This document shows, in pieces, positions 1 through 64,000 of a stretch of DNA of 64,000 nt. The DNA is from Owenia fusiformis. Taxonomy: Eukaryota; Annelida; Polychaeta; Sabellida; Oweniidae. The DNA lies in the NCBI GenBank assembly GCA_903813345.2, contig CAIIXF020000001.1, positions 28,449,915 to 28,513,914 on the forward strand, given 5' to 3'. The notes beneath the pieces were generated by a model, which made no database searches, was not told the origin of the DNA, and saw only the letters and a list, made by a program, of their open reading frames with translations. The translations under genes were made by a program, and so were the position numbers. How positions within the stretch are numbered: position 1 is the first letter of the stretch; every line of letters starts with the position of its first letter.

Positions 1-225
1 CTATAACTGTTTTAGTGATAAATTAAAAAAAGTGGGAGTTTACTCACCAATGGCGGACCGACTCGGTAATTTCCGGTGAAGAATTTTACATAAAAATTAG
101 AATATTTTTTATAAACTGATTAATCCGTTATGCTAATATAGACTAAGAAATAATTTCTTGTTAAAATATACATGAAATAATTGCTTATAATAAATTATCG
201 ATCTCCGGAATCATCCGAACCATAT

Positions 226-257
226 CACGTGATCTTCCTCTTTACCAAAAAGTCGAC
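226..257 (+). promoter_or_regulatory. RPL22 core promoter / 5'-TOP leader
   Basis: A CACGTG E-box lies at 226-231. It is followed by a pyrimidine tract, CTTCCTCTTT, at 234-243, about 15-24 nt before the ATG. Ribosomal-protein mRNAs of animals typically begin at a C inside such a 5'-TOP tract, so transcription probably starts near 234 with a very short leader. The exact start is inferred from the motif only. Confidence 0.55.
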
Positions 258-3200
258 ATGGCTCCAGTGAGTATTTTTATCTCCGAAGATTTTGCTGTTT
301 TCTTACTACCTTTCCCACTTTTGCATGAAATAAAATGTAAGATGGTGTAATGACATATCATGCACACGACTGTCATATTTTTTCTTGCTATTCAATCTAT
401 GTAATAAGAGAAATCAATTGTTTTATCCACGAATTTTTTCCCTCCAGATTTCCGAACTCGATCCAACATGATTTTTTCAATCCCCCATCGAAATCCAGTG
501 CCATCCGTTCGAACTGACATCTCATTCGTTACAACAATTATTTCATCTTACAGCTTCTTATTTTTATAGTTGTTCATATTTCGTCTTCGTGTTAAAAATG
601 AGAAACTATTGAATAAATTAGTCAGGAAAAAGTGGAAACCGAACTTAGCAACTTAAAAAGCCACAAAGCAGCCGGCCCAGATGGGATACAAGCAAGGGTC
701 CTCAAGGAAGCTGCCAAGGAGCTAGCTTCTCCACTTGCCATACTGTACACTAAATGTATGGAACAGGGTGAACTACCACGGGACTGGAAGGATGCAGTAG
801 TGACACCTATCTTTAAGAAAGGAAGGAAGTCATCCCCAGCTAACTACCGCCCAGTCAGTTTAACATGCATTGCATGTAAGATTATGGAAACACTGGTGAG
901 AGCAGACCTGTTGGACCATTTGGTGTCAAACAACATTTTGTCAGATGATCAACATGGATTTTCCCCCTCCCGTTCATGTTGTACACAATTGTTGACAGTA
1001 CTAGAGGACTGGACAAGTATACTTGATAGAGGAGATCAAGTGGACTGCATATATTTTGACTTTAGCAAGGCGTTTGACTCCGTGCCACATAACAGAATGC
1101 TAGAGAAGCTGGAAAAACTTGGAATTGATGGGAATCTACTGGCCTGGTTAAAGGCGTTTGTACTAGGCAGGAGGCAAAGAGTTCGGATCAATAATAAACT
1201 GTCCGATTGGAAGCCAGTATCCAGTGGTATACCCGAAGGCTCCGTGCTCGGGCCGATGATATTCATACTATATATAAACGACCTCCCAGAGACAGTACAT
1301 AACACTATCAAGATGTTTGCAGACGACACCAAAGTGTATGCCACCGTTAACTGCAACGAAGATGCCAAGAAGTTACAGGAGGATGTTGACAGTCTCATGA
1401 AATGGTCGGCTAGGTGGCTGCTCAAATTCAACGAAAATAAATGCAAAACCATGCATCTGGGAAACAAGAATATTAATAAAGATTACTACATGAATGACAC
1501 TAAAATAGAAAATGTTAACGAGGAGAAAGATCTTGGAGTCATAATAGACAAAGAACTGAACTTCCATAAACAAGTATCCATGTGTGTTAATAAAGCAAAT
1601 CAGATCCTAGGAGCAATGAAGCACACACTCACATACAGAGATAGTGACATATTCATAAAGCTCTACAAGACCTTAGTTAGACCCCACCTAGAATATAACA
1701 ATGACCCCTGTTACACAGGCCAGTTGAAATGCTTCGTTACGAAGCAATTTGACAAAAAGCTTCGTAACGAAGCAATTTTGGGCCAGTGTAACACCTCCGC
1801 CTTCGTTAGAAAAGCTTAGTTGATAACGAAGCAATTGAGTAGAAAATTCAACGAAGGTTAGGTCCCAACGAAGCTTTTTTGGCCTGTGTAACAGGTAGCT
1901 TCGTTAGAAATTGCTTAGTTGGCGGTTTGCGCATGCGCGTAACAAAGAGCACATTCATCATTTTGTATTAAATGAGAGGAATTGCGAGGAAAGAACATGT
2001 TTTTAAGTACGTATCATTATAATGCCACGTTTTGATTAAAATAATTACCTATTTGCGTCACTGATTGACGCTAACTCAAGCCCTAAACGCCACGTACAAA
2101 TGTGATTTACCGTCTTTCGTAGCATTTCATTCGATTCCCTGCCTTTCCTCGCATTGATATGACAAAAAGTATTAAATCTAAAAGACTCAGGTTCACCGTA
2201 TATATGTATACGGTAGCTTTGAACATGTTGAAACGTTTATCTGATCTATTTGAGAATAAACCTAGAATATTTAAATGTCCCTCTTTCGGAAAACTCCGTC
2301 TCAAGTGTGGAAGGGTAAACTTTTGAAATTACATAAGATATGCTTACTAAATAGAAAGTTGTGGCATACATGTTTAATATTAATTTTTTCTTGCGCCTTG
2401 AATAATTATACCTTGAATGTAATTCTAAAGGTGTTAATACCATGATACTGATACAATTGCTTCCCGGTGAATCACATCAGGTGAATTTAGCCGATTTGAT
2501 TGATTCGAAAATGTCTCTCTTCAGAAATCGTATTCAACTGGCTATCGCCCCATTGCAATACTTGTACTAGTCGTTCCATTATTCTATTCTTCGACGATTT
2601 TAAATTGTAATTGAATTTAAACTTCATGTTTAAATATATTGAATTAATTACGTTTCAAAACTTCCGTATACAAATACGGTAAAACCACCTGCGGACAAGG
2701 AACGGTGGCCAAAATTGTTTCGTGTCGACAGATATTTGCCACAGAGAGGCTGCATGTTTTAGGCCAGCCCCAAACACTATTGATGTGTCGTAAGACGATG
2801 CTTACAACTGATATTCAAGTTTCTTCCTATTTGCGCCATTTTCGAATTCAACGGACGGCTGATGGATTAACATACTAATTTATGTCAAACTCACTCAAAT
2901 ATGCATGGAATATTGGCGAAACGGGTAATATTCATATTAAGATGAATTGGTCATGAAATAGTAGTTAAACCACCAGCCGAACACCAAGATATTTTAGTAA
3001 TGGCTACACTATTTGAAATATACTGAGAAGTCCATTTGGAAATTGAACGTTTTTATACGATATTACATACTAGTCCTCTGTATAAACCCCAAATCCAATT
3101 CCTCCTAGTAATTAACATAGGCCTATTTTTATTCCATATGTTTTCCAAAGGAAATGATTGAAAATGAAAACAATACTTGACATGTGTACGGAATGATCAC

Positions 3201-6200
3201 AGAGGTGGCGTTAACGCAATTTTTTACGTTTTTTACTCACATTTTTGCAACTCTGACGCAAATATTCATTGTCTACCGAGTCTTTCTGACGCACGTTTGT
3301 TTCACATGCCAAATCCCCGCTTGGTACTTGGTTAAATTGATCCCTATATGTGAAAATACGTGATTGATCAAATTTATAATTTTGCTAATTCCGGAAATCT
3401 AAAATTTCGTTCAGCGCAATTGAGCCTCCTTCCTACCGATCATTTTCTCATTTCGGTATTTCATATAATTTTTAAAGCCCTGTGATTAAGATTCAATGAT
3501 AAACTTGAAAACATTGATCGATCCCTCGATTAATTTATCTCGTGAAGCACGTTGCTAGGGGGCGTATCAAAAATGCAATAAAACGAACATAACATTGAAC
3601 AATAATTTATTAATTTCATACTCCCTTCTAAGGATTTTATTGATCGTATATTTATCTAAATTACCGCATTAAATCTTCCCTCGAATGTTCACACGCTAGA
3701 TTTACGAACCTTTAGTTTCCTTCGCAAGTTCGCAAAATTCCTTAGCTAAGTTAGCAAGTTTCCTTGAGCCGTCCCCTTCATCAGCATGCGCAGATGTAAT
3801 GCGCAGTAGGTTTATCAATGGTGCTCACAGTGACCGATCTATCGTAAGTTTTCACCAAGTATTTTCAATTAACTCCCTCAAGTTAAGATCTTCGATTCAC
3901 TAGATCTGAAGCTGATCCTATGAAGATAGATAATGGGCACATGAAAATCCAGTCGATCGCACATTAAGGGGGGTAATGATGATAAATTAGGTATGAAAAC
4001 AAATTTACTTTCGGTTTCATTTGATCAGCTATAATTATAAGATTCTACCGTATTCAATTTAAATAATGCCCAGTATTGTTGTCGGTCTTATATTGCCGTT
4101 TTAGACTATGGAAAGATTGCAAAAATGTTGAATTTCAACATGAAACGCTTCGACCCCAATTTGTGTAACCCCACACAGGGAGAAAATCCTCTCCCACTCC
4201 ATTCACACCCATGACTCGCTGGACCAGATAATCAGATGATTAATAGTGACATTTTTCTTGCAATTGCCTAATTAATTAATTGTTAGTTGTTAATGTGCTA
4301 TAAGAGTACAATAAAAGGTATGCATAAAATCAAAAAATAGATTTTGTATGTGGTTTCTACATTTTGTATGCATTTTTACTCAAGAAAAACACTTTTATAG
4401 CTTTGACTCAACTTTTTTTCTTGTGACTCACTTTTTTGAAACTACCTGAGTCATGATGACTCGCAAAAATATATGCCTACCGCCACCGCTGGATCACATT
4501 CATCTGGTTTTATTTTCCCGAGAATTTTGATCTAGTCTTTTTCTGTGCTGAATTGTTAAAATAAAGATTAAAAATTATATTTTTGAGTTTCATCAATTGT
4601 TTATATCAAAAGAATAAAGATATTAATCATAATAAGTGGGTGGGGCAGATGAGTAATGCGCACGCGCAACGAAGCATTTTAAGTGCAGTGTAACACCAAA
4701 TAATTGCTTCGTTAGGGTTGGATAAAGCCAGTGTGGACACAATTTTGTCGCTAACCTTCGTTACAAAAATGCTTCGTTAGACTCAACCAAGCAGTGTAAC
4801 AGGTACCAATACAGTCTGGAACCCGAGATTTAAAGGAGACATCGACAAAATTGAAAGAGTTCAGCGCAGAGCCACAAAACTTGTCACTGGACTGAACGAT
4901 AAACCCTACCCAGAAAGACTTAAACAGTTAAAACTATACTCTATGACATACAGACGGAAAAGAGCAGACATGATCCAGGTATTTAAAATTGTTCATGGTA
5001 TTGACAGAGTAAATGCAGAGATATTCTTTAATCAGTCAACAGTGAGATATACAAGAGGGCATGACTTTAAACTATACCAGGAAAGATCTAGGCTCAATCT
5101 TAGAAAGCACTTCTTCTCCCAAAGAGTGATAGCAGACTGGAACAGCCTGCCTGAGAAAGCAGTATGTGCGCCAACCCTGGAAACCTTTAAGACGAGGATG
5201 GATGATCACTGGAAGAGGGAGCACTATATGCTATAGGTTTCTTTTGTTTTGGTCTTGTTCAATGAAATGAGAAGCCAGGTGGCTTAAGTAATGAGAGGAC
5301 AACATCACTGGCTTAGTCCACTACGTCCTTATGATGATGATGATGATGATGATGATTAGTAGTGAGGGGATGACATTGTAATTTTTGTATCGCAGAACTT
5401 CAGTATTGTTTCTGAAGCCAAGCGATGAAGAAATGTACACAAAGATAGGTTCATTGTTGAATTCTTTTCCTTTGTAGTGATATCTTAAAAATTGTCTCCA
5501 AGATTTGATGGTTTGCTTTAGAAATGTACAAAAAACTTTCTGTTTGCAGGCAACCAAGAAAGGTGGCAAAGCTCAGCCCGTGAAAGGCAAGAAGAAGAAG
5601 ACCATAAAGAAGTTCACAATCGACTGTACCAGACCTGTTGAAGATGGTATCATGGATGCCTCTCTCTTTGTAAGTACCAAGATGGTCACATAATCCTTTG
5701 TCAAATCAAGTTGGTAATTCTGAAATGGTCACATAATTCTTTGTCAAATCCAGTTGGTAACATCTAGCATCATATAGGCCTACCTATCACAAATTTGATT
5801 TCAGTAATCATCCTTGGTGTATTTTGATGGTGATCCACATGTATTTTAAAGTGTACTGTTGTAAACATGCATTCACAATAACTGATTCAAGTGTTGTGCT
5901 AATGACTCGAGGATTAGGGTTACCTTCCCTAGTCTGGGCTATTAGGGTTATCTTCCCTAAAGGGCCTTTTTATCTGTCTATAGGAGAAGTTCCTGCATGA
6001 GCGCATAAAGGTCAATGGGAAAACCAACAACTTTGGAACCAATGTGAACATTGAGAAGAACAAGAACAAAGTTGTCATCTCTTCAGACATCCCATTCAGC
6101 AAGAGGTAAGAAAACACCAATCTTAGTTGCCTGTCATCATAATACATAATCAAGTGGATGAATGGTCAGGCCTACCTATTATACATTTTCAAAAATCAAT

Positions 6201-6777
6201 CAGAATTAAAAAAAAAAACTGTCAGCTAAAGAATAATTCCTTAAATATTCTGTTTACCACCATTCACCATTTCACTGTACTCTTGCGGTTTCATCAGCTA
6301 GAAAATTCTTGTCCTAATTAATAAGCTAAATCAAGAAAAATTGTTTTGTCCCAACCTTGTGCAGAATTTAAATAACCAGGTAACTTAAGTTTCATTGGTT
6401 AAAAAATTCTATTTAAGATATAGGATAAATCAAGAAAAAAATTGTTGTCTCAACTTTTTGTGGTGAACTTGAAATGTTACAATCACTTGAATAAAACCTG
6501 GATATGTGATGGATGCTATTTAAATTGTTACAGATATACATAGCTATTTTGACTATTGCAGTATGTTCCCCCAATTTGCTAGTATGCCACTGATGGACAA
6601 TATATTTATAAAATCGCTCTTGTTTTCAGATACCTCAAGTACCTCACCAAGAAGTTTCTGAAGAAGCACCAGCTCCGTGATTGGCTCAGAGTGGTTGCAG
6701 ACACCAAGGACTCTTATGATCTGAGATACTTCCAGATCAACAATGAGGAAGAGGAGGAAGATGAAGGCGATGAATAG
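258..6777 (+). CDS. RPL22: Large-subunit ribosomal protein L22 (eL22), four coding exons
   Basis: Coding exons are 258-266, 5550-5669, 5984-6105 and 6630-6777, each bounded by GT donors and AG acceptors. They join in frame to 132 residues, against about 128 in vertebrate eL22. Exon 1 encodes only Met-Ala-Pro. Exon 2 carries the basic Lys-rich N-terminus and the family signatures [19 protein letters not shown] (residues 25-43). Exon 3 gives [12 protein letters not shown] and the middle β-strands, ending IPFSKR. Exon 4 gives [12 protein letters not shown], the DWLRVVA motif, YDLRYFQI and the acidic Glu/Asp tail typical of eL22. The protein is a 60S subunit component that binds rRNA. Intron 1 (5.3 kb) is swollen by nested mobile elements. 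No stop or frameshift is present, so the gene looks functional. Confidence 0.97.
1703..4806. mobile_element. Non-autonomous DNA element (3.1 kb) inserted in the LINE
   Basis: The flanks are CAAT at 1699-1702 and CAAT at 4807-4810, and removing the element restores the LINE reading frame. The ends are inverted: CCTGTTACAC near 1706 and GTGTAACAGG near 4794-4803. The left end is itself a hairpin of about 190 bp, CCTGTTACACAGGCC at 1707 mirrored by GGCCTGTGTAACAGG near 1883-1897. Both termini are crowded with TTCGTTA/TAACGAA repeats. No internal ORF resembles a transposase. The superfamily is not clear from a 3-4 bp duplication. Confidence 0.75.
3200..4491. mobile_element. hAT-like element nested in the 3.1 kb element
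   Basis: The left end reads CAGAGGTGGCGTTAACGCA. The right end, on the opposite strand, reads CAGCGGTGGCGGTAGGCA, giving imperfect TIRs of the CAGNGGTGGC type common among hAT elements. GATCA flanks both sides (3195-3199 and 4492-4496), which would be a 5-bp target duplication. Most hATs make 8 bp, so the family call is tentative. There is no transposase ORF. Confidence 0.5.
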
Positions 6778-6877
6778 ACTATCTAATCTATTGTGACATC
6801 ATAGACAGTGGATATATAGTGTCTACCTCACACACGGAACTTTCCAGTGTTGTATGATGTACTACTAGCCTCATTGT

Positions 6878-6883
6878 AATAAA
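6878..6883 (+). terminator. RPL22 polyadenylation signal
   Basis: AATAAA lies 101 nt after the RPL22 stop codon, in an A/T-rich 3' UTR. Confidence 0.8.
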
Positions 6884-9800
6884 AAGAAAAAAATGTAAAT
6901 AATTAAATCTATTGTTGGATTTATTAGGTGTTCAGGACTAAAAGGTGCCTACATTAACTTAAAGTTCCATTGAAAAAGTCTATTGACCTTTTCAGTATTT
7001 TGCTGAAAATTATAAATTCCAATTTATAAATACATGAAATAGGCTACAGTGGTCTCCCCAGCATTAAAGCAAGTGGGCTGAGATTTTGAAAATAGGCTTG
7101 CGCCCACCTGAAAATAATGAAAAAATGGCATATTTTGACCAATTTTGGTCTGAATTGTGAAAATGAGGATTTTGCACCCACTTGAGAGAAAATCCTGTGG
7201 AGATCACTGGGATATGTTCATCCCACAAATTCAAAGTTGTTTTTCCAAATGTGAAAATGCATGTGTTCTGTATTGCAGAGCCAACAAAATTTTCCAAAAG
7301 GCCTCGGCTTAGTGTCCTGTTTAATTTGTTAAAGAACCCCCATTCTTACCATTGACTATTGATTCTACTGTTTTTGTATGAATCTACTTGTTGAAACTCT
7401 ATCAACTTGAGATCTGAAATAAAATGAGGATTTTAACAAGGAGAATTGGAAGCTGTTATTCAAACTCATATTGTCCAGCATAGACCAGTGGTAACAATAT
7501 TACTCGTATTTTGAAAACTAGAACTGCCACTGAAACTTGAATCAACCTATATATGAGGTGGAAAATGCCCATGTCATAAAATGCCATGGGGTATTCTCCA
7601 CTGACTTATGCATATTAGGGATGTCATCATGTGGATAGAAGCAAATCTTGATTATCTCTCTAGCTAGAGAAACACAATAGGGAGTATAGGTATTATGGTA
7701 CTGATTCCAAGTACTGCACACGCTGGAAGTGTTATTTTACCTCACTGACATCTATTTGTCATGTTTGTAAATCTATATCACCTACAACTACATCTTGTAT
7801 CTGAAAGAACTCTCATACTCTAGGAACATGAGGAATATTTTGTTAATGTTGAATTAAAACGTATAGGGTGTGACAAAATTAAAAGCAACAATTGAACAAG
7901 TATTAGTATTCCTGGCGATGTCAAATATCCAAAAGATTGCGCCATAAAACTCTTAATTCTCCCAAATAATGACAAGGAATCATGAGCCCAAAATATTGCT
8001 AAATCTGGTACTTCATTGATATGTCCTCCCATGCATGCCATGTCAGGAAAAGCATTTGTTTGATGCGTAAAATGACACCTTGCCAAATATTATTTAGAAA
8101 TATTTAGTAAATACTAATGCTTCCAGTTGTCTTCCAACCCCGTTGTTGTGACATTTCAAAAAATCTCAATTTTCATATTTGGCTCAACAGAAATCTGACT
8201 TCAGCGACCAGAAATTGAACAATTTTTTATACCCGCTTATGCGTCTTAACAGTTTTTAGGAAGTCAGTTTGGCAGATCAGTTTAACTACATATGATTTAT
8301 GAATACTCGTTAATTCGACTCCTAGACAGATAATTCCAATATTTTCTCTGATCAGATGGGGCACGTTGACCAGACAACTCTCATCTCAAGTTATCCAAGA
8401 AATTCCATCTGTTCTCTGTATCAAACCGTATGAATGACAGGCAGTCTTCCAAGCAATGTTCCTGAAGGTTATATTCATGTAGTAAATGTTGATTTTTTCC
8501 TGGGAAAATTGCTTAAAACATGTAGAACTGCAGGTATCTACTTAGATAATCTGCAATCCAGTTTTAGCATGTTTAGAGATGGGTTATAACCTAAGTGGCA
8601 AGGGGGCATGTAAAACTGTAAGAACAATTCGGGTGAATTATTTATTGAAGCAAAAATTTCATTTCAATTTCGAGGTTGGATTGACAATCAATATTTTTTC
8701 TTCCAGATGCATTATTTTCAAAATTTATAAGGAAAGAATTTGAGGAGGGGCATTTCAATTATTTCCAAATTGGACAAAATACATACATGTAGATCTGAAC
8801 TTGAAAAGAATAATGTCAATGTTCTGATTATATGAAATACTTGTTTTCAACTAGAAGGGATGATTCATTCTGCTGCAACCCCCCCCCCCACCGATCCATA
8901 TATTTCATGACACTTTTATGTCTTCATAAAAATCCTGAATAACTTCTCCATTTGACAGATAGTTTGGGAATTTGGGTAATTTCTAACAAAGTTCTTGCAA
9001 AACATGCAATGAATTTTTAAAGAAGCATCCCCACCCATCTGTGTTCCATTTGCTGTTTGCCATCGGGGTATCACGTGCCCTCAAAGCCCATAGAATAAGG
9101 CACATTAGGTTACTCAAGTCAATGTATTGCACTTAGATTTTTACTAGACATACCTATAATTATTTCACTGAAAAATTGAATGTTCTGCATTAATGTGTTG
9201 TTCCTCTTCCCCAACAGGCTGGAACTATTTTTGATTGCATAACAGCTGCACTTTGAAAACTGGTTCATAAAAAAGTGCATATAAAAAGCAGGGTGTATCA
9301 TCAAAACTATAAAATCACTTGCTAAGTTGCTACACAGCTTCACCTTTACCCTGAATTCCCATTGGCTCATCATATCATCCTCTAACTATAACATGTGATT
9401 TTGATACTGATTAGATATTTACGATCTCAAATGGAACTTCAAGAGAATTTGAATGTGACATGAATATTTGATACTCTTAGCTTAATAGACAGAAAATGTT
9501 TTGTAGTTTTCTGTCAATATGTTCTGATTTAATATTTAATTAAAGAGTGTTAAGAGGTCTTTTGGAGAGGGTACTCAACTTTTACATATTTTGTTTTCTT
9601 TGCTGTTTTTCGATGGTTCTTAAGATTTATTCTAACCTGATGATTGCGGACAACCCCAAAGAGGATAAAATAAAACGTAATGGGAACATGTTGAAATCAT
9701 TATCTCTTATCATAGATTTACTTTTAAAGAAAGACATAGAACCTTGCTAGAACTAGTTTTCATAAATTGGTGGAGATTTCACTCGATTTCAACGTTAATT

Positions 9801-10887
9801 TTCATATTCGACTCAATAGTTTTTATCTCACAAAGTGCTAAATTAGAACTGTAAAAATTAGTATCTACAATAAAAAAAATCAGGTGCTCGTGCTTGGCTT
9901 GCTCAGAGATATCACCTGTTAGTATTGTAAGGGCTAATCAGCCTGAAGTAAGAACCTTCAGAGAAGATGCCACATTAGGAAAAGTGAGGAAAAATTGGGA
10001 GCGGGATATCATTTGCTCATTACTGCACTGCTAAATGAAGTTTTAGCAGAATATAATGATCATTGGGTACTAAAACATAGAATGTACTGGGAAATTATGG
10101 TTGCAACATGATGCACTAATTAACAATTAAATTAAATGTAATTATCAAATAATGATTATAGCATAAAATATAAATGATGAACATCTGACAAAATCAGTAT
10201 AAAATAAAACAGTCTTACAAGTTCATCACGACTCAGACCATTGGCAGTTGGCCTGGACAAATTCCAAATGAATTTCATTCGAGACCATCGCAATCACAAT
10301 CATACAAACAACACCCAGATAAGAGCAGGTTACATGTGATACCTTTAGCATTAGTTCACGAGAGTCCTGAGATCATTCCACTACAAGTGCTAATGCATAG
10401 GATGAACACCTGAGCAATCGCTTCAAGGGATATTCACATACACATATCAGTTTACCGCGTAGTAATACACCGTGTATCTGTATACTGATTTATAAAGACA
10501 TTTGGGGATTATTCATTTAATTGAGATATCTTATTTCTATCAGTGCCTGAGTAAACATTCCGTCAACGTAAAAGTAACAAACTGTGAATGTTTCAGTAAA
10601 GTTTTCTGATGGAGCAATTAAAAGTTAGGATCGTTAGCTACGATAAGACAGACATTGGTTACGACTTGACTGTGCCCAGTATCGAATAACCATCAACATT
10701 ATTTTGCGTTATAAACGAACAACCAAACACAAACTGTGACTTGAATTAATGGATTGTGTTTACTGCCTAGGGTTTATCATATCTTACAAGTAAAGTCAAT
10801 AACAGGATGAGAAAACTTATTGACTAGTGAGATAGGCAACATACAAACATAGTGCTTTAAACATCTGTTTATTACATAAAGGTTAAT
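6884..10887. other. Intergenic spacer, no gene seen
   Basis: This 4 kb AT-rich spacer has only short random ORFs. It includes one dispersed repeat (7270-7450) and a C homopolymer near 8879-8890. No RNA gene or conserved protein fragment was recognised. Confidence 0.6.
7270..7450 (+). repeat. Dispersed repeat, second copy at 12405-12570
   Basis: The stretch with AGAGCCAACAAAA, then ATTCTTAC, then ATGAATCTACTT, and ending AAAATGAGGATTT recurs in the same order and strand at about 12405-12570. That second copy lies inside the foldback element at 12033-12975. This region is therefore probably a relic of the same element family. Confidence 0.6.
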
Positions 10888-10920
10888 TAGCAGTTATGGC
10901 ACTTTGAAATAACAACGGGA

Positions 10921-11823
10921 ATGAACCAGTGGAAATCTATTAAGAAATACATTTCAAGATCTCTCTCTGTGACAGAGAATAACAAGTCAAACATGCCAAA
11001 ACCAATTTCTGGAAAGGTTGTGGCATCCTTTGAGACAGAAAATAAGTTTGTCTCGAGTTTAGCGACCATGGCTTCAAATGATATTTTAGTCACAGAGGAC
11101 TACACTTTGAACGTGTACAAATCAGGGGGAAAACAAGGAGGACTGCTCAATGATCGGAATGATAAGGTTTATCCATGGAATGTTGCGGTGTTTCGTTTTG
11201 TAAATGAACACATTGCGATGACTTGCTGTGCAATGAAGGATGGCATTAATGAATGCGTGAAGATTTATAATACGAGGGGACATCTGTTGAAATCATTTGG
11301 CCAGAATTTGATACATCCTAGGGGATTAGCTGTAAATAGTCACAACCAGTTTGTAGTGACCGATTCCGAATCTAGAAATGTATATATCTATGACGCAGAT
11401 GGTTGTTTGTTACACTCTATTGATCACATAGACTATAATGACGAAAAGGTTTTCCAGCACCCTCTATATGTGGCAATTAACAACTCAAACTATGACATCA
11501 TTGTGTCAGATTGCACAGCTGGTTGCGTTAAAGTATTTGATTGTGACGGTCGTTACCGATTTACATACAATGGCAAAGGGACACTCAACCCAAGAGGGGT
11601 GTGTAGTGATAAATTCGGGAACATCTTTATTACAGATTGGCATAGTGACAGTATCCACATGATTAACTCCCAGGGACTATTCCAGCGATGTATAGTGACC
11701 AAGAATGATGGGATTGAAAAGCCCCAGTGCCTGGTTGTGAACGAAACAGGAAACTTGGTTGTTGGGGAATATACTGGACACATAAAGACCTTCAGCTATT
11801 TATCTAAAATGTCAAGTGTTTGA
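10921..11823 (+). CDS. NHL-repeat β-propeller protein (TRIM2/3-like C-terminal half)
   Basis: The 300-residue ORF has no internal stop. After about 35 residues of basic N-terminus, it contains successive NHL-type blades. The clearest are HPRGLAVNSHNQFVVTDSES, HPLYVAINNSNYDIIVSD, NPRGVCSDKFGNIFITDW and KPQCLVVNETGNLVVGEY, each followed by a hydrophobic strand and Gly. NHL propellers bind protein or RNA; in TRIM-NHL proteins they select substrates for a RING ubiquitin ligase. No RING, B-box or coiled coil is in this ORF. Either it is a stand-alone propeller or it is the last exon of a longer gene. An in-frame stop at 10888-10890, followed by a possible acceptor ending at 10893, would allow a phase-0 exon starting at 10894. 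The ATG at 10921 is the conservative start. Confidence 0.8.
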   Translation: MNQWKSIKKYISRSLSVTENNKSNMPKPISGKVVASFETENKFVSSLATMASNDILVTEDYTLNVYKSGGKQGGLLNDRNDKVYPWNVAVFRFVNEHIAMTCCAMKDGINECVKIYNTRGHLLKSFGQNLIHPRGLAVNSHNQFVVTDSESRNVYIYDADGCLLHSIDHIDYNDEKVFQHPLYVAINNSNYDIIVSDCTAGCVKVFDCDGRYRFTYNGKGTLNPRGVCSDKFGNIFITDWHSDSIHMINSQGLFQRCIVTKNDGIEKPQCLVVNETGNLVVGEYTGHIKTFSYLSKMSSV

Positions 11824-12032
11824 GATACTCTAAGTGGCAAAATTTTTGAGAGTATCTAATACTTGTATAACAGTGAATAACGCTTGTGTTCTTGAGATAA
11901 GTCAAGAGTTAGTCAGGGGATAGTTACCAAAGTTACCAAACATTTCCCGTGTACTAACACGCTTATTTGCATGCGTGTAAATTGATGAACTGTGTTAGTT
12001 TAGCAACGAGCCCTTGTGACCCCGCCCCACTA

Positions 12033-12975
12033 CAGGGCGTCCACAAAACCCAACTTCAAAACAAATCTATTAGAATCCTGGGCAGTTTTTTAAAAATACA
12101 AAGGTAGCAGTAAAAAGCCTGATTTATTTTTCATCAAATGGTACCTAGACCATGATGTAACCATCATGTATGACTGAGCAATCTTGACCATTATGAGATG
12201 TGGTAAAATTAGCACTGTGCCATGTTACCTTCCTGTGTGGCAATTGATGTGTAATTGGCTTAGTATTCTTTTTCTGTTATATTATGTTAGAGGATGGGCC
12301 TTTTGGACTGGGGACTGAGTAACTCATGAAAAAAAGTTTGACAAAAAGCTTAACTTATTCTAAAATAGGCCTGCAAAAATGGTTCAACTGACACCTGAAC
12401 AGTAGAGCCAACAAAAAGTTCTAAAAAGCAAGGCCAATGTACTGTTTATAGAACCCTCATTCTTACTTTTGAAATTGAAATGTATTTAAGCAATACTGTC
12501 TCACATGAATCTACTTATTGAGACTCAATAAACTTGAGTTCTTCCGAGAAAATGAGGATTTCAGCAAGGGCTATTGACTTTACATGGGGATACAATTGAC
12601 TTCAAAGCTGCATATCATCAAGTAGAAGTTGCTGATCAAGAGGCTCCTTGGATCCAATTTCGCGAGAGTTATGCAAAAGTGTGAAGACATGGAACATTGA
12701 ACAAGCTTGAATTTAAACATTAGTAATGTTCTGAACACAAAAAAAACATTCACTGTGTCATTCCTACTTGAATGCTAACCTGGCACAGTGCTGATTTTAC
12801 CACCTTTCATAATGGTCATGATTGTTCAGTCATCCACGACAGTTACATAATGATCTAGGTATCGTTTGATGGAGAAAAAATCAGGCTTTTTACTGCTACC
12901 TTTGTGTTTTAAAAAAATGCTCAGAATTCTAGTATCCTGGCTTTGAAGTTGGGTATACTTTTTGTGGACACCCTG
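12033..12975. mobile_element. Foldback (mariner-like) element with TA target site
   Basis: The left end TA|CAGGGCGTCCAC is mirrored by the right end GTGGACACCCTG|TA. The inverted arms extend inward for about 200 bp, including GGTAGCAGTAAAAAGCCTGA mirrored by TCAGGCTTTTTACTGCTACC. There is no transposase ORF. TA duplication and long arms fit a non-autonomous Tc1/mariner relative. Confidence 0.75.
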
Positions 12976-12977
12976 TA

Positions 12978-15820
12978 CAACAATTCAAAAGGTGTTAAGC
13001 CAAGGGGGTCACAGAGGCTTGTAGCTAGACGATGTGGTTTTCATGTCTTACACCAAGTTAGTCTTGCTTCAATACTGTGGTCCTGGCTCCCTATCTAAAC
13101 AAAACGCTTTTTAGAGTAGATACTCCAGGCTCTTGAAGCAAGACTAACACCAAGTCTCTGCTATATAACATAACAGTAAATCTAGAATTTTTTTGTACAA
13201 TACATTTTTGGGTGTATGTCAGTGCCATGAAATCAAAATTGTATGAACTTGAGTAAACGCAAAAAAATAAATTGACAACTTCACAATATTTAAAAGCACA
13301 ATTTAAAAGTTAATATACTTCAATGATGCCACGAAGAACAGTCATAAATCAAGGTGAAAACTAACAAGAGTTTAAAAATGTTAGGCCATCAAACCCAAAA
13401 ATTGGGCCCAACATTTGGAAATTTAGGTGGCCATTTCTTGATAATTTGGCCTAAAATTAAAAATAAGGCCCAAAAAGGCCCATACACGTCGCACGAAACT
13501 GGGGACAATTGGCGTAACATTATGGCGTCAAAAAAACAAAACAAAACAATGAGCAGTATCAAGGGCGTAAACAGCCTTACAACGTCAAAAACGACAAGCG
13601 TCACATTTTTACAAGTTTACTCAACCTAAAAATAAAATACTTTATCTTTATCTAATCTTTACAAAATTTACAGGGTAGCAAGATCTCGAGGACAATATTT
13701 CTAAAATGTTTTTGAATTTTGAAAAACGGTCAAGAAATTTATTTGGGGCGTTAGTAAATATTGATATGTATGGAATTTGTGGTACAAAATCGATGCGTCA
13801 CATTTTTTCAAGTCTAGAAAACCAGCTCTTATTTTAATATTATTTGCAAAATAGACAAACTGGTTATTGTTTTGTAAATTTCGCCATGACAATATTGTGC
13901 AGTTAATTTTTCTTTCAAATCAGACCTAAATTAGAAGGTTAAATGAAGGTAAACTTATTGCTCGTCCCATTCGCCTTCAAAACCTTACACAATTTTTAAA
14001 TTTTTAAAAGCGTTCGTTTTAAGATAATTTGAACTGTAGCCGTCAAGCAATTGTGACGTCATAAATGCACATGTTCGATTGAATAAAATGTGAAATTTTA
14101 GTGCGAATTTGATCATTATTTCAAAAGTTATCCCAATTTCAACGAGCCCCGTAAGCGCAAAGTGTTACGTCTTACAGCGTATTTGACGATGTCGGGGTAT
14201 ATTTAACTTTAAAAATATGTAGGATCCCATCAAAATTTTGAAGGAAAAATAATTTCACTGAAATGCAAATAAAAAATACTTCAAAAAGGTATATAAAACA
14301 CCTAGTTAAGTTTTTAAATGAGGCAGAGATTAACGCTCAAAGCTGAGATCAGCCCGCATTTCCCGAATTGTCCCCAGGTCCTTGCACGTCATACCAATAA
14401 TTTTTTTCTGAATCCATCTTAGGGGTGCGGGGCAAGTTTGTCTCTTTCATTGCGAGTGATTTGAAGAGATTCGTGGATGTATTCCAATTCGAATATTACT
14501 ATGCATACTAACAGGTAGGTAACACAATGACGCGTTTTGGGCTGTGTAATGGCATAGGCTTTCAGGAGAATGGTATACAACTCTGTGTTATAAACATGAG
14601 AACTTCAAAGTGAGCAGTGCCTTGCTTCTTTTTTTGATAAATGTTTATATTTTTAGTATTATCTTGAAGAAAAATCAATTCGGGATGTGATTCAAGCATA
14701 AAACATTTTAATCCCATTTAAAACTAAACAAAAAAGACTGATAAGAAAAAGAGGCATCAAAATGCTCGAACTCCCGTGCAGTGATATATCTATACCGAGA
14801 TACTGCATAGGAGTTCGCAAAATGCTCTCTTCAAATGTTGCATTGTGGGTAATTATTCAAGAACACATTCCAATAAAGATATTATTTGTGGGAGAATGTT
14901 CACTTTCATTATTGCCACAGATTTTATTTCTTAAATAATTCATGAAAAGTACAAATTCGATTTTTCTTGGAATGTGTACATGAAGCATTTTCTCCAATTT
15001 TGAAAACCCAAGGCAATACTTGTGTATAAATTATGGGAAGTTGCATACCCTTCTGTTGAAAACCCATGGTAATGGCTAGCTTGACGACTGTGTATTTCAA
15101 TGGGGTTTTACATAAATCACTATATCTTCCTGTACATTACAAAAACAATCTTTAGTTCACACTATTTTGGAAACCACGGTTCGCTGAAATATCAGGGATT
15201 TATCCAGACGTGTACATACGGTAATTTGCATTCAGACCCTTATTTCCCTGGACGTCCATGTTATCCAACGGAGAAACATTTTTTGCCGTTTTTGGTAAGT
15301 TCAAACGATTAAGATTTGGTTTTCACATACTTATTCTTGTAGTCTTTATGCAATAAAATCATTCAAAAATATAGACATTCTTACAATTTGAGCTTACAAA
15401 AAGAAGTTTTAATAATAATAGTTGACATTGCGTAGTAAATAGTTTACAAAAATATTTTACTGCTTAATAATAGTTTGATTAAAAATACAGTTGTTGCAGA
15501 TATGCTATTATAAACATGTAAAATAAAATTTATTTGAATGAGCTTTTTAAAATTATAGTTAAACTATTATTTTCGCTTCTACAGCTATTATTTATGTCTT
15601 CAACATGAACGACAAACTATTATTACGCAGCTTGTTCATGAACATTTTAGATGATGAAATCACCGTTTTACAAGTTTATTTCTGATTGTCATCGTTTCTG
15701 ATTTCCAGTATTTGCTGACTTAAGCTTTAAAGAGGAAAACTTCAGTTAATGGATACACCCGGGTGTCTTATGTAACATGTGAAATGCCTACCAGATAACA
15801 AACAGCCAATCAGCTGTTAG
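12978..15820. other. Intergenic spacer, no gene seen
   Basis: AT-rich spacer. ORFs of 60-90 codons in 13354-13892 show no recognisable protein. A short hairpin at 14767-14817 (CGAACTCC mirrored by GGAGTTCG) is the only structure noticed. Confidence 0.55.
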
Positions 15821-16029
15821 CAGGGGATGTGGCTTAGCAGTAATGGGTTATTTATAAACACAAGCACATGGCATTTTGTTGCTATGATTCATTCATTTAT
15901 ATTTATATATCCTAATTTCCCAAACATCATTGATTATTGAACAATTCATTGTAGATATTTAGGTTATAATTGTTCATCAATTATATCTAGTATATTGTTT
16001 TCATTTCTGCAAAGTTTGGTGTATAGTCA

Positions 16030-16614
16030 TTAATCCCATAGATGTCCCATATAATCAATTCCTCCAGGATTGGGGAGCCATCCACGCACAAGTCTTACTA
16101 TACAATCTGGCATGATGTCTCTTCTGTGTCCATGATATACATATAAGTTTCTCCTCGCATCCGTCTGCAGTGCCAATTGTTTTTTTGAAACATATCGAGG
16201 GTGCCTCCATGCACCTCTATGTTGCAGCATCACCCAGAATTTTTTGTAACATTTTTTTCTAGCTGTTGAATTCCTTTCATGAGGCTCACTGGTTTCTGTT
16301 TGCCACCACAACTGTCTAAACTGTTCTGATGTGCAACACGGGGCACAAAAACAATGTGGGCATTCATCAGTACCCAATACTGGTGGAAATATCGGAGGGC
16401 CCAATGGATCATTATCGTCACTGTCTACATCCATGTCAGTTTTAGTCTCGACTGGTTGGCTTGATTGTTCACTATTTTCACTTTCCAAATGTTGCTTTAA
16501 ATCTGCAATACCAGCTTCTTTCACAGTGATGCCACAATGCTCTAAAAATGTTCGTATTGCAAGTTCTTCTGTTTCATCAGTCCATATGGCAAATATATAA
16601 CGTTTTGCAGACAT
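16030..16614 (-). CDS. Accessory ORF of the transposon, Cys-rich
   Basis: The 194-residue protein is read from the ATG at 16614; the longer frame upstream lacks an ATG. The N-terminal third is YIFAIWTDETEE, then an acidic stretch with DMDVDSDDNDP. The C-terminal half has a Cys/His cluster (CPHCFCAPCC), a basic segment KKCYKKFWVML, two HPRY/YHGH histidine motifs and PDCIVRLVRGWLPNP. The spacing suggests a metal-binding domain. It points away from the transposase-like ORF with 1.07 kb between starts, so both probably share a central promoter region. I do not recognise its exact function. DNA binding or assistance in transposition is a guess from its position. Confidence 0.6.
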   Translation of the reverse strand: MSAKRYIFAIWTDETEELAIRTFLEHCGITVKEAGIADLKQHLESENSEQSSQPVETKTDMDVDSDDNDPLGPPIFPPVLGTDECPHCFCAPCCTSEQFRQLWWQTETSEPHERNSTARKKCYKKFWVMLQHRGAWRHPRYVSKKQLALQTDARRNLYVYHGHRRDIMPDCIVRLVRGWLPNPGGIDYMGHLWD

Positions 16615-17689
16615 TTTTGCATGGAACAAAAAATGATTATAAGTAATTGTTTATATGCTGGTTCTGATAAGAGTTTTGAATATACTGTTTATAGATAGTG
16701 GGGATGGTCACATGAGATTCTACTTCTAATACAAGTCAAGCTAAGTTCAAAATACCATATTCATTCTATCAAAATACTTGCACACTTTTCAGGATAATGC
16801 AAACCAGCAAAAATAAGTAGTTTGGGCACATTTTGGAACACTTATGGTAATTCATTAGAAATTGCTAAAAGAGCAGTGGTAGGTAAATGGGACCTTATGG
16901 CTATGTGTTGACAGACTTATGAAGACATTTCACAAGTGTGTATCAAATCAAAGTTAGATTATCATCATTCAAAGTCTTTTTCAATGGCAGATCCCTTGAT
17001 CTTTTAGTGTATGTTCCATGGATCTGTAATCTTCATCCCATAATCAGACCATTACTTGTAGATTAGACCAGCATGATCACTTGTAATGTTCTGGATAGCT
17101 ACCTCCTATGGATCATCATTATCTAACCGAGGGTGTACCACTTGGTACTCCACTTGATTAGCTACACTATAAGCTATAATAATTAATATAATAGACCATA
17201 TAAATTCACATTACTCTATATCAATAAGGCACACAAATGAAAGTTGACATTTTTACTAGCCATGGATGAACACATTCTGATGACCCCTTGGATTTGCCTC
17301 ATGTCTCCGGACACCCCCCTCCCCAGGATCACCCAAACTTAATAGTAAACTATAAGATCTGACAACATGAGTAAGGAATGATGCAAGCTGGATGACAATA
17401 ACTTGTTTGACATTGCTTAGTTGCCAAATGGTGCGGGAAGTAAGATCATTCTTGCATAAAAATGAAATGACTAAGTTAATATTTAGTTCCATGTACAAAA
17501 GTTACTTTCCTGTGTACATTTACAATTTCACCAGATCATTGGTAAAACTGAAGAGAAGAAATCTTATCAAATGACACATCCCTGAGAACAAATCTGTCAA
17601 AACTCAAAAACCAAAACCAAGCACTTTATCAGTGATTTTCTCCTGAATAAGACATATCAATAAGCATATAAGCAAAACTATCAAAGAAA
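16615..17689. other. Intergenic region between divergent transposon ORFs
   Basis: There is no convincing ORF here. The region presumably contains the promoters for both flanking ORFs. A short partial palindrome at about 17132-17152 (GTACCACTTGGTACTCC) is the only motif noticed. Confidence 0.4.
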
Positions 17690-19303
17690 ATGAGTGAAGA
17701 AAAGAAATTCTCTAATAAGGGGTTGACCTTTCAACTCTATTTGAGAGGAAATGAAGTAAGAAAAAATGAAGTTCTTAGAAAAATGAGATTCCTCAAGGAA
17801 AAATCGCTTTCTAAAAAGTTGTCAAATAACACTGACGTAATTGAAGAGGCCCTTGATTTTTGGATTAAAAATCATTCAAGAGAAACTGAAACGGCACAAC
17901 CAGCATCGCAATTGGTCATCAATCAGGACTTTGTACCACTTCAACCATTTTCCTCTGTTTCTAAGGATGACACAAACGAATTGATGTTTTTAACAACAAC
18001 AAGTGCCATAAACCTTCTTGTAGCACAATCGAGTCATCACCAAGAACTATGTAACTCCACTCTTCAATGGGAGAACAGTACAATGCATGGGCACGTCGCC
18101 ATTGCTAATCTTAGATGTGAGCATGGACATAATATAAGATGGACTTCATCCCCATACATGGCAAATGCTCATTTTCTTGTTAATTATAGAGTGTTCCATG
18201 GTTATATTACATCTGGGATGATACCTTCAAAGTATGAACGATTCTCTGAAGGTGCTAACATTGGCACCATGTCCCAAAGCTATTTGGACAATCTTACAAA
18301 GGAGTTCGCCAATATAATTAAATCTTTGAAAAATGAATCATCTGAGAACGCTGTCGAGTTGGAAATTGGGATGTATCCAAACTTAGAAGAAGGAATTACC
18401 ATCATGACAGATGCTAGACACGGTTGCAGAAAGAACGCTAAAGACTGTGATATAGTTTGCATTGGTGAAAAAACTCATCAAGTCTTGCATTCAATCCATG
18501 TTACAAAGAGAGATGATCCCTGTTCACAGCGACATGAAACATTCGGCACACGCAGAATGTACGATGATTTTGAGAGGCAAAATGTGTCTATTGGTACACA
18601 CGTTCACGATTGTAATGGTGCTGTGAACTGCCTTGTGAGAGATACTCAGATATTTACGGACAACCAAAATGACTCATGGCACGCCTGCATTGCTTTAAAG
18701 AAGCAAATTCAAAATGTTGCATCAGGGCCCAAGTATAAGCATGGTCAATCATGGCATGCTCAACTGGAAGATAAACCAGAAGCAATAAGGAAATTTGCTT
18801 ATACAGCCATGAAAAATTGTGGCGAGAATGCAGAAACATTGAGATACATGCTGGCAAATATGACTGAACATTTCCAAAATAATCATCAAAACTGTTTTGA
18901 TCAATCTCGCTGTCGACTAGATCCAAACTATGAACCAAGTACAATTGTTGTGAGAAACGATGTTGCTATTCGACTATTAAATGATACAATTAAAAAAAGC
19001 ACAATCTATAAAAATGCACATAATTACACAAAGGCGCTTTCAACAGCATATGTTGAAAGTTTTAACAATACACTAAACATGTTCCAGGATAAACGGATTT
19101 ACTTTCAAGATATTCAATATGAAATGAGGACAAATTTAGCTGTATTATACTGGAATGAGAATGTGGACAGGGCTTATACAAGCTTGTTCGAATCAGAAGC
19201 CCCAGACATTCCCTTCAAGCACCCCAAAAAAGTTCTAACAAAACCAACATATTCCTTCAGAGAAAACATTTGGGAAAAACTGATTGAATCAGTTTATACC
19301 TAG
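17690..19303 (+). CDS. Transposase-like protein with RNase H-type DDE signature, intact ORF
   Basis: The 537-residue ORF from ATG 17690 is free of stops. A lysine-rich N-terminus (1-60) precedes a poorly conserved linker. The core then shows IMTDARHGCRKNAKDCDIV (Asp241), IGTHVHDCNGAVN (Asp307), NDSWHACIALKKQ, the GPKYKHGQSWH segment, and TAYVESFNNTLN (Glu456). D241, D307 and E456 are the likely catalytic triad, with a helical insertion between the second Asp and the Glu. This layout resembles Kolobok-type transposases. There is no THAP finger. It lies opposite the Cys-rich ORF in the same element. The ORF looks recent or still active, or it may be domesticated; the sequence cannot separate these. 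Confidence 0.7.
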   Translation: MSEEKKFSNKGLTFQLYLRGNEVRKNEVLRKMRFLKEKSLSKKLSNNTDVIEEALDFWIKNHSRETETAQPASQLVINQDFVPLQPFSSVSKDDTNELMFLTTTSAINLLVAQSSHHQELCNSTLQWENSTMHGHVAIANLRCEHGHNIRWTSSPYMANAHFLVNYRVFHGYITSGMIPSKYERFSEGANIGTMSQSYLDNLTKEFANIIKSLKNESSENAVELEIGMYPNLEEGITIMTDARHGCRKNAKDCDIVCIGEKTHQVLHSIHVTKRDDPCSQRHETFGTRRMYDDFERQNVSIGTHVHDCNGAVNCLVRDTQIFTDNQNDSWHACIALKKQIQNVASGPKYKHGQSWHAQLEDKPEAIRKFAYTAMKNCGENAETLRYMLANMTEHFQNNHQNCFDQSRCRLDPNYEPSTIVVRNDVAIRLLNDTIKKSTIYKNAHNYTKALSTAYVESFNNTLNMFQDKRIYFQDIQYEMRTNLAVLYWNENVDRAYTSLFESEAPDIPFKHPKKVLTKPTYSFRENIWEKLIESVYT

Positions 19304-19799
19304 AACCAAAGGATATATACAACATTGAATCAAAACATATTTTGGATTTTTATATATTTGGATATTCATCTTCAGTTCTGGATTACTTGAATAATGGTCA
19401 TGAACTGGTAAGTAGGCACATTTTGTCTATCACTTCATAACAGAACCACATGCTTTTGTTTACTTGTCATGACCTTTGACCTGAGAGCATAACATATTAT
19501 TGGTCAAGTTCAAATTAAAGCCACATCCCACTGCGAATATTTAATGAGACATTTAAAATATTTCTTTTCAAGTTTGCTTGAAATATACTGGATAATATTG
19601 GAATATGATTCGACATTTCTATTCTTTATGGTTTAATACATAACTGTTAGAAATTTGGATGACTGGAAGTTCCTAGAAATCATGATAATGGCAAAAGCAA
19701 AATAAATTTACTGGTTTCAGTGATTCAAAAATTTTCAACAGCCATAATTGGCTGTTCCAGCTCTTCCATCTTCCTTTTATACCCGGTTTTCCCCTTTAA

Positions 19800-20550
19800 G
19801 GTCTCATGGAAGTTAACAGGAAATGACAAAACAAAAAATGACAAAGTCATGCTGGATTTTGAAAATTTTTTGAACCAAGATAACAGAGTTCTGTTTGGAC
19901 CTCCAGTCAGTTTAACTAGTTCCACATATCATTTACATGACTGGGAACACAATTGAAATGGTCAGAATGACCATAAACATGATAAAATAACCTTTTCAGC
20001 CCTCTGAAAATGTGACTGAAAAATAGCTAAAAGTAGGTGCTCAGGAAAGGTCAATCAACAGAATCTTTTGATTTTTTCAGAAAATGTGTCCAATATATTG
20101 CTCTAAATGACACAATCTTTGAAATTCAAAAAAATTGTCTGAAACAATAATGGCTGTTGTAAAAAGGAAAATAGATCGATTTTCAATTCAGTTTTTTTAA
20201 ATTTTTTCTAAGAATGATATCAAATTTGTTTAAATTGTATCATTTAGAGCAATATATTGGGCACATTTTCTGAAAAAGTCAAAAGATTCTGTTCAGTGAC
20301 CTTTCCTGAGCACAGACTCTTAGCTATTTTTTAGTCACATTTTCAGAGGGCTGAAAAGGTTATTCTATCATGTTTATGGTCATTCTGACCATTTCAATTG
20401 TGTTCCCGGTCATGTAAATGATATGTGGAACTAGTTAAACTGACTGGAGGTCCAAACAGAACTCTGTTATCTTGGTTCAAAAAATTTTCAAAATCCAGCA
20501 TGGCTTTGTCATTTTTTATTTTGTCATTTCCTGTTAACTTCCATGAGACC
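19800..20550. mobile_element. Long hairpin element between TTAA sites (piggyBac- or Kolobok-like MITE)
   Basis: TTAA at 19796-19799 and at 20551-20554 flank GGTCTCATGGAAGTTAACAGG on the left and its reverse complement on the right. The two arms of about 350 bp mirror each other almost to the centre, e.g. CCAATATATTGCTCTAAATGA near 20090 against its mirror near 20240. Only about 50 bp in the middle is unpaired. There is no coding capacity. TTAA duplication is characteristic of piggyBac and Kolobok elements, so it might be mobilised by the transposase encoded just upstream. Confidence 0.8.
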
Positions 20551-20554
20551 TTAA

Positions 20555-22827
20555 CGAAACTATAAAGTTGAAATATGGGGTAAAATCGTTACCGTCCATA
20601 TCGACTCCAATTGATTGTGTATGGAGATTCAGGACGTCAACTCAGAAAATCCGAATGCACCGTCATAGATTGTGTTATGCATGAATAAATTGCTGATGTT
20701 TTATTGAAATGTTATCTGAAGATTTTTTCAAAGAAAAAAGAAAGTGATTTTTGTGAACCCCCATTGGAATATACAGTAGTCAAGCTAGCCACCACCAAGC
20801 CTAAAACTAGTTATTACGTTACCGACCTGTGATACTACCATATTATTCTAAATCCCGATCATGAGATATCACCATAACTGGAAAATAGATGGCATGGGCG
20901 ATATGTTAAACTAGTACACAGGCATATCTTTGAAGTCATCAAAATAGAAGAGGTGTTGAAAAGGAACCTTGAATTTACATTTTAACCATTATGGATATCT
21001 TTCCGCCATTATAAAAATAACTTAATAATGTCAATAAGGTTAATTGACATGTGTACATAGACGTTGTAGATTACACCTCCATATAGGTCTGTAAATATAC
21101 ATAGCATATCTTTCTCTTTCACTTGCTCTGACACTTATATTTGATTAAGATCATTTGATAGGAGGGGTGACAATGATGGTCACTTTGTACCTGCGTACCT
21201 GCTCTAATGCCCATACATGATCAGTGGTATGTCTACTGTCACTATAAAGACATTGTTAGCTGTGAAAAAAATTCGCAAAATTCTGAAAATCTGAGATTTA
21301 CTCGATCTCTAAACCTTATGCAAATCATCATGGTATTTATTGACTGGCAACAACCAAAGAGAAACAAAATACACGGTTTGTCCCAGGTAAAGAGAGTGAA
21401 GGTGACGGCGGGGGGGGGGGGGGGGTGGATACAGTCTTTGAGCAAGACTAAATCATGGCCTTCTATTACACTTTACTCATTTTAATCTTGCACATAATAG
21501 AAGTATTCCAGGTGAACCTGCAATCATGTTAGTGGCTGTCATATCAGGCGAAGGGTATCCCTCCCAATTACCCTTTCTACCATTACGAGTCTGAACATAG
21601 GGAATCGAAGATATCTCTTGAAAGCCCATTGTTTTACATAATCCGCAGTACAATTTTCCATGCGAAAAACGTAAACTCATAATTACTGTTTATACAGTAC
21701 TATAATTTACATAAAAATCTCACATAGAAAGCTTGATAACAGATGGCGGATGGCAAGCACATCTAATCATCCATCCATACTGATTGTGCCAACTACCCTT
21801 TCACAAACAACTTTTGCAGTTTGCCCTTCTTATCGAGAATAATTTCATGCAATCCTGACTTTTTAATTAGTCAATTGTGCTATATAACAACTGACGATGT
21901 CTGCTTTGGAACATCTCACTATTTTTGCGGCCGATGATCATCAAAACTGTCGGAAGCTGGTACCTCAGAAGGTAAGGAAGGCCTTGTTATATTTTTCTCT
22001 AAATAAGGGCTAATCTGATATGAAGTTGCTATTTCAAATAATTCACACGTAAGATTCTCATGAGAAGGTATTTCTCGGTCATCATTCAACAGTCATCTTC
22101 TACATGTATCTTTCTTCATAGAATCTCATGTTTTTGATGTCACTACGATTTCACGAAGGTGAGATTTCTGGAAATTGTTTTTTTCGAACTCTTCATTCGA
22201 AACTTGTAATATTCCTTAAAAGGCGTCTTCATTAAATTGAAAAAAAATTGATACTCAATCCTCATATAACATCAGAAATAGTTCATAGAACATAGAACAT
22301 TCAGTCTCAAATGATGTGGGATAGATGAAATCCAGTCTCGAAGTCCATAGGCAATTCAAAGGATCAACATCTATTCGCAAAGCCGTCACCAATCCATAAA
22401 ACACAATAATTCACAATGGTCATTAGGAGAAAACTATGGTTAGTTTCGATCCCTATATTTTTCAATCATTAATGCCATAGCCGGGCATAGCATATAAAGT
22501 TATTTAGATTCAAAGTGCAAAAATGAAAATGGTAACCATATTTATAGACACATGATTGCATTAATGTAAAAATCGTTACTTTTCCTCAAATAAAGTGACA
22601 ATAGGCATGTCAAGGAATGATAATTATGAGCCCAGATATCCTCTAAAATTGAAAAAATGTTCGCCAAGATCATGATGATGATTTTTATGAATACTTGCTA
22701 GATCTGATTCTGTCTTTAATCATCCTCACTCTCAAGATGCTCATTGATGTTTTTGTTGCCTTTAACGTGTTATCTGAATGGATATTACCAATTACCATGT
22801 GCATTATATCGATGCCATTTTAGAGTC
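20555..22827. other. Intergenic spacer upstream of the VWA gene
   Basis: No gene was recognised. It includes a run of 16 G at 21410-21425. The promoter and any non-coding first exon of the downstream gene must lie here, but no TATA box was assigned. Confidence 0.5.
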
Positions 22828-25800
22828 ATGTTGATGCTTCTGGTCACTCTGGTAGCTGCGTGTGCAGTGGTGAAAGGTAAATAAATTAAAATCAATAAAT
22901 TATTAAATATTTGATATTTTAGGGAATTACATATCCGGCCCAAACATGAGTGAACAACAAATTGTATACAATCTTATATTAAAATGTTCATAACTGTCTC
23001 ACAATCAAGCAAAACTTGGGGCTCATCGACTTAATTTTTATCTAAGAATATAGTAGTAGCTTGAACAAATGAATCTACATTTACCGTCAGACTTATATAG
23101 CTCTTTATTCTTTTTATCGAACCGTTTGTTATTATTTGTTTCTGATAAAATAAGATTTGCGTATTCTTTTTCCAGGGCAAACCACAGGGACATGCCCTAG
23201 CGTTGTAGGTTTTCCCAAGAATGGCGGGGGAGAGGTGAAGTCGTTGCCTGACACTGGTGGAAATTGGGCAAATCTTATGACTGATAATGTTTTCCCGTGT
23301 AATGGTGTCGTGAAATCATGGACATATTATAGGTATTAATAAAATGAGAACAACGCTCATTATACTAATACTACATATGTGCTATGATATGTTAAAGGCA
23401 GAGTAGAATGAATGGTTTATGTGAAGGATACATAAAATGTCGCACCACTAGACTCACCTAAAGAAATGACTAGATACGTTATGATATTTAAAGTGTCCCA
23501 CCTCCTTTCATTTAATTGCAGAACAATAACTGATTTAATATGGCCCTCAGTGATATGATATGTTTTGCTAATACTTTCCTCCTCAGGAACAACCCTACCG
23601 ATGCTGCCTTTGTGTCTGTATGGAGAATCGTACAAAATGGCGTATTCAAGCTTATCTTTAAAACAGAATTGCCAGCAACTACCGTTGGAAAGCATACAGT
23701 TCCCGTCAGTCCTGAGGTATTTACACATATTTATATACAATGCACTCCAACAGCAATCGAAAGGTCTCGTTTTAGGTATTTGAGTATGTTCAAAAAGAGA
23801 GGCTCGGCATTCTCCGTCAGATTGAATCGGCAAAATTCGGTTGTATGGCTTAACTTCGGCTGCATGACCAACCTCGATTGAATGGAAAAGATGCTGTCCC
23901 ATTACCCTGCGTGCAGAGTCTAGTTAAACTACACTCTGCCTAGTAGAGACCATATTGCAGTTTAGTAGCCCCGCCCCCACGACAGGTACCGGTGACAGTT
24001 TGGGTAATAAACAACTTTTGACCTACACGCTGACCTTTCTTCCACCAATCAGCGAAACATGTGCCAAATGCGTTCTAATTAAATATGCGCATGTCATTGG
24101 CTCAACGATGACGTCAGAAGGAATGACCATATATAGAACGTCGGTCAATTTTGGCCGACGAACACTGATTGGCGCGGTGAGTTCACAGGTTTATTTTAGT
24201 TTGAAAGAGTGAAGACGAAGCTCTCTTTTAAGAAGTGAAGTCAAACGAATGCAAAGGGTACTGTCCCATTTGAGTATATATTCAAAAATTGATATGGCAT
24301 ATTGTATTGCATGTTTTAGTTGTCATATGTACCATGTGTACAATATGTGTTTGTTCTAATTTAGGCGCCCGTACAGAAGGGAGACTTTATAGGAATCCAT
24401 TTCTCGAGGAGTGCTTCTAAATGTGGAGTGGCAAATGCTAATTTATATCAGGGAGAACATCCTGAACTATTATTAGAAGATTATTTCTTTACGTTGAACG
24501 TAGGGGTAAGATCTTTATTTGGAAAATACATAAATGCGTGTGACACGTTTTTCATTGTATTTTTATTTCAGATATCGTTAAAACTGCCTTTTCAGGTGTA
24601 AACTCTAATAAACAGGGTCCCATGTTTATGAAATTCATGTCATATAATTTTTTTCTTGATTGTAGTTCTATGATGACCAATTTACGGTTGGTGCGGAGTT
24701 TAACTTTGCTCCAAATAATCAGATGAATTTCGTAAAAAGAACATATGCAATACAAGCGGAATTTGAAGGAGGTATTGTATATAATCAGAGTATTCCTAAG
24801 CATCCTTTTCAATAATGGACGGTTCAGAATAATGATTATTTATCATGCAAAATCACTATTTTGACTATTTTAGACGACGCCACTGCAAGTCAAGATCCTA
24901 TATTTGACAATGCAAAATGTCACACCCTTGATGCTGTCCCTGTAAACGCGCTTATGAAGGAGTTACCACAAAGCGGGGATAACTGGGCAAACCTACAGGT
25001 GCCCGGTTTTTCTTTTCTTAGATTTCTTTGTTAATCAAACTGATGTAAATAAGAATCAAATGCCTCAGTCACATTTGATCTACGGCAACCGTATACGGCG
25101 GCTGTAGCTTCTCAAAATCGAGAGAAATATCCAGCATAAAACATAGGGATAAACAGTACAGTGTACTATGTATGTAGATTTTGTGTATATCAACTTTGTA
25201 AAGCTACGGCCGCCGCACGCCCACCGTATAGCAGATGTGACATAGGCTTTATTGAAAACTCTCACACTTCTCAAATCTCATTCTTGTGAGTGTTTGTACC
25301 TTTTAAGAAAAATGTTCTTGTAAACGCTAAAATAGAAAAACGACTTTCAGATAAAATTTCTTATACCCCACGTCCCGTCTCACATTTTGTCGTCATCTCT
25401 ATTCTACTGCCTTTAAGGTAGGAGATATCTTTCCGTGTGATGGTGTGGTTACTGGATATGAATACTACCGCCATCCTGGCTCAAAAGGCACGGCATTCGT
25501 TGGCATTTGGGAATATAGCGGTCCAGGAAAATACGAATATACTCTTAAGCACAAAACTGCCTTACCTTGGGACGCTTCACAAGGAGAACAAGGAGGACTT
25601 GTCAAAGTTTCGATACCGCAAGAGGCTTATGTAAGAAGGATAGCAATGTTGACAAAAATATTAAATTTATTTTTGAAATTATTTTGATCAAACTGTTCGT
25701 CCTACTCCACACAATTAACATTACGGTTTATTTTGAAATGTTTCCAAACAAAATTTTAGCTCAGGGTGAATCAACTGGATGTTTTGGGAGTGTTCTACTC

Positions 25801-28035
25801 AAAAGATGATCCAGTTGGTGTCATATCGAATGCAAATCCTTGGCAAGCTGCGACGGATAATATTTCTTATACTACGATGTATGACACCCTTAATATCAAG
25901 TCGTAAGTGACATTCTCGATCTAGTTGGTTATCTTTTATTCATTTTAAAAGCTTATATCCTCAAAACATATATAGTTTGTAAAATATAGTGACATGCGGC
26001 AAATATTATATTTGTAAATACTAGCCACGTTTAAATTTTAAGTATCCATTTTATTACATTTTTAGGTACGATGAAGACTTCAAAGTAGGAGGAGCGTATG
26101 ATTGGGATCAACCTTCCTTGTGGATTGTGCCTAGATTATATGCACTTAAAGCTTTATTTAAAGAAGGTGAGTGTTGGTTGTTGAAAAATGTTTCTGATTT
26201 GGATGGCATTGACCATGGCTCCAGTTAGTTATATTACGCATTCTCTTCAATTAAATCAGTCTATTTCCTCAACTATTTACAAAATCATACTTTGCACAAT
26301 TTCATGTACACTTTTTATAATATTTCACAAATCATTGTAAATACCATTATGTGGCACCTAAGACTCCCTCTTGGGGGGTCATTGCCACTGCAACCTGGAA
26401 ATATGTTACAATGATTTTAATTTAAAATAAGTTTCACCTAGGATGACCATCGATGGGATTCGATTTAAATAACATAATATACATGTACAGGGTGTTTCAT
26501 AATGACCGTCCCCCCCATCCACAGCCAATCCTAGATCACGTGGCCCATAATCTATATACCATAGTAAAGGTTATTCAATTCTGGACTTATGTGCCCAATT
26601 TTAGCATGACTGGTCAATGAGAAGATAATTTGTAAACTTATGTTTGATAATCACAATACCCTCAATGTGTGTGATTTATGGCTACCATTTCTAATGGATT
26701 TGAAGAGAGGAGCACATTGCTATATAATCCATTGAATCGCAAAGAGCTCTCTGGGTATTTCTTTGAAGTATTCTATACTTTTGTCTTTTAAATATCATTG
26801 GGATATATCCTCAGCATCCATCAAATGTTATAAGTTGTACATCACTATAGATAATAGTGTATTGAGGCATGGTTACCATAGCTGTTTGCATGGTACATGG
26901 CTAATTTTGAAAAAAAGTAGATATCAGATTCTATGCTTAAGGTAAAATGGGTACCTTTTTTAAAGGTATGTACCAAGTTGTAAAGATTGTTGAGCTTATT
27001 CAAAGTTCTTTTAATTAGTCCAGAATTAAACAAGCTTTCGTATGATATATAACATATGCTGGTATGCTATTTGGGATTGATGGTTGATGGGGGACGGTCA
27101 TTATGAAACACCCTGTATAATCGTTCAATATTGTATGATTTAATAAACCGCAATAGACAATCAATCACTGCAATCGACACAATATTTAGAAATGAGACCG
27201 CAAATACAATTTCATATACAGGGTGTTCATAAGTAATTACACTAGGTCGCCCAATTTTGGTCTTCAGCCAATCGTTCAAAATTTTGCACATATTATCAGG
27301 GATGTTATTATGGGAAAAATTAATAATACTTTTCACTTGTCAAGAGTAACACTTAGTATTACAACACATAGTACTTACGTTAATATGATGTTTTAAGAAT
27401 GTGGTCCAGATGTGGTATTTGCGGTTGATAACAGCTACAGTATAAATCGAGGAGTATTGAAAAACGTGACAGTGTTAATGGCAAACATAGTCAATCAGTT
27501 CGAAGTTGGCCCTGATGAGAGAGAAGCGCAGTTTGCAGCACTGGTATTCGACAAGACCGTCAAAGACCAGTTTTTCTTCGATACTAACAACACGAAAGAT
27601 GGAGTTTTGGACAATATTGCTGGTTTATATATTGAGTTAGACGGGAAGAGAACAAGAACAGATAGAGCTCTTAAGAAGATTAGTAAGAATTACTTGAATA
27701 AAAATGGAGATCGGCCTAACAATAAGAATTTTGTTTGTATCATAACCGATGGTGTTACATATCCAAAACGGTTTAAGTCAAAAGCTGTGGCACTGGCTAG
27801 GAAACTTGAGGGACATCCCTACAATGCAGATGTCATTGTGGTTGGCTTACCCCACAGGCGAGCTAAAGACCCTGGGACCCACTGGAATGATCTTGCTACC
27901 GACCCCGATGAAGAACACATGTTCCTGCCACCTATTTATGAAGTTGCTGAGTTAAGCCTCGCAAAAGCCATAGCATCTAAGATAGCCTCATTTGCTTGTA
28001 ATAAAAAAGCCCCAGTGGCTTGTAATGAAGAATAA
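22828..28035 (+). CDS. Secreted two-module protein with C-terminal VWA domain, ten exons
   Basis: Coding exons are 22828-22876, 23176-23332, 23587-23716, 24365-24505, 24666-24771, 24874-24998, 25418-25630, 25760-25902, 26066-26166 and 27398-28035. All have GT/AG borders and compatible phases, giving 600 residues. Exon 1 encodes a signal peptide (MLMLLVTLVAACAVVK). Residues 17-194 and 195-388 are two copies of one module. Shared marks are GNWANL/DNWANL, FPCNGVV/FPCDGVV, TYYR/EYYR, FVSVW/FVGIW, and YDDQFTVG/YDEDFKVG. I do not recognise the module; its strands suggest a β-rich fold. Residues 389-600 form a VWA domain with MIDAS motif DNSYS (D399, S401, S403), a Thr in GKRTRTD and ITDG, so metal-dependent ligand binding is plausible. 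The introns after exons 1, 5 and 9 are all phase 1. No transmembrane segment follows the VWA domain, so secretion is expected. Confidence 0.88.
23840..24260 (+). repeat. Dispersed repeat in and beyond exon 3/intron 3 of the VWA gene
   Basis: The segment ACCTCGATTGAATGGAAAAG (near 23872) and the following GATGCTGTCCCATT recur in inverse orientation at about 57285-57330. AGAAGTGAAGTCAAACGAATG (near 24225) recurs directly at about 57711. The CCCTGCRYGCAG...CTCTAGTT block is also shared (23903 and about 57676). This is an interspersed element of unknown class in intron 3. Confidence 0.6.
24096..24136 (+). promoter_or_regulatory. CCAAT + CRE + TATA cluster inside intron 3
   Basis: ATTGG (inverted CCAAT, 24096-24100), the palindromic CRE TGACGTCA (24109-24116) and TATATAG (24130-24136) occur within 41 bp, in the order and spacing of a Pol II core promoter. 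A second ATTGGCGCGG lies about 35 bp downstream. It sits in a dispersed repeat, so it may be the promoter of a mobile element rather than an internal promoter of the host gene. Motif evidence only. Confidence 0.35.
26488..27115. mobile_element. Mariner-like MITE in the last intron of the VWA gene
   Basis: TA|CAGGGTGTTTCATAATGACC at the left is mirrored exactly at the right, GGTCATTATGAAACACCCTG|TA. This gives TIRs of about 27 bp and a TA target duplication. A related terminus, CAGGGTGTTCATAAGTAATT, follows at about 27219, probably one end of another copy. There is no transposase ORF. Confidence 0.8.
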
Positions 28036-28114
28036 TAATGATGTACGAGTATATCTCAAATACTGCATAAAATTGTACGTTCTTTTTTATTAAACCCAGA
28101 TGAGGCCATCGTCC

Positions 28115-28120
28115 AATAAA
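28115..28120 (+). terminator. Polyadenylation signal of the VWA gene
   Basis: AATAAA lies 80 nt after the stop codon. Confidence 0.7.
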
Positions 28121-28857
28121 TATAAAGTCTGAGGACTATAGGCCTACATCCTTTCAACACAGGTCCTCCGGATCTGGGTTCCGAAGATGTAGAGTCTAAC
28201 CTGGAGTATATGCTCTATATATTGTGAAAGAATATATCCCTAGACAAAATATATACTTACAGGGTAATAGATACGTTATAACGCAGTGAACGAATAGATA
28301 GTCGAGTTTTAGGTCCTAGTTTTATGCTCATCTAAGTATACTGATGTCGTCAGAAAAATCGTTCTTTTTTGTTTTTTTCAATATTTTATTCAACGCATTT
28401 CCAAAGATAATTATTATAAAAATACATGTTCAGAGGACAGATACTTTTCCTCCAGACAATTCTTATTTTCTTGTTATACACGTCCCCATGGTGAATTCTT
28501 CAGCCATTGTTTCAAAACAAAATAGATTAGGATGTACCATTAATAGATGCGTGTGACAACAAAAATTATTTGAAATAAGTTCCCAATTTTTGAATTTTCG
28601 AACAAAAACAACTTTTTAATTAAAAAATTAAAAAAAGTAAGATAAATATTTTGCAATTTCAACGCACAGATTTTTCACTAATGATTTTCAACACGTTCAC
28701 GGTACAGACAAAACACCTTTTTCTGTAGATTTTTGGGGCTCCAATGCCATTTTTTTTCAAACTTTCTATTATCATTAACCTTTTTGAATGGTTTATAAAA
28801 TGCACTTGCCTGCTGATTGGAACCACAGGAAATAATGTCATTGAAAAATAGAATAAG
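28121..28857. other. Convergent intergenic spacer
   Basis: This spacer lies between the 3' ends of the VWA gene (+) and the first cGAS-like gene (-). Nothing was recognised. Confidence 0.5.
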
Positions 28858-28863
28858 TTTATT
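28858..28863 (-). terminator. Polyadenylation signal of cGAS-like gene 1
   Basis: On the minus strand, AATAAA lies just downstream of the stop codon (33 nt). The corresponding hexamer in copy 2 reads AACAAA, so that gene may use another signal. Confidence 0.55.
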
Positions 28864-28895
28864 ATTAACATGCTAACGAATGCACAAGGGTGAAG

Positions 28896-30313
28896 TTATT
28901 GCCATCCATCAAGTTTATACGGTTCTAAACAATCCAACATCTTCACTAGTGCAGCTGAATCAGGAACATTATGAGTTTTGAATTGCTCCCTTATGTATTT
29001 TATCCATGGTATCCACTCCTGTCTCCATTGAGGATGAGACGCTACACTATCAGAAAGTAGTTCCAATCTGAACATGTTCCGACAGCCTGCCATGTCAATT
29101 CGACCAGCAGTATCAACCATCGGGAAGTCAACATCTGGTAGTTTGGTACCTCTGTCATCCTTTACAGAGTCTGCATTATCCCACGCATACTTAGTGTCAT
29201 ATATACGATGTAGGTTAGCAACAATTTCTCTGAAGCACTTGCCAATCTTGCTGGGTTCGTCAGATTGCTCATTAAGACATTTTTCATAGTGACGTTTCAC
29301 TGCAGTTGTCAGCATGTAGGTATCCGACCTCGGTGAGAACACCTCCGTCATGAAGTACTTCAACACGAACACAATCTGCCTATGGGCATCGTCAAGTCCT
29401 TGTTTATTAGCTGGTTTCTCGCAAATTGACATTGTCCAATGAAACGCTGAATCAGAAAAGTCACAATTCGAACAATGGTCTTGACGAATAGGGTCAACAG
29501 GTACCAGGATCAGTCTTCCATTCTCAGTGTGTTTATGGTGTACACAGAGGCACAGATCGACCTCAGTTGGACAAACGGGGGCCTTGAGTAATGTCACTGT
29601 AACAGAGGGACCAGTTGTGTCTACTGAAAACTTCTCATAATCATCTTTCCCGTTTATGTATTCAAGACATCTCATCACAGCCTTCTGGAAAACAACATAG
29701 ACGTAAATACTAATTGAACCGGTCTTGGGATCGATCACTGGCAGTTCTTGTGATAGTTCATCACCGAGTTCAGTGTGGAGTTCTTGAAAAATAGCAATCA
29801 AAGCATCGGTTTTCAAGGTCACTTGTCCACTCTTTGTACCATGGATGTCACGTGTGTCGTTCGTGTCGATCTTACTATCCACGGAGAGTGCCCATAACAG
29901 AAGGAAATCAAATTCGTCAGGATTCATAATCTTCAAACCTTTATAGAAGCTACCAGATTTCACCATTTGTACATCAAAAATACCAGGGTACAACTCATGT
30001 AGTGTTTTAATGACATCGTGTACGAACGCTTCTACGTATTCTCGTTGTTGCTCCACGGCAGCATCGGTGTAGTTCACCCGGATCTTCTTGGCGACAAAGT
30101 CAATAAATTTAGCTAAACTCATGTTTTCAATCTCTCGTTGTTGTTCATCTTGGGTTGGGTTATCACCACATTTAGACCCACTTGCCGCTATTTGTTTAGA
30201 GTCGTGAATCGTTGCTTTCTCATTATCAGCATCCTCACATTTGATAGCTGCTTGTAGTTTGTCATGTAAACCATCTGTCTCAGGTTCAGTGTTCTTAGAT
30301 TCACACCGGAGCC
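28896..30313 (-). CDS. cGAS-like / Mab-21 nucleotidyltransferase, catalytic exon (copy 1)
   Basis: A long terminal exon of about 471 residues begins after a strong acceptor: TGACTAAT branch-like motif, then ATCATTACAG|GGCTCC. There is no ATG near the frame's start, so an upstream exon must supply the N-terminus. After an acidic linker, the nucleotidyltransferase core has the P-loop-like KSGSFYKG, then NPDEFDFLL with the first two metal-binding acids (E-x-D). The third acid is in PTEVDLCL. These are the G-S, E/D-x-D and D motifs of active cGAS-like receptors, all intact. The C-terminal Mab-21 helical half follows (QIVFVLKYFMTEVF, CFREIVANLHRIYD). By family knowledge, such enzymes sense nucleic acid and make cyclic dinucleotides for STING signalling. 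Some Mab-21 relatives are not enzymes, but the complete triad argues for activity. The preceding intron holds two mobile elements. Confidence 0.88.
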
Positions 30314-30396
30314 CTGTAATGATATTAGTCAATGTAAATTAAACAGAATCGTACACTTTTTAGTGAGTCGTCTAGCTTTGCTGATTTTATGCATTA

Positions 30397-31456
30397 CAGG
30401 GTGGGCCAATAAAAACTGGAACATTTTTCTATTTATTCAATTGTCTTTATTTTTGCAAATTCAGATAATGGTAAAGTGATTATTTGTGAAAATATCTCAG
30501 AAGATAAAAATATGAATGTATGATTATTTTTGGCTTGTCATGGTCATGATCTGTATTCTGCGTGTGTCATGAAACATTTCAAAATCTTCTCTGCTTGAAA
30601 CATCCTGCTGAAAACACGGTATCTTTTATACCATACAATATGTACCCTTCAATTTCCATAAATTAAAACAAATGTAATTATCTCTAGGAGAAGCAAGACA
30701 TGTCTCCCTTGGGTAATATAGCTTAATTGACCTCGTTTTTTTAAAAAAAACTGGCACAAGATGTCTCAAAACCTGTCATTTAAGCCATGTATGACTGTCA
30801 AATACAGCTCTGAAACTGATTGTTCAGGTGGGCAGAGGTTCAGGAAACCCTTGTGTTAGGTAAAAAAAATTGGAACAGTTTTCTATCTATTGTAACATTT
30901 TTGTTGGTCATGTATTATCTTCAATGCTTTAGAAAATTGAAAAACAATTCATTGACAGCTTGTGTAAATATGAATATACAAGCTCAACATTTAATTACTG
31001 AACATGTCCTCCACCCACCTGAACAATCAGCCGAGCTGTATTTGGCAGTCGTGAATGGCTTAAACGATATTGTGCCAGTTTTGAAAAAAACTGAGGTCAG
31101 TTAAGCTATATTATCCAAAGGAGACATGTCTAGCTTCTCCTAGAGATAACTACATTTGTTTTAATTGATAGAAATTGTGTTGAACCCATTTGAAGGGCAT
31201 ATATTGTATGGTATGAGATACTGTATCTTTCAGCATTGATGTCTCAAGCAGAGAAAATTTGGAAATTTTTCATGACGCACACAGTATACAGATAATGACC
31301 GTGACAAGCCAAAAATAATCATACATACATATTTTTATCTTTAACATTTTCACAAATAATCATTTTATCATTATCTGATTTTTTGTTGACTGAACTGCAA
31401 TAATAAAGAAAATTTAGTAAATAGAAAAATGTTCCAATTTTTATTGGCCCACCCTG
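30397..31456. mobile_element. Foldback element (mariner-like) in intron of cGAS-like gene 1
   Basis: TA|CAGGGTGGGCCAATAAAA at the left is mirrored by TTTTATTGGCCCACCCTG|TA at the right, with one mismatch in the first 28 bp. Arms of about 350 bp mirror each other, e.g. AGGAGAAGCAAGACATGTCT against AGACATGTCTAGCTTCTCCT. Copy 2 of the duplication lacks the element: its intron continues from GCTGATTTTATGCA straight into ATCAATATT. It is therefore a post-duplication insertion. There is no transposase ORF; the 94-codon ORF at 30820-31104 spans the loop and is not a known protein. Confidence 0.85.
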
Positions 31457-31482
31457 TACATCAATATTCAATGTATTTGATC

Positions 31483-32511
31483 CAAGGGAAAGATCAATAC
31501 CCGGTGATTTCAGCGGGAAGTGGCGTTTCGTTCAGTGGATGAGCTGCGCGCGCACGCATAAATGTGATTATAAGCTTTGAACCGAGACAAGGGAACCGAG
31601 AGATATTCACGATTGATATGCACATTTTTGATTGTGCCATTGCTTTTCCATTGCTCAATCCATGTATTGATAGAAGTAACATTAATAATGCAGATTGGTT
31701 TACTTTCAATACATGGCAGACACTACATATCGGTCTATTAAATACCAGTTTGTGCCTTAGATAGTTTTATATTTCCATCCACGGCCTGGAGCCTGGGTGT
31801 GTTTGTCTCTTGTGTTTGTGCTTGTGCATGGACTTCTAATCACTAGCAGAATATAACATGATGCAAACTCGACATTATAACTCATGCTGTAACATTTTGA
31901 CTTTGCTGGAAAACAATAGGAATTATTTTTCTTGCCAATCAATCATGAATCACAATCAAAATTTCACTATGATCAATCAGGCAATGGTCCAAATCATGAA
32001 GTTATAACATTATATGATATTCAGCAAGAAGTCCGGTAGAAATACAGAATATTTAAACATCAAAGCTGAAAGTTAAAAGCTAATCTGTCAATTTTCTGTC
32101 TGCAAAAGAGCGTTTACATTTGACACAATAACAGACTGAGTCTTTGAAATCTAGGATTCCCCAGGAAAATATGACGTCATACTAATTAGCATAAGGATTT
32201 CCCTATTGGTATGGGTCGAGCCTTGTTCGAAAACACAATCCATAAATACATGCTAATTTCTAAGGAGATAGGAAGTGTATAACGTGTTTATCGATTTTGT
32301 TCAAAGATTTAATCAATTATCAAATTGTTTAAGTGGATAAAGTGGTAACACTTGCTTCAATTCATAGCGTAATCGACGGATAGAAACTGACCGAATTCCC
32401 GATATCCTACCCCGTATTACTGTAGGCTATAAGCACAGTGACCTACAGAGGGCGCTATCACAAACAAGTACTGCACGAACCGATAAATTCCCGGGTATTG
32501 TAACGCCCTTG
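31483..32511. mobile_element. 7-bp-TSD DNA element, copy A
   Basis: The exact 7-bp duplication TTTGATC flanks it (31476-31482 and 32512-32518). The paralogous intron in copy 2 has TTTGATC once, confirming the insertion. The left end reads CAAGGGAAAGATCAATACCC. The right end, on the other strand, reads CAAGGGCGTTACAATACCCG. These are imperfect TIRs with CAAGGG and CAATACCCGG in common. It is 1029 bp with no transposase. It lies in the intron of cGAS-like gene 1. Confidence 0.9.
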
Positions 32512-32676
32512 TTTGATCTACTCGGCCTTCTTTAAAGAAGTATCATGTGCATGGGTTACTGTAAATGAAATAGACAAAATATCAAGGAAATGCTGAACAA
32601 ATATGAATATACAGTCGTTGATATGATTTGGATAAAACCTACATGGATTTTATAAATGAAAACATAGCATTGATAC

Positions 32677-33433
32677 CATGTGATCTTTCTTTGTTCTTCG
32701 CCTGATGGATCAACTCGGTGACCAGTTTTGTTGTTCTTCTATAAGACACCAATAATCTCGCCTTTGTCATGAAAAGATCAGTTACTAAGGCAGTCGTCAT
32801 ATCTTCTCTTGGATGCCACATTTTTTCTATCGAGGCAATCTTCGCTAGAAGTTCGGGCCTGCGGTTACGTAAGCTTTGAAATTTGTCATCCAATCTATTA
32901 AATTGTCCCATTGCCTGTGCAAGTAACTGTTGTTTTGTTTCAGCTGATACTGTTGTATCTTTAATATCATCACGTGCTTTTGTTTCTTTTAAGGGATCCT
33001 TTTGCGCAATATCAGTGGCATTTGGGGCATCTTTCATACTCGCGTCCTTATTAGCAGATGTAATGTCGAGTAACTGTCCAATTGGAGATTCTTTTGAGAA
33101 TGTTAGAAACTGTAGGTCAAGTAATAATGAAGACGATAGTTCGGAATCGAAGCCTTTGTCTTCGGCCCCATACACAGTATCTCTGAACGACCGAACGAGA
33201 TCGTAATTAAGGTCCCCGAGTTGCGCTAGTTCGTGAAGTTTGAAGTATACGTCGCTTGTCAACATGCTTCTTTGAAGATTCCTTAGCATGTTTGGAAAAA
33301 TCGAATTCGCTGCCTCTTCCCGAAGGAGTTGTTTGAAATAAGTTGTATTCTTCCTTGCTATTAATGCTTTTAAAGCCTGTCGCCATAAATCATCAATTAT
33401 GGCCTTTTTGATTGTCTGTTCCACATTCTCCAT
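32677..33433 (-). CDS. Helical N-terminal exon paired with cGAS-like gene 1
   Basis: The start is ATG 33433. It is conserved in copy 2 and follows an acceptor ending at 33452 (ATATTTCCAG|G); the in-frame ATG at 33475 would lie upstream of that acceptor. Residues 1-110 are dense amphipathic helix (LWRQALKALI, YFKQLLREE, MLRNLQRSM, YFKLHELAQLGDLNYDLV). A polar linker rich in D, K and T follows, then a second helical region (KQQLLAQAMGQFNRL, KARLLVSYRRTTKLVTELI). I recognise no named domain. A small helical-bundle adaptor is one possibility. The donor CATG|GTATCA at 32677/32676 is phase 1 and joins the catalytic exon in frame, giving one protein of 724 residues. The alternative is a separate gene ending at the TAG at 32639. 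Confidence 0.65.
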
Positions 33434-33451
33434 CTTATTTTGAAATAAATC

Positions 33452-34129
33452 CTGGAAATATAGAGATTTCTCCATGACCTTCTTACTGTGATTAGGATAT
33501 GTGAAAGCTGCTTAAAAGATTATACTTTGCTAATCTTCCTGACCAAAAATAGAACATCCGAGTCATTCATTTTTCACAAAATATTTGGCCCACCGGTTCC
33601 GTTTTCCTGACGATGTTGAACCAGCCCATGTAATGGTCCTAATGATACTCTCCAAATTCTTCAATTTTTAAAATATAAATTATCAATGTTAGCCTTATGT
33701 TAGCACACATAATATTGCGTTTCTGTAGACTGTTTAATATATCCATGTGGTTCCAATATATTCACGATGATCAATGATTTCGAAGTCACAGTTTGACAGC
33801 GATTTGTTTAACTTACATAGACTGTACAGATGTGGAGAGCATGACCAAATGTTTCCACATTTTGGCGCGGGACTGCACAGTAAAATAAAACTGATATAAA
33901 TGTGCTAATATCATTTATATACTACAGTATACGCACCCTGATTAATTTACTTCCTGGTTGCTACCATATATTGTACCCTTATTTGAACTCAATACAGGTA
34001 AACAAGTTTTGGTCTATTGAGATGCATGTAAAATTAACAATACTTTCTCTCAATCCCAATCCATTGAATCCTGTTTTTATTCTGATCGTGCAGTCCTAGA
34101 ATGAAGAAATGATCCTGGCCTAGTTGTAG
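33452..34129 (-). other. 5' flank of cGAS-like gene 1
   Basis: Non-coding sequence, partly alignable with 43990-44900 in copy 2 (e.g. ATATGTGAAAGCTG). An acceptor immediately upstream of the helical exon implies a further 5' exon, probably non-coding. It was not identified. Confidence 0.4.
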
Positions 34130-35138
34130 CAAGGGCGTTACAATACCCGGGAATTTATCGGTTCGTGCAGTACTTGTTTGTGATAGCGCCCTCTGTAGGT
34201 CACTGTGCTTATAGCCTACAGTAATACGGGGTAGGATATCGGGAATTCGGTCAGTTTCTATCCGTCGATTTCGCTATGAATTGAAGCAAGTGTGACCACT
34301 TTATCCACTTAAACAATTTGATAATTGATTAAATATTTAAACAAAATCGATAAACACGTTGACAAATTGACAGATTAGCTTTTAACTTTCAGCTTTGATG
34401 TTTAAATATTCTGTATTTCTACCGGACTTCTTGCTGAATATCATATTATGTTATAACTTGATTTGGATCATTGCCTGATTGCTCATTCTGAAATTTTGAT
34501 TGTGATTCATGATTGATTGGCAAGAAAAATAATTCCTATTGTTTTCCAGCGAAGTCAAAATGTTACAGCATGAGTTATAATGTCGAGTTTGCATCATGTT
34601 AAATTCTGCTAGTGATTAGAAGTCCATGCACAAGCATACACATAAGAGACAAACACACCCAGGCTCCAGGCCGTGGATGGAAATATAAAACTATTTAAGG
34701 CACAAACTGGTATTAATAGACCGATATGTAGTGTCTACCATGTATTGAAGGTAAACCAATCTGCATTATTAATGTTTCTTCTATCAATACATGGATTGTG
34801 CAATGGAAAAGCAATGGCACAATCAAAAATGTGCATATCAATCGTGAATATCTCTCGGTTCAAAGCTTATTTCCAACAGAATCGTGTCAAAATATGTGTC
34901 TGAGTAACAGTTATACATTATAAGATCGCAAACTCTTACCAATTATCAGCCGAATGGCTCATTTTCAACGAAATGTCCTTAAGACAACAGCCCTGGGTCG
35001 CGCCTGAGACCAAAAACTATTTCAAATAGCCCTCCCCTAATTATATTGGATAATCACATTTATGCGTGCGCGCGCAGCTCATCCACTGAACGAAACGCCA
35101 CTTCCCGCTGAAATCACCGGGTATTGATCTTTCCCTTG
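34130..35138. mobile_element. 7-bp-TSD DNA element, copy B
   Basis: The exact duplication GTTGTAG occurs at 34123-34129 and 35139-35145. It has the same termini as copy A in the opposite orientation and aligns with A along most of its 1009 bp. One block of about 160 bp near 34872-35045 is unlike A (AACAGAATCGTGTCAAAATA and following). A and B thus form an inverted pair around the helical exon. Confidence 0.9.
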
Positions 35139-35145
35139 GTTGTAG

Positions 35146-35850
35146 TCCTATTCACAAACTCAGCCTTTTGGCTCATATCGGTAAGAGGCTATGAACGAAA
35201 AGGATATTGCTATACATTATTAATAATAGCAAATATTGATTTCTGGATCTTTAGAAGCACCCGAGATGTGATGAGGACACAGATTTTATTAGTCCGCCTA
35301 TAATATAATTCCAACTTTTTGTTCATAATTGTAAGTAGTTGCAGTCTCTGACAATCCTAGTACTGTATCAGCTATCACGAAACATGATCTTCATTGTATG
35401 GAGGAGACACGCACCATCTACAACTTGTAGAAAACAAAAATTTAACTTGAACAAAACATGTTGAACACATTTGTAATTTACTTCTTAAATGTACACGGTG
35501 GGTAGTTCAGAGAATTCCCGAATAAAATGTATGTTGGGACATGATCCCATAAGGTAATTATTTTACGACATGCACAATTTACCTTTTTATATACATTTTC
35601 TGACATATACATACATGTTATACAATATAGGCTTTTCATTCAGACATTTTTCACAGATACTTTCGTCTATTATATATCTTTTATTGACTCTTTAGATGTC
35701 ATATCATGACATATTAGTCACTAAGGTAGAGCAGTTCTTCCCATTGTCGAGTTGAAGAACTGGTATCTTTATCCTGGCTAGAACCATAGACAATTCTAGC
35801 CAGCGCCAGCCTTTTATCGAGTTAGCAGCACTCTAGTAATCGCCAGTATA
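35146..35850. other. Intergenic spacer
   Basis: The first 220 bp still belong to the segmental duplication (ends near 35370). Nothing else was recognised. Confidence 0.4.
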
Positions 35851-35995
35851 GGTCAGCAGTCATAGGTCAAAGACAAATCACAAGAAGTGCTGTGACCTGG
35901 GTTTGAACCCAAGACCTCTACTTTTTCAGCCTGAAGCCAGACTTCCTGCTTTTCAGACCAATGCCTTAACCACTAGGCCAACCCGGCGACCACAT
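35850..35995 (-). mobile_element. tRNA-derived SINE
   Basis: On the minus strand, an A-box TGGCCTAGTGGTTAA (35966-35980) is followed about 60 bp on by a B-box GGTTCAAACCC (near 35899-35909). The A-box context GGTTAAGGC resembles tRNA-Ser heads. The distance and lack of a foldable cloverleaf rule out a functional tRNA gene. The body continues towards about 35770 without a clear end. Confidence 0.65.
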
Positions 35996-36454
35996 TTGAA
36001 GTGCTTCCGGTATCAGGACTAAATTAAGCAAGGGTGTCTTTAATGCCCGAGATAAGTCGATGTACTGGACGGAAGCGCATGAGCTACCTAAAGACAAGAT
36101 GATGTGAAGCCGAGGCTCTAGTCAAGCTCGATAATGATGTATCTTAAGATTTAGCTTCGTGTTTCATGCATAATTGAATGGAAATAGAAAACCAAAATCC
36201 AACGGCGCTTGTCTTTATCAAAACCCTTTGCTTATCAAAGGGGGCACGTTCAAACGCCATCTTATGTTCAAGGGTTAATAGTATAGTAGGAACAAGGGGT
36301 TCCCATGCACCCATAAGGTGTGAATAAGTTACATACATTTTTGTAATCCCTAGGGTGTCTATTTAATGAATTCATTTGTTAACATTGCCAACTAATGTCC
36401 CATAGTACTTTTATGGCGGCATTCAGTTACCATGGTTACGCATCTTTAGACATC

Positions 36455-37195
36455 TTACCTTGGTATCTTAAATCATTTGTAGCTCTGTCATTATTTGGTC
36501 TATAGAAATGATATTGGTACCAAATTGAATCTCGTTAAATTTCCAATAAATTTCTGATATTCAATAATGCAAATTATCTAATTTGCATAAATTATGACGT
36601 CATCAATCTATTTTTGGTTCAGAATTTCCAACTATAGCAACGTATCTATTAGAACTGAGGCCGTATGGCAAAATTTCTGAAAGGTTTTGTCCTTTATTCT
36701 ATTAGTAGAAGCTTTAAGCAACATAAAAGTGAAAACAGATTCAAAATTGAATCAGTATTACGAAAGTTATGTAACTTTCGAAGTAACTATCGTGAATGTC
36801 ATTATTTGACAATAATATACATACGTCTTACCTTGGAGTCTTGAATCAATGTAGCTTCGCCATTATTTGGTCTATAGAGATGATATTGGTATCTGATTAA
36901 ACCTTATTAAATTTACTATATGGTTACAATATTCAGTTATGCAAATTAGCTAATTTGCATTAATTGTGACGTCATCAATCCATTTTTGGTTCAGAATATC
37001 CTAGTATAGCAACATATCTATTAGAACTGAGGCCGTATGACAGAATGTGTGCATAGTTTTGTCCCTTATTTGATGAGTGGAAGATATAAGCAACATTGAA
37101 GAGACAACAAATCTTCAAAATTGGATCAGAATTAACAAAATTATCCAGCTTTGGAGGCAGCTACTGTGAACGTCATTGTTTGACAATTATAAAAA
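36455..37195. repeat. Two tandem ~370-bp units in left arm of the giant inverted repeat
   Basis: Both units contain CATTATTTGGTCTATAGA, TAATTTGCAT, GTGACGTCATCAAT or ATGACGTCATCAAT, and CTATTAGAACTGAGGCCGTA in the same order. Unit 1 is about 36455-36826 and unit 2 about 36828-37195. The mirror copies lie at about 40130-40870, so the unit occurs four times. Each carries a TGACGTCA (CRE) palindrome. Confidence 0.75.
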
Positions 37196-37749
37196 GAATA
37201 TTAAATTAACAAAAAAAGTAACAACCATTATATTATAGTTGTTTCAATCTTATTGAGTAAAAATGTGCATGTATTGAACTGAACTAATAAGTATGTGGAA
37301 AGGTTACATGCATTTTGACTATCATTCACAGGGGTCAAAACGGTTATCTCGACCCTGTATATTAAAGATCCAATCTTATAATTTACCATGCACTTTCAAT
37401 GATTCATATAAATAGTATACATATAGTCTGCTTTTCATCATATTCTTCATATTCTTGATTCTTAAAGCATCTGAAGTATATAGCATGATTAGAAGTGAAG
37501 ATGATTCATCATATGGTTTATGTAATATTTCTAACATTTCAGATGCTATGGTAACATCACTTGGTAATGAGGTTTTTACATTTCACGTTCTTAATGAGTT
37601 AAAAGAAAGTTATTCTCCCTTTGCTTTAGAGATAAATAGTTGCATGAATTTGTTTAAAAAAATTATAACTTAATTTAACCTCCTCCTGACAGCCCCCATA
37701 TTTGAAGATTTTGGTGAAACCTGGCAAAATACATTAATAATTAGGTTCC

Positions 37750-39570
37750 AGAAGCCCCCAGAAGCTATATGATGGGCCCCATTGGCCCCAAGAATCTATA
37801 CAGGGGCCCCAAGTGGCCCCCAGAAGGTATACGATGGCCCCCAGAAGCTATACAAGGGCCCATGGAAACTATACTGTGGTCTCCAGAAGCTATATGGTGA
37901 CCCCCAGTGGCCCTCAGAAGCTATATGATGGCCCCAAGAAGCTAAATAGTGGCCCCCAGGAGCTATACGGTGGCACCCAGAAGCTATACAGGGAACCCCA
38001 GTGGCCCAAAGAAGCTATACGATGGCCCCCAGAAGCTATACAGCAGCCCCCAGAAGCTACAAGATGGCCCCCAGAATCTATATGATGGCCCCCAATGGCT
38101 CCCAGAAGCTATACAGGGCCCCCAGTAGCCCCTAGAAGCTATACGGTGGCCCCCAAAGCTATATGGTGGCCCATTGGGGGACACTGTATAGCTTCTGGAG
38201 GCCATCGTATAGCTTATGGGGGCTACCGTTCAGTTTCTGTAGGCCCTTGCATAGCTTCTGGGGGCCATCGTATAGCTTCTGGGAGCCACTGGGGGCCCCT
38301 GTATAGCTTCTGGGGGCTACAGTATAGTTTCTGTAGGCCCTTGCATAGCTTCTGGGGGCCATCGTATAGCTTCTAGGAGCCACTGGGGGCCCCTGTATAG
38401 CTTCTGGGGGCTACAGTACAGTTTCTGCAGGCCCTTGCATAGCTTCTGGGGGCCATCGTATAGCTTCTGGGAGCCACTGTGGACCCCTTTATAGCTTCTG
38501 GGGGCCACCATATAGCTTTCGGGGCCACTGGGGGTCACCGTATAGCTTATAGGGGCTACTGGGGGCCCTTTATAGCTTCTGGGAGCCATTGTGTAGCTTC
38601 TGGGAACCACCATATAGCTCCTGAGGGTCACTATTTAGCTTCTTAGGGCCATCATATAGCCTATGAGGGCCACTGGGGGCCACCGTATAGCTTCTAGGGG
38701 CTACTGGGGGCCCTTCACATCTTCTGGGAGCCATTGGGGGCCATCATATAGATTCTGGGGGCCATCATGTAGCTTTTTGGGGCTCCTGTATAGCTTCTGG
38801 GGGCCTTCGATTAGCTTCTTGGGGCCACTGGGGTCCCCTGTATAGTTTCTGGGAGCCACCATATAGCTCCTGGGGGCCACTAATTAGCTTCTGGAGGCCA
38901 TCATATAGCTTCCGAGGGCCACTGGGGGCCACCTAGAGCTTCTGGAGACCATAGTATAGTTTCTGGGGGCCCTTGTATAGCTTCTGGGGGCCATCGTATA
39001 GCTTCTGGGGGCCCCTGTAAAGCTTCTGGGGGCCACCGTATAGCTTTTTGGGGCCACTGGGGGCCCCTGTATAGCTTCTGGGCGCCACCGTATAGCTCCT
39101 TGGGGCCACAGGGTTTCCTGTATAGCTTCTGGGAGCCACCATATAGCTCCTGGGGGCCACTAATTAGCTTCTGGAGGCCATCATATAGCTTCCGAGGGCC
39201 ACTGGGGGCCACCTAGAGCTTCTGGAGACCATAGTATAGTTTCTGGGGGCCCTTGTATAGCTTCTGGGGGCCATCGTATAGCTTCTGGGGGCCCCTGTAA
39301 AGCTTCTGGGGGCCACCGTATAGCTTTTTGGGGCCACTGGGGGCCCCTGTATAGCTTCTGGGCGCCACTGTATAGCTCCTTCGGGCCACAGGGTTTCCTG
39401 TATAGCTTCTGGGAGCCACCGTATAGCTCCTGGGGGCCACTATTCAGCTTCTGGGGGCCAACATATAGCTTCTGTGGAGCACAGTATAGCTCCTGGGGGC
39501 CACTTGGGGCCCCTGTATAGATTCTTGGGGCCACTGGGGGCCATCATATAGCTTCTGGGGGCTTCTGGAA
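37750..39570. repeat. 21-bp GC-rich minisatellite that inverts at about 38175
   Basis: Monomers are built on CCCCCAGAAGCTATAC (left, 37750-38170) and its reverse complement GTATAGCTTCTGGGGG (right, 38176-39570). The right half includes a higher-order repeat of 280 bp, marked by GGGAGCCACC at 38851, 39131 and 39411. The 21-bp period is a multiple of 3 and leaves long open frames (GPQKLY repeats) that are not genes. Confidence 0.85.
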
Positions 39571-41094
39571 CCTAATAATTAATGTATTTTGCCAGGTTTC
39601 ACCAAAATCTTCAAATATGGGGCTGTCTGGGGGGGGGGGGTTAAATTAATTAAGTTATAATTTTTCTAAACAAATTCATGCAACTATTTATCTCTAAAGC
39701 AAAGGGAGAATAACTTCCTTTTTACTCATTAAGAACGTGAAATGTAAAAACCTCATTATCAAGTGATGTTACCATAGCATCTGAAATGTTAGAAATATTA
39801 CATAAACCATATGATGAATCATCTTCACTTCTAATCATGCTATATACTTCAGATGCTTTAAGAATCAAGAATATGAAGAATATGATGAAAAGCAGACTAT
39901 ATGTATACTATTTATATGAATCATTGAAAGTGCATGGTAAATTATAAGATTGGATCTTTAATATACAGGGTCGAGATAACCGTTTTGACCCCTGTGAATG
40001 ATAGTCAAAATGCATGTAACCTTTCCACATACTTATTAGTTCAGTTCAATACATGCACATTTTTACTCAATAAGATTGAAACAACTATAATATAATGGTT
40101 GTTACTTTTTTTTGTTAATTTAATATTCTTTTTATAATTGTCAAACAATGACGTTCACAGTAGCTGCCTCCAAAGCTGGATAATTTTGTTAATTCTGATC
40201 CAATTTTGAAGATTTGTTGTCTCTTTAATGTTGCTTATATCTTCCACTCATCAAATAAGGGACAAAACTATGCACACATTCTGTCATACGGCCTCAGTTC
40301 TAATAGATATGTTGCTATACTAGGATATTCTGAACCAAAAATGGATTGATGACGTCACAATTAATGCAAATTAGCTAATTTGCATAACTGAATATTGTAA
40401 CCATATAGTAAATTCAACAAGGTTTAATCAGATACCAATATCATCTCTATAGACCAAATAATGGCGAAGCGACATTGATTCAAGACTCTAAGGTAAGAAG
40501 TAATGTATATTATTGTCAAATAATGACATTCACGATAGCTGCCTCGAAAGTTACATAACTTTCGTAATACTGATTCAATTTTGAATCTGTTTTCACTTTT
40601 ATGTTGCTTATACCTTCTACTAATAGAATAAAGGACAAAACCTTTCAGAAATTTTGCCATACGGCCTCAGTTCTAATAGATACGTTGCTATAGTTGGAAA
40701 TTCTGAACCAAAAATAGATTGATGACGTCATAATTTATGCAAATTAGATAATTTGCATAATTGAATATCATAAATTTATTGGAAATTTAACGAGGTTTAA
40801 TTTGGTACCAATATCATTTCTATGGACCAAATAATGACAGAGCTACAAATGATTTAAGACACCAAGGTATGATGTCTAAAGATGCGTAACCATGGTAACT
40901 GAATGCCGCCATAAAAGTACTATGGGACATTAGTTGGCAATGTTAACAAATGGATTCATTAAATAGACACCCTAGGGATTACAAAAATGTATGTAACTTA
41001 TTCACACCTTATGGGTGCATGGGAACCCCTTGTTCCTACTATACTATAATAACTGTTTAAAATAGGTGATGGCAGAAACAATATAATAGTAAAT

Positions 41095-41345
41095 CAATGC
41101 CTATACTTTCATTGTTGACACAAACAATCTAATGGTTGATTACACAATCAATGCCAATACTTTCATTGTTGATACAAAAAATTTAATGGTTAATGACACA
41201 AACAATGTCAATACTTTCACTGCTGGTGCAAACAATATCATGGTTGATGTCACAATCAATGGCAATGCTTTCATTATTGATACAAACAATATCATGGTTG
41301 ATGACTTAATCAATGTCAATACTTCACTGTTAAGACAAACAATAT
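41095..41345. repeat. 54-bp minisatellite, about 4.7 copies
   Basis: Units begin CAATGYCAATACTTTCATTG and repeat every 54 bp. The period is a multiple of 3 and one frame stays open (NVNTF...NNIMVDD), but there is no gene context, so coding is unlikely. Confidence 0.75.
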
Positions 41346-41551
41346 AATTTTGTTTTTGTACATTTGTTTAACTACAATTAAATTGTGTTACAATACTTTT
41401 TACAGCATATTTAATTTTTCATCATTATCTCTTTAAATGGGTTATTCTGGGACTTTTGGTGCAGTTGCCTGCTTATGGGAACATAGGAAAATGTCAGTAA
41501 AAAATAGAACGAGTTTGTTATTAACATGCTAACCAATGCACAAGGATGAAT

Positions 41552-42978
41552 TTATTGCCATCCATCAGGTTTATACGGTTGCAAATAATTCAACATCTTC
41601 ACTAGTGCAGCTGAATCAGGAACGTTATGAGATTTGAATTGCTCCCTAATGTCTTTTATCCATGGTATCCACTCCTGTCTCCATTGAGGATGAGACGCTA
41701 CACTATCAGAAAGTAGTCTCAATCTGAGCATGTTCCGACAGCCTGCCATGTCAATTCGACCAGCAGTATCAACCATCGGGAAATCAACATCTGGTAGTTT
41801 GGTACCTCTGTCATCCTTTACAGAGTCTGCATTATCCCACGCATACTTAGTGTCATATATACGATGTAGGTTAGCAACAATTTCTCTGAAGCACTTTCCA
41901 ATCTTACTGGGTTCGTAAGATTGCTCATTTAGACATTTTTCATAGTGACGTTTCACTGCAGTTGTCAGCATGTAGGTATCCGACCTCGGGGAGAACACCT
42001 CCGTCATCAAGTACTTCAACACGAAAACAATCTGTCTATGGGCATCGTCAAGTCCTTGCTTATTAGCTGGTTTCTCACAAATTGACACTGTCCAATGAAA
42101 CGCTGAATCAGAAAAGTCACAATTCGAACAATGGTCTTTACGAATAGGGTCAACAGGCACCAGGATCAGTCGTCCATTCTCAGTGTGTTTATGATGTACA
42201 CACAGGCACAGATCGACCTCAGTGGGACAGACGGGGGCCTTAAGTAATGTAACTGTAACAGAAGGACCTGTTGTGTCTACTGAAAACTTCTCATAATCAT
42301 CTTTCCCGTTCATGTATTCAAGACATCTCATCACAGCCTTCTGGAAAACAACATAGACGTAAATACTAATCGAACCGGTCACGGGATCGATCACTGGAAG
42401 TTCTTGTGATAGTTCATCACCGAGTTCAGTGTGAAGTTCTTGAAAAATCGCAATCAAAGCATCGGTTTTCAAGGTTACTTGTCCACTCTTTGTACCATGG
42501 ATGTCACGAGTGTCTTTCGTGCCGATCTTTTTAAGTGTATCCACGGAGAGTGTCCATAATAGAAGGAAATCGAATTCGTCAGGATTCATAATCTTCAAAC
42601 CTTTATAGAAGCTTCCAGATTTCACCATTTGTACATCAAAAACACCAGGGTACAACTCATGAAGTGTTTTAATGACATCGTGTACGAACGCTTCTACGTA
42701 TTCTTTTTGTCGTTCCACGTTAGCGTCAGAGTAGTTCACCCTGGCCTTCTTGGCGACGAAGTCCACAAAGGTAGCTAAACTCATATTTTCAAGCTCTTGC
42801 TGTTGTTCATCTTGTGTTGGGTTATCATTACATTCAGCTTCACATGCCGCTATTTGTTTATGGTCATGATTTGTTGCTTTCTCATTATAATTACCCTCAC
42901 ATTTAATGGCTGTCTGTAGCGTGTCTTGTAAGCCATCTGTCCCAGTAGGTTCAGTGTTTTTGGATTCACACTGGAGCC
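41552..42978 (-). CDS. cGAS-like / Mab-21 nucleotidyltransferase, catalytic exon (copy 2)
   Basis: This is the paralogue of the exon at 28896-30313, nearly identical through the catalytic core. KSGSFYKG, NPDEFDFLL and PTEVDLCL (the G-S, E-x-D and D motifs) are all intact. The acceptor ATTATTCCAG|GGCTCC is conserved in position and phase. Differences cluster in the N-terminal acidic linker (GTDGLQDTLQ, EGNYNEKATN) and at a small insertion, TLKKIGTK, just after the core Asp. The intron to the upstream helical exon is only about 236 bp because the two insertions seen in copy 1 are absent. It is probably a functional second enzyme, but see the phase conflict at its upstream exon. Confidence 0.87.
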
Positions 42979-43214
42979 CTGGAATAATATTGGTCATTGT
43001 AAATCAAACCACAATCACAGGAGCTGATTTTATGCAGTGTATCAATATTTGAAATGCACAACATGTAATTTGATCTACTCTTCTTATTATCTGAGCTTCG
43101 GAAAATAAAATAGACAAAACATCAAGGAAATGCTGAACGAATATTAACATAGGTGATGGTATGATTTAAATCAAGCCTACATGAATTTCATCAATGAGAA
43201 TAAAGCATTGATAC

Positions 43215-43975
43215 CATGTGTTTTTTTCCTTTTTCTTCGCCTGTTGGATCAACGCCGTCACCAGTTTTGTTGTTCTTCTATAAGACACTAATAATTTCGC
43301 CTTTGTCATGAAAAGATCAGTTGTCAAGGCAGTCGTCATATCTTCTCTTGGATGCCACATTTTTTCTTTCGAGGCTATTTCCTCTAGAATTTCGGGTCTT
43401 TGCTCACGTGAGCTTTGAAATGTGTCATCTATTGTATTTAATTGTCCCATTGCCTGTGCAAGTAACTGCTGTTTTGTTTCAGCTGATACTGTTTTATCCT
43501 TGATATCATCACATCCTTTTATTTCTTCTTGGGGATCCTTTTGCGCAATATCAGTGGCATTCGGGACGTCTTTCATACTCGCGTCATTATTTGCAGATGT
43601 TATGTCGAGTAACTGTCCAATTGGAGATTCTTTTGAGAGTATCAGAAACTGAAGGTCAAGTAATGTTGAATTCCTTGGTTCGATGTCAACCCCTTTGTCT
43701 TCAACCCCATACACGGTATCTCTGAAAGACTGGACGATATCGTAATTAAGGTCACCGAGTTGCGCTAGTTCGTGAAGTTTGAAGTATACATCGCTTGCCA
43801 ACATGCTTCTTTGTAGATTCCTCAGCATGTTTGGAAAAATCAAATTCTCCATTTCTTCTTGCAGGAGCTGTTTGAAGTGAGTTGTATTCTTCCTGACTAT
43901 TAATGCTGTTACGGATTGTCGCCATGAATCATCCATGGCTTCTTTGATCGTCGCCTCTACATTGTCCGTCTCCAT
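43215..43975 (-). CDS. Helical N-terminal exon paired with cGAS-like gene 2
   Basis: Paralogue of 32677-33433, starting at ATG 43975 after an acceptor ending near 43990 (TTATCTTCCAG|A). The helical blocks are conserved (SWRQSVTALI, HFKQLLQEEMEN, MLRNLQRSML, YFKLHELAQLGDLNYDIV, KAKLLVSYRRTTKLVTALI). The conserved donor CATG|GTATCA at 43215/43214 falls in phase 2 here, not phase 1, because of one extra base in an A-rich run (seven T on the + strand at 43221-43227). Joined to the catalytic exon, the frame would break. Options are a different donor, a sequence error in the homopolymer, or a damaged copy. The stop of the unspliced ORF is at 43166. Confidence 0.6.
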
Positions 43976-44453
43976 CTTCAACCGGAAATCTGGAAGATAA
44001 GCCTAAACATATAACTCTTTATTTCGAATATGTGAAAGCTGTGCTTCTTATAACACGATGCGCAAAAACGTCCTTATTCTGATTCAATGGTAATTTTTTC
44101 ATCATACACTGTTTACGATTTTCATCTGATTCCACACAATATATGGGGCATAACCATAACTAAAATATCCCTAAATTGTGACTTCAAATATTACCTTGAA
44201 ATGGACGGTTTACATACATTCATACACCAGTCGTCAGTTAGTTAATCTTCACTCATTCCAATATCGCTATAAAATGATAAATATGTAATAATACCATTAT
44301 ACAATTGATTGCTGCACTCTCTGCAAAACTATGGTTGAAATCCATGTAGTTATAGAAAAATATAAAATATGGACATTTTTTGCTCATCCTGTAAATACAC
44401 ATTCTGATAAATTTTCTTCCTGGTTGTTGTTTACATGCTTATAGTGGCCCTTA

Positions 44454-44686
44454 AGGTCAGGGTGCACTTTAATAAAACTTCATGACCAAGTGCTATTTTC
44501 AGATAAACATAACTCATTCTACACATCATCTGATCATCTACATCTTTCATTCTTGCACAAAAGATGCATTAGTGTACCTAGACTATTAATTGAGGGTTGA
44601 TAATTCTTCAGAATGTTTGAATAACTAGAATATTCAGTGGTTTACTTTTCAAAATTGCAAAAAAATTCTACAGTGCACCCTGACCT
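44454..44686. mobile_element. 233-bp MITE with TA target site in copy 2
   Basis: TA|AGGTCAGGGTGCACT is mirrored by AGTGCACCCTGACCT|TA. Copy 1 of the duplication shows the likely empty site, CCCTTATTTGAACTCAAT near 33978. Mariner-like by its TA duplication. Confidence 0.8.
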
Positions 44687-44688
44687 TA

Positions 44689-45519
44689 GCTGAACTGAAT
44701 GTAAGATTATTTAGTCAAAACACGTAGTATTGTTAAATGTTTATGATCAGGTAGAAAACCGTTTTTGTTCAATTGAGATGAATGTAAATTGGCAAAGTTC
44801 AAACAATCATTTCTCTAATCTCACCCTTTTGAATCCTCGCATTTATCCAAACTTCCTACTTCCTGTTCAATACATCTTGAGAAAAAAGTCCGTGGAAGAA
44901 ACAAGAGATTGCTCCGTTTTAGATGTGATAAGGACATGGATTTTGTGAGTCCGCCAAAAATATAGTTCAGACATTTTGTTCAAACGTGGACTTTGTCAGT
45001 CTGTCAGCAGTCTCTGACACTTCTACTAGCGATCATCAAGCATTAATTAGTTGAAAATTGTATATCGTATTGGGGAAGTAGTATAAGTAGATGCTACTCT
45101 GCCAGCACGAGCACTTAAAAATGTCTTTGGCGATCTTCTAGACCGTCAAATCTCGGATCACCAACGATCTTACGCCTGGGGACTTATTATTCATTTAAAA
45201 ACTATGTGTTGTCGAAGGTCAAGGAAAGGAGGTCAACGACACATTTCTAGGTCGAAGTCACCTGTAAGGTCTATTTCAGGATATAGAATTCAATGGAAAG
45301 CTAATGCTTTTGATATGTCCCAGACAAAAATCAATCAAATATGAAAATATTTTTCGCACTGTAGTATTATTCTTTGGACACACATGGATAATAATGATAA
45401 TTATTTACTGTCACAATTTGTAAACAAAAAAATCTTGAGATATCATAGTACATGTATATTGTATATCGAGAATTCATCAATGACATGACATGAATCAAAG
45501 ATGTCAGTAAAATCTAGCA
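44689..45519. other. Spacer between cGAS-like gene 2 and the acetyltransferase
   Basis: The first 350 bp are still within the segmental duplication. The rest has no recognised feature. Confidence 0.4.
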
Positions 45520-46194
45520 TTAGTGTGTGTTTGATTTATTAGTGAGATCACAATAAACAATGACACTATCAATCCAACCGTAGTCCTTAACGTAAGATGT
45601 CTTGGGCAATCTTTCAATCAACTCCCATATCGGATTATCTCGACATGCCTTGATGACGGGAGCATTATTAACGTGTATCTCTCCCAAACAACCTTCATAC
45701 CCGATTTCGTCTGCTAGTTCAGAGTAGAGTCGGTTCAATAATTTTATACAGCCCCTACCCCTGTATTCTTGGGTTACTATAAAATTGCTTCCAGCTAGAA
45801 CGGGGTTTGAAGCTCTACTCAAACGCGACGGATAGATCGTGATCCCTCCAATTAATCTATCAGCATCTTGGTCAACTAGCGAAAATATTTGACCGCGGCT
45901 ATGTTTTTCTTTGAAATGATCAAGGGAAAGAAAGTCATCGTGTCCATAACCTTGACCTCGGTGCATTGCGCCGTGAAATTGTGTATAGATGTCACCTATT
46001 TGCTTCTCAGTTGCTGAATCAACCAGTACATTTGTCCCGTCTTTTAAGACAGTGTGTTTTGGAAGATTTGGAAGTTTCTTGTAGTCAGGAATTCTATGAA
46101 GGATCCGTCTTTGTATTATATTCACGAGGTGATGCCCTGGACGGTTCACAATCAGCCGCTGTGTGGAAGGATGACTGGCGATTCTCAATAACAT
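45520..46194 (-). CDS. GNAT-family N-acetyltransferase, single exon
   Basis: The 224-residue ORF runs from ATG 46194. The N-terminus (LLRIASHPSTQRLIV, NIIQRRILHRI) is basic, amphipathic and without acids for over 30 residues, like a mitochondrial targeting peptide. The GNAT core follows: a β-strand with RLIGGITIYPSR, the strand AGSNFIVTQ, and the acetyl-CoA pyrophosphate loop EYRGRGCIKLLNRLY (R145-G148). The usual last Gly/Ala of the RxxGxG/A motif is Ile150, a mild departure. The later strand has GCLGEIHVNNAPVIKAC. Substrate is unknown. An upstream non-coding exon is possible. Confidence 0.78.
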   Translation of the reverse strand: MLLRIASHPSTQRLIVNRPGHHLVNIIQRRILHRIPDYKKLPNLPKHTVLKDGTNVLVDSATEKQIGDIYTQFHGAMHRGQGYGHDDFLSLDHFKEKHSRGQIFSLVDQDADRLIGGITIYPSRLSRASNPVLAGSNFIVTQEYRGRGCIKLLNRLYSELADEIGYEGCLGEIHVNNAPVIKACRDNPIWELIERLPKTSYVKDYGWIDSVIVYCDLTNKSNTH

Positions 46195-48361
46195 TGTCGT
46201 AATAAGTGTATGTTGCTTTGTTTGCTCGTTTGTTTGTTAGATCCAACTACTTCTCCTCGAAAGCATATCCAGTTTGAAATCAGGTCATACGTAACTATGG
46301 TGTAATAAAATTTAATACTTGAAATTACCTCTGCTACTCAAGTTGTTTTAAATACGATGATCCAAGTCTCTCCAATGATTCAAACTGATGCGATTCCGAT
46401 ATGCTGTGTTTAGATGAACGTATGATCAACCGAATATTCAACCGGACAGCGGGACAGCGGTTAATGGCGTGTCATAAAGAAATGGCGAAAAGGATACTGC
46501 AATTGTACAGCGACCTTGACTAATCACTTGCGAATGTCTCTACGGCTCTACTAGACGAGTACAACTATATACAATATACATACATGATACATGTAGGTCA
46601 AGTACCACCAGATAGACGTATCGAATCCTACTGTTACTGTTCATAACAGATAAAGAAAAATAAAGAGGTTCTAAAAATTTTATGATATTAGAATTGTATA
46701 AACGGCAACATTAATTAGAACCATGAATGCCAATATAGATTCATCGAGCCAATGATTTTTGAAAGTAAAAATTACATCAATTACAAATGATGTAAGACGC
46801 CTAATTTTCTAATCATCAAAACCATGCAAAATCAATATGCAACCAATGCAATGCCGTTGACACATTTGCTCCGATCTTCAACCAAGACGCCCGGCTGATG
46901 AATATTTTGCCATTACTGTGATCGCCATCGTCGAGCGACCTCGAGCGTTCAGTGTAATACGTAATGAAAAAGGGTAACCATCATCGGCCACTAAATTCCT
47001 AAGTTGCTGATGTACTTACAATATGCCACATGTAGATTATGTCACATAATTTTATCTGACATAATCAGTCAACATGTAGTCAGATTTATTTGATAGCATT
47101 TGGCCATTGGCTAAGGGCGATAGAAACAATTTTAAATAAAGATGGCATAGTTAAATCGATCTGTTAAAAGATAAATAGAATTCTGCAGCTGCTGCCATCT
47201 TTATATCGGACCAAAACCTATGCATCGGACCTACCTGCATACCACCGAATCATTCACCTGAGGAATATGTCAGACCATTTTAACCATCTATTCAACTCAT
47301 TTAAATATGAACCTGCCATCCTGAACCTGAATCCGTCAGCCAGCAGTTAAATTTGCGAATGCTACATTAGCTTCCCAACCTCTTTTGTTTACATTCGCCA
47401 ACACGTGAAGAATATAGGAAAGTTGGGATAACTTTTTGAAGTTAAGAATTATTGAAGCCGATTTCACTTGTCGGCGACGGGTACTCTAGTCCTGATACGA
47501 ACTGAGCAGGTCAGTGGCTATGCCGTTCGTAATATCTAGCTATTCATTACGGTAGCTTGAGTATCAAAATAGGTCAGACTTGACGAAAACAAGGATGTAG
47601 GATCGGTATCTCCACATTCCTTAATATCAGAGTTTGTTCATTTTTGATTACAAGTTAAATCCATCACCAGGTCAACACAACTATTAAACATATGTACAAT
47701 ACGTTTTTATAGCTGACAATAAAGGAATTGATGTTGCTCTATATTTTCAAAACCACTCCCACGTTAAAAATTAAAGTACGCTATGCAAACACACTTTTTT
47801 GGTATTTTAGAGCCTTTTAACCATACATGTACCAGCTCTATACTGAAGTTGTTTTAGACACCGCTTGTCATTTTTTGTAAACTACATAAGCCTAATAGTG
47901 CAATCAAAGTTTTTGGCACGCATATGTAGTCTAATTTTAACATAGCTGCAAGGTAGTCATCGGTGGAAATTGACGTGAAGGGACGAAAGGTAGCTGGGAA
48001 ACAGGACGGACTTGCCAGAAACAAACAACAAGCCACTAATTGGTATATATCGTTACACTATTCTTGGCTAGAGTATATACATTTTTGGGTAGATAGAAAC
48101 AAGTTTATACTGTACGACCTTTGAGGAACTGCCAATCGTATTAGGTAAGGACATACTTTTTTATTTAAAAGACATGGTGTGAAGTACAATACTATAATTT
48201 TATTTGAATACACTTTGGTTAAATATTACCGATGAAGTGGATAATGCCACATATTTCAAATTTAAAAACTATTAATTAGATTAAAATAATTTTAAGATTA
48301 ATAAGACCACCTTAACCATAAACCTTGCTAATGATATGGATTATGGTGTATTACGTACATC
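46195..48361. other. Divergent intergenic spacer
   Basis: Between the acetyltransferase start (-) and the first EF-hand exon (+). No ORF or RNA gene was recognised; promoters of both genes should lie here. Confidence 0.45.
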
Positions 48362-48613
48362 ATGTGGGAACAATTTATAGAACACGAGATTGTCATTTTA
48401 GCATCTACGCTTATAATTACAATTATTTTATTTTCACTATGCTATAGAGGACATTTATTTATTACAGAACCCCACCCCGTCATGGCATCTTACGACCAGT
48501 TTGCTCAGTTCTACCGTGAAACGGACGCTGATAATAGCGGATATGTAGATAGTGATGAGCTCATAATGAAGTTGAAGAAATGTGGATATAAAGGCAATGA
48601 CAAACAAATAAAG
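48362..48613 (+). CDS. EF-hand gene, alternative first exon A (canonical EF-hand 1)
   Basis: Ends at QIK|gtgagt in phase 0. From the internal ATG at 48482 the coding part is 44 codons, the same length as exon B, and MASYDQFAQFYRETDAD aligns with B's start. The EF loop DADNSGYVDSDE has all usual Ca2+ ligands (D1, D3, S5, G6, D9, E12). The frame is open upstream to ATG 48362 and would add a 40-residue extension with a hydrophobic helix (IVILASTLIITIILFSLCY), making a membrane-anchored isoform. However, an acceptor-like TTATTACAG ends at 48470, so the upstream part might be intronic. Spliced to the exon at 63843 the frame continues. Confidence 0.72.
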
Positions 48614-50286
48614 GTGAGTGCTTGTCATCACTCGTTTTTAGCATTCTGATACTCATCACATCTTTCTGTTTCAAACTAGCGATATTCTACTTGAAGGGAT
48701 CTGATATAAGGCTGTAAATGCAATTCTGAATGATCAGAGTCTCTCTTTATCTATTCAAAAGCTCTATTCCGACGGATGGTAGAGACTATGGATCCCACAC
48801 AGTGCTGTGAAGGCGTTTTTATTGTGTTCACTGGACCATGGAGATGATTTTTTATCTCCATGGAGATAGAATATGTGCTTGTACATTTTTCTTTGCCAGT
48901 GTATTGCATAGAAATGGACCATGGGATAAAATTCAGTTCTCGCGGTCAGTCTAGTGCATTGTGAATTTATATAATTTCATTTTAATTTTTCAATAATAAA
49001 ATTGTTTCACAGTCGCTAGCAGTTTTGGGTCCATATCAAATTGTGACTGAAATTGTGATTTTTCTCAGTAAATTTATTTTTGGCAAATGATCAGTGTTTG
49101 ATGCATATCATTTGAGGGATCACGAATTGAAAATAAGGTATCTAATACAATCGGCTGTTTAGGATTACATAAATAAATCCTCTTAATAAAAAACTAATTG
49201 AACACTGTCATGCTCCCATGGTTATTGTCTCATTGTACATGTCCTACGCACAAAATGGCACAATATAAACGTTTGGGGTAAATGAGGGCTTTCTATTTTT
49301 ATTACTTACTGTATTCAGCTTACCTTTGTATGTGAAATTGTTGCTTGTTATTCAGCAGCGACTAAATGCTTATGAAAAACACTGTCAAAAACTTTCAAAG
49401 ATTTTCCATTCATATTTAATTTCAAGCTATTTTCAATTTAGTGGCAGTTAATGAATGATCTGATTGTATCTCCCTTACAACAGGAACTAAAGTATTGAAA
49501 CTTCTCAATAAAGCAATAAATAAGGTTGTACCAAGGACAAGACATCACGTTTAAACATTTGTACTACTGTATTCAACAGGTCACGCAATTTGTCTTTAAA
49601 TTTCAAAAAAATGAATTGACACAATACCAAAATGAGTTGGCGTTGCATTTTACGACACATAACACACACAAGCATAATATGAAGGACGAGTGTTTCCCGA
49701 GGACTCGTTTATTCAAACCTTGTCACGACCATTCAGTCCCTCGTCGGTCAAATAAGTAGGATGTTCAGGCTACGAGCATCCAATTAGGCATCCCTTCTAT
49801 ATTTAACTGACATGGATTTACCATTATGATACCCCTAAATGTATGTCAGTGAAAAAAACATGGTATAATGTCATTTTGGAAAGGGACAGAATATTGCAAG
49901 GTTTCCACTTTGGGAAAAACAAAGGTCCAGACTTTGCCCTGGAGTATAATTATAAAAAACATGTTGGCCCATGTATGGCAAGACTATAATTACATGTACA
50001 TTTATCTAATCAGTATGCATGAATATGCCCTGATGTTTTTGCTATTTTAAGATCTAATTACAATCAGCTTGGGAATGGGAACTCATATTTGCCTTATGAT
50101 AACATGCCTAGCATATGGATTCTAGCTTTACCCCCCCCCCCTCTCCTAATGTTATTAGTGTTACAAAAATGGGAGATGGGGGATTTAAGACCAATCATTT
50201 ATGTCATATCATATTTCACTATTTGAGTACTAATAAGCACATAATGCTCTTACTTGATATTTTTATAACCGGTTCTATTGTAATAT

Positions 50287-50630
50287 AGGGTGTCCAAAAA
50301 ACAGGACCGAAGAAAAGTTGTTAACTCGGTCAGTGTTCAGGGCACTGATATTCTGCCTTGAAAATTTCAGAACTATTTAGTTCATTCAATGTGAATTTTG
50401 TTGTGAAAGTTTGATCTACCTATATATTGAGTCACAAACTACACATTACAAAACATGCTCCACGTGGGCCCCACTCTTCTGTATGTACAATTGAATATAG
50501 AGAGAAGAGGTGCCCAATTGTAGCATGTTTTGAAAGGTAATGTAGTTTTTTATGCGACAGACAAAAATGAAATTTCAAGGCAGAATTTTAAAGGCAGAAT
50601 ATGCAAGACTGACCGAATTTTTGACACCCA
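50287..50630. mobile_element. Mariner-like MITE
   Basis: TATA|GGGTGTCCAAAAAACAGG at the left is mirrored loosely by TTTTTGACACCC|AGTA at the right. CGGTCAGTGTT and TCTGCCTTGAAA mirror inside. TIRs are degenerate, so this is an old copy of the CAGGGTG-type group. Confidence 0.55.
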
Positions 50631-52352
50631 GTATCATGTCCTATTTAATCACTGTGTTAGAAAGATGTGATGAATATCGAAATGTTTTTTTGTGGTATTA
50701 AGAACCTGTTTTCGTAAAAATGGCAGTGGTAAAAAACATCCCACGCAAAGTGTTTTTCATCTAACTTAGAATAAAGTCAAACTTAGACACCAGTTTATTT
50801 TGACCTATAGTCTAGAGTTGTGTACAAGTGAAAAATGAAATTGAAAGTCAAAGCAGATAGAAATGAGTTCTGCTACAGCATTCATAAAATGTGCTAAAAT
50901 AACGGAACATCTGTCCAAGGACTTACATGATCTGTCACAGTTCTATTTTTAGTATTATTACAAGGGGTTTCTATTGAAACATTTTCAACTGTTACTGAAG
51001 TATCAATTATGTGTTAAGTGATTTAAAGCTTTGATAACAAAATAGTTTTTTAAGTGAAAGTAAACAATAGAGCATTTCCTTACAATCCTCACATAAAATA
51101 TTGCAAGCAAAAATCATTGTTGTTGGTACCGTCCGTCTATAATCTTTATTGCGCTTAAAAATTGGCCACTATTTTTTTTTGTTGAAGTCACCTCTGACTT
51201 ATGGGTGATCCAGGATGATCGCCTAATCCGTATCATCATATTGAACACATATAGTACACATACCATCAAAGAAAATAAAGACTTCACAATCTTAAGTAAA
51301 TATGAACGTACATAGGTTGCCAAAGAAGTACTTATTTCACAAATCACATATTTTTGGGGTAATCAGATAGTACAAAACAACTAGATGAAATCCCCCGCAC
51401 CATAACACAACATTGTTAATAAGTAAACAAGACAGATAGTGATTAATAGTACCATGGGTACTGGGCTCACACAGTGGAAGACGGAAGTGCTTACAAAAGA
51501 CCACTGTTGCACCTTTGGAAGCTATGTTTAGACTGAGGATTGAACGTGTAGTCTTAAAAGTGAGGTGCATGCAATATTTCAAGCACATTGATCAAACATT
51601 CTTAGACTTATACCAAGACAAGACTTAGACCAAGACATCATTTTTGACAAAAATATTGGTGGCAATTTTAAAACATTACAAACTTCTAGACATTACTGTT
51701 AATTTACTTGTACAATGCCTGTATAATTTCAAACAAATTCAAACATGACCGTGCTCTATTCGAATTTCTCAACCAATCAGAATGCAGCATAGCCAATATA
51801 GAACGTTCTCTAATTCTCCATAGATGCACGACCATGCTCTATTCAATCTGCAATTTGCATTGTTTTGAGTGACGTCACATCTCAGCTGCACATCTGGGGC
51901 TCTGTCCGGGGACAGCTGTTCTTTTTTACTCCCTGTTTTATCAACACCCCATGTTTGCATACACCGTATAAAATCCAAAACGGGGAGTAAAATAGAACAG
52001 CCCAAACAAATTCTAAAAATTTTCCGGCCGACTTCAGAATCTTGACAGCATGCGTATTCTTCCTTCATGCCCGTTCCACAGACACGGCTTTTACTAATTT
52101 TTATGTTTGAATCGGAATAAATAATGATAGAACCTTCGGTTCGTGCTTTGTACAACATTCTGTCCAACTCGTGCTGAATTTCACCATATTGAATGGCCTA
52201 TCATTATTTATTCCTTAATTAATGCACACCTTGATACAGTACTTTTGGAAATATAGCATGTCAAGGTAAAAGTGACGGCCATAAAGGCCGTCAAGTATAG
52301 ATATCTAGTATTTTAATTGTCGTGGAGGATTTCAAATGAGCCAAAATGCGTT

Positions 52353-52387
52353 GACAGACGGATAGATGGACGGACGGACAGACAGAC
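52353..52387. repeat. GACG/GACA microsatellite
   Basis: Imperfect tetranucleotide run with CGGACGGACAGACAGAC. Confidence 0.7.
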
Positions 52388-53882
52388 TAACAGTCAAGTG
52401 GGTGATTACAATAGCCCACACCATGTGAGCTAAAAAGATGACAGTTTGCATTAACTCTGACATGACAGTGATCAACATGATTTTGTGGGCTGGGCATACG
52501 CATTTCATTAATATATACAAGTATAGCGGCCGTCTCGACTTGTATACGTGATCACTTTGTAATATTCCAAGTCCATGAAGTCTGCTATCTCGTGATTAAC
52601 GTTTAACCAGAGTCATTTTGACATTTTGATTAGACGATATAAGTTTAATAATGTTATTAATGATCACATATGATTCAAGCCTCGATATATCCATGATTAA
52701 TTCTCACTCAACTCCAATTTATTTATGGATAAGTACACTATTCACAACATGTGTGCTATCAAGTTAAACTCCGTTTTTATGAAAACCATGCAAAGCCAAG
52801 ACTGGGAAAAACATTATCAAACCACACTTCCCAGTCAATCAAGCGGCTGCATTAAAGAAATTAATCTTCTCTGGACAGTCTGTGTGTGGGGGAGTAGGTC
52901 TTTGGATGACTTAGGCCTCTGTATTTTTCGGAACAAGGTGTCTATTGTTTTATCGATAGAATTCCTTCGGGTCATGCTATACTGTTTGACGTACACCTTA
53001 AAACGTGTTCAAAATGATGCAACTCACCATTCAGTTACAGATGGTGCAAATCCTAATTAGTCATGTATTATTGGGGCCTTTAATTAAAATTGAGATTGTG
53101 TTATTGTTTTATGTTAATGGCTACTGGCGGTGACCTCGTGTATTATTATATGAGGGCAACATATCTTAGTCACCGGTTCTTTGCTCAGTGATTGTGTTTT
53201 GAGGGATCGCTCGAGTTGTCTGCATCATACACTCAAAGTGATTTACAGCTTTGTCCTTTGACATCAGACGATCATATTTTTTAGCACTTTCATTTTGGTT
53301 CATGTTCTACGAACAGAAACTCTATACAGTATGAAAATATTTTTTAACATTTCAACCTTTAAACCCACTTATAACTGGAAAACTAGTAAATAGTAAGCAT
53401 ATATCAATTATACTTTTCATCCTAGTGACTGAACATTTTTTGGTTACATTATCTCTGCTCTTGATTTATCTGTTTATCAAATGGTCCTGTGCTTACGCCG
53501 GCTGCCACGTGAGTCTGGGGTGATTGCCTGAGCGAATTGTCTGGCGGTGTGTCTGAACAAGGGACGTTTGGAGAACATTTGTGGACTTCCGAAACACAAG
53601 AGTGAGAGAGTTGAATCAGTTGACCAGGCTATAAGTGAATTGGTGTCTATTCTTGAATAGAATAATCAACTGCAAGATACATGTAACGGAGCATAACTGG
53701 AGGCTAGCAAAGGATATAATTACAAAGGGAAGTTTTTTGGCAGAATTATTACCATTGTCACACAAAGTCGGGGAGTGTAGAAAGAATGATCGAGAAACAG
53801 TCAAGGTCAGGTGAACAACCTTGGATGCTCAAACAACTAACCAAAACCTGATGTGATCAACTGGACATTCAGATAAGTGGAC

Positions 53883-53896
53883 GTTACCATAGCAAC
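53883..53896 (+). promoter_or_regulatory. RFX-type X-box upstream of EF-hand exon B
   Basis: GTTACCATAGCAAC matches the X-box consensus GTNRCC(N0-3)RGYAAC with no mismatch and ends 23 bp before ATG 53920. RFX factors activate ciliary genes through such sites close to the start. Motif evidence only; a 14-mer with this degeneracy will also occur by chance. Confidence 0.45.
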
Positions 53897-53919
53897 CACA
53901 AGGAAAACTAATCGTTACC

Positions 53920-54051
53920 ATGGCGACTTACGAGATGTTTGTGGAGTTTTTCCGTGAGGCAGATACGCATAACCATGGTTACCTATCGCTGGATGATGTA
54001 GTTGCTAAACTAAGGCAGTGTGGATACAGGGGATCAGAGAGGCAAATTAAG
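53920..54051 (+). CDS. EF-hand gene, alternative first exon B (degenerate EF-hand 1)
   Basis: ATG in good context (TTACCATGG). 44 codons end at RQIK|gtacac in phase 0. FVEFFREADTHNHGYLSLDD is plainly homologous to exons A and C, but the loop DTHNHGYLSLDD has His at ligand positions 3 and 5 and Asp, not Glu, at 12, so Ca2+ binding is likely weak or lost. The end CGYRGSERQIK matches exon A's CGYKGNDKQIK. Confidence 0.75.
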
Positions 54052-56329
54052 GTACACACAAATGACTAGCTTTGGGGGAGATTGGTCTTTTCGTCACATC
54101 CGAGCAGAATCTATCATCCTACAAGTCAATTTGGAAGGATAAATACAGACGGGCAACTAGTAAGTGCCTACGTGCACTGGTATTTTCCTAAATTTAAATA
54201 TTTCCAATGGTTGTAATTCTTTCATACATGCAACCAGTGCTGCCTAATGCCGGGGCATGTCGAGATGGGGGGGGGGGGCATCGTTATCATCTTGTGATTT
54301 GAATGTTAACTAGCGACACTTCAGAGTTTGGTGAATGATCCAATTGACAGCTAACCCTAAACCAAACACCATTAATTAACCCATAAAACTGTGCCTGATC
54401 GTCGATGAAGTGTTTATTCAGATATAAACAACTCTTAGTTTTTAAATTACAATACTCTTGTCACAGTGACCCTCAGCTCGGGTGTTTATGAAGAACATAT
54501 GTCTGTAGTAATCTTGCTTGTTTTAGGCATACATACAGTTGAAGATATCATTCTGTGATCACATCATTTTCAATTTCATTTTGAAATTCCTGGAATTGCT
54601 TATATCACTTTTCAATCAGTAATATGCTTTAACTACACTATACTAATGGTTTTTCAACATTTTTTACTTAAGTTACTTACACGCCTGCCAAAGACAGGTT
54701 TATGAAAAAAGGAAAAGGGAACTAAATAGAAAGGTACAAATATATAAGCAGCCTCATAAACTGCCATCATTCTAAAATACGGATCAACTGCATCTGAGCA
54801 TTCAATTCACCTCATTGGCATAACTTAGTATCTTCATCCTAATAAACAAAAAACATGTTTCTAGAAATCTGTGACAGGGTCATTCTCATCCCAAAACCAA
54901 ATTACGTCAGAGTCATTGGGGTGCCATGGTAAACTTGTTTCTTCTGAAGTATTGCGCAAGACAGAAAATGTCAGAATGAACATCAGAATGAAGTCATGGC
55001 AAGTAACACGTCTTCCCCTTTGGTAGTCCAACCTGTTTGAGTCGAACCTAATGTAGAACCAGAATGCTAATGTTTAGAGCCACTTCTAAGAACATACTGT
55101 ATGAAAACCAACAGGCTATAATTAAAACTTGTTTCGAATTATGATATACCGGTTTACCATTCATTTCACTTTCATGTTCTTTTAAAATTCAATTTTATTT
55201 AATAAATGGTTTTTACTTTTCGTTTAAATCATGTAAATGTTGAATATACATTTATCAAATCTAAGACCGACGAATTGAAAACATGAGGACAAGAGTTGCT
55301 TTCACCAGTCTTCTTTATTTGTTCATTAACCTGTATGTGTCACCCGTGTCCATCATGTTTGACGAATGGTTTTCTTCATTTTTTATTACACATCTGAACA
55401 CTTGATTGTAAATTTTGTTTTAGATGCATTTGAAGGGCTAGCGTGTGCATTTATTGACAAAGCATGTATGAAAGTTAAACATGACAAGGTGACTTAGAAC
55501 TCACCATACTCGTATCTATTGCTGAAATAAAACTTTTGATCCAATTGTCTAGTAAAACAGTAAATATAAAAACCACAAAATATGCCCTTAGTACTTACTT
55601 TAACCAAAATTTACACATCAATATTTTTTAAATACTATCTGAGCAAAGAGTACATAGAAAGGAGGCTTGCCATTTACACCCATCACGAGGCCGGGTAAGT
55701 CGAAGTCGCGGCGCTTTTTGGAATAAGGTCATCTAATAATATGTGTAAATAAAATTCAAAATGTTGCACTTCAAAATGTGGTACTAAGAATTATACTAGG
55801 AAGTAAAAGGGGAACTTCCAGCGCATCAACTTCCTTCTTGTTGACACTTTTCATCAACAATGGAATGACCATCATCAATTACTTCTTGTACCTCAACGAC
55901 AATGTAGCACTGTTTTGTTAACCTACGAGTGGTGACCAAAAAGTGATAGGACGACAATAGGACGAAAATACTACAAGTTTTCCACTTAGCCAAATCGGTG
56001 TGCAAGCAGGGTGCCTATTTTAACCCGATCTCCTTCCTTTCCGGCGCCGCACGATTCATCTCAGTGTCGAGTCGCTGATGAGAAGTGTTGTTGGCTTGCA
56101 TCGGCCTGAGTTTGACATGTTACTTCCTCCGACATAACTATCGCAGTGATTTTGGCCTTGACTTAACCTAAGTATTGTAATTTAGTGTAATATTTTTGAC
56201 ACATGTTCAAGAACATTTAACATTTAGTTACGTCTCACCATGCATTCAATATTGCCAAAACGATAGTTTCCTCCGTTTTATTATTAAACAAGTTGCCAGT
56301 TGACAAAAGTAAGACATTTGGAAACAAAC
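54052..56329 (+). other. Intron between EF-hand first exons B and C
   Basis: No exon, RNA gene or clear element was seen. A G run occurs at about 54269-54278. Confidence 0.5.
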
Positions 56330-56518
56330 ATGTCGGAACAACACTGGGAAGCTAACATGTCTGAGCAGGATCCAGCGAAAGGTCCTATGTTTGAATATGA
56401 ACAATATGCTGGTTTTTTCCGTGAAGCTGATAGAAATGCCGATGGGTATATCACATGTAATGAACTAGGTATGCAATTAGATTCTGTGGGATACTTCGTC
56501 GAGGAAGCGGATTTAAAG
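56330..56518 (+). CDS. EF-hand gene, alternative first exon C (canonical EF-hand 1)
   Basis: 63 codons from ATG 56330 to ADLK|gtaatg in phase 0. A unique polar N-terminus (MSEQHWEANMSEQDPAKGP) precedes YEQYAGFFREADRNADGYI. The loop DRNADGYITCNE has D1, N3, D5, G6 and E12, a usual Ca2+ site. The C-terminal end of the motif (VGYFVEEADLK) differs from A and B (CGYxGxxxQIK). Confidence 0.75.
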
Positions 56519-57284
56519 GTAATGATATTGTTCAAAAAATGTTCAAAAACCATATCAAAGGCGTTTTACGATTTCTAGTATGATACTGAAAATTTCATCT
56601 CGAAAAGTTGAGACTTCAATAATAATTTGAAAAATAAACTCCCAGGCACTCTCTGTATTTGACCGAATGAGTTGTCCTTACATTAAGCCTGGCCTCTTTT
56701 TTAACTTATATATAAAAATATGTTCCGAGACTTGAGAATTAGTATGCAATGTCACTAAAATTGGAAACTTCTGATTGGGTCAGGAGGGAGTCTCGCGAGT
56801 TACCCGGATATGACCGGGCAAAAGCCTAGATTCGGGTGTTTTTTCTTGCTATTTCAATGAAAATATGAAAAAAATCGATGAAATGATCGATACTGACCAT
56901 GCAAATGTTGAGGATTTTATAATGGTACGAATGATGTCTAAGACCGGAATACCTGCACAAATTCTTTTAAGTGCATGTGATCTTCGAATTCTATAATAAG
57001 AGCTATCAGTTATACTGAGCACAGGGTTTATTTTAAGACGAATCTTTTAAGAAGCAGAGTAAAAAATATCCAAAGGGTAGCCAGCGTTTGCGCAGTCGCC
57101 TTGGCCTCGTGTCATTCCAAGCAAAACTAGCAAACTGATCGTGAAAAGAAAGACTAGTTCCTTTACTTTTCATGAGTATCATTCACAAAAGATCTTGTCC
57201 AAAATGAGAAAGATGTAGAAGGTGTGATTTACCAATTTCCCTAACTTAGTTTTATCACGCTTTAATAATCAAATAATTTGGCAA

Positions 57285-57740
57285 TGGGACAGCATCTTTT
57301 CCATTCAATCGAGGTTGGGCCATACAGCCGGAATGAGATGGTTTATTGCTGGTTTCATCCGCTTCAAACTGGATTATGAATGCAGTCAAGATGTCAAGCT
57401 AGCTATGTGTAGTGAATGTGCGAATGATTGTTCTTGCAATGCATGTTTTCCCTGATATGTATGGTCACACGACTTGGCGTTGCATGCATCTTTCACTCAA
57501 GGTGAAGGTCACTCATGGTACCAATGAGTGAAAATGCAAGACAATATGCATAGTCTCTCATGCTTCTCTGCTACTTAGAGACAGAATGGATCCCAGGCCA
57601 ATGCACTCTGGTAAGCATGTTGCCACCTGACTCGGATGCCGGTGACACAATTGGATCCAATCTAAAGGTAGAACCCTACCCTGCACGCAGGCTCTAGTTA
57701 TAAACTACTAAAAGAAGTGAAGTCAAACGAATGCAAAAGG
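57285..57740. repeat. Dispersed repeat shared with VWA intron 3
   Basis: The left part is the reverse complement of about 23850-23905, and the right part matches 23903-23930 and 24224-24250 directly. The fragments are therefore rearranged relative to that copy. Confidence 0.55.
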
Positions 57741-57808
57741 TATAGCCTATGGGTTTCTTCTTTTTTGTCTACATAGAGTTGCCTGATTCAGTGGACTGGT
57801 GGTTCTGG

Positions 57809-57979
57809 CAAGGGCGTTACAATACCCGGGAATTTATCGGTTCGTGCAGTACTTGTTTGTGATAGCGCCATCTGCAGGTCACTGTGGTTATAGCCTACAT
57901 TTATGCGTGCGCGCGCAGCTCGTCCACTGAACGAAACGCCACTTCCCGCTGAAATCACCGGGTATTGATCTTTCCCTTG
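57809..57979. mobile_element. 7-bp-TSD DNA element, copy C (internally deleted MITE)
   Basis: Exact duplication GTTCTGG at 57802-57808 and 57980-57986. It consists of the two ends of copies A and B joined directly: CAAGGGCGTTACAATACCCG to TATAGCCTAC, then TTATGCGTGCGCGCGCAGC to TTTCCCTTG. A 171-bp deletion derivative of the 1-kb element. Confidence 0.92.
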
Positions 57980-60351
57980 GTTCTGGCGGTTCTTCCATTA
58001 AACCGACCACTCCTTGCTTGGTCCTTGGAAACACAGTGATCACCTTTAGGCGGTCAGATGTTTTAGGACAGGGACCAAGCCAACGATTGTGCAAACCGAA
58101 TGAATGCCTTGTAATTTGTCAGGGCACACATGATCGATATATTACGAGGCATACGTAATACGTAATGTTTTTGGGTAGAGGCCTAGTTCAGATGATTATA
58201 TCTCCAGGTATATGACAGGAAATAATAATATGCCCCCAAGTGGAGTTGAACTCCCCTCTGCAACAATCGAAGCAATTTAAGATACAGATTGTGGTGAAGC
58301 GTTAAATGCATGACGCCAAAGGAATTCAAGCAAACAACTGTGGTCGTATGGGCTGATATTGTTTTGAGTCATGCCTTGGGCAAGAAGCCATCGGCAATTC
58401 ACCAAACGTTCACTGTTTAAAATCACCATCAAAACACTCAAATAAACCAGCTATAAAAGGTCAACTTTACTTCACATAGCAATAGATAACATGACCTGCT
58501 GAAATGAATTAGTTTTGGCCATGATAATAAATGTAACATTATATGTCATTTTGATAGCATTCGTCTGGTTCTTTTATTGATGCTATTATTTGGGTTTCAT
58601 TAAGGAGGCCATGTGAAGTCACATAAAGTAGCTACGTTTACATTTTGGCTTATCATCCATAGAACGTATGGTTATATAGAGAGAAGTGGCTACGTTTTCA
58701 TCGTACCTAAAATGCACGATATTGTTGTGTTGCTTGGTGAGCGGACGGTGGAGTCTATTTTTTGTTGGTTGTGTCTCCTTTCAGGCAAACGTTTGACGGG
58801 TTGACATGTGATTTTCAGGGATGATTTTGGAGTTCAAATCTAAGACTTATGATGTTCTGAATATAATTTATGTATGAGAGTATTAAGTATTAGTTGATTC
58901 GAATGTACGATATTGTTCACTGTGTGTCTCGTGATGTAAAAGCGATTAGTCCATTTGAGAAATGACAAATACCGATAATTCTTTTTTGAAATAAAAACAA
59001 AGTCAAAAGTGAAACACCATTGGTTCATTGTCAACTGCTCATCATCTCTCAACACTTATGACATTACTACTGAAGTATACAATAAGGGGATTGTAAAAAA
59101 AAGTAACAGATTTTTGGTGACAAGACTTATCCATACCAGTTTACGTGACCAGTTTATCATGATCAATGTGAGTGTATCTTAATTTGCACATGAATAAGTT
59201 TTTATTTAACCTTGTCAAAAGGTCACTTTTCGTTTGCCATTCATCAGTCTGAACTCTGAATATTGGCAAACTTAAAAAGGTGTTGGACAAAGACAAATGT
59301 CATTTTTCACGGATCATAGTTAGGTTCGTGCCAAAAGTACATAAATGTATATGCATTTATTCAAATAGGTTTAATAGAATGTTATTTCATTGAGAGTTTA
59401 TTACATTTATCTATGCATATGATCTTGCTGACATATACCATGCCTTTTACTATGTTGTAGGTTGTACCCACTGGCATGTAGCGGCCCTGATATCGATAAA
59501 TTCTACACGCAATATAACCAGATTTTAGATGCTTGGTTAAAACTTTACACGAAAAAGCCTCGATATCCGGGCATTTACTCTTACACTGAACTGAAAATAG
59601 CATCGTCTAAACGTGCATGTCTTGGCTTCCGGGAAAGTTTATCAACATTTATACTCAATTGAAAGAGCAGTCGTGCTTATATCGTGTACCAGTTTGATTG
59701 TTTTATATGTGTGTGTATTTATAATATGATAGCCTAGTAATACCGTGTCGTTAGAACAAGTGCTAGATATCGAACTGATGACCTGAAATTAGATTATTGG
59801 ACTGATCGCGCATCTGATATTAGATGATTAATTTGCATTGAATCTGATATTAACTTGCAACCCAATACCACAGTAAATACCAAGACTTTACATTAGAATG
59901 ATAACACGGCCTCATATTCTAATTCATTATACGTCCATTGCAGGCCAAAAATGTTTCAATGTGGATATTGTAATGCACACGAGAATACATTCGATTCGTA
60001 TATATTGATCATACATCAATTGAACATGGAGATTTTCCTGTACACTTTTCCCAAACATGTGGAATAGACTAGATGCGAGTAGAAATTATCTTGATTTATC
60101 CTATGCCAAGTAGGGTTTTAGGGAGATAAGTTGGTAAGATATATCCCGTATCCTGATTTTGAGGTTTCCATATCAAGAACCTCCATATCTCCCGTCATAT
60201 CTCCCGCTTCGGTGCATATCTTCCCGCTTCGGGGCGTATCTTCCCGCTTCAAAAAAAGTGGAAATGCAATAAAATGACTTTGCATATGAATGATTTGTTT
60301 ATTTTTTACACCTTGTACTACTGAAAACTCTACTTGGTATAGGATAAAGCA

Positions 60352-60490
60352 GTTATGTACGGTCGGTTTGGATATTGGGTTCATCCCTCGTGAGATATGC
60401 ACATCTACTTTCTGTCCCTACGGTCCCTCAGGTAGATATGCATATCTCCCTCTGGAAAAACCCCATATCCAAAACCTCCCAGTACATAAC
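60352..60490. repeat. 139-bp hairpin element, copy 1
   Basis: GTTATGTAC at the left is mirrored by GTACATAAC at the right. Inner arms TTTGGATATTGGG / CCCCATATCCAAA and GAGATATGCACATCTAC / GTAGATATGCATATCTC also pair. Related to 62048-62190 by the same outer and middle motifs. Confidence 0.7.
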
Positions 60491-60942
60491 CCTTATTTAT
60501 CCCATGGTTACAAGGATATATATCGAATATCACGTGAAGATATAATTGATACGTGGATGAAGATATCATATTTTAGCAAACAATTCCCAAATCATCGAAT
60601 ATCACTTTTGAAACCATCGAATATCACTTATTGAAAGGTGATATTCGATGGTTTCAAAAGTGATATGCGATGGTTTCAAAGGTGATATTCGATGGTTTTG
60701 ATTTTTTCAATTTTTTTTATTAATTCAGCAAAACGATTGTTTATATATTTATTATATATTTTTATTTTTTGGGATCTTGTTTTTACGGCGTTCGCATTAA
60801 ATACACACCACTCTGTTACGTCACGTATATGACGTTCGTTGAATTATCGCAATCAAAATGTCAGACGAAATGGAATTTCCATTGCAATTTATCTGACTAT
60901 TCAATGTTCACTGGATAATTCCCAATCGGATAAACGGACAAA

Positions 60943-61073
60943 CCTATGGTTTTTCAAAAATATCACTTATATCCACTCATGGATATCAGTATCTTCACTC
61001 ATTCGCTGCGCTCACTCGCGAAGATATCAATATCCACTCATGGATATAAGTGATATTTTTTCAGAGCCATAGG
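60943..61073. repeat. Hairpin with CGCTGCGCTCACTCG loop
   Basis: CCTATGG...AAATATCACTTATATCCA pairs with its mirror ending CCATAGG. The loop contains ATTCGCTGCGCTCACTCGCG. Confidence 0.75.
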
Positions 61074-61210
61074 ATATTCCTACATTATTCCATAGTTAGC
61101 ATGATATCCATAGGATAACATGTCAAAATAAAAACGGTATTTTTGAAATCAGTGGTAAAATATGATATTTTTGGCAAATTTTCACTTAACCATAGCATAC
61201 GGTGTTTTAG

Positions 61211-61238
61211 CCATGACATACGGCGCCGTATGCCATGG
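61211..61238. repeat. 28-bp palindrome
   Basis: CCATGACATACGGC followed by GCCGTATGCCATGG: each half is 14 bp, with one mismatch and no loop. Confidence 0.75.
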
Positions 61239-61373
61239 TTTATGGATTTTTGCTACTTCAGACTCAAAACGAGGCTAAGTGTCAATATCGCCGTATCGTT
61301 TGGAAAATACATTTTAAATCACTTAATTCCCGACGATTCTGATGATGACTTTAACTATGGAATATAAAGAACA

Positions 61374-61505
61374 TCCTATGATTTACTCGTGATATGATTT
61401 TAATCCACTCATGGATGTTGATATCTGCACTCTCCCGCTACGCTCACTCGTGCAGATGTCATATCCATTCGTGGATAAAGATCATATCACTCATAAATCA
61501 TAGGA
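61374..61505. repeat. Hairpin with CGCTACGCTCACTCG loop
   Basis: TCCTATGATTTA is mirrored by TAAATCATAGGA. The inner arms CGTGATATGAT and ATCATATCACT pair. The loop TCCCGCTACGCTCACTCGTG is close to that of the hairpin at 60943-61073, so the two belong to one family. Confidence 0.7.
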
Positions 61506-62047
61506 TATCCTCTATTTAAGATGTGATATTCGATAGTTTAAAAGTGATATTCGATGGTTTGTAAATTGTTTGCTAAAATATGATATCTTGATCCACATAT
61601 CAAATATATCATCATGTGATATTCGATCTATATCCTCCTTGCAACCATGGGATAAAGCTTTACGTCCCGCTCCAAGCGGGCAGATATAGTATATCTGCCC
61701 GCTACGTCATAATCGCCGCTTGCATATTTGTTCATAATTTGTAACGTTCGCGGAATGACTGTAAACGGCAATGGAGAAAACACAGACAATCAGGGTCTGT
61801 TTGATAGTTAAAAAAGGAAAGAGCATCCACTTAATCAATAAAAAATTCGAGAAAATAAATATGGGAATATTTGAGAGAACATGAAAATCCGCCCACGGCC
61901 AAGAAAACAAAACTGGACATGAATATTCTAAAATGTTTCCACGATTTAACAATGTGAACCAGATGACCAAGATTGGTATGGGATAAACATATTATCCTAT
62001 AGTCGCGGTTCAGGATATTGGGATTATCCCTTGGCCAATATATAGGG

Positions 62048-62190
62048 GTTATGCAATTGGAGGTTTTGGATACAGGGAATATCCCGAGGGATATACAATA
62101 TATCTTCCCGAGAGACCGAAGGGACCAAGGGAAGATATATTATATATCCCTCGGGATATTCCCTGTATACAAAACCTCCAAGTGCATAAC
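62048..62190. repeat. 143-bp hairpin element, copy 2
   Basis: GTTATGCAATTGGAGGTTTT is mirrored by AAAACCTCCAAGTGCATAAC, continuing through GATACAGGGAATATCCCGAG almost perfectly to a 25-nt loop with GACCGAAGGGACC. Confidence 0.8.
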
Positions 62191-62897
62191 TGTTGTATAT
62201 AGTTTACCATGATATGTACTTCTTTCTGTAACTGGAATACGATTCTAATATACAAGCAGCACATACGTATTCCCGGGGAACCATAAATATTTTGTGTAGG
62301 GTGTGGACATTTTTCTTTTCATTTCTCTAAAATCAGACTATTCTCATAAAATTCATACAAAGTTGGGCCTAAGCCTCTATTTTCGTATTCTGCATCTTAA
62401 GATATTTATAATGTAAAACCTAAGAGATAAATTCAATGTCTTCAGTTGAGAATAAGTGTAAGGTAAATGTGTGAATTCTGCTTGTTGTTGCACTATTTTT
62501 ATAATAAACAAGGTTCGATACGCAACACTGAATAGACTGCAGTCATAGCTTAGTTGTAAAGAAAACAAAAGAAGTTGGGACGTGGTCATGCTTGAATACG
62601 ATTTTAAATATATCGCCGTTTACATTTGTTGAAATCGGCCTGTATTGATTTCAACAGGTGATCGGTGTACAAGGGCATATATTTGAGTTATTGGTTTAAC
62701 GATAAGTATGACCTATGAGTGGGTAATGTTTTACAAATGCATGAAACAAATACTCCAATGGCCTAATCTCAATTTTCCTGCATAAACTATTACATTGAAA
62801 TGATGGTCATTTGCTCTCTAACTTCCGCACCGCATACGTAACTTCGTAACAATTCAATAAGCCAAGACAGGACCGCTATAATCGCTACATGCCAGTG

Positions 62898-63202
62898 CAA
62901 GGAGGATTGGCTCCCAGGATCGAAACTCGATATTTTCCAACAATGAAAACGTCGAAATGTCGTTATTTTCTGAAATTAAAACCGACTATAAATTCAAAAT
63001 AAACAGTTCAAAAGATTCGAACCAATATCTCGATCATTTCTTGTGAGTTTTGGAATTTTTCGTTTGGAAATAAGACCAAAATTCACGATTTAAATGTTGA
63101 AGTGAACAAAATGGCGGCTGTTTGAATTCGAATTTTGTATTACGACATACCCATATATGGGACAGAATATCGGTGGTGCACTCTGGGAGCCAATCCTCCT
63201 TG
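62898..63202. mobile_element. Mutator-like MITE
   Basis: A perfect 20-bp TIR, CAAGGAGGATTGGCTCCCAG, opens the element and its reverse complement closes it. The exact 9-bp duplication ATGCCAGTG flanks both sides (62889-62897, 63203-63211). A 9-bp duplication is the mark of Mutator-like elements. No ORF. It carries a YY1-like AAAATGGCGGC at 63108-63118. Confidence 0.88.
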
Positions 63203-63842
63203 ATGCCAGTGTGTACCATCGTATAGCCGATGGGCTTTTTTAGGATGAGTAACCTTTCTGCCAATTGCCAGATTGCCCCCTCTCTTTCAAAACGACTAAT
63301 TAGGCCTACCTGTATAACATGTACACAAGTGCACCTTATGCCTAATAAGGCCCCGTTTATTTGACCACAAAAGAAATAAAAATTATCTTTGGGGGAGCAA
63401 AATCTGTTAATTTGAAGTGTTTAAAATGTACATAATGTGACGTAATTGAAAACTCATTTTTATTCAGTCGAGGCCAATAAGAGCCATCATTAGATATCAT
63501 TAGATATCATCTCTAGTTCAAAACCAGAACGATGTGATGAGTTTTGAGTATCAGGATGAGTAAGACCCATTCGTATATGTCTCTGGGTAAAAGAACAGAA
63601 TCATAAACAACCCGGATGACCCGAGGCACATACGTACCGCGGAGGAGTATACATATTCGACAATGTCCCTGTCATTTAATCTGGAAGAGTTTACCTTTTC
63701 TTCCCAACTCTTGGGAGGAAATACTTGAAGCTATTCTGGGTAAAAATACCCCTTTCCTCAAGGATATACAATGTTCCTCTTCATATGTGTTGATCATACT
63801 TGACCCATTGTTTTCTACTTTCTGATTTCCATGTATTTGCAG

Positions 63843-63937
63843 CGTATGTTCTCAGAGACAGACACCTCAGGAGATGGCCTCATATCATTTGACGAGTACA
63901 TGCTTGCCATGGGTTTCACTCTTACACTCGCACACAA
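63843..63937 (+). CDS. EF-hand gene, shared downstream exon (EF-hand 2)
   Basis: Acceptor TTTGCAG|CGT at 63842/63843 and donor AA|gtaagc at 63938, phase 0 to phase 2. It encodes RMFSETDTSGDGLISFDEYM and then LAMGFTLTLAH. The loop DTSGDGLISFDE is a canonical Ca2+ site (D1, S3, D5, G6, E12). Only one such exon was found, and exons A, B and C all end in phase 0, so each can splice to it. The gene continues beyond the window. Confidence 0.78.
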
Positions 63938-64000
63938 GTAAGCACTAGTCATAAGTTGATCTTCATTAAAAGGCAGAATCAGATCTATATGATCAAATGG

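Follow-up and report, generated by a model that had tools for sequence, protein, structure and literature searches.

A tandem pair of cGAS-like genes with a predicted helical upstream exon in Owenia fusiformis

In human and mouse cGAS, a basic N-terminal region precedes the catalytic core. Most animal cGAS-like receptors (cGLRs; Mab-21 family, PF03281) are single-domain proteins, 87% according to PMC9980059. Fusions with ANK, TPR and death domains are known, for example in Stylophora (PMC9980059), and an oyster protein, XP_011454060.1, has the organization HEPN-Ig-DED-TRADD-N-cGAS-TPR (PMC8195603). Interaction modules appended to cGLRs are thus already described as a class in these two sources (PMC9980059, PMC8195603).

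The window analyzed here, a 64,000-nt stretch of the Owenia fusiformis genome (contig CAIIXF020000001.1, positions 28,449,915 to 28,513,914), possesses two tandem loci, both on the minus strand and each with a helical ORF ahead of one of the Mab-21/cGAS-like type. The coordinates and the helical-then-catalytic order given in the original prediction were recovered in both copies. Identity between the copies is 79% in the helical ORF and 91% in the Mab-21/cGAS-like ORF. The features are as follows.

32677..33433, minus strand: helical exon of copy 1, spanning 757 nt from its ATG to the proposed donor (252 residues and one base)
32675..32676, minus strand: copy 1 proposed donor GT (CATG/GTATCA); weak, inside a run of 17 nt that copy 2 matches exactly
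32639..32641, minus strand: TAG that would end the copy 1 helical ORF without splicing
30314..32676, minus strand: copy 1 proposed intron; 2363 nt, for the most part repeat-element sequence
28896..30313, minus strand: copy 1 catalytic exon (Mab-21/cGAS-like); 1418 nt, stop included
30120..30122, minus strand: copy 1 in-frame ATG, ORF residue 73; an alternative start, where the conserved cGLR core begins
29907..29915, minus strand: copy 1 codons E142-F143-D144; first two metal-binding acids
29556..29558, minus strand: copy 1 codon D261; third acid
43215..43975, minus strand: helical exon of copy 2, spanning 761 nt from its ATG to the proposed donor, one base over frame
42979..43214, minus strand: copy 2 proposed intron; 236 nt
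41552..42978, minus strand: copy 2 catalytic exon; 1427 nt, stop included

Like other animal cGLRs, the pair has a nucleotidyltransferase core that carries GS and the three acids, and it differs from them in its helical upstream exon. As in human and mouse cGAS, a basic region lies ahead of the core (helical part from residue 164 onward, pI 10.3 and 9.4 in the two copies); the cGAS N-terminus, however, is described as highly disordered (PMC9496985), whereas this region is predicted to be helical, with low confidence. The pair resembles the ANK, TPR and death-domain cGLRs of PMC9980059 in carrying an extra interaction module along with the same catalytic core, the join being a predicted one here, but its helical module reaches no Pfam cut-off either whole or in halves. 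With oyster XP_011454060.1 it would share an N-terminal adaptor region ahead of a Mab-21-like cGAS domain (PMC8195603), while it shows no immunoglobulin, DED or TPR Pfam match and a HEPN assignment is unsupported. The genome contains ~83 cGLR-like loci and ~11 STING places, with STING ligand-binding domains present; many copies along with several STING genes are also described in other animals (PMC9980059). As ANK, TPR and death-domain fusions are known, the helical module is a variant within a class already known, and the pair seems to be another lineage-specific elaboration of a large and already known enzyme family rather than a system of a new kind.

The cGAS-like (Mab-21) identity proposed for the catalytic exons was supported by both family and structure databases. 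Pfam Mab-21 (PF03281) matched the two copies at 1.4e-6 and 2.5e-6, both past the curated cut-off, and cGAS entries were the first PDB matches of a ten-sequence catalytic profile (2.4e-9). A single-sequence PDB search with the catalytic exon gave no match. The best stretches of the PDB matches covered mainly the N-lobe, with a weak C-lobe segment in one alignment shown (cGAS 4o6a). GS, E142, D144 and D261 (copy 1 numbering) are kept in both copies, in agreement with the claim that all nucleotidyltransferase acids are intact, and G129, S130, E142, D144 and D261 are invariant in all ten aligned sequences. The strict cGLR search motif given in PMC9980059 is h[QT]GS [X8-20] [DE]h[DE]h [X50-90] h[DE]h. 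In the pair, the spacing after GS is 11 and falls within X8-20, whereas S stands before GS in place of Q/T and the second gap measures 114 and 116 residues instead of 50-90. Because the acids themselves are conserved, this departure counts against the strict pattern and not against the chemistry. The cores have a pI of 5.5 and 6.1, in contrast to nucleic-acid sensing cGLRs, for which PMC9980059 gives values above 8.5.

The original prediction stated that the catalytic exons lack an ATG. This was not the case, as an in-frame ATG (ORF residue 73, 30122-30120) is located where the alignment with the paralogs begins. The 63-64 codons ahead of Met73 contain no in-frame stop in either copy, a property that only 15 of 2000 shuffles retained for each copy. 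Of the three frames, theirs also has the best codon score, at +0.32 and +0.29 bits per codon. In both copies the catalytic ORF is closed at its upstream end by a stop ~25 nt upstream of the acceptor, so that an upstream exon is required if the stretch before Met73 is coding. With their coding appearance in both copies, these codons make an upstream exon likely. The linker itself is fast-evolving, and its dN/dS is unsettled (0.31 or 0.79, depending on the method).

The helical exon is the best upstream-exon candidate found for the catalytic exon. In copy 1, the phase-1 join gives 757+1418=2175 nt, an exact codon multiple as predicted, which by itself has a 1-in-3 chance. The same join in copy 2 gives 761+1427=2188 nt, one too many. 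The donor GT, described earlier as conserved, and the acceptor AG are both kept in the two copies. On a rough weight table, the proposed donor lies at the 78th percentile of the window's 3496 minus-strand GTs, while a stronger GT common to the two copies (98th and 96th percentile) fits neither frame and another in copy 2 (97th) is out of frame. No frame-keeping copy 2 donor for the acceptor at 42978 was found among GTs from 43395 onward, other acceptors being surveyed by eye only. Neither a mini exon common to both gaps and able to restore the copy 2 frame nor a common mini first exon was found; all 20 listed copy 1 mini-exon candidates (at least 30 nt) sit within repeat elements, with 19 shorter ones outside this list. 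The one-base frame disruption of copy 2 is located at the end of the helical exon, beside an A-run. The intron had been called short, which is true of copy 2 (236 nt); that of copy 1 extends to 2363 nt because of two repeat elements, and 260 nt remain when these are subtracted. The helical exon is thus probably spliced onto the cGAS-like exon, a join which stands as the best model and is in frame in copy 1, while copy 2 as assembled contradicts it.

Coding evidence for the helical exon was obtained from both copies. None of 2000 dinucleotide shuffles of either helical ORF remained open. Between the copies (243 codons), 48 of 100 substitutions fall in third codon positions and dN/dS is 0.33-0.37; comparison of the copies indicates purifying selection on both helical and catalytic ORFs. 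For the later half of the helical exon in copy 1, the own frame is not the best one (+0.10 vs +0.14), and the 11 codons past the proposed donor score -0.17 bits. Whole-genome protein searches (E up to 0.001 and up to 10) retrieved no helical-exon copies beyond the window pair, with a loose prefilter that let through 2 to 4 candidates and could miss diverged copies. A two-sequence helical HMM found nothing below E 1.8 among 3007 ORFs of 23 loci (L001-L004 left out; 10 kb further upstream of three paralogs included), and its best row in the remainder of the window had E 0.26. The helical exon appears conserved and, within these O. fusiformis genome searches, confined to the gene pair.

On balance we favor, at somewhat better than even confidence, one tandemly duplicated gene of at least two exons, which would encode a cGAS-like receptor with a lineage-specific helical oligomerization or targeting module. 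Counted for it are the in-frame join of copy 1, the same order and strand, the similar spacing without repeats (260 vs 236 nt), the coding look before Met73, the absence of a shared mini first exon and the non-coding score past the donor, along with purifying selection on the helical exon, cGAS heading the PDB matches and the STING domains of the genome. Counted against it are the frame of copy 2 while its catalytic exon is intact, the weak donor, the better GTs and the alternative ATG, together with the fast linker of unsettled dN/dS, the second-half codon score of copy 1 and the low-confidence helical fold.

The main competing possibility, which we consider less probable, is that two products are made, the helical ORF ending at its own stop as a small protein or terminated isoform and the enzyme starting at Met73 or in an unseen exon. 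Donor weakness and an ATG exactly where the conserved core starts agree with it, as do a Met before or at the core in 8 of 9 paralog loci and the predominance of single-domain cGLRs (87%, PMC9980059). In a helical protein made separately, the extra base of copy 2 would affect the final residues alone, in keeping with an ORF that is otherwise intact. However, both copies look coding ahead of Met73, the codons past the donor score as non-coding, and a gap of ~236-260 nt would leave scant promoter room. It is rather unlikely that copy 2 is a decaying pseudogene, leaving copy 1 as the sole working fused gene. The frame disruption would suit decay, but a single base gained at an A-run could also stem from misassembly, and the copy 2 catalytic ORF is open over 483 codons. 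Among 29 differing columns of the catalytic exons, 15 favor copy 1, 13 favor copy 2 and one favors neither, showing no excess of disruptive substitutions in copy 2.

Remote homology, proposed earlier as a check of the helical part, yielded no Pfam row over cut-off and no PDB sequence match. Pfam was negative for the helical part whole (E up to 1) and in halves (E up to 10), and ANK, TPR and death-fold families were not among the matches of either search. The best sub-threshold row was SirC_C (E 0.0072, copy 1 only); CDC4_D (0.034, copy 2 only) was another, and neither of the two appeared in both copies. An NCBIfam row (0.045) was far below cut-offs. Structure prediction agreed with a helical character at low confidence: AlphaFold2 gave pLDDT 46 for the whole helical exon and pLDDT 64 with pTM 0.52 for residues 1-136, with one of five models above 50. 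A Foldseek search of the PDB with the latter model returned nothing below E 1.0, that best row being a designed binder. A death fold, suspected by eye in the first domain, was not recognized among the 50 VIA-align rows, though with this low-confidence model a diverged death fold, ANK or TPR domain could escape. A degenerate relative of the nucleotidyltransferase-partnered HEPN fold is very unlikely: ranks 1-7 of those 50 rows are chains of toxin-antitoxin entries of the MntA-HpeT kind, to which 5yep also belongs (best Z 6.1 to a chain of the MntA-HpeT pair, rmsd 4.3, 99 aligned), but VIA-align cautions that helical bundles often reach such Z values, the best HEPN-type Foldseek row has E 2.1 behind the designed binder, only one of five models exceeds pLDDT 50, and the HEPN motif R-x4-6-H occurs once in copy 2, never in copy 1 and at no shared position. 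An oyster cGAS protein with N-terminal HEPN is nevertheless reported (PMC8195603).

Under the favored joined gene, exon A (~252 residues) would contribute an acidic helical domain (~1-133), a short linker and a basic, mostly helical arm (~164-252), and exon B an acidic linker of ~63 residues followed by the Mab-21/cGAS-like nucleotidyltransferase with its three metal-binding acids. The joined enzyme would signal to one of the STING receptors of the genome through a cyclic dinucleotide or related messenger. The helical module would multimerize or place the enzyme, or recruit an activating ligand, and synthesis would be gated by assembly. Copy 2 would carry a frame-breaking base or an assembly error, or be spliced differently.

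The helical part is plausibly a ligand-sensing or adaptor module, as the original prediction proposed. A bolder version, to which we give little credence, is that the acidic core gave up nucleic-acid sensing and that the helical exon, new and confined to this gene pair, took over the sensing role: its basic helical arm and acidic bundle would bind a ligand or polymerize and so switch the enzyme on. Against this, acidic cores are common in the genome without the helical module (pI below 7 in 9 of 13 paralog cores). If true, receptor and enzyme would be separable parts of one cGLR. Acidic-core cGLRs are thought to answer unknown, non-nucleic-acid ligands (PMC9980059), and a separable N-terminal module that senses here would give a handle for finding such ligands. 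With its ~83 cGLR-like loci and ~11 STING places, the O. fusiformis genome is a good test bed for how these receptors gain add-on parts.

The window, located at C1:28449915-28513914 on contig C1 of the 498 Mb genome, contains two loci in which a helical ORF is followed by a cGAS-like ORF. This order had been noted in the original prediction and was seen at both loci. The features discussed are as follows.

33433-28896, minus strand: copy 1, helical ORF then cGAS-like ORF
43975-41552, minus strand: copy 2, helical ORF then cGAS-like ORF
30395-31458: foldback element (long arms in inverted orientation), in the gap between the two exons of copy 1
31482-32520: copy of an abundant repeat, in the same gap

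The catalytic part of both copies matched the Mab-21 family (PF03281) above the cut-off. A single-sequence search of PDB gave zero matches at E up to 0.01, while a ten-sequence profile (the two window copies and 8 of 9 paralog loci, L013 being omitted for its interrupted exon) found 43 sequences at E up to 1, with cGAS on top (2.4e-9). G129, S130, E142, D144 and D261 (copy 1 catalytic ORF numbering) were invariant in all ten aligned sequences, so the nucleotidyltransferase acids E142, D144 and D261 are intact as predicted. The window copies deviate in two respects from the strict cGLR search motif of PMC9980059. According to that paper, nucleic-acid sensing goes with a pI above 8.5, and acidic cores are associated with unknown ligands. 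The core pI is 5.5 in copy 1 and 6.1 in copy 2; among 13 paralog cores it spans 5.2 to 8.7 and lies below 7 in 9 of them.

For the helical part, neither Pfam nor NCBIfam gave a family above the cut-off, the PDB search found no matching sequence, and the genome search placed it at two sites. Its predicted models consist of helices throughout, at low confidence: the full-length part reached pLDDT 46 and residues 1-136 reached 64. Fold search with the model gave a designed binder as best match (E 1.0), and VIA-align rows 1-7 were HEPN-type toxin-antitoxin chains (Z 5.6 to 6.1), which may reflect merely a common helical-bundle arrangement. The pI is acidic over residues 1-133 (5.2 and 4.5) and basic from residue 164 onward (10.3 and 9.4).

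The catalytic exon was originally described as lacking an ATG. This was wrong, as Met73 (30122-30120) is present and starts the region aligned among paralogs. The codons before Met73 (63 in copy 1, 64 in copy 2) hold zero in-frame stops, and only 15 of 2000 shuffles remained open in each copy. In a codon-usage score derived from 12 paralog ORFs, this stretch reached +0.32 and +0.29 bits per codon, the highest of three frames, compared with +0.19 for the copy 1 core, +0.14 and +0.19 for the helical exons and -0.03 to +0.08 for intron pieces (stops omitted). However, the latter half of the helical exon in copy 1 scored higher in another frame (+0.14) than in its own (+0.10), which counts against a tidy picture. 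The codons ahead of Met73 evolve fast, with 10, 10 and 15 differences at codon positions 1, 2 and 3, and their dN/dS is unsettled (0.31 by NG86 vs 0.79 by YN00). Among candidate first exons of at least 30 nt in the gap (20 listed in copy 1, all within repeat elements, and 2 in copy 2), none was common to both copies. We conclude that a further exon probably lies upstream, for which the helical exon is the strongest candidate identified.

In copy 1, GT at 32676 and AG before 30313 give 757+1418=2175 nt in exact frame. The corresponding sites of copy 2 give 761+1427=2188 nt, one base out of frame, due to a single base at the A-run directly before the donor. The exact codon-multiple argument thus holds in one of two copies, and one third is expected by chance alone. 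A rough weight table ranks the proposed donor CATG|GTATCA at the 78th percentile among 3496 GTs. Both copies retain a stronger GT 34 nt further along (98th and 96th percentile), and copy 2 has one more (97th), but these do not fit the frame.

The copies differ in the length of the proposed intron, 2363 nt for copy 1 vs 236 nt for copy 2; without the foldback element and the abundant repeat the former is 260 nt. The foldback element has at least 41 genome matches, counting itself and its own second arm (40 of 390 candidates scored), and the repeat at least 40, itself counted (40 of 526 scored), and on many contigs its copies match a 240-base query at 97-100% identity. The copy 1 helical exon is flanked by two inverted copies of this repeat (31482-32520 and 34121-35139; five segments, 96-100% complementary).

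Protein identity between the copies is 79% in the helical and 91% in the catalytic part, and DNA similarity covers 33435-32563 and 30350-28801 (copy 1 coordinates). The helical exon (243 codons) showed 22/30/48 differences at codon positions 1/2/3 and dN/dS of 0.33-0.37, and the core from Met73 (408 codons) 19/11/41 and 0.20-0.26. Among 29 differing catalytic columns, counted only where at least five paralogs were present, 15 favour copy 1, 13 copy 2 and 1 neither; with this near-even split, relaxed constraint is not apparent in the copy 2 catalytic exon in this small test. Synonymous divergence within the duplicate is unequal, 0.30-0.33 in the helical exons and 0.14-0.17 in the core from Met73 (catalytic exons at 28899-30338 and 41555-43003), and could reflect gene conversion across the catalytic exon. 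Upstream of copy 2, a minus-strand ORF at 45520-46236 appears GNAT acetyltransferase-like by eye.

The catalytic exon has 107 matching places in the genome, merged to roughly 83 loci (exons matched singly, 89 of 165 candidates scored, a few loci with stops). Inspection of 16 cGLR-like loci revealed other add-ons in several, the hydrophobic stretches and repeats being judged by eye.

L014:3792-5390: candidate start MGNTNSQ
L016:586-2010: candidate start MGCSLSKS
L018:1022-3103: candidate start MGNATSKQ; C-terminal hydrophobic, probably membrane-spanning stretch
L021:3-2486: N-terminal hydrophobic, probably membrane-spanning stretch
L023:247-2160: N-terminal and internal hydrophobic, probably membrane-spanning stretches
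L019:500-3142: long tandem peptide repeats after the catalytic region
L020:410-3343: long tandem peptide repeats within or after the catalytic region
L022:161-5545: 1795-codon ORF, long tandem peptide repeats before the catalytic region

The starts in L014, L016 and L018 resemble N-myristoylation signals and would suggest membrane-anchored cGLRs. The STING ligand-binding domain gave 22 rows; 14 were above the cut-off on their own and merged to 11 places, some partial or with an internal stop. Four of the 11 form an exon cluster at C7:10960518-10982096 on contig C7 of this genome (G000).

The ORFs, their conservation, the catalytic residues, the one in-frame join and the STING domains in the genome are observed. 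We infer splicing of the two exons, most likely into a fused receptor-enzyme. Its helical module would multimerise, place or license a presumably active cGAS-like enzyme, whose product would feed a STING receptor. PMC9980059 and PMC8195603 already describe cGLR fusions with interaction modules; this helical module was not met in the available text of these papers or of PMC12424679 and PMC10732462.
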